DNA of 25,147 nucleotides, from positions 1 to 25,147 of the IMG/VR virus record IMGVR_UViG_3300030491_000021. One strand, written 5' to 3'. The stretch is from a virus. The position numbers and the translations under genes were made by a program. This document shows positions 1 through 25,147 of this stretch, in pieces. The notes below the pieces were generated by a model. It saw only the letters and a list, made by a program, of their open reading frames with translations. It had not been told where the DNA came from and did not search any database. The number at the start of each line of letters is the position of its first letter. The stretch's first letter is position 1.

Positions 1-2
1 TG

Positions 3-302
3 AATGCTTATAGATTTAACAAAACCAAAACAAATATAAATCAACCTGATATTTTAAATGGTAAAACCGAAAAAGAGTTTTTAAAAGAAAAATTCCAATC
101 TGGTTGTATGTTTGGAATTGATAATTTAATGCACTCAGGATCATATAGAATACACGGCTGGCAATTCAATTTTAAACCGTTTCTAAAATTGTACTGGTAT
201 CAAACTGAAAGCGGTATTTATTCAGTATATGCACCAAACAAAACAGCCTTACGTACTATAGTTTACGGACGTATTTATAAAATTATGGAAGTGACAAAAT
301 GA
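3..302 (+). CDS. Phage hypothetical protein, 5' end cut by window edge
   Basis: The reading frame is open from the first base to the TGA at 300-302, so the gene begins at or before the edge. The codon finished by bases 1-2 is NTG, so the true start could be one base outside the window, but this cannot be proved. The visible 99 residues are basic and aromatic-rich. A middle HGWQFNFKPFLKLYWYQ stretch is followed by an APNKTALR...YGRIYKI segment near the C-terminus, which resembles small uncharacterised proteins of other phages (memory, not a search). No enzymatic motif or membrane segment is visible. An internal ATG at 108 lacks a good ribosome binding site and the coding look continues upstream of it. 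The stop overlaps the next start by 4 nt (ATGA), so the two are probably translated together. Function unknown. Confidence 0.7.
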   Translation, partial: NAYRFNKTKTNINQPDILNGKTEKEFLKEKFQSGCMFGIDNLMHSGSYRIHGWQFNFKPFLKLYWYQTESGIYSVYAPNKTALRTIVYGRIYKIMEVTK

Positions 303-505
303 ACAGATATGACGTTGTTGAAATTATCGAAGACGTTTGGAAAGAAGATACAAACGAACATTGGAATTGCAAATATAAAATACTGTCAAGCTTTAATAAT
401 TTAATTGAAGCGCAAAACTATCACAAAAACTTAATACTTGAAAAAGGTGATATAATGACAGAAAACGGCTGGCATAAATTAGCCATAATGTCATTTACTG
501 CTTAA
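299..505 (+). CDS. Small acidic phage hypothetical protein (68 aa)
   Basis: This 68-aa ORF starts in an ATGA overlap with the preceding gene, typical of coupled translation in compact phage operons. The product is charged and probably a single small alpha/beta domain: an N-terminal MNRYDVVEIIEDVWKED strand-helix segment, a central helix rich in Asn, Glu and Lys, and a C-terminal HKLAIMSF strand. The layout (start of a strand, a middle helix carrying A-x-x-Y-H-K, a final hydrophobic strand) is common among phage accessory proteins. I recognise no family and see no catalytic or metal-binding motif. Assignment as a real gene rests on the overlap and on codon use like its neighbours. Confidence 0.65.
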   Translation: MNRYDVVEIIEDVWKEDTNEHWNCKYKILSSFNNLIEAQNYHKNLILEKGDIMTENGWHKLAIMSFTA

Positions 506-559
506 CTGTCGTCAATTACATTAACTGCAACCAAATACCAAAACGAAAGGAATTTAATC

Positions 560-760
560 ATGCCTGAAAATGAAATAGCAATAGCCTATACCGAGGCAAA
601 GCGTCTTGTAAAACAAACCGCTAACCGTGGCCGTCTTAATCAATTTGACAAAGACATTGACGCCGACAAGGTAGGTACTCTATACTTGTACTCGAACGGT
701 AAAGACAAATTCGAAATCAAACGCTATCGTACCGGCAGATTTATTAAACGTGTTTATTAA
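560..760 (+). CDS. Small basic phage hypothetical protein (66 aa)
   Basis: The ATG at 560 follows a GAAAGGA ribosome binding site at proper distance. The 66-aa product is strongly basic. An N-terminal helix (residues 1-25) carries Lys and Arg, and the C-terminal half (DKVGTLYLYSNGKDKFEIKR and on to the end) looks like a small beta sheet. The shape would suit a nucleic-acid-binding protein, but no known domain is recognisable and that idea is only inference. A 54-nt gap separates it from the gene before, without an obvious promoter or terminator, so it is probably on the same transcript. Confidence 0.65.
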   Translation: MPENEIAIAYTEAKRLVKQTANRGRLNQFDKDIDADKVGTLYLYSNGKDKFEIKRYRTGRFIKRVY

Positions 761-843
761 CAGCTTAATACAGGCTTGCCACGAATATCAATATGATGCA
801 ATCCAAGCGCGCAACAAACATAAAGAGGAAAGGAGCTAATAAA

Positions 844-1212
844 ATGAAAGCCGATATTAGAGATTTTATGGAGCTAGATATTTTTACAATAGCTTATGTT
901 GAATGTGCTTTATGGAGTTCAACAGATGATAACGACGAGCCGCTTGACGCAAATTATGATATTTATGATATATCTGCCGAATGTCTCACACAAATAAATA
1001 TTGATTGCGCAATGTTTCAAGCTGAAAACATGACAATGATTCAAGACGATTTGAGCCAAGCTGGTCATGACTTCTGGTTAACACGTAACGGCCACGGCGC
1101 TGGTTTTTGGGATGGAGATTGGCCCGAACACGGCGATTTATTAACGGCAAAGTGTAAAGAATACGGAGAGATAAATTTGTATGTTGGCGATGATGGTTTG
1201 ATTTATTGTTAA
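844..1212 (+). CDS. Conserved phage hypothetical protein (122 aa)
   Basis: The start at 844 is chosen because AAAGGAG lies just upstream (about 829-835). An in-frame ATG at 793 would add 17 residues but has no ribosome binding site and would place that site inside the gene. The product is acidic. Its hallmark is a C-terminal block, HDFWLTRNGHGAGFWDGDW, followed by a Leu/Lys/Tyr helix and a short end. I recognise this FWLTRNGHGAGFWD block from uncharacterised proteins spread over many phages and prophages; no function is established to my knowledge. The N-terminal part (IDCAMFQAENM and neighbours) is helical. The gene sits in a run of small orphan genes that share the same ribosome binding site style. 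Confidence 0.8.
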   Translation: MKADIRDFMELDIFTIAYVECALWSSTDDNDEPLDANYDIYDISAECLTQINIDCAMFQAENMTMIQDDLSQAGHDFWLTRNGHGAGFWDGDWPEHGDLLTAKCKEYGEINLYVGDDGLIYC

Positions 1213-1233
1213 CTTTTGAAAGGAGCTAATCAT

Positions 1234-1377
1234 ATGCTAGCACTCGAAACGTATGACGATGAAACAGGTCAAAGGTTATCGGCTGAATGCAGGGAAGATA
1301 TAGCAAGGGTAATGGAGCAGTACGGATATACCTGTTGCGACAACGATGAAGATTCAATTACTTTTATAGCTGAATAG
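1234..1377 (+). CDS. Very short acidic ORF (47 aa)
   Basis: ATG at 1234 lies after AAAGGAG (about 1219-1225) with normal spacing and runs to TAG at 1375-1377. The 47-residue product is acidic. An N-terminal MLALETYDDETGQ is followed by a helix (residues 15-30) and a C-terminal end with Cys34-Cys35 and a short hydrophobic strand (SITFIAE). No family is recognised. The strong ribosome binding site, identical in style to that of the preceding gene, and the fit between flanking genes are the reasons to call it. Confidence 0.5.
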   Translation: MLALETYDDETGQRLSAECREDIARVMEQYGYTCCDNDEDSITFIAE

Positions 1378-1392
1378 GAAAGGGCAAACCAA

Positions 1393-1524
1393 ATGAGATA
1401 CGCTCATTTAATAAATGGTAAAACTTACTATACGTTAGAAGATGAATACAAAAGCATAGAAGAATACAAGAAACTAATAAAAGCACAATTTAACTTTTAC
1501 AATTGCATCCCTGAAACCATATAA
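1393..1524 (+). CDS. Very short ORF (43 aa) overlapping the convergent primase gene
   Basis: ATG at 1393 follows GAAAGGG (from about 1379) and the frame runs to TAA at 1522-1524. The 43-aa product is a beta hairpin-like start (MRYAHLINGKTYYTL) followed by a Lys/Glu-rich helix. This arrangement resembles many tiny phage proteins, but no family is recognised. Its last 28 nt overlap the end of the primase gene on the opposite strand, so two transcripts converge here. No hairpin terminator is visible in or around the overlap. Confidence 0.45.
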   Translation: MRYAHLINGKTYYTLEDEYKSIEEYKKLIKAQFNFYNCIPETI

Positions 1525-3902
1525 AGTTTAGCGTTACTAGCGAGTCCTTTTTGCTTTTTATCATGTGGGGATAATTCACGAATATCGTCACACTCGATAA
1601 GGTTTTTAAGACAATTGTTAACGGCTTGTATCGGTCCCATACGATCATTTTTAAATGACGCACGTTGACGGCAAAAGGCGGATATAAAAGAATGTGGTAC
1701 TACTCGAATCGAATGGGTAAGCAATGTTGAACCAGGGAGTTTAGAAACTTCCTCCCACGTGCTTGTAACGTAGCGTTTAAAACCTTTCTTTATATCTGTT
1801 ACTTGATCGTTTTGAACGTTAGCTGCTCCAATAGTTCCAGCCTCAAATTTAGAAAGGAGATTTAGCACGTCATTAGTTATTAGCTGCAATGCCCACATAG
1901 CACATTCGGTGTTTATTACAGGATTGATATAGTTGCAACCTACTGCAAGGAGCGCCGCAAGTTTTAGCACCTTGATATGAGCGCGGGACCATAGTTCACT
2001 AGCAATACTATCACCAGTATTTATTTTTTTATCGCAGCTTATATTAAAGTCGTCAATTAGTTTTTTAGCTTCATCACTTAACTGAACTAGCTTGACATTA
2101 TTTCCGTTGTTTAACTGCAACGAGTAGGCGCATAGTGAAGAGAATTGGTCTATTAACTGTTGAGAAGGGGTTGCTTTGTCATGATCTTCATTTAACTCGG
2201 TTCGGTTGCCATGATATTCAATAATTGTGCAACGTGGCAAAAGACCTTCATCAATCATAGATTTAGAAAGTAGTTCGTAAAACTTTTCAGGAGTGGCTTC
2301 ACCTATTACCGAAAAAGAAGGAGCGTTAAAAACGTCAGTATTTTTGTCTTTATCTGAATAGATAAGACTTCCTAAAACGTCACCGTGACCTGATTTATTG
2401 TAAAGGTCCAGCATAGCAATACGAACATCTTGTTGAATTGGGTTTCTACTATCATTTGACATTCGCTTTAAAGTATCGGCGAACTCTCCAAGTATAGAAA
2501 CAAAGGAGTTAGAACTTTTAGATAGAAACTTTACCAATGCTTGCGGTGATGATATGCGACTAGGCCCGATGAAAGTATTAGCAGCAGGAACAGTTTTAGA
2601 AGCACAAGCAATTAGCTTGTTCATCCCCCGCCCCATAGCTTCCTTTCCCCTTCCAGTTTTAGCAAGTAAAAAAGTGTATGTGTTAAGACCTGTTCCGCTT
2701 ATATTGTATGATCTGCCACAAATACCAGACATTAAACCGATAGCGCCAGCGATAGCAATTTCAGGTACAGGACGAGGTGCAGCAGAGTATATGAATTTTG
2801 CTATGTCTCCAACAAGGCCAGGAGGCACGTTATATTCAAATTTTGATATATTTAGATATTCAGATTTTTCTATATTCTGTTTTTCAGATATATTAGAAGT
2901 TACATGTATGCAAGCGATAGGGCTAGAGGCTTCTAGGGCTTCGTCTAAGCTTTGCCTCTTAACTGCTGGCACTTCCCCCTTAACTGCTGCCTCTTGCCTC
3001 TTAACTGCAAGCTGCTGCTCAAGATTGTTCCTTAACTCGTCCATGTTGATCTCAAGCGGCATTTTATCGAAAGCTTTATTCAGCATTCCCCATTTAGGGT
3101 TTTCAAAATAATCTTCACGTTTAGCTTTAGTTCTTTGGCCTAAAACACTTGTTCTAAATATACGTTTAATTTGTTCACGATTTTGCGTATAAAATGCAAG
3201 CATATTGCATAAAGCTTGATCTGCCTCGTTACAATCACTTTTTCCTTTTTCAGCTTCAAACGGAAAGTATTTAGCCCAACGTCCTTCAAAAATATCAATG
3301 AACTTTTCACCGTTAACAGCACTTGAAGCTGCTACTAAAACATCATAGTCAGACATTGTTTCAGTTTTATCTAAATGTTGTCCTTCGTTTACTATTTTAG
3401 TTTGCATTTCTTCCCACAATTGAGAAGCTAGACTTTGATATTCTTTAACAGGTTCGTTTCTACAAACATTCCCCGTCATAGTCATATAATGACCTGCTGT
3501 ATAAATTTCAACTAAAGCTCTGTTTCTATTTGTTGGAACTTTGGCTTTTATCCATAAATGACAGCCTTTTCCAGAAGGCGAGATTTCGGAATACGAATTG
3601 AAAGCGTTATATATTAAATTTTGTCGTTTTAATATTTCAGGATCGTTAGTAGGATCGAAATCTAAACATAAAAAAGGGTCGTCTTTAGTTATAACAAAAC
3701 CAATACCGTCAACTTTGTAGGCAACGGAACAAGCAAGTTCGAACGAACCCCAATGCTCAGGATTTGTGGGACTTGCGTATTGCCCTGTATGTGGATTTAT
3801 TGGTACTTTAGTAGGTTTTTCACTACCTTGTTCTTGCACATACTTCCAACAAATAAATTGCGGAAGACTTTGCAATTCTTTCGGTATTAAATCGAATGAC
3901 AT
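1497..3902 (-). CDS. Primase-polymerase with DUF3987 helicase-like domain
   Basis: An 801-aa replication protein, probably making primers and unwinding DNA at the phage origin. The N-terminal third is an archaeo-eukaryotic-type primase-polymerase domain: motif I LDFD at Asp81/Asp83, motif II SPSGKGCH at 108-115 (His115), and motif III around EIYTAGHY at 132-139. Residues about 200-280, with the EADQALCNMLAFYT block, resemble the helical domain following the catalytic core in phage NrS-1 PrimPol. A basic linker with three AVK repeats (about 299-317) leads into a DUF3987-type ATPase domain (about 355-700). Its P-loop candidate is LLAKTGRGKEAM (412-423), with Glu where Ser/Thr is usual, and a Walker B-like SILGEF at 469-474. 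The start has GGAG upstream on the minus strand. It lies 26 nt after the HTH regulator gene, so both are probably one leftward transcript. Confidence 0.88.
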   Translation of the reverse strand: MSFDLIPKELQSLPQFICWKYVQEQGSEKPTKVPINPHTGQYASPTNPEHWGSFELACSVAYKVDGIGFVITKDDPFLCLDFDPTNDPEILKRQNLIYNAFNSYSEISPSGKGCHLWIKAKVPTNRNRALVEIYTAGHYMTMTGNVCRNEPVKEYQSLASQLWEEMQTKIVNEGQHLDKTETMSDYDVLVAASSAVNGEKFIDIFEGRWAKYFPFEAEKGKSDCNEADQALCNMLAFYTQNREQIKRIFRTSVLGQRTKAKREDYFENPKWGMLNKAFDKMPLEINMDELRNNLEQQLAVKRQEAAVKGEVPAVKRQSLDEALEASSPIACIHVTSNISEKQNIEKSEYLNISKFEYNVPPGLVGDIAKFIYSAAPRPVPEIAIAGAIGLMSGICGRSYNISGTGLNTYTFLLAKTGRGKEAMGRGMNKLIACASKTVPAANTFIGPSRISSPQALVKFLSKSSNSFVSILGEFADTLKRMSNDSRNPIQQDVRIAMLDLYNKSGHGDVLGSLIYSDKDKNTDVFNAPSFSVIGEATPEKFYELLSKSMIDEGLLPRCTIIEYHGNRTELNEDHDKATPSQQLIDQFSSLCAYSLQLNNGNNVKLVQLSDEAKKLIDDFNISCDKKINTGDSIASELWSRAHIKVLKLAALLAVGCNYINPVINTECAMWALQLITNDVLNLLSKFEAGTIGAANVQNDQVTDIKKGFKRYVTSTWEEVSKLPGSTLLTHSIRVVPHSFISAFCRQRASFKNDRMGPIQAVNNCLKNLIECDDIRELSPHDKKQKGLASNAKLYMVSGMQL

Positions 3903-3928
3903 TTAAACTCCAATATATTGAAGCATGT

Positions 3929-4135
3929 TTAAATTTTAATTTTTGATTTCGTCAGATATTCGTAAAGCGTGACAATTTTATCCGAACCGGAGTCGCAATT
4001 ATCGCCACGTTTCATAAACGATTTGAGCCAGTCTGTTGTCAATGAGGTATGATTTTCAATATCCGAAAGCTTAATATGAGCAGGTCTGTTTCGTAATAAA
4101 GCGAGTGTAACTATGCGTAAATTTGAGTTAATCAT
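3929..4135 (-). CDS. Small helix-turn-helix transcriptional regulator (68 aa)
   Basis: The start at 4135 is chosen because AAGGAAGGA lies just upstream on the minus strand. A longer frame to 4246 would cover the promoter. The 68-aa product has an N-terminal helix (residues 1-15), a middle helix pair around LSDIENHTSLTTDWLKSFM, and a C-terminal helix with IVTLYEYLT. This pattern (Trp-Leu helix, short Gly/Ser linker, then xLYEYLT) is typical of small XRE/lambda-repressor-like phage DNA-binding proteins; that is from memory of the family. It is first in the leftward operon and faces the rightward replication operon across a divergent promoter region, the classic place for an autoregulated switch protein. 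Which promoter it represses is inference. Confidence 0.7.
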   Translation of the reverse strand: MINSNLRIVTLALLRNRPAHIKLSDIENHTSLTTDWLKSFMKRGDNCDSGSDKIVTLYEYLTKSKIKI

Positions 4136-4162
4136 GCAAGTCCTTCCTTTTGGGTTTGGACC

Positions 4163-4191
4163 AACATACACCGAGGAACTTTTTTTGTCAA
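4163..4191 (-). promoter_or_regulatory. Leftward sigma70-type promoter for regulator and primase
   Basis: On the minus strand TTGACA (complement of 4186-4191) is followed after exactly 17 nt by TATGTT (complement of 4163-4168), about 28 nt upstream of the regulator start. The -35 is a perfect consensus and the -10 matches 4 of 6. It fits as the promoter of the regulator-primase operon. Confidence 0.65.
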
Positions 4192-4246
4192 TCGAGAAAA
4201 TATTCCTTGACACTTGAATTGTTTTGTGAGATTGTGGCTTACACAA
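4186..4246. promoter_or_regulatory. Divergent operator/promoter region
   Basis: The leftward -35 (4186-4191, TGTCAA) and a plus-strand TTGACA at 4207-4212 form an inverted repeat about a 15-nt AT-rich spacer. The plus-strand -35 has only weak -10 candidates 15-17 nt on (for example GATTGT at 4230). Just downstream TTGTG occurs at 4224-4228 and 4232-4236 and its complement CACAA at 4242-4246. These repeats are candidates for regulator binding. Their role is inferred from position. Confidence 0.35.
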
Positions 4247-4267
4247 ATTGAAAGGAGAAACTTAAAA

Positions 4268-4510
4268 ATGCTTTTTAACATTATTGACGATGCTGTTGTA
4301 ATTACTAAAACTAAAGGTGTTTATAATCAACGCAAAGTTTATGAAAGAAAAGGTTTTATTTATGCAAATTACGGCAGCGGATTTGTTCGTTTAATGTCTA
4401 ACGGCACAGCGTCTCCTAATCTTACAATTGAGGATATTGATTTGGGCTTCAAACCTAAATATACTCGCCTTGGGTATATGGTTAAACCGGATCATGCTGA
4501 AGCGGTATGA
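4268..4510 (+). CDS. First gene of rightward operon, hypothetical (80 aa)
   Basis: ATG at 4268 follows GAAAGGAG (about 4250-4257), which fixes the start; an upstream in-frame ATG at 4214 lies in the control region. The 80-aa product is rich in beta-prone residues: MLFNIIDDAVVITKTKG, then RKVYERKGFIYANYGSGFVRL, which looks like a small beta barrel, then a C-terminal segment with a GYMVKP element. It is basic in the middle. I recognise no family. It is the first gene after the divergent control region, a place often held by early regulators or anti-repressors, but nothing in the sequence proves that. Its stop overlaps the next start by 4 nt. Confidence 0.7.
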   Translation: MLFNIIDDAVVITKTKGVYNQRKVYERKGFIYANYGSGFVRLMSNGTASPNLTIEDIDLGFKPKYTRLGYMVKPDHAEAV

Positions 4511-5163
4511 GTATAAGCAATATTAAAAAAGTTTTGGCCCAAGCAGATGCTATTGATTTTACTGAAGGAAAAGCAGCATACCGAAATTATCACGAATTAC
4601 TTAAAGTAATTGCTGATTTTTATAATGTAGGTTTTGTTCAAACGGTGCAAGCTTTTGTTTCACTTTCACCCAATAATGACTATGTTGGTAATTTGCGTTC
4701 ACTCGTTACACTAATAAACGGCGTTAAAACTAACATTTCTGTTGACAAAATTAAATGTTCAACTTATAAGCATTGCAGAGATAGAGCTTATGAATATTTT
4801 GTTGGCAATAAAGATTTTTTAATTGAAACTAAAGGTTTAAAGATAACTGCATTTTATCATAATATACTCAAGCCTGACGATAAATCGCATATAACCATTG
4901 ACGGGCATATGCATAATGTTTGGAGTGGAACGCGAAGAACAATGAAAGAAGTTGCAATTCTTAAAATGAAATATGAAACTATTGAAAAGGATTTTAAATT
5001 TGTTGCAAGACAGGCTTGTTTAATACCCAATCAATTACAAGCAATTTGTTGGTTTACTTGGAAAAGGATTAATAATATAATATTTAATCCGCAATTAGAT
5101 TTATTGAATCCTTCGGATCATTGGAGATTAATTCGCAATCCTGAGAATATAAAATTGCTATGA
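4507..5163 (+). CDS. Conserved phage protein, possibly DNA-glycosylase-like fold
   Basis: A 218-aa protein coupled to its neighbours by ATGA overlaps on both sides. It is mostly helical. Recognisable blocks are LSPNNDYVGNL (53-63), KITAFYHNIL (112-121), TIDGH (130-134) and a C-terminal LIPNQLQAICWFTWKR (172-187). I associate this order of blocks with a family of uncharacterised phage proteins (I think DUF7178, not checked). The layout, with helices, then KxxxFYxNI, then a short strand carrying TIDGH, recalls HhH-GPD DNA glycosylases, where a conserved Asp follows the hairpin. If so, Asp132 would be the key residue and the protein might excise or guard modified bases. That is a weak inference; no helix-hairpin-helix is clear. 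Confidence 0.75.
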   Translation: MSISNIKKVLAQADAIDFTEGKAAYRNYHELLKVIADFYNVGFVQTVQAFVSLSPNNDYVGNLRSLVTLINGVKTNISVDKIKCSTYKHCRDRAYEYFVGNKDFLIETKGLKITAFYHNILKPDDKSHITIDGHMHNVWSGTRRTMKEVAILKMKYETIEKDFKFVARQACLIPNQLQAICWFTWKRINNIIFNPQLDLLNPSDHWRLIRNPENIKLL

Positions 5164-5393
5164 ACAAAGTACATAAAAGCAAACATAAAGTATGCCCAAT
5201 TTGTAAAGAAATATTTTATAGACCTTTGGGCAAAAGTGATAAAGTTTGGAAGAAACAAAAATGTTGCGGTTTGGATTGTTCAGCAATAAGCAGACGTAAA
5301 GATACAACGAAACGAATTAGACGTAAAGAACTTAATCCCGGTGACAGACGATTTGGAGGTAGAACTTGGAACTTAATGACTATCAACGATTAG
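5160..5393 (+). CDS. Small zinc-finger-like protein (77 aa)
   Basis: A 77-aa basic protein with CPIC at Cys12/Cys15 and a second pair supplied by Cys35, Cys36 and Cys40, consistent with one treble-clef or zinc-ribbon site. The region after the finger is rich in Arg and Lys (RRKDTTKRIRRKEL), suggesting nucleic-acid contact. Such C-x2-C...C-x3/4-C mini proteins are frequent in phage early regions, sometimes related to HNH endonucleases; no HNH His/Asn signature is seen here, so it is not called a nuclease. It overlaps the previous gene by 4 nt and the MazG gene by 28 nt. Confidence 0.7.
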   Translation: MNKVHKSKHKVCPICKEIFYRPLGKSDKVWKKQKCCGLDCSAISRRKDTTKRIRRKELNPGDRRFGGRTWNLMTIND

Positions 5394-5695
5394 CTCAAGA
5401 AACTGCAATTTATCCTGTACTCGGTCATGCAATTGTTTATCCTGCTTTAGGTCTTGCTGGTGAAGCTGGTGAAGTTGCCGAAAAAGTAAAGAAAGCAATG
5501 CGTGACGATAATGGTCTTATAACCGTTGCCCGACAATTGGAACTTAAAAAAGAATTAGGCGACGTTCTTTGGTATGTTTCGGAAGTTGCAAGACAGGCCG
5601 GTCTAACACTTGAAGAAATTGCAACACATAATTATGCAAAACTTAAAGACCGTAAAGAAAGAAACGTTATCAAAGGTTCTGGCGATGAACGATAA
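5366..5695 (+). CDS. mazG: MazG-like nucleotide pyrophosphohydrolase, TTG start
   Basis: A 109-aa all-alpha NTP pyrophosphatase. The start is TTG at 5366, 6 nt after a full GGAGG (5355-5359). The catalytic E-x2-E...E-x2-D signature is visible as GEVAE (Glu36/Glu39) and ELGDVLWY (Glu63/Asp66). The spacing is that of phage single-domain MazG proteins, and the length is also normal for them. Family members cleave nucleoside triphosphates to monophosphate and pyrophosphate. Proposed phage roles are cleaning non-canonical nucleotides or altering ppGpp-related host starvation signals; which applies here is unknown. It lies in the early operon, overlapping both neighbours, consistent with action on the nucleotide pool during replication. 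Confidence 0.9.
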   Translation: MELNDYQRLAQETAIYPVLGHAIVYPALGLAGEAGEVAEKVKKAMRDDNGLITVARQLELKKELGDVLWYVSEVARQAGLTLEEIATHNYAKLKDRKERNVIKGSGDER

Positions 5696-5855
5696 AGCTA
5701 TAAAGTTAGCTTCGGATCATTGGCAATATTTAAAATGTGTTCTTGAAACTCATGGTTTAGATTCTGAACAAATTAAAATAATTGGTTTTCACTATCAATC
5801 GTCAATGGTTCACGGATTTAAACACGGACTTGAGGAAATAAAACTTGACAAATAA
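5685..5855 (+). CDS. Small conserved phage protein (56 aa)
   Basis: The start at 5685 is preceded by AAAGG at about 5671 and overlaps the MazG stop by 11 nt; an ATG at 5610 lies deep in the MazG gene and lacks a ribosome binding site. The 56-aa product has an N-terminal helix (ASDHWQYLKCVLETHG) and a C-terminal FHYQSSMVHGFKHG block. His-rich blocks of this kind (HYxxxxxHGxKHG) are known to me from uncharacterised small proteins of many phages, usually near replication genes. The histidines could bind a metal, but no enzyme family is known. The next promoter lies within its last codons. Confidence 0.65.
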   Translation: MNDKAIKLASDHWQYLKCVLETHGLDSEQIKIIGFHYQSSMVHGFKHGLEEIKLDK

Positions 5856-5872
5856 AAACTAATCTGTATAAT
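5845..5872 (+). promoter_or_regulatory. Consensus sigma70-type promoter
   Basis: TTGACA at 5845-5850 and TATAAT at 5867-5872 are both perfect consensus hexamers, separated by 16 nt. The promoter overlaps the end of the preceding small gene and lies about 38 nt upstream of the ATG at 5910. It should drive the 113-aa gene, the repeat region, the recombination ATPase and the ACP as a second early transcript. Confidence 0.75.
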
Positions 5873-5909
5873 GTAATTAAAGTTAAATAAAATAAGAAAG
5901 GAAATAAAA

Positions 5910-6251
5910 ATGAAAATCGACGATCTTACAGTAGGAGAGATTAAACAAATTGTTGCAATGTTTGGCAACTCGCCTGTCGCAAAGACTGAAACTGCTTTTG
6001 AGATTGGTAAAATTTATTGTGTTCGTACCGTAACTATGATTGACACCGGAAGACTTATAGCAGTTACCGAACAAGAACTTGTTCTTGAAGAAGCTGCTTG
6101 GATTGCAGATACAGGGCGTTTTGCTGATGCTATTGCAAAAGCTGAATTTGGAGAAGTCGAACCCTTCCCTGGTGATAGACCTTTGATTATAGGCAGAGGT
6201 TCAATAATTGACGCTATAACTATTGAAAAAGCTCCACGGAGTCAAAAATAA
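5910..6251 (+). CDS. Conserved phage hypothetical protein (113 aa)
   Basis: ATG at 5910 follows GAAAGGA. The 113-aa protein has an N-terminal helix, a [14 protein letters not shown] strand pair (about 36-49), an [15 protein letters not shown] helix block (about 61-75) and a C-terminal VEPFPGD...[11 protein letters not shown] end. I recognise the RTVTMIxTGRL and [10 protein letters not shown] blocks from uncharacterised proteins shared by many phages of Proteobacteria, usually close to recombination and replication genes. Function is not known to me. It is the first gene after the consensus promoter. Its TAA overlaps by one base the ATG of an ORF running through the hexamer array (TAATG). Confidence 0.8.
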
Positions 6252-6559
6252 TGAACGCTTGCATGCTAAGAACAGGATTTGATAGGTCGCAGTCGCGGTC
6301 GCAGTCGGGGTCGGGGTCGTGGTTGCGGTCGCAGTCGCAGTCGGGGTCGCGGTCGGGGTCGTGGTTGCGGTCGCAGTCGCAGTCGGGGTCGCGGTCGGGG
6401 TCGTGGTTGCAGTCGGGGTCGGGGTCGTGGTTGCGGTCGCAGTCGCAGTCGCAGTCGGGGTCGCGGTCGGGGTCGTGGTTGCAGTCGGGGTCGGGGTCGT
6501 GGTTGCGGTCGCAGTCGCAGTCGCGGTCGCGGTCGCGGTCGCAGTCGGGGTCGCTATGA
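6251..6559 (+). CDS. Putative Ser/Gln/Arg/Gly repeat protein encoded by the hexamer array
   Basis: A 102-aa frame begins with a TAATG overlap with the preceding gene and ends with an ATGA overlap with the ATPase gene. About the first 11 residues ([11 protein letters not shown]) are unique. All the rest is a low-complexity RS-QS-GS-WL pattern with one residue pair per hexamer, giving SQ, SR, SG and WL dipeptides. Coupling at both ends is what a real gene of this operon would show, and translation through here would carry ribosomes to the ATPase start. Against it, the array is open in every frame, so openness proves nothing, and the start has no ribosome binding site. It may be only a leader ORF. 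No function can be given. Confidence 0.35.
6285..6554 (+). repeat. GC-rich tandem hexamer array, 45 units
   Basis: Forty-five consecutive hexamers of the form RGTYGB (mostly GGTCGC, AGTCGC, AGTCGG, GGTCGG, GGTCGT, GGTTGC) run without interruption for 270 nt and stop one base before the ATPase ATG. Higher-order structure is present. A seven-hexamer (42-nt) block ending in GGTCGT GGTTGC occurs twice in a row (6327-6368, 6369-6410), then again with one extra AGTCGC (6435-6482). A four-hexamer block starting AGTCGG occurs at 6411-6434 and 6483-6506. The sequence is far more GC-rich than its surroundings and has runs of GGGG and GG that could form G-quadruplexes on the coding strand. No stop codon occurs in any of the six frames. 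Confidence 0.97.
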
Positions 6560-7395
6560 GCAATCTTCTTTCTCAAATTACTCACACTACAGCAACGCAA
6601 GAAGGAATTCGCGTTGTTATTGCAGGAGTAGAAGGGATAGGCAAAACTTCTTTTGCTTGCTCTGCTCCACGCCCCTTGCTCATACCGCTTGAAATTGGGT
6701 ATCAAGGTATGAGTGTTAATAAAACTCCAATGCTAGTGGAATACAAAAATGTAATTGCCTTGCTTGATGAAATAATAGCTACTGCACAAAAAGGTAAATT
6801 TCAATTTAAAACGCTCATTTTTGATAGCGCAACTGCAATTGAAAGGCTCATTCATAACGCAGTAATTGAAAGCGACCCAGGATGGAAAACAGGCAATCCT
6901 AAAGGTGTTACAATGGAGTCTGCCTTGGGAGGTTACGGCAAAGCTTATCAATTTGCAGATGAAAAGATGAACGACTTTATTAAAAAGTGTGACTTGCTTG
7001 CAGTTCATGCAAATATAAACATTGTTCTTACTTGTCATGCTTTTGCAAATAAAGTTATTGATCCAACGGCAGGAGAATATAATACTTGGGATTTATTGCT
7101 TCATTCTCCTAAAAATAACAAGAACAGCGGCAAGCGTGAAATGGTAACACAATGGGCCGATATTGTGGGCTTTCTTCATGAACCTTTGTTTATTTCAAAA
7201 AATAGCGAAACATTTACTCAAGGCATTAGCGCTAATAAAGGCCGAATTCTAGGAGTCGAAAGAACACCTTCTTATGTTGCTAAAAATCGTTATGGAATGA
7301 AAGGAGAAATTTCAATACCTAAAGAACAATCTTGGAATTATCTAGCAGACGCAATTCATAAATCTAGCGGTGTTGATGTTTTTAATAAAGACTGA
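6556..7395 (+). CDS. Sak4/AAA_24-like recombination ATPase
   Basis: A 279-aa RecA-fold ATPase counted from the ATG at 6556. Walker A is GVEGIGKT at 24-31, Walker B is TLIFDS at 86-91 (Asp90), and a [10 protein letters not shown] strand (153-162) matches the sensor/catalytic strand of the family. The domain is that of phage AAA_24 proteins, which include Sak4-type single-strand annealing/RecA-like recombinases that load with a phage ssDNA-binding protein. A DUF669 SSB-like gene sits 620 nt downstream, supporting that role. The start is odd: the usual GAAAGGA site of this operon is missing because the hexamer array abuts the ATG, leaving only a GGGG (6547-6550). The frame is also open upstream through the array, giving a Val/Ala/Gly repeat, but no convincing start lies there. 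Confidence 0.88.
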
Positions 7396-7407
7396 AAGGA
7401 TAATTAA

Positions 7408-7650
7408 ATGACAATTGAGCAGCAGGTTAAAGACATTATCGAAGATGTTCTTGTGGTAGAAAGTAATGAAGTAACCAACGAAGCAAATCTTGTTCGTGAC
7501 TTAGGAATGGATTCTCTCGATTGTTTGAAACTTGAAACCGCTCTCGAAGAAGAATTCGATATTAAAATTGAAGAAGATGCTTTTGAAAATATTGATACGG
7601 TTCAAGGCGTTATTGATTACGTTGTTAATGTTTGTGAACCGGACCATTGA
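7408..7650 (+). CDS. acpP: Phage-encoded acyl carrier protein
   Basis: An 80-aa acidic four-helix protein with the phosphopantetheine site LGMDSLD; Ser36 is the expected attachment residue. Helix II (SLDCLKLETALEEEFDIKI) has the acidic face used by fatty-acid-synthase ACPs, and helix III/IV (IDTVQGVIDYV) also matches. Length is that of free-standing bacterial ACPs, so it is probably an intact carrier that host AcpS could charge. ATG at 7408 follows GAAAGGA. No ketosynthase, acyltransferase or desaturase gene is in the window, so it must use host partners if active. It lies between the recombination ATPase and a small basic protein inside the replication operon. Known host ACP partners beyond lipid synthesis include SpoT and MukB; whether any applies is unknown. 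Confidence 0.92.
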   Translation: MTIEQQVKDIIEDVLVVESNEVTNEANLVRDLGMDSLDCLKLETALEEEFDIKIEEDAFENIDTVQGVIDYVVNVCEPDH

Positions 7651-7666
7651 GAAAGGATAGTTTATA

Positions 7667-7876
7667 ATGAGCAAAATGACAGGCAAAATGTTTGCAATGC
7701 TAAATGCAGTAGCTGCTTCAATGCTTTATGCTAAAAGAATGTACGGTGTGTCTAAAAGTAAAACTTCTAAAAAAGGTCCGCATGCAAATCCTGTTCGTAC
7801 GCGTTTTTCAGGAGCAAATGAAATTGCAAGACGCAAGTCACAAATTGAAAGGGGTTTGATTGTAGCTAACGGTTAA
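7667..7876 (+). CDS. Small basic phage protein (69 aa)
   Basis: ATG at 7667 follows GAAAGGA, 16 nt after the ACP stop. The 69-aa product is strongly basic. Its N-terminal helix with several Met and Ala (residues 1-24) could be amphipathic, followed by a Lys/Ser-rich linker and a C-terminal FSGANEIARRKSQIERG helix. The GANEIARRxxQI segment is familiar from small uncharacterised phage proteins next to replication genes. The charge fits nucleic-acid binding, but no fold is recognised. A tRNA gene starts 6 nt after its stop. Confidence 0.65.
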   Translation: MSKMTGKMFAMLNAVAASMLYAKRMYGVSKSKTSKKGPHANPVRTRFSGANEIARRKSQIERGLIVANG

Positions 7877-7881
7877 TTTAA

Positions 7882-7967
7882 GCGAGTGTGGTGAAATTGG
7901 CAAACACATGAGATTTAAGCTCTCACGGCTCTAAGCCTTGCAGGTTCGATGCCTGCCACTCGCACCA
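7882..7967 (+). tRNA. tRNA-Leu, anticodon UAA
   Basis: An 86-nt class II tRNA folds fully. The acceptor stem GCGAGTG (7882-7888) pairs with CACTCGC (7957-7963), followed by discriminator A and encoded CCA. The D arm has GTG/CAC, and the anticodon stem TGAGA/TCTCA encloses loop TTTAAGC with anticodon TAA at 7916-7918. A long variable arm (CGGC...GCC) precedes the T arm, which has stem GCAGG/CCTGC and loop TTCGATG. It would read UUA and UUG, codons favoured by the AT-rich genes here. It is embedded in the operon between two coding genes. Confidence 0.96.
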
Positions 7968-8015
7968 ATTATCAAAAGCCTACGGGCTATTTTAACTAAA
8001 AGGAGATTAAAGAGC

Positions 8016-8624
8016 ATGGCTAACATTGGTATGATGTTTGATGCAAGTAAAGTTGATCCGGCAGGAGTTTCTTCGCAACTGCCTGTTTCAGATTCAAACG
8101 GCTGGCCTGTCGTAATTACAGCCAGTGAAATGAAACAAACCGCTGCAAAAGACGGTGACGGTTTCCTTGAACTTACTCTTCAAATTATTGACGGAGATCA
8201 TCGCGGAATGGAAGGAGCTTATAGGCTTAACATTTTCAACAAAAATGAAAAAGCTCAAGAGATTGCCCACAAACAGCTTTCTGCTATTTGTCATGTAACC
8301 GGAGTTATGCAGCTTACGGACTCTTCGCTGTTGCATAACAAGCCCTTCCGGGCAGTTGTTGTTTCTCAGACCGGCGAAGGAAAGGAAAACTTCACTCAGG
8401 TCAAAGGCGTTAAGGACATTAACGGCAACGATCCTGGCAAAGCAGGAAGCTCTACGGCAGTGCAACCTTCTGCCCCTGCTGTTCCCCCTACACCTCCTGC
8501 TGCAAACACCCCTACCGCACCGTGGAGCGCTCCTGTGCAGCCTGAAGCACCTACGGGGCAGACTCCTTGGGGTAGTGCACCGGCAACAGGCGGCGAAGTT
8601 GCAAAACCTAGTTGGGCTAAATAA
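8016..8624 (+). CDS. DUF669-family ssDNA-binding-like protein
   Basis: A 202-aa protein starting at 8016 after AAGGAG (an upstream in-frame ATG at 7938 lies in the tRNA). The N-terminal 130 residues match the DUF669 pattern of phage recombination modules: GWPVVITASEMKQTA, then GDGFLELTLQIIDGDHRG, then RLNIFNKNEKAQEIA and the AICHVTGV helix. This family is regarded as an OB-like, SSB-type partner of phage recombinases. The C-terminal 65 residues are a disordered Pro/Ala/Thr-rich tail with PW repeats, ending PSWAK, comparable to flexible SSB tails that recruit partner proteins but without the acidic tip of bacterial SSB. Context next to the Sak4-like ATPase and the Cas4-like nuclease supports a role in annealing or replication. 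Confidence 0.8.
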   Translation: MANIGMMFDASKVDPAGVSSQLPVSDSNGWPVVITASEMKQTAAKDGDGFLELTLQIIDGDHRGMEGAYRLNIFNKNEKAQEIAHKQLSAICHVTGVMQLTDSSLLHNKPFRAVVVSQTGEGKENFTQVKGVKDINGNDPGKAGSSTAVQPSAPAVPPTPPAANTPTAPWSAPVQPEAPTGQTPWGSAPATGGEVAKPSWAK

Positions 8625-8685
8625 TATTTAGTTGTTGAACGAACGGCGTTAGAAATAGCGCCGTTTATTGAGTAACTAAATATTA
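8622..8685 (+). terminator. Nested inverted repeat, possible terminator or attenuator
   Basis: A perfect 12-nt inverted repeat (TAATATTTAGTT at 8622-8633, complement at 8674-8685) encloses a second hairpin with stem AACGGCG at 8642-8648 and CGCCGTT at 8659-8665. The inner GC stem is followed by TTTATT, a short weak T-run. The first arm contains the stop codon of the DUF669 gene, and the last arm ends a few bases before the ribosome binding site of the next gene. It may end or reduce transcription, or protect mRNA ends. Confidence 0.5.
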
Positions 8686-8699
8686 GAAAGGACAAAATA

Positions 8700-9041
8700 A
8701 TGAAGGTTACTAAAACTGCAATTTTTATAGCCGGGCCTAAAATAGATTCTGACGATTATTTAATAGCGGCTTTTGCCTTTCCTAAAGTAAATTTTCCTGT
8801 TAAAAACATCACTAATATAAAATTTTGTAATATTTCTATAAATGATATTCCTAATGTTTATTGCGCTGTATATTCTGGAAATCAAACAACGGCTGATGAA
8901 ATGTTAGTGCAAGAACTTAATTATTGGTCTTATAAGTATATCTTAAGAAATGTTCCTTATTTAGCAATTAAAATAAAATGGAACGAACAACTTTTTAAAA
9001 CTATTACTTCAATTGAAGTTGCTGCCGATATAAAATTTTAG
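8700..9041 (+). CDS. Hypothetical protein (113 aa)
   Basis: ATG at 8700 follows GAAAGGA. The 113-aa product is basic and contains several hydrophobic beta-prone segments (TKTAIFIAGPKI, YLIAAFAFPKVNF, NVYCAVYSGN, YLAIKIKWNE) separated by short loops, with one central helix (TADEMLVQELNYW). This is most likely a compact alpha/beta fold. No family, catalytic residue or transmembrane segment is recognised. It is the first gene after the nested hairpin at 8622-8685 and lies 10 nt before the nuclease gene, so it may belong to the recombination transcript. Confidence 0.65.
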   Translation: MKVTKTAIFIAGPKIDSDDYLIAAFAFPKVNFPVKNITNIKFCNISINDIPNVYCAVYSGNQTTADEMLVQELNYWSYKYILRNVPYLAIKIKWNEQLFKTITSIEVAADIKF

Positions 9042-9051
9042 AAAGGCTTTT

Positions 9052-9930
9052 ATGATAGACCTTAAATACCCTGGCACTTTAGCCAAACTTTCCAAACAAC
9101 TTAAAAATGAAATAGACAAATATTGCGCCGATAAATATGACGATGGGCCTAGAAGTCACTTAGGCTCGTCCGAAATAGGCCATAATTGCAGCAAGTATTT
9201 ATGGCTTAAGTTTAGATGGACTTTTCATAAACATCATGACGGCAGACAGCAACGTTTATTTCAAAGAGGACATTTTGAAGAACCTCGCTTTTGTGGGTAT
9301 CTTGAAAGTGTTGGTTTTAAAGTTATTCTTTTTGATGAAGAAGCTATTGCTAGAGGCGAAACCGATAAAGGTAAAATGCAAATCCGCATTTCGGCTTGCA
9401 AGGGTCATTTTGGAGGTTCAATTGACGGTATGGCGGAACGTGAAGATTTTGGTAAAGTTCTTTGCGAATTCAAGACTAAAGGAACTGGCAAAGGTTTTAT
9501 AGAACTAAAAGAAAAAGGTTGCAAAGCTAAAGCACCTCAACATTTTTCGCAACAAAGTATTTATGGTTACAAGCTAGGTCTTAAATATAGTATCTACATG
9601 GCTGTAAATAAAAATGATGACGATTTGCATATTGAAGTTCTTGAATTAGATCACAATTTAGGTGCAGATTTAGAGCGCAAAGCAGAAATGATTATTTTTA
9701 GTCAAGAACCACCGAACGGGGTTAGCTGTTCACCTGCTTATTTTGAATGCTCATGGTGCGACGCAAAAGATGTTTGCTACAGCAACGCAAAACCTTTAGT
9801 TAATTGTCGTTCTTGCAAAAGATGTAAACCCGTAGAAGATGCCGCTTGGTTTTGTGAACATTGGCAAGCTATTGTTCCTAGCAAAGAAGCTATTTTTGTA
9901 GCTTGCCCTGAATGGGAGAGTATTATATGA
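9052..9930 (+). CDS. Cas4-like PD-(D/E)XK exonuclease with Fe-S cysteines
   Basis: A 292-aa nuclease. The RecB/Cas4-type active site is visible: an early SSEIG element (39-43), His74 in RGHFEE, Asp125 in GGSIDG and Glu139-Phe-Lys141 in LCEFKTK, with a Q-rich helix QHFSQQSIYGY (163-173) as motif IV. Cys46 together with Cys233, Cys236 and Cys242 matches the split four-cysteine 4Fe-4S site of Cas4/AddB-type nucleases. A second cluster, Cys252, Cys255, Cys258 and Cys268, follows near the C-terminus and may bind zinc; this extra module is unusual to me. ATG at 9052 follows GAAAGG. Next to the Sak4-like ATPase and DUF669 protein, it probably resects DNA ends for recombination-dependent replication. 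Confidence 0.85.
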   Translation: MIDLKYPGTLAKLSKQLKNEIDKYCADKYDDGPRSHLGSSEIGHNCSKYLWLKFRWTFHKHHDGRQQRLFQRGHFEEPRFCGYLESVGFKVILFDEEAIARGETDKGKMQIRISACKGHFGGSIDGMAEREDFGKVLCEFKTKGTGKGFIELKEKGCKAKAPQHFSQQSIYGYKLGLKYSIYMAVNKNDDDLHIEVLELDHNLGADLERKAEMIIFSQEPPNGVSCSPAYFECSWCDAKDVCYSNAKPLVNCRSCKRCKPVEDAAWFCEHWQAIVPSKEAIFVACPEWESII

Positions 9931-10205
9931 AATGGAACTTTAAATTTATATGGTTTGATCTTTGGATTGGTATTTTTATAGATACTAAAAAGAAGCTTAT
10001 TTATATACTTCCTCTGCCAATGTGCGTTTTTATAATTGATTTTAAAGTTCCTTATCTTAATTGGAAATATCGCAAATATGACGATGAAATTTGCTGTTGC
10101 GGTGAAATAATAGGTCATGGCGGCAGTATTTGTTGTCACAGCGGTTGTCGAAGCATGAAAGAATATACAATTACTTGTGAACTTGAAGCGTTGAATAAGT
10201 TATGA
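9927..10205 (+). CDS. Small phage protein with hydrophobic start and Cys-rich end (92 aa)
   Basis: The start at 9927 is chosen because it makes a 4-nt ATGA overlap with the nuclease stop; an ATG at 9912 is also in frame. The 92-aa product has an aromatic N-terminal half with KWNFKFIWFDLWIGIF and a ILPLPMCVFII segment, which may sit on or in the membrane or form a beta sheet. The second half is Cys-rich: EICCCGE (Cys56-58), then Cys69, Cys70 and Cys74 with His64 and His71, then a MKEY motif. Both halves remind me of separate small phage protein families, so this could be a fusion. Metal binding is likely; function is unknown. Confidence 0.65.
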   Translation: MKWNFKFIWFDLWIGIFIDTKKKLIYILPLPMCVFIIDFKVPYLNWKYRKYDDEICCCGEIIGHGGSICCHSGCRSMKEYTITCELEALNKL

Positions 10206-10546
10206 AACGAATCCTAGTTTGCGGCGGCAGAACATATAACAACGAAGCTTTTCTATTCGCAGTTCTCGACAGAGCCTTGTTAGACTTCGGATCAATTTGC
10301 ATCATTCAAGGCGGTGCTAAAGGTGCTGATTTGCTTAGTAAGAAATGGGCTAAGTTATACGGAATTGCGTGTTTTCAATGTGATGCAAATTGGGATTTAT
10401 ACGATAACAAAGCGGGTCCAATTCGTAACCAATGGATGCTTGAATTTGCCCGTCCTGATATGATTTTAGCGTTTCCAGGTGGTGCAGGTACTGCCGATAT
10501 GGTTCGACGTGGTAAAGCTGCTAAAGTGGAGACTTATTGTTTATGA
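10202..10546 (+). CDS. SLOG-domain protein, DUF2493 family
   Basis: A 114-aa Rossmann-like protein. Visible family features are CGGRTY (7-12), the QGGAKGAD loop (36-43), the AGPIRNQ block (71-77) and FPGGAGTADM (91-100). These match the DUF2493 group of the SLOG superfamily, which includes DprA-like and LOG-like folds that bind nucleotides, nucleotide-derived ligands or nucleic acids. Single-domain DUF2493 proteins are frequent in phages; no enzyme activity is firmly known. The gene overlaps the preceding and following genes by 4 nt each, so it is made together with the nuclease and the helicase. A role in nucleotide sensing or metabolism during replication is inference. Confidence 0.88.
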   Translation: MKRILVCGGRTYNNEAFLFAVLDRALLDFGSICIIQGGAKGADLLSKKWAKLYGIACFQCDANWDLYDNKAGPIRNQWMLEFARPDMILAFPGGAGTADMVRRGKAAKVETYCL

Positions 10547-12201
10547 GTTTGAAAGTTCATCAAGAGTTACAGCTTAGAGATTATCAAGAAGAAACGATAC
10601 AAGCAATCTTTGATTATTATAATCAAGGAAACAATGGCAACGTAATCGCGGCTTTACCCACAGGTACGGGAAAGAGTCTTGTAATTGCTGGTTTTATTTA
10701 CAAGGTATTTCAGAGATGGCCCTTGCAACGTTTTATTGTTCTTTCTCATGTTGAAAAGATTCTTACCCAAGATTATAAAGCAATTAAATCAATGTGGCCT
10801 GAAGCACCTGTAGGTTTGTTTTCAGCAGGTCTTAATTCGAGAGATATTGCAAACTCTATAATTGTAGGAGGCGTTGCTTCTGTTGTAAATAGCATAGAAC
10901 TATTTGGCTTTAGAGATATAGTTATTGTTGACGAAGTGCATTTGGTTTCACCTGATGAAGACACAATGTATAGAAAGATTATAGCAGGACTTACAGAAAT
11001 AAATCCTAATTTAAAAGTAATTGGAACTTCGGCAACACCTTATCGTTTAGGCCAAGGTTTGCTTACAGATGGAGATTTATTTGACGATATAGTAATTGAT
11101 CTTACAAAAGTAGATTGCTTTAATCGTTTCATAGCCGAAGGTTATCTTTCTCCTTTAATTCCAAAACGTACTAACGTTGAAATAGATGTAAGTAATGTTA
11201 AATTGTTAAAAGGTGACTTTGCTACAAAACAGCTTGACGACGCTACTGAAAAAGTTATATACGAAGCTTTGAAAGAAGCTATCCAGTATGGTTACAATCG
11301 TAATTGCTGGATGGTGTTTTGTTCAGGAATTAAAACAAGTGAGCATGCTGCTGAAATACTTCAAAGTTTTGGAATACCGGCAGCAGCAATACATTCAAAA
11401 CTAACAAAAGCTGAATGTGATAAAAGATTTGCAGCGTTTGAGTGTGGTGAACTTAGGGCTATTTGCGGTAATGAAAAGTTTACAACCGGCTATGACTTTC
11501 CACCTATTGATTTTTGTATAATGCTCAGATCAACAATGTCTCCTGGCAAATGGGTGCAAATGTTGGGAAGACTGACCAGACCTTACGATTTTACTAATCC
11601 TCAGCAATATATTAAAGGTTTTGAGTATATAAAACAAAATGCGTTGGTAATGGACTTTGCAGGCAATACTAAACGAATCGGTCCTATTAACGATCCTATT
11701 ATACCTAGAAAGAAAGGTGAAAAAGTAGGTGACGCTCCTGTTAAAATTTGTGAAGTTTGCGGAGTATACCAACATGCTAGTGCGAGATGGTGTGGAGGTA
11801 AACCTTTCCCCACAAATGAAGGTTGCGGAGCAGAGTTTATATTTAAAACTAAAATAACTAAAACTGCTGGAACTGACGAATTAATAAGAGGCGATTTACA
11901 AGATATACAAACAATAAATGTTAGCAAAGTTATTTATCATAAACACGTTAAAATAGGTTCTGTTCCAACTATAAAAGTATCTTATTATTGTGGGCTACAA
12001 AGATTTACCGAATATATTTGCTTAGAACATAAAGGATTTGCAAGAACTCGTGCAGTAAACTGGTGGAGGCAAAGACACAATAGCGAACCTCCTGTAACTA
12101 TAGATGAAGCTTTACTTATTACAAGTCAATTGCGTTGTCCTAAAAGTATTAAAGTTCGTGTTGATTTAAAGTATCCTGAAATTATGGGGGTAGAGTGGTG
12201 A
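10543..12201 (+). CDS. SF2 DNA helicase with zinc ribbon
   Basis: A 552-aa superfamily 2 helicase of the RecQ/UvrB-like DEXH type. Visible motifs are the Q-like LRDYQEETI (11-19), Walker A PTGTGKS (39-45), Walker B VDEVH (129-133), motif III GTSATPYR (161-168) and motif VI MLGRLTRP (340-347). Next comes a zinc ribbon (Cys403, Cys406, Cys417, Cys428) and a C-terminal basic domain. The layout resembles bacterial RadD (YejH), which acts in double-strand break repair, and many phage replication helicases. The start at 10543 forms an ATGA overlap with the SLOG gene; a TTG at 10537 is less likely. It probably unwinds DNA for PolB or processes recombination intermediates. Confidence 0.9.
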   Translation: MSLKVHQELQLRDYQEETIQAIFDYYNQGNNGNVIAALPTGTGKSLVIAGFIYKVFQRWPLQRFIVLSHVEKILTQDYKAIKSMWPEAPVGLFSAGLNSRDIANSIIVGGVASVVNSIELFGFRDIVIVDEVHLVSPDEDTMYRKIIAGLTEINPNLKVIGTSATPYRLGQGLLTDGDLFDDIVIDLTKVDCFNRFIAEGYLSPLIPKRTNVEIDVSNVKLLKGDFATKQLDDATEKVIYEALKEAIQYGYNRNCWMVFCSGIKTSEHAAEILQSFGIPAAAIHSKLTKAECDKRFAAFECGELRAICGNEKFTTGYDFPPIDFCIMLRSTMSPGKWVQMLGRLTRPYDFTNPQQYIKGFEYIKQNALVMDFAGNTKRIGPINDPIIPRKKGEKVGDAPVKICEVCGVYQHASARWCGGKPFPTNEGCGAEFIFKTKITKTAGTDELIRGDLQDIQTINVSKVIYHKHVKIGSVPTIKVSYYCGLQRFTEYICLEHKGFARTRAVNWWRQRHNSEPPVTIDEALLITSQLRCPKSIKVRVDLKYPEIMGVEW

Positions 12202-12359
12202 AACTATCTATAAAAGAAGAATGCAAAACATTTTTAGGTATTAAAATAATTGCTAATAATTATATACCGGACGATTGTTTAATGGTAAGTCCTAAAATGC
12301 TAGAAAAACTTAAAGCTAAATATGGTAATAATTATAATATCAAAACGAGTAATGAGTAA
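12198..12359 (+). CDS. Small ORF with GTG start (53 aa)
   Basis: GTG at 12198 forms a GTGA overlap with the helicase stop and has GGGGG at 12186-12190 as ribosome binding site. The frame ends at TAA 12357-12359, which overlaps the next ATG by one base (TAATG). The 53-aa product is basic: an N-terminal beta segment (KLSIKEECKTFLGIKII), a middle loop with CLMVSP and a C-terminal KMLEKLKAKYGNN helix. No family is recognised. Coupling at both ends is the main evidence that the gene is real. Confidence 0.55.
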   Translation: MKLSIKEECKTFLGIKIIANNYIPDDCLMVSPKMLEKLKAKYGNNYNIKTSNE

Positions 12360-12604
12360 TGAAAGGGACTAATATTAAGTTAAGTATCAAAGATGAAAAC
12401 GGCGATTGGATTCAAATAAAACCGATTAGTGATTTTGATTTAACTAAGAAACCTTTTAAAAGAAGTGTTTATATTTGTCCTTTTAGAAAACATAAATTTG
12501 ATGATGGACGTTTAGCTGCATTTTATTTATGCAAAATTAATTCAACATTAGAAGAAAGTATTATTATTTATAGAAATGAATGGGAAAATCAAGGAGGGGA
12601 GTAA
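12359..12604 (+). CDS. Small hypothetical protein (81 aa)
   Basis: An 81-aa ORF in a TAATG overlap with the small ORF before and a TAATG overlap with the one after. The product looks like a small beta-rich domain: NIKLSIKDENGDWIQIKPIS, then SVYICPFRKHKFDDG and LAAFYLCKINSTLEES, ending in an acidic helix. Two Cys are present but no zinc site can be built. I recognise no family. Codon use and compact coupling support it as a gene. Confidence 0.6.
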   Translation: MKGTNIKLSIKDENGDWIQIKPISDFDLTKKPFKRSVYICPFRKHKFDDGRLAAFYLCKINSTLEESIIIYRNEWENQGGE

Positions 12605-12813
12605 TGCAAACCCGTTCCGAAGCCTTAAATGAAATTGCAAAAGTAATTACTGAAACAATAATTAAAGTTCTTGACAATAACTTACGTTCGTGCTTAAATT
12701 GTAGCAGATTTAATGAAAGCAGAGAAGCCTGTAATTTGTATCAAGCAAGACCTCCTGCTAAAGTTATTGCCAAAGGCTGTGAAAAATGGGACGAAATTAA
12801 TGTGCCGTTTTAA
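12604..12813 (+). CDS. Small Cys-containing phage protein (69 aa)
   Basis: ATG at 12604 has AAGGAGGGG immediately upstream and overlaps the previous TAA by one base; an in-frame ATG at 12580 is upstream of that site and is rejected. The 69-aa product has an N-terminal helix (residues 3-26) and then Cys30-x2-Cys33, Cys43 and Cys59 in a CLNCSRF...C...PPAKVIAKGCEKW arrangement that could hold one zinc ion. Small proteins ending in a P-P...G-C-x-x-W pattern are common in phage genomes without known function. It sits directly before the clamp-like gene. Confidence 0.65.
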   Translation: MQTRSEALNEIAKVITETIIKVLDNNLRSCLNCSRFNESREACNLYQARPPAKVIAKGCEKWDEINVPF

Positions 12814-12816
12814 CGT

Positions 12817-13941
12817 ATGAATAATTTATACGAATCTGTTGCAATAGATAATAGTTTGCATTGCTTCAAATTTAACTGCGAAGCTTATCCTGAAGAAGTT
12901 GTTGGAGTTTATGTTTGTAAAAATCCTAAATGCAAGGAACAAACAATGGCTAAAAAATCAACTAAATCTAAAACGTCCGAAGGATTGCTTGCAGCATTAC
13001 ATTTTATATCAATAGCACAATTAAAAACTGAAACTGATTCTCCTTGGAAAAATCATTGTATCTTGCATAATGGAATGGCGATGGCTTATGATGGTATTCT
13101 TACAGCCGGTTGCAAGATCGAAGAAACTCTTGAAATAGCACCTCATACTTACAAACTCATAGCGGCTTTGGAACGCACAACAAAAGACGTGTCAATTACC
13201 GAACTGGAAGGTCGTCTCTCGATCAAATCCGGGGCGTTCTCCTGCTTTGTACCCTGCTGGCATGAGGGTATGCCAGCCCTCGAACCTGATCCCGCTTCCT
13301 GGCCCATTTCCGACAGCCTGAAGATCGGTTTCGAGATGATTTCTGGCTTCACAGTAGACAACGATAAGAAAAAGATTGTTGAAACCTCTTTGCTGCTTCA
13401 AGCTAATTCAATGATTGCTACAGATTCGGCAGTTATGCTTGAGTTTTGGCACGGTATTGATTTACCCACAATGACCATTCCTAAGACATTTGTTTCTGCA
13501 ATTATGAATACTAAAAAGTCTTTGAAAGCTTTTGGATATTCTGGTAATAGTTGCACCTTTTGGTTTGAAGATGATTCTTGGATAAAAACGCAACTATACG
13601 AAGAATCATGGCCGGACGTTAGTTTGATTTTGAATAAGGACTGTAAGCCTGAACCATTACCTGAAGGTTTTTATGAAGCATTAAAAAACATAGAACCATT
13701 TAGTGAAGGTAAAGATACTGAAAAATGCGTTTATTTTGTAGACGGTGCTTTGCAATCTCATAGAGATAAAATTGAAGGTGCTGTTTGTGAAGTTCCTGGA
13801 ATTAAACATGGTCCTGCGTTTAATATTAAACGTTTAAAACGCATTGAACATTGCATTCAAACTGTTGACTTTTATTCACATAACGTTATGTACTTTTATG
13901 GCGCTGGCGTTCGTGGGGCGCTGGCTGGGGTAAGTAAATGA
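12817..13941 (+). CDS. Putative sliding-clamp-like DNA polymerase processivity factor
   Basis: A 374-aa frame. From Met44 on, it matches my memory of phage proteins with a beta-clamp-like repeat: AALHFISIAQLK, MAMAYDGILTAGCKIEETLEIAPHTY, SITELEGRLSIKSGAF and a later MIATDSAVMLEFW block, each like the strand-helix units of DnaN/PCNA subunits. Position just before the family B polymerase supports a clamp. The start is uncertain. ATG at 12817 has no ribosome binding site and adds a 43-residue head with Cys16, Cys21, Cys34 and Cys39, possibly a zinc ribbon; ATG at 12946 has AAGGA at 12934-12938 with good spacing and gives 331 aa. Either both are used or the short form is real. A GC-rich island (13197-13355) lies inside the gene. 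The clamp assignment needs structural confirmation. Confidence 0.6.
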   Translation: MNNLYESVAIDNSLHCFKFNCEAYPEEVVGVYVCKNPKCKEQTMAKKSTKSKTSEGLLAALHFISIAQLKTETDSPWKNHCILHNGMAMAYDGILTAGCKIEETLEIAPHTYKLIAALERTTKDVSITELEGRLSIKSGAFSCFVPCWHEGMPALEPDPASWPISDSLKIGFEMISGFTVDNDKKKIVETSLLLQANSMIATDSAVMLEFWHGIDLPTMTIPKTFVSAIMNTKKSLKAFGYSGNSCTFWFEDDSWIKTQLYEESWPDVSLILNKDCKPEPLPEGFYEALKNIEPFSEGKDTEKCVYFVDGALQSHRDKIEGAVCEVPGIKHGPAFNIKRLKRIEHCIQTVDFYSHNVMYFYGAGVRGALAGVSK

Positions 13942-14114
13942 TAAGCGATGTTTTAAGCGAAGCAGTTTCAGACATAGAAGATTATCTTAATGATGTTATT
14001 TATAATCCAGTTTATTGCGGAGAACTTCGTAACGATATAGTAAAGCTTAAAAACGATATGGATTTTATGAGACAACGTTTAGACGATATAACAGAGGTGA
14101 GCGTAGTGGCATGA
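13938..14114 (+). CDS. Small acidic helical protein (58 aa)
   Basis: ATG at 13938 overlaps the stop of the clamp-like gene (ATGA), and its own TGA at 14112-14114 overlaps the start of the polymerase gene (ATGA at 14111). The 58-aa product is acidic and almost entirely helical: DVLSEAVSDIEDYLNDVIY, a short CGE turn, and LRNDIVKLKNDMDFMRQRL, which reads as a short coiled coil. Size and position suggest a small partner of the clamp or polymerase, but this is only inference. No family is recognised. Confidence 0.6.
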   Translation: MISDVLSEAVSDIEDYLNDVIYNPVYCGELRNDIVKLKNDMDFMRQRLDDITEVSVVA

Positions 14115-16282
14115 ATGATTTAGAAAAGGCTCAAGCTAAATGGCAAAATATTGAAGACAAAATTATAGTAGAGGAATTAAAATTAAGACATGCTTTTGCA
14201 GAAGCTGATATCAAAAAAACTGTTAAGTTTTTTTCTATCCCAAACTCCCCAATAAAACGTAAGCAGCGCAATCGAACTGAAACGGTTGCGCTGCAACGCG
14301 AACCTGTGCCTTTCGAACTGTTTACAGACGATCAACTTTACGCTGCAAAAGGAGGTATTCTTGTATTTGACTCTGAAGTGTACTCTAATTACTTTGTGGT
14401 TAGCTTTAGGTGTTTTTATACTAAACGGATTGTCTACTTTGAGCGTACCGAATCATTGGATTTTGATTGCAATAAGCTACTATGGGTTTTACATAATTTT
14501 TGTGTGGTTGGTTACAATAGCATTTCTTTTGACATGCCTATTATTTGGCTCTCACTTCAAGGAGTTTCGACAGAAACACTTAAAAATGTAGCAAACTTTA
14601 TAATTAAAGAGAACTGGCGTCCTTCGGATGTTGAAAAAGCATATCATTTTAAAATGGGTAGCATTAATCACATAGACTTAATTGAAGTGGCCCCCCTTTC
14701 AGCTTCGCTCAAGGCTTATGCTGGGCGTCTTCACGCACCGCGCTTACAGGAACTACCCTTTTCCCCGGAAACGGCTCTGAGGGCCTCACAGTGCGCCGAG
14801 GTGCTTAATTACAATTTTGTCGATCTTGAAGACACAGATTTGCTGCTCAGAGAGCTTTCCCCACAATTGGAGCTTCGGGAACAGCTTTCACAACAATACA
14901 AGCAAGACCTTCGTTCAAAATCGGATGCCCAAGTAGCCGAAGCTATTCTTTGTGGGGAAATTAAGGAAATAAACGGGTATTGGTCAAAGCGTCCAACAAT
15001 TGAAGCTGGAACAGTATATAAGTATCAAGTTCCAGAATTTGTGCAATACAAAACTCCAATACTTCAGCGTATGCTTGATATTGTTCGTAATGCCGATTTC
15101 GTTATTGCAGACAATGGACAAGTTTTAGAACCTGCTGAATTTGAGCAACTTAAAGCTATCCAAATTGGTAGTTCTGTTTATCGTATGGGAATAGGTGGCT
15201 TGCATTCAACAGAAGAATGTTCTTCACAAATAGCAGATGAAAATACACTACTAATTGACAGAGATGTTGCTAGTTATTATCCTTCAATCATACTTAATCA
15301 GCGTTTATATCCAAAACATTTAGGAGAAAACTTTTTAAAGGTATACGAAAGTATTGTTCAGAGAAGACTTGCGGCAAAAGCCAGGGTAAGAAAGATAAAA
15401 TCTGAGATAGAAAAGTACGAAAAGATGTTGACAGAATTTGCAATGAATCGTTCCGAAATCGAAAACAAAATAAAAGAACTTAAAAAAGAACTTCGACAAC
15501 AAACTGTTGAAATGAATGCGCTTAAGCTGACGATCAACGGTTCCTTCGGTAAACTCGGAAGCAAATGGTCTTCACTTTATTCACCTGACTTAATGCTTCA
15601 AGTTACAATTTCAGGTCAATTGTGTTTGTTAATGTTAATCGAAGCGATAGAACTTGCTGGCATACCTGTAGTTTCAGGTAATACAGACGGTATAATTATT
15701 AAATGCCCAAGCGATAGATATGAAAATCTGAATATATTAATTTCTGAATGGGAAAAAACTACAGGCTTCGTTACCGAAGAAACACGTTACAAAGCAGTCT
15801 ATTCAAGAGATGTAAACAATTTTATAATAGTCAAAGAAGATAATACTTGTAAAGTAAAAGGTTGTTATTCTGAAGTAGGATCGGCTTTGAATAGTAGGCT
15901 ATCTAAGAATCCTGAAACTTTAATTTGTTCCGATGCAGTGCAAGTGTTGCTTACTAAAAACATACCTATTGAGCAAACAATTAAGTCTTGCAAAGATATA
16001 AGACGATTTGTTTCTCTTATTAAAGTTACAGGAGGCGGAGAAAAAGACGGTATTTATTTAGGAAAAACGGTAAGATTTTACTATGCTAAAAATATAAAAG
16101 GTTGTATTTGCAGAGTAGCAAACGGTAATAAAGTACCTAAAACGGATGGTGCAAAGCCATGCCAGGACTTACCTACTTCTTTTCCTGAAGACATAGACTA
16201 TAATAGATATATAACAGAAGCCGAAGAGATTTTATATGAAATAGGATATTTGAAGAAGGAGAAACAGCAGAAGTTCTTCTAG
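14111..16282 (+). CDS. Family B DNA polymerase with 3'-5' exonuclease
   Basis: A 723-aa replicative polymerase. The exonuclease has Exo I VFDSE (Asp87/Glu89), Exo II NSISFD (Asn136/Asp141) and Exo III YNFVD (Tyr234/Asp238). The polymerase has motif A DVASYYPSI (Asp385), motif B KLTINGSFG (Lys472-Gly480) and motif C SGNTDG (Asp526), where Asn524 replaces the first Asp of the usual DTD; NTD is the form I recall for this phage subgroup. A charged coiled-coil segment (about 412-465) forms the fingers between motifs A and B. The start at 14111 overlaps the previous stop by 4 nt. A GC-rich patch covers about 14690-14820, just before Exo III. Together with PrimPol, the helicase and the clamp-like protein it gives the phage its own replisome. 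The gene ends the rightward operon. Confidence 0.93.
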   Translation: MNDLEKAQAKWQNIEDKIIVEELKLRHAFAEADIKKTVKFFSIPNSPIKRKQRNRTETVALQREPVPFELFTDDQLYAAKGGILVFDSEVYSNYFVVSFRCFYTKRIVYFERTESLDFDCNKLLWVLHNFCVVGYNSISFDMPIIWLSLQGVSTETLKNVANFIIKENWRPSDVEKAYHFKMGSINHIDLIEVAPLSASLKAYAGRLHAPRLQELPFSPETALRASQCAEVLNYNFVDLEDTDLLLRELSPQLELREQLSQQYKQDLRSKSDAQVAEAILCGEIKEINGYWSKRPTIEAGTVYKYQVPEFVQYKTPILQRMLDIVRNADFVIADNGQVLEPAEFEQLKAIQIGSSVYRMGIGGLHSTEECSSQIADENTLLIDRDVASYYPSIILNQRLYPKHLGENFLKVYESIVQRRLAAKARVRKIKSEIEKYEKMLTEFAMNRSEIENKIKELKKELRQQTVEMNALKLTINGSFGKLGSKWSSLYSPDLMLQVTISGQLCLLMLIEAIELAGIPVVSGNTDGIIIKCPSDRYENLNILISEWEKTTGFVTEETRYKAVYSRDVNNFIIVKEDNTCKVKGCYSEVGSALNSRLSKNPETLICSDAVQVLLTKNIPIEQTIKSCKDIRRFVSLIKVTGGGEKDGIYLGKTVRFYYAKNIKGCICRVANGNKVPKTDGAKPCQDLPTSFPEDIDYNRYITEAEEILYEIGYLKKEKQQKFF

Positions 16283-16427
16283 CATCTGCGTATTTAGTAG
16301 ATAAGGTAATTAAGTCGTAGCCTGTTCTAGTACATTCTTCTGAAGTGACTCCACAACCATAGCCTGCGCTAGTTTCATTTGTTTCTAAAGGACACGTAAA
16401 AGCATCTCTTTGCGCAAAACATTTCAT
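16173..16427 (-). CDS. Small Cys-rich ORF antisense to the end of the polymerase gene
   Basis: The 84-aa frame starts at 16427 with AGGAAC 5 nt upstream on the minus strand. The first 55 residues look like a genuine small protein: MKCFAQRD, then CPLETNE, GYGCGV, EECTRTGYDLITLSTKYADA. The CPLE...GCGV...ECTRT...LSxKY order resembles small uncharacterised phage proteins I have met. The last 35 residues overlap the polymerase end by 110 nt and look like antisense sequence with Leu/Tyr runs. It follows directly after the minus-strand terminator, so it needs read-through or its own promoter; none is obvious. Moderate doubt remains. Confidence 0.42.
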   Translation of the reverse strand: MKCFAQRDAFTCPLETNETSAGYGCGVTSEECTRTGYDLITLSTKYADARRTSAVSPSSNILFHIKSLRLLLYIYYSLCLQEKK

Positions 16428-16443
16428 AATGTTCCTAAAATAA

Positions 16444-16469
16444 AAAGGGCAGCTTTTACACTGCCCTTT
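16444..16469 (-). terminator. Intrinsic terminator of the tail operon, possibly bidirectional
   Basis: A 9-bp stem, AAAGGGCAG at 16444-16452 with CTGCCCTTT at 16461-16469, encloses an 8-nt loop. Read on the minus strand it is followed by TTTTTATTTT, a good U-tract, so it should end the leftward tail transcript after the gene at 16502. On the plus strand the T-run after the stem is only TTTAAT, so it may also weakly end the polymerase transcript. Confidence 0.85.
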
Positions 16470-16501
16470 AATCTATTAAGTCGGGCTAGCTACCGACCAA
16501 A

Positions 16502-16942
16502 TTACGCAATCTTCATGCAATCAGAGGGGATACTGAATACCATCGCCGTGCTCGACGATGCCACGGAAACCGTGACTGTGCATATCGCCAGGATGCGGTT
16601 GGAGTCTGTAGTATCGTAGATGGTCATTGCATAGGTTCCAGTTGCTATCGTTCCCGCCCCAGTGGTGATGTCTGCGAAATCCAACGTCTCGGCATTGGCA
16701 GCAAAGGTCGATGATCTGGCCGGAGTCGCCAGGACATAACCTCCGGCGGCGTAACCGGTCCCGGTGGAGGTGAGTTCCCCAGTGGTAGTGTACGCCAGTG
16801 GTGTTGTGGGATCTGTGGCCGCGTCCAGAGCCGTCGTGGTCGAATATATTGCAGCTTTGAGAGATCCGGCCGTGATTTTTGCACTAATTTCATCCATCCA
16901 TTTCTTTTTCTGATACCTGGTAATTCCTGGTACATATGCCAT
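16502..16942 (-). CDS. Putative small virion protein (146 aa)
   Basis: ATG at 16942 has AAGGAGCC upstream on the minus strand. The 146-aa product has a short helical head (KKKWMDEISAKITAG), then Ala/Thr/Gly-rich beta segments: AAIYSTTTALDAATD, AYTTTGELTSTGTGYAAGG, LDFADITTGAGTIATG and YAMTIYDTTDSNRILAI. Small phage structural proteins with a similar GELTGTGYxAGG pattern are known to me without a firm role. It is the last gene of the tail operon and is strongly GC-rich like the spike gene next to it, from which it is 11 nt away. Role as a minor tail or spike-associated protein is inference from context. Confidence 0.65.
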   Translation of the reverse strand: MAYVPGITRYQKKKWMDEISAKITAGSLKAAIYSTTTALDAATDPTTPLAYTTTGELTSTGTGYAAGGYVLATPARSSTFAANAETLDFADITTGAGTIATGTYAMTIYDTTDSNRILAICTVTVSVASSSTAMVFSIPSDCMKIA

Positions 16943-16953
16943 GATGTGGCTCC

Positions 16954-19299
16954 TTATAAACTGCGTAGTATGTAGACATTGCCCGATAAATCCCGAATTT
17001 CAAAAAAACTTCCGTTGGGCGCTCGAATCTGGTGAGCAGTGGTGTTTACTACTCCCGCTCCCGTAATTTGGCCGACACTCGTATCGACATAAACTCCTGT
17101 GCATATCGCGGGGTTTGCTGCTATCCCAATAATATTAGCGACAGACGTTTGGGCTGAAACGCTCGAAACACTTCCGGTGCCCGTGCCGGGTATGGCCGAT
17201 ATATCCGGGGCGTTGGTAGGCACGCTGAGTGTTTCAGCGGAGGCCGTGGTGGTGGACAAAAGAGCCGTTTTCGACAGGGGTTTTGCGTTGGCAGCGCTGC
17301 ACGTTATGGTTATGTTCTGGTTTAAGGTGACGCCCGTGACGGTGAATGCAAAAACATTGTGGGCGGCGTTAAATACCACCGATGAAACTATTGCACCCCC
17401 ATCGCTGCTAACCGAGATCGACGCCCCAACGGTGCAATAACCATAGATCGAGCAGCTACCTGCGGTCGCATAGTAAACATCCGAATCGATATGCAGCAGC
17501 ACCGGCGCAGGATCGGCGACCTGATCGCGGTAGGTGTTTCTGCCGAGGTTGTCAAAATGATTTTTAATATTTCGATATCCCGTCGGTATTCCCGATATAT
17601 CGGGACGGGTATCAATTACGTTGCCCTGATCGGTGAAGTTTGTCACATCGGCCAGGCCGTAGCCGAACGTGATCGGAACACTGGCGCCTGCCGGTGTAGG
17701 GTATTCGCCGAATGGCCCGTTGACTCCGGGACCGGCGATAACCTCGCTAATGGCGGTATATACCCAGTTTTCACCAATATTGTTCCGGCAGATGCCGCCG
17801 ATGTTCCGCACGCCGACATCCGCCGAATCATATTGGTTATAACGGCCACCGAGCAGCACCTGCCAGCCGAACTGCCGGTATCCCGTCATCCAGTTGTTCT
17901 CGAACAGGTTCCCCATCGTTATGCCGCTGGCGGAACCAGCACTGTCGGAGTAGGTGTAATCGTTGAACGGTACGCGGACATCGTGATACCTATTGTTGAA
18001 CACCTGCCAGCCGGCGGAACTGCCTGAAGCCTGAGCGGCTACGGGAGTGCCAATAAAGGTCCCGTAGCACCGGCAAGCCTCCGTGTGATAGAAGTCGTTG
18101 TCGTAGATATACCAATTTACCGCGACCTTCATGGCCACGAACGTATCTCCCACCTTTATGGCATCCAGATCCTCCCTATATGCAGACAGCGTCATAGTCG
18201 TGGACGAGAGACTATCGGGGCCAAGTATCTTATAGTAATGCCCAGCTGAACCGCCGGTCTTGCCCATGTACGTCAGACAGGTCAGTTTCGTTATCTCGCT
18301 ATTGGGTGCTGCCGCCACATTGGTAAAGGTGATGCTGTTTCCGTCCACGCTCTGCACGGTGCCTTTGAACGCTATGACGTTATCAAAGGCGTCGTATGAG
18401 ATGCACTCCTGTTGGCCCAATTCATAAAACTTGTTGCGCCGTACCGTTATATTCTCGTAACTGCCCGACACCCCGGCAAGCTGAGATAACTGAGAGGCAG
18501 TCTGGTACATCTTGATCATGCCGTACATGCCCCACAGATGGAACTCGCAATCCTCGATCACCACATTGTTGCCGCCGCCTGCCCAGAAGCAGCGCCAATC
18601 TTGAATATCCAAAGTATAGGGTACAAACACGTTTGAGTAGGCGTCCAACATGGGAGCCTTGGGAGGCCATCCAGCAGGCAGGATCGCATCGTAGGGGGAT
18701 GGGGACGGGGTAGCGGCGCTACTCGGACAAAGGTATTTGCAACCCCTGATCGTAACTGTGTCTATGAATCCTTGAAATGCACAATTTAACTCAGAAAACT
18801 TGTGTCCATCGGTGCAGAACGTGATGTTTCGAAACAACGTGCCTTGGTAATTGCCGAGATGCTTGTATCCGACCCCATTGACCATGTCGTCCGGGTAGAA
18901 ACGGATGCCATTATAGAGGAAGGTCAGGCCATCCCACAGCATTGCACCGGCATTACAGTTGGAAGAGATCATAGGAACCAGCTTGGAGAACGTCAGGTTC
19001 CTGAATTCTTTCATGGCCACGATGTTTATGTGCCAGGGCTGATGCCATTGATTTAATACTGATGAGGGGAGCGGTTGAATCCATGCAGTACCGGTAAGAA
19101 CGAGGTTCGGGTTATTAATAGTGACAGTAACTGCACCGGATTTAGTCCCATCTGCTCCGCCAATATAAATATTTTCATTGATAGTCAATGTATCCACAGA
19201 CACATCGGATACGGCTGCCCTAAGCAATATCGTCGCATCGCTCGCATCGTACGTATATCCATTAGCTGCCGCATATGTCTGTAACGTATAGTTTGCCAT
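16954..19299 (-). CDS. Beta-helix tail spike protein
   Basis: A 781-aa probable receptor-binding protein. The middle (about 90-560) has many short turns of a right-handed parallel beta-helix: NITFCTDG, NVVIEDCEFHLWG, NITVRRNKFYELG, WYIYDNDFYHTEACRC, WQVFNNRYHD and NLFENNWMTG, each a strand followed by Asn-rich corners as in pectate-lyase-like folds. The head (1-60) is short and would attach to the tail. After the helix comes an Ig-like segment (about 600-690) and a repeat (about 709-751) with TSVANI...TSVGQI, then a conserved-looking end (FFEIRDLSGNVYILRSL). Catalytic residues of a depolymerase cannot be picked by eye. The gene is GC-rich compared with the replication genes, suggesting acquisition from another phage. 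It follows the fibre gene with an 8-nt gap. Confidence 0.82.
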   Translation of the reverse strand: MANYTLQTYAAANGYTYDASDATILLRAAVSDVSVDTLTINENIYIGGADGTKSGAVTVTINNPNLVLTGTAWIQPLPSSVLNQWHQPWHINIVAMKEFRNLTFSKLVPMISSNCNAGAMLWDGLTFLYNGIRFYPDDMVNGVGYKHLGNYQGTLFRNITFCTDGHKFSELNCAFQGFIDTVTIRGCKYLCPSSAATPSPSPYDAILPAGWPPKAPMLDAYSNVFVPYTLDIQDWRCFWAGGGNNVVIEDCEFHLWGMYGMIKMYQTASQLSQLAGVSGSYENITVRRNKFYELGQQECISYDAFDNVIAFKGTVQSVDGNSITFTNVAAAPNSEITKLTCLTYMGKTGGSAGHYYKILGPDSLSSTTMTLSAYREDLDAIKVGDTFVAMKVAVNWYIYDNDFYHTEACRCYGTFIGTPVAAQASGSSAGWQVFNNRYHDVRVPFNDYTYSDSAGSASGITMGNLFENNWMTGYRQFGWQVLLGGRYNQYDSADVGVRNIGGICRNNIGENWVYTAISEVIAGPGVNGPFGEYPTPAGASVPITFGYGLADVTNFTDQGNVIDTRPDISGIPTGYRNIKNHFDNLGRNTYRDQVADPAPVLLHIDSDVYYATAGSCSIYGYCTVGASISVSSDGGAIVSSVVFNAAHNVFAFTVTGVTLNQNITITCSAANAKPLSKTALLSTTTASAETLSVPTNAPDISAIPGTGTGSVSSVSAQTSVANIIGIAANPAICTGVYVDTSVGQITGAGVVNTTAHQIRAPNGSFFEIRDLSGNVYILRSL

Positions 19300-19307
19300 T
19301 ATCGCTC

Positions 19308-20942
19308 TTATGCTATAGACGGGTCGGCTATATATATTGCATCTGTAGCAGCACCGCCTCTACGTAGAATGGTGTGGTATAGACTGAGGCCCGCAGTTAT
19401 AGATGTAAGAGGTGTGGCACCACCGGCTTGCCCTATCTGGGTACCAACATCGTTATATAGTTTAAGATCCATGGTGCCACCGATAGTAATAGTAATTTCC
19501 ATTCTATACCAATGGCCTATATCAACCAAATTTGAAGAGTACGGACCTGTATTACATATGCTGCCTGATACCCAACTACCAGAATAGTAAAAAATGCGAT
19601 GGGCCGCAGCCGTATGAACATACGATACGTATGTATAGAACGAACCACCGGCATTTTCAGCAGATCCACTTTTTAATGTGCATAGCATTACTTCTGTCTC
19701 AACATCAGGATAAGCATTCATAAAAAACCGAGTGGATAATACAAATGAACCAGATGAAGGGGCATTAAAGTTTCGTGAAGCCATTGGTTTCCAAGTGGTA
19801 TCATCGGTGCCATATCCAGGCACTTTCAACGTAGGCCAACCGTTATATGGATAATCTGAAGATAATGCGCCTCCATTAGCCAATGTGTACGCACTCCAAG
19901 GACCTGGGCCTATACCGTTGACCGATGCTGAAACAGATACCCCGACAATAACCGCCGCACCCTCAGGAATTACTGCACTCCCACTCACATTGTTGACTGA
20001 GGTCAAAACGGAAACTCCAGCAACACTCGCCGATCCTATAGAGGGGGCGACTCCGACCCCGGCAACATCTGCTGTGGAAGTTGATACAACCGTTCCCGAT
20101 GCTATGCCGAGGCCGTTCCCGGAGATGGCCCCGACACCGCCCACGTTCCCGGCCGAGGTGGACACCGAAATGCCCGTTACGGCTCCAAACGGTACCGAAG
20201 CCGCATTGATGCTGTTGGCTGATGCCGATACCGAAACCCCTTGTATGGCCCCGGATGGGGATGCAGTGCTGCTCAGTGTAAGTATTCTGATCGCCCCGGC
20301 GGGAACCCCGCTGCTGATCGCCGCATCTATTGCCGATTGATCTATGGGGTCGGAGAACATGGCGAAGCCAAATGTCTGATACATGGTTAATGGGGTCGGA
20401 TACCCGCTATCGTAAGGCACTGAAATCTTGAACCAATAAGAACCATTGCTTATTAGTTTATCCCCGGCTTTCCAACTTGAAATTCCATCTACGGTAGTAG
20501 TTCCTGAAACTGAAACTATATATTGCCATCCGTTGTTAGCAGAACTAGCCGCTACTATTGTAGGTATGTTACTATAAGCATTCCAATCACCTTTTGGAAT
20601 ATAACCGTCGGCGTTAATAGCTAAAGATGTATCTATTTTTCGAGCGTTTAATGTACTAAAATAAGCCCAATCGACATCGTTATTTGAAATCTCATAAAGA
20701 CCTGAAGAAGTAAAATCTCTTGCTATAATATAAACGGCTGCTGTTTTAGAAGTTCCTGCATAGTTTGGAGAAATATGCAACTGTGTATTTGAATCAACTG
20801 AAATTATATGATAAATTGCATTTTCACCTTGAAATTTAAACGAATTGCCCACAATGGCGTTAGCAAGCCATAAAGTAGAAGCCCCGTTCACTTCATTTAA
20901 TCCATTTGAAACTGACGCCGTTCCTGTTTTATATTGGGCCAT
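19308..20942 (-). CDS. Chimeric tail fibre with internal repeats and lectin-like end
   Basis: A 544-aa fibre. Residues 1-105 form an N-terminal domain (VNGASTLW, NSFKF, IISVDSNTQLHISPNYAG, then ARDFTSSGLYEISNNDVDWA) that I recognise as the adaptor of many phage tail proteins, likely binding the tail tip. A middle segment (about 130-230) leads to 4.5 imperfect repeats of 22-26 residues (235-344) of pattern G-[VIT]-x-V-x-[TA]-S...[IV]. Residues about 385-544 look like a concanavalin/LamG-type beta sandwich (FVLSTRFFMNAY, WYRMEITITIGGTMDLKLYND), so sugar binding is likely. DNA composition changes inside the gene: the head is AT-rich, while the repeat block is strongly GC-rich. The start has AAGGA upstream on the minus strand. 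Confidence 0.8.
   Translation of the reverse strand: MAQYKTGTASVSNGLNEVNGASTLWLANAIVGNSFKFQGENAIYHIISVDSNTQLHISPNYAGTSKTAAVYIIARDFTSSGLYEISNNDVDWAYFSTLNARKIDTSLAINADGYIPKGDWNAYSNIPTIVAASSANNGWQYIVSVSGTTTVDGISSWKAGDKLISNGSYWFKISVPYDSGYPTPLTMYQTFGFAMFSDPIDQSAIDAAISSGVPAGAIRILTLSSTASPSGAIQGVSVSASANSINAASVPFGAVTGISVSTSAGNVGGVGAISGNGLGIASGTVVSTSTADVAGVGVAPSIGSASVAGVSVLTSVNNVSGSAVIPEGAAVIVGVSVSASVNGIGPGPWSAYTLANGGALSSDYPYNGWPTLKVPGYGTDDTTWKPMASRNFNAPSSGSFVLSTRFFMNAYPDVETEVMLCTLKSGSAENAGGSFYTYVSYVHTAAAHRIFYYSGSWVSGSICNTGPYSSNLVDIGHWYRMEITITIGGTMDLKLYNDVGTQIGQAGGATPLTSITAGLSLYHTILRRGGAATDAIYIADPSIA
19911..20240 (-). repeat. GC-rich repeat block encoding 22-26-aa units of the tail fibre
   Basis: Five units begin GVSVSASANSI, GISVSTSAGNV, GTVVSTSTADV, GVSVLTSVNNV and GVSVSASVNGI, with spacing of 22, 26, 26 and 25 residues. 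Hand counting gives 44 G+C among the 60 bases at 20101-20160, compared with 22 of 60 at 20821-20880 in the head of the same gene. Two similar units occur near the C-terminus of the neighbouring spike (about 17047-17175). Confidence 0.8.
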
Positions 20943-20953
20943 TTATTTAATCC

Positions 20954-20982
20954 TTGACAAATGGATTTAAAATTGTTATAAA
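20954..20982 (+). promoter_or_regulatory. Strong sigma70-type promoter for the plus-strand exported protein
   Basis: TTGACA at 20954-20959 and TATAAA at 20977-20982 are separated by exactly 17 nt, close to ideal. The ATG of the exported protein lies 22 nt after the -10, with AAGGAG between. The -35 is only 12 nt from the start of the fibre gene on the opposite strand and overlaps its ribosome binding site region. Confidence 0.75.
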
Positions 20983-21004
20983 CGTTTTAAAGGAGAAACA
21001 AAAA

Positions 21005-21418
21005 ATGAAAAAGTTAATTGTTATTTGTTGCTTGTTTTGTGCTTCGAATTCTTTTGCTTTTGATGAATGGACCAACACAAACACAGCTTTGCAAGTAACG
21101 TATAGCATTTTGCACATACTTGATTGGGGACAAACTTTGCATCAAGCTAAACAAAATTGGAAATATACTAAAACAATTTCAAATTCAAACGGAACAACTT
21201 GCACGGCTTATAAAATAGAAGAAAGTAATTTTATTTTAGGAGATCACCCCTCTCAAACTAAAGTTAATTTATACTTTGCTTCTACGTTGCTGTTGCATCC
21301 CGTTGTTTCTTACGCTTTGCCCAAAGTATGGCGAGAAAGCTGGCAAACTGCTGGAATAGGTCTTGAAATTTATGTTGTTGGCAAAAACTTTACCGTAGGC
21401 TTAAACGGTTTATTCTAA
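21005..21418 (+). CDS. Exported small protein, moron-like
   Basis: A 137-aa protein on the opposite strand from the tail genes around it. The start at 21005 follows AAGGAG; a longer frame from 20954 would start inside the promoter. A signal peptide is clear: MKK, a hydrophobic core LIVICCLFCASNS, and a likely cleavage site after SFA (residue 18). The mature part has DWGQTLHQAK, then E-S-N-F-I-L-G-D-H-P-S and KVNLYF, two hydrophobic segments (STLLLHPVVSYAL and GIGLEIYVVGK) and ends in NFTVGLNGLF. I recall the DWxQT...ENxxLGxHPS...VNxYF pattern from small uncharacterised membrane-associated proteins in phages and bacteria. Having its own promoter inside a late operon marks it as a moron that could act in the envelope, for example in exclusion; that is inference. 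Confidence 0.8.
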   Translation: MKKLIVICCLFCASNSFAFDEWTNTNTALQVTYSILHILDWGQTLHQAKQNWKYTKTISNSNGTTCTAYKIEESNFILGDHPSQTKVNLYFASTLLLHPVVSYALPKVWRESWQTAGIGLEIYVVGKNFTVGLNGLF

Positions 21419-21419
21419 T

Positions 21420-24400
21420 TTATTTTCTAAATTCAACTGCTGATAAAGTTCTAGTTCTGACTTGCTTGGTTCCTCCGCTTGTTTGTAAAACTACACTATA
21501 CGTATGAGTTCCAGCAGAAGGAGTATCTAAAAGCGAACAAGATTGCCCGTATACTGCATCTGAACCAATTACAGTAAGAATTGTAGTCGAATCTCGTTTT
21601 ATATAATAAGTAAAAGTATTTGGCACATTTGTAATAGCATTTAATTCCCAATAACTAGTAATAAAAACAGAAGCCCCTACGGTTGTAATAGAAACAGATT
21701 GCACAACTTGATCCGAATCACTAACCGTTTTCGTATCTGGAGTGTAAGCAGTAGTTGGGTTAGTTATATTTCCTGCTGTAATTCTCTCAACTGATAAATT
21801 ACCTGCTGTTATATCTCCTGCATTTAAATTTCCTCTTATATTTAAAGTACTTCCATCCCAACTAAGAGCATGCGTCCCACTTCCAGCTAAGGCAAAATTA
21901 CCAGAAGAATCCATATAAGTTTTCCAGGCGCTGCCATTATAGTAGCCCATATAGGTACTTGTCAAGGATAAACCAGCACCCACAGGGGCATCGTTAAAAC
22001 GGCCTGGAATACCAGACACTCCAGCCCAAGACGCCAACGTCGCAGTTTTATCAGCAATTGCTTGCAACAGTTCTGTTCTCGCTGTATAATAATTAGTAAA
22101 ATAATTTCTAAAATTAGACCCTACTATATTTTCGGTTATTGCCATATTGGCTAGTAAAGCACCAATATACGAAAATAAATTATCATAAGCGGTTGTAAAA
22201 GAACTGCTACTTATGGAATAATTATCAGCTTGCATTAAAATTAAATCGTTTTCAGCAACAATTGAGTCATACTCTTTTTTAACTGCTATTTTTTCATTAG
22301 GCGTTAATTTAGAATCCGATGCAATATCGGCAAGCAAACTATTGGCAGTAGAAGCTGAATTAGCAGCACCGTTTGCAGTAGATTGAGCAGCACTAGCAGC
22401 ACTAGCAGCACTACTTGCTGCACTTGAAGCTGAAGTTGACGTGTTGTTTATATCAATTAAGGTAACACCTTCACCGGTTATAGAAGTACTTCCATTAAGA
22501 CTTGTTATTTTGTTAGCTGATAAAGTTCCAGTTATTTTAGCATCAGTTATAGTCGCGTCACGTATTAAAGCTCCTTCGAAAGATGCAGAGTTAGCTTGTC
22601 TAACAAAGCATATATAATTTCCTTGCCCTGTTGCCCAATCTGATGTAATTGCTATAATTACTTGTAAATCCGTTAATGTGGGTAAACCAGTTCCAGCAAT
22701 AGATTTACTCAAAGTAGCAATATTGGTACTATCGTTTAAAGTTGCAATTATATAGCAAGCACTAGCTGTTGCTAAAGTTCCAGCAGCTAAAGTATAGGTT
22801 TTATCCGCACGATCTATATAACCATCAGACCAATTTAAAGTTGCGGTTGCAAAATAAAAGTTAGAGTTTCTAATATAAAAATCTACTCTTTGAGCAGCGT
22901 CTAAATTACCTGCATCAATACTAAAGCTGTTTACCGTTACAGAGTATTCATCAGAATAAATAGCCCCGTCAGAACCAAACGAGTCATAAGCCGCTGCCCG
23001 AACATACCACACACCGACCGTAGCTGCTGTCTTTGTAACCTGAGCCTCACTACCCCCTGTGTTGATCTGGTTAGACGTTCCTGGCGTAAATCCGCTCGTC
23101 TGCGATGCGCAAACGATGAAACCGGCAAAATCAGAATCGAGCGGAACGGGCAAAGCTACTGAAAAAATGTTTACCCCGCCAGTTAAAACAATTCCTGTAA
23201 GTTTTGCAACAGGGGGATTGTTAACTTCCAACTTAGCAGGATTTGCCGATACTTCGCCCCAAGTAGAAACCGCTCTTAATTCAAACTTAACATTTCTTTT
23301 TGGCAATCCTGAATTGTCGGCGTAATTTTTTTCATAGTCATAATTATAGCTTTCAGTAGCTAAATATTCAGTTCTAAGCAAAACATCATTTTCAGTAAAT
23401 ACTTTTAATTCATAATATCTAAACCAAGAATTATTTTGATTGACAGAAGCCGTACTGTCAACAGTGCTGCTAACTCTAGGAGATACTTTACGCCAATCCA
23501 ATTTAATATCTTTGCCCACAAATTCAGTAATGTTTCCTTGCCCAAATATTTCCAAACCAGTTATATCAGGTATAACAAAATCAGGCAGAGGAACATAACA
23601 ACTTGTAGTGACCCAATCTGACATTACGCCTAATGCACTAATTGCCCGAACTCTAATATTATAAGTACCTTCAAGCAAATTATTAACAGTTGCAACCGTG
23701 TCACTTGTATCCGGTATGCTTAACCAAATAGCGGCAGACGGTTCTTCATATTGGACTTGATATTTAACAGCTCTTCCATCTCCGGCAGACCAAGTTATAT
23801 ACAAATCCATTCTTGTGTTTGTATTTGAATTAGTGTCATATCTTCGATAGTTGCTCGCTAATTGTATTGGTTTACTGACAATTCTAGCGTCTGGTAATAT
23901 TGTGTTAGGAGCTAAATCTACAGTTGTTTCTTCCCCACTATTCCAAGCATAGCAACCTATTGCATCTTCTTGAAGTTGCAAATCAATGCCGCCCTCCGGG
24001 TTCATTTTCCAATCTCTAACTGTAAATATTTTTTGGGCCCATCCTAAGTAGTTTATAGTAATTGGAACATTATCACCAACCGCTAAAGGAAAAGCAGACC
24101 ATTTTGCAGGAAAATCAACAGCAATGCTTTGTCTGCTTTTTTCCAATACTATTTTAGCAATGCGTTGAGCCATACCAGCATCGGTAACATAAGAGAGTTG
24201 AATATCTTTTACAATTTCAATCCCTCCGTCTTCTTCTAAATATAAAGCATTTGTGACTTTAGGAAAATCTATAGTTTGCCAAGTTTCAGTAGAAACGAAA
24301 GTTCCTTTGACAGTATTAAATTTGTCCTTCATGCTCGACAAAGGTCTTACTTTAATAGAACCTCTTAAATCCGAATCAGTAAGACCCACAATTGAAGAAT

Positions 24401-25147
24401 TCATTCCATAAAAAGTTAAATCAGGGGCGTAATAAGCGGCTGGCAATATTCTGTATTGCCCTTGAGTCCAAGTAATAGCCCCATAAGCAGTTGCAAAAAT
24501 TTCATTCATTATTGCAGTAGGTGTTTTATCTACTGTGAACGATCCATTAATAGGATATCTTTTTTGAGTAGCGCCGTTTGCTGACAAAACATCTTCATCG
24601 CAAATATTTGCAGCAGCTATTAAAACCGTTTCATTTATATCTTCTTCATAAACAGCATTCAAACCAAATTTAGAGGTTAAATAGTTATTTACACATAAAG
24701 CCCAATTATTACTATAATTGGTAAGTTCTGTGCGAGGATTATAAATTTTGTTATTACCCAAAATTAAAGCTTTTACGTTGGGCAATCCGTTTGGAAAAAT
24801 TGTATCGTTTTTCTCCATTGTGACCACTACATAAGCTCTATTTGTCAATTTGCAATCGGAAGTCCAAGGAGAACCGTCAAAAACTCTAATTTCCCAAGTT
24901 TGACCGATACTATGGCCAGTTAAAGCAGAAAATTTAATTTGAATTCCTTCTGCTAATAATTGATAATCACCAGTTATACTTAAAGTTCCAGAAGCAGCGT
25001 TATCTAAAGTAGACCCATCGCCTTCATACTTTTGTTCTTTCCAAGTAAAAGTGTCATTAGGAAAACCAGCAGTAGCACCTGCGTTAGATGCCAAATCTGA
25101 AAGTTTTATAGTAAAAACAGCAACACCTATTCCTGTAAAAGTTCCAG
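21420..25147 (-). CDS. Tail tip protein J (host specificity), 5' end outside window
   Basis: The frame stays open to the right edge, so the N-terminus is missing; a TTG at 25094 is only an internal codon. About 1,240 residues are visible. Numbering from that TTG, the first 400 (with WEIRVFDGSPW, PNVKALILG, a TPTAIMNEIFATAYGAITW hub-like block and GIDLQLQEDAIGCYAW) match gpJ-type tail hub proteins. A fibronectin III domain follows (about 410-500, YQVQYEEPS...YNIRVRAIS). More beta domains lead to an Ala/Ser coiled-coil-like segment (about nt 22340-22440), a SKLTPNEKIAVKKEYD helix typical of phage tail proteins, and a C-terminal beta domain ending RTLSAVEFRK. It forms the tail tip and contacts the host surface. 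A GC-rich island lies at about 22970-23160. Confidence 0.9.
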   Translation of the reverse strand, partial: GTFTGIGVAVFTIKLSDLASNAGATAGFPNDTFTWKEQKYEGDGSTLDNAASGTLSITGDYQLLAEGIQIKFSALTGHSIGQTWEIRVFDGSPWTSDCKLTNRAYVVVTMEKNDTIFPNGLPNVKALILGNNKIYNPRTELTNYSNNWALCVNNYLTSKFGLNAVYEEDINETVLIAAANICDEDVLSANGATQKRYPINGSFTVDKTPTAIMNEIFATAYGAITWTQGQYRILPAAYYAPDLTFYGMNSSIVGLTDSDLRGSIKVRPLSSMKDKFNTVKGTFVSTETWQTIDFPKVTNALYLEEDGGIEIVKDIQLSYVTDAGMAQRIAKIVLEKSRQSIAVDFPAKWSAFPLAVGDNVPITINYLGWAQKIFTVRDWKMNPEGGIDLQLQEDAIGCYAWNSGEETTVDLAPNTILPDARIVSKPIQLASNYRRYDTNSNTNTRMDLYITWSAGDGRAVKYQVQYEEPSAAIWLSIPDTSDTVATVNNLLEGTYNIRVRAISALGVMSDWVTTSCYVPLPDFVIPDITGLEIFGQGNITEFVGKDIKLDWRKVSPRVSSTVDSTASVNQNNSWFRYYELKVFTENDVLLRTEYLATESYNYDYEKNYADNSGLPKRNVKFELRAVSTWGEVSANPAKLEVNNPPVAKLTGIVLTGGVNIFSVALPVPLDSDFAGFIVCASQTSGFTPGTSNQINTGGSEAQVTKTAATVGVWYVRAAAYDSFGSDGAIYSDEYSVTVNSFSIDAGNLDAAQRVDFYIRNSNFYFATATLNWSDGYIDRADKTYTLAAGTLATASACYIIATLNDSTNIATLSKSIAGTGLPTLTDLQVIIAITSDWATGQGNYICFVRQANSASFEGALIRDATITDAKITGTLSANKITSLNGSTSITGEGVTLIDINNTSTSASSAASSAASAASAAQSTANGAANSASTANSLLADIASDSKLTPNEKIAVKKEYDSIVAENDLILMQADNYSISSSSFTTAYDNLFSYIGALLANMAITENIVGSNFRNYFTNYYTARTELLQAIADKTATLASWAGVSGIPGRFNDAPVGAGLSLTSTYMGYYNGSAWKTYMDSSGNFALAGSGTHALSWDGSTLNIRGNLNAGDITAGNLSVERITAGNITNPTTAYTPDTKTVSDSDQVVQSVSITTVGASVFITSYWELNAITNVPNTFTYYIKRDSTTILTVIGSDAVYGQSCSLLDTPSAGTHTYSVVLQTSGGTKQVRTRTLSAVEFRK
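22386..22412 (-). repeat. Short tandem repeat in the tail tip gene
   Basis: Three exact 9-nt copies of AGCAGCACT (plus-strand reading) encode the Ala/Ser-rich segment SSAASSAASAA of the tail tip protein, next to further imperfect copies. Such tracts are prone to slippage and usually form flexible or coiled-coil links in tail proteins. Confidence 0.7.

Follow-up and report, generated by a model that had tools for sequence, protein, structure and literature searches.

A GC-rich hexamer array as the probable coding body of a hypervariable dipeptide-repeat gene in a two-gene phage module

The closest described phage repeat is the (KMGCCG)35 array of Iodobacter phage phiPLPE (positions 46,046–46,255), for which a role as a novel attachment site has been suggested (PMC3391216). 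By its position, directly after the DUF6948 gene phiPLPE_84, it is the repeat gene of a two-gene module of the type considered here (class B, below), and a coding reading is set here against the attachment-site reading. DUF6948 is a Pfam family of phage proteins (PF22253). Class B partner proteins belong to this family, and the partners of class A, to which the analysed locus belongs, match it in predicted Sm-like fold and in position. Class A differs in that its partner misses the Pfam model and its repeat is X-Ser, not X-Gly. In the literature searched, which covered few subscription journals, no mention of DUF6948 or of any repeat partner was found; for DUF6948 and for hexamer repeats of phages the phiPLPE paper was the only one retrieved, and nothing appeared on the gene pair.

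The combination of an Sm-like fold and low-complexity sequence rich in Arg or Gly is known from LSM14/Scd6, Edc3 and SmB. In these proteins the low-complexity part is fused, whereas in the phage pair it is encoded by a separate, overlapping, hypervariable viral gene; a function common to both could be proposed by analogy only. C9orf72 expansions resemble the phage gene in that a GC-rich hexamer array yields dipeptide repeats, some of them Arg-rich (no relation is implied). They are pathological, have no normal start and are read in several frames, whereas the phage gene has one conserved frame with a normal start and stop. A survey of low-complexity regions that included prokaryote and phage proteomes found Arg and aromatic residues to be heavily under-represented (PMC6821194). 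Unlike the surveyed regions, the X-Ser and X-Gly repeat proteins are built of Arg or aromatic residues with Ser or Gly.

The window analysed here is a stretch of 25,147 nucleotides (positions 1 to 25,147 of the IMG/VR virus record IMGVR_UViG_3300030491_000021). The features of the locus are as follows.

5910–6251, + strand: partner gene, 113-aa class A protein, predicted Sm/Lsm-like fold (AlphaFold2, Foldseek, 79 IMG/VR loci)
6238–6241, + strand: GGAG, Shine-Dalgarno-like site of the repeat gene (sequence; relatives' starts)
6251–6559, + strand: repeat gene, 102-aa X-Ser dipeptide-repeat protein with an 11-residue head (frame, head and position kept in relatives)
6285–6554, + strand: hexamer array, 45 RGTYGB units, forming the body of the repeat gene (pattern search, Tandem Repeats Finder)
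6556–6559, + strand: ATGA, overlap of the repeat-gene stop with the ATPase start (sequence)

The 45-unit RGTYGB array reported in the preliminary description was confirmed by a pattern search of the window and by Tandem Repeats Finder: all hexamers at 6285–6554 are perfect and uninterrupted. Six unit types only are used (GGTCGC 13, AGTCGC 7, AGTCGG 7, GGTCGG 6, GGTCGT 6, GGTTGC 6), and Tandem Repeats Finder reports an additional higher-order period of about 72 nt. The GC content of the array is 74% versus 39% for the window. Overlapping matches of six units number 40 for RGTYGB and 0 for a reversed control pattern, which is far above chance, and the array is the only one of this pattern in the whole record. 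A second IMG/VR contig (L128) is identical to the window at 10,836 of 10,837 bases over the compared stretch, array included.

The array ends one base before the ATG (6556) of a Sak4-like ATPase gene, and it had been placed in the leader of that gene, in lieu of a ribosome binding site. The array stands, but the leader does not: the array lies wholly inside an overlooked ORF (6251–6559). The ATG of this ORF overlaps the partner stop (TAATG) and its TGA the ATPase ATG (ATGA); GGAG is found 9 nt 5' of its start, within the Arg-Ser codons of the PRSQK end of the partner. Since this ORF has a GGAG of its own, the gap before the ATPase is filled by a gene rather than a leader. The encoded protein consists of the head followed by (Arg/Gly/Trp/Gln)-Ser dipeptides and some Trp-Leu units; the head consensus of repeat proteins is MN[AQ]A[VI]LRxG[FY]D. 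A Shine-Dalgarno-like match precedes 44 of 72 relatives' repeat-gene starts, as compared with 26% of control positions. The hexamer array is read as the probable coding body (probability about 0.9) of gene 2 in a phage module of two genes, in which a conserved frame is combined with hypervariability.

The class A set was obtained by searching IMG/VR with the upstream partner protein alone, which gave 79 viral loci. An X-Ser ORF is directly next in 74 of them, in a sample composed of near relatives of the query, the first class A alignment having been built from array-bearing loci. The other five comprise two contig ends with a visible head (L273, L277), a 20-aa version (L249), a locus with no ATG (L281) and L278, the only true case of a partner without a repeat gene. 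As a control, 7 of 936 ORFs in ATPase-centred loci have a dipeptide-repeat ORF next, and four of the seven are the module itself. When the hexamer pattern alone was searched, 46 of the 119 stretches among the matches listed include the partner gene, nearly always directly 5' of the repeat ORF. Other repeats among the RGTYGB matches (ELEL, LRLR, LWLW and others) were set aside as unrelated; most of them lie within larger proteins or on other frames. In bacterial and archaeal MAGs, the repeat reading frame follows the partner gene at seven loci, with a less regular start in L299. One class A pair lies in a contig binned as an archaeon (L297, Bathyarchaeota MAG, genome G004); the ORF directly 3' of it resembles a tyrosine recombinase in the author's reading of the sequence, and at the end of one contig of the same MAG there is also a DUF6948 match.

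The genes flanking the class A module vary from phage to phage. A conserved larger operon was considered and rejected: no neighbour family is common to more than a few of the 79 loci, in a count that discounts spurious ORFs over arrays. Tandem paralogous X-Ser genes, two or three with a head each, are observed at ten loci (L016, L020, L076, L083, L094, L095, L113, L114, L127, L295), so the whole gene duplicates, as do its hexamers.

The class A partner carries the motif IRTVTMxxTGR...EVEPFP...PRSQK and gave no significant family match against Pfam, PHROG and NCBIfam. The AlphaFold2 model of class A (58 sequences) has a pLDDT of 90 and shows the five-stranded, strongly bent barrel of the Sm fold. 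In Foldseek comparison with the PDB, Sm/Lsm proteins make up nearly all of its best matches, among them archaeal SmAP (1.3–1.5 Angstrom rmsd) and chains of the LSM14, Edc3 and SmB type; among viral proteins, the closest in fold is a DUF6948 member. The class B model, made from 40 other sequences, has a pLDDT of 89 and again matches Sm/Lsm proteins. Foldseek E-values for the Sm-like assignment are modest (about 0.001–0.03), and a PDB sequence search with both partner profiles gave no match. Sm1 and Sm2 sequence motifs are not recognisable in the partner, apart from an RG turn that resembles Sm2 in most close members. Since the E-values are modest and a sequence-level match is absent, an Sm-like fold is assigned to the modelled partner as a confident prediction, and membership of the Sm family is not claimed.

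The window protein (5910–6251) scores below the cut-off of Pfam PF22253, which class B members do match. Profile–profile comparison of the two classes gave a probability of 96% with one class B set and 30% with a broader one. Class A shares with DUF6948 a similar predicted structure and the gene order before a dipeptide-repeat gene (74/79 and 80/80).

Class B was reached through a weak match in the cultured Vibrio phage IKEMa6-1, in which a DUF6948 protein (E 1.6e-30 with PF22253) is followed by a Ser/Tyr/Asp-Gly repeat ORF. The same arrangement is present in Pectobacterium, Dickeya, Iodobacter and Chlorobiaceae phages. IMG/VR was scanned with a smaller DUF6948 alignment, the first alignment being too diverse; an X-Gly ORF is next in 80 of 80 loci, these being the best 80 of at least 559 found by protein alone and near relatives of the query. 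The dipeptides are (Ser/Tyr/Asp/Asn)-Gly, versus (Arg/Gly/Trp)-Ser in class A, and the arrays consist of Y-ended codons plus GGN. They adjoin genes other than the Sak4-like ATPase. Class B repeats are acidic and aromatic whereas class A repeats are basic, so a single nucleic-acid role for both classes is not obvious. L130/L140, with an ATPase 65% identical to that of the window, has in the same place a different hexamer, NACGGG, within a small Tyr/Asp/Asn-Gly ORF. In 399 genomes of one phylum there were no DUF6948 matches, and the control was also without a match.

Several class B loci depart from the common form. In L381 a long Arg-Val stretch interrupts the X-Gly run, as if the frame had been shifted and later restored. 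In L305 (MW202478, 1432–1665) the order is reversed, with the X-Gly ORF 5' of the DUF6948-type gene. In two human gut phage contigs (L307, 1788–2309; L308, 1803–2423) a short X-Gly run lies within a protein of about 170–200 aa after the DUF6948-type gene. These larger proteins share a C-terminal domain with no strong Pfam match, which is a possible lead to function.

The preliminary description had also regarded the array as a variable-number element able to change length without loss of frame, and both points are borne out by relatives with identical flanks, which differ by whole hexamers. In Pectobacterium phages Ymer, Abuela and Amona the DUF6948 genes are identical, as are the 400 bp downstream; Ymer and Abuela have one common array, while that of Amona is different and 18 nt shorter. 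Among eight cultured relatives, repeat proteins range from 53 to 89 residues, with ORF lengths that are all multiples of 6 nt and an almost constant head. In class A, the partner genes of L159 and L160 are 99.1% identical, but their repeat proteins (56 and 74 aa) differ throughout the sequence. For the pairs L163/L165 and L215/L221, differences lie within the array, and the flanks are 99.7–100% identical. Most loci are metagenome contigs, in which the copy number of a single contig is uncertain. By these comparisons, the array changes much faster than its surroundings, and composition and frame are kept. A contingency (phase-variable) locus was rejected: hexamer steps never switch the frame, and the array lies within a gene, not a promoter.

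Serine codons could be followed across relatives. TCG, TCA, TCT or AGC is used, uniform within most loci and different between loci. On a tree of 101 upstream proteins, on which the share of TCG is inflated by the hexamer-pattern search, the serine codon type changes at least 17 times, seven of these between TCN and AGC. No single substitution can make the switch between TCN and AGC and keep serine. Translated in the coding frame, each of the four array types yields 46–49% Ser with Gly, Arg and Trp and zero stops; the absence of stops is partly by construction, the constant composition is not. The other five frames shift in composition (e.g., Arg-Gly to Gly-Gln, Gly-Leu or Ala-Gly), and some have many stops. 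The peptide is therefore taken to be what is selected, because serine codons switch while only the coding frame holds its composition. The X codons of class A are NGG in about 88% of cases, and Arg, Gly and Trp follow one another in nearly random order. In the degenerate repeats of L254 and L285, composition is kept better than strict alternation. Comparison of the encoded proteins shows that selection keeps the head, the residue classes and their alternation, and leaves the residue order free.

The association with the Sak4-like ATPase was followed in 80 IMG/VR loci that contain a relative of the window ATPase. A period-6 array lies within 460 nt upstream of the ATPase in eight of them, and one more has an array elsewhere. 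A small ORF with a related head, directly after a partner ending in PRSQK and in the same frame, has the array as its body in L052, L159, L160, L163 and L165; in L164, a locus cut by the contig end, the same array frame is kept. A separate gene of 76–78 aa stands between array and ATPase in L052, L159, L160 and L164. Since the same partner precedes the array and a separate gene intervenes in relatives, the array goes with the upstream gene and not with the ATPase. An acyl carrier protein homologue occurs near the ATPase in five of the 80 loci; in the window, a phage acyl carrier protein (7408–7650, + strand; Pfam PP-binding, E 1.8e-12; phrog_5934) is encoded two genes after the repeat, and a tRNA-Leu with anticodon UAA (7882–7967, + strand) lies within the replication gene cluster.

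A variable-number leader controlling translation of the ATPase, as initially proposed, would agree with the ATGA overlap and with the lack of a Shine-Dalgarno match before the ATPase ATG in the window phage. For these two reasons, translation of the window ATPase may be coupled to the repeat gene, as a local arrangement of one phage. The variable copy number holds, but control of the ATPase is very improbable, given the intervening gene, the presence of a Sak4-like ATPase within about 3 kb in only 2 of 79 class A module loci and an ATPase 69% identical to that of the window without any array (L129). On the gene order, the recombinase link of the array is incidental. A nucleic-acid element, either a G-quadruplex or another DNA or mRNA structure, was suggested by the GG present in nearly every class A hexamer, and is still less probable. 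A canonical G-quadruplex motif, defined as four G runs of at least three bases each, is absent from the array, the mean G4Hunter score is 0.97, and shuffling the hexamers gives arrays that fold equally well or better, so the G-quadruplex proposal is not upheld. NGG codons also allow one-base interconversion of Arg, Gly and Trp, G tracts are not common to class B arrays, and serine codon switches would be neutral for DNA only by coincidence. An attachment or recombination site, as published for phiPLPE, could draw on the ease with which long repeats recombine; it is very improbable here, as the arrays differ between relatives and even between phages with identical flanks, so that no conserved core DNA is found and the encoded dipeptide class is the conserved part. 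Contigs do often end at arrays: of 79 class A contigs (L213–L291), 18 stop no more than 300 nt past the partner gene, versus 1 no more than 300 nt ahead of it. Metagenome assemblies thus break at arrays and the module is under-counted. An assembly artefact is nevertheless close to dismissed, because many independent contigs, as well as the complete genomes of cultured phages, carry the same gene pair.

In the module as defined by comparison, the first gene codes for a small protein with a predicted Sm/Lsm-like fold, and the second, which overlaps or abuts the first, for an alternating-dipeptide low-complexity protein. Whole hexamers are rapidly gained, lost and exchanged in the array DNA, the frame never being broken. 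For expression and function, the following is proposed. Translation of the repeat gene could be realized via termination-reinitiation at the overlap, helped by the Shine-Dalgarno-like site in the last codons of the partner. The product would be a disordered sticker-and-spacer polymer with Arg/Trp (class A) or Tyr (class B) as stickers and Ser/Gly as spacers, a reading suggested by the alternation of these residues with Ser or Gly in free order; by composition, this alternation and near-random order are those of the RGG/FUS type. The polymer and the Sm-like protein would act jointly, perhaps by gathering RNA or single-stranded nucleic acid into a condensate in the course of infection, RNA or ssDNA being named as the client because of the Sm-like fold of the partner. 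This joint action, perhaps in a nucleic-acid condensate, is put forward tentatively. It is rather unlikely, though conceivable, that tailed phages hold a split, two-gene counterpart of those Lsm proteins which, with low-complexity sequence, build RNA-protein condensates, with hexamer turnover tuning length and composition or escaping host recognition in an unbroken frame. Alternatively, the repeat gene could be translated within the module and play a role other than condensation: a silk- or amyloid-like beta structure, a decoy or inhibitor of host proteins, or a target whose rapid change evades host recognition. This has about an even chance. A small residue at every second position suits beta structures, and rapid turnover with near-random residue order would also be expected from escape. 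Direct evidence favours none of these roles, and the composition that outlasts alternation in L254 and L285 fits a disordered polymer better than a beta structure. The gene pair is well supported; the proposed function is not.

The gene pair is new, widespread, fast-changing and unstudied, while its parts (DUF6948, the Sm fold and low-complexity proteins) are of known kinds. On the coding reading, the GC-rich hexamer arrays of many uncultured phages and of several cultured ones are genes, each forming half of a near-constant pair with a protein of predicted Sm fold, and this offers an alternative to the published 'attachment site' of phiPLPE. Cultured Pectobacterium phages make the function of the pair testable now. 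If the condensate proposal is true, phages would hold a minimal two-component sticker-and-spacer system with a natural sequence series on an identical background.
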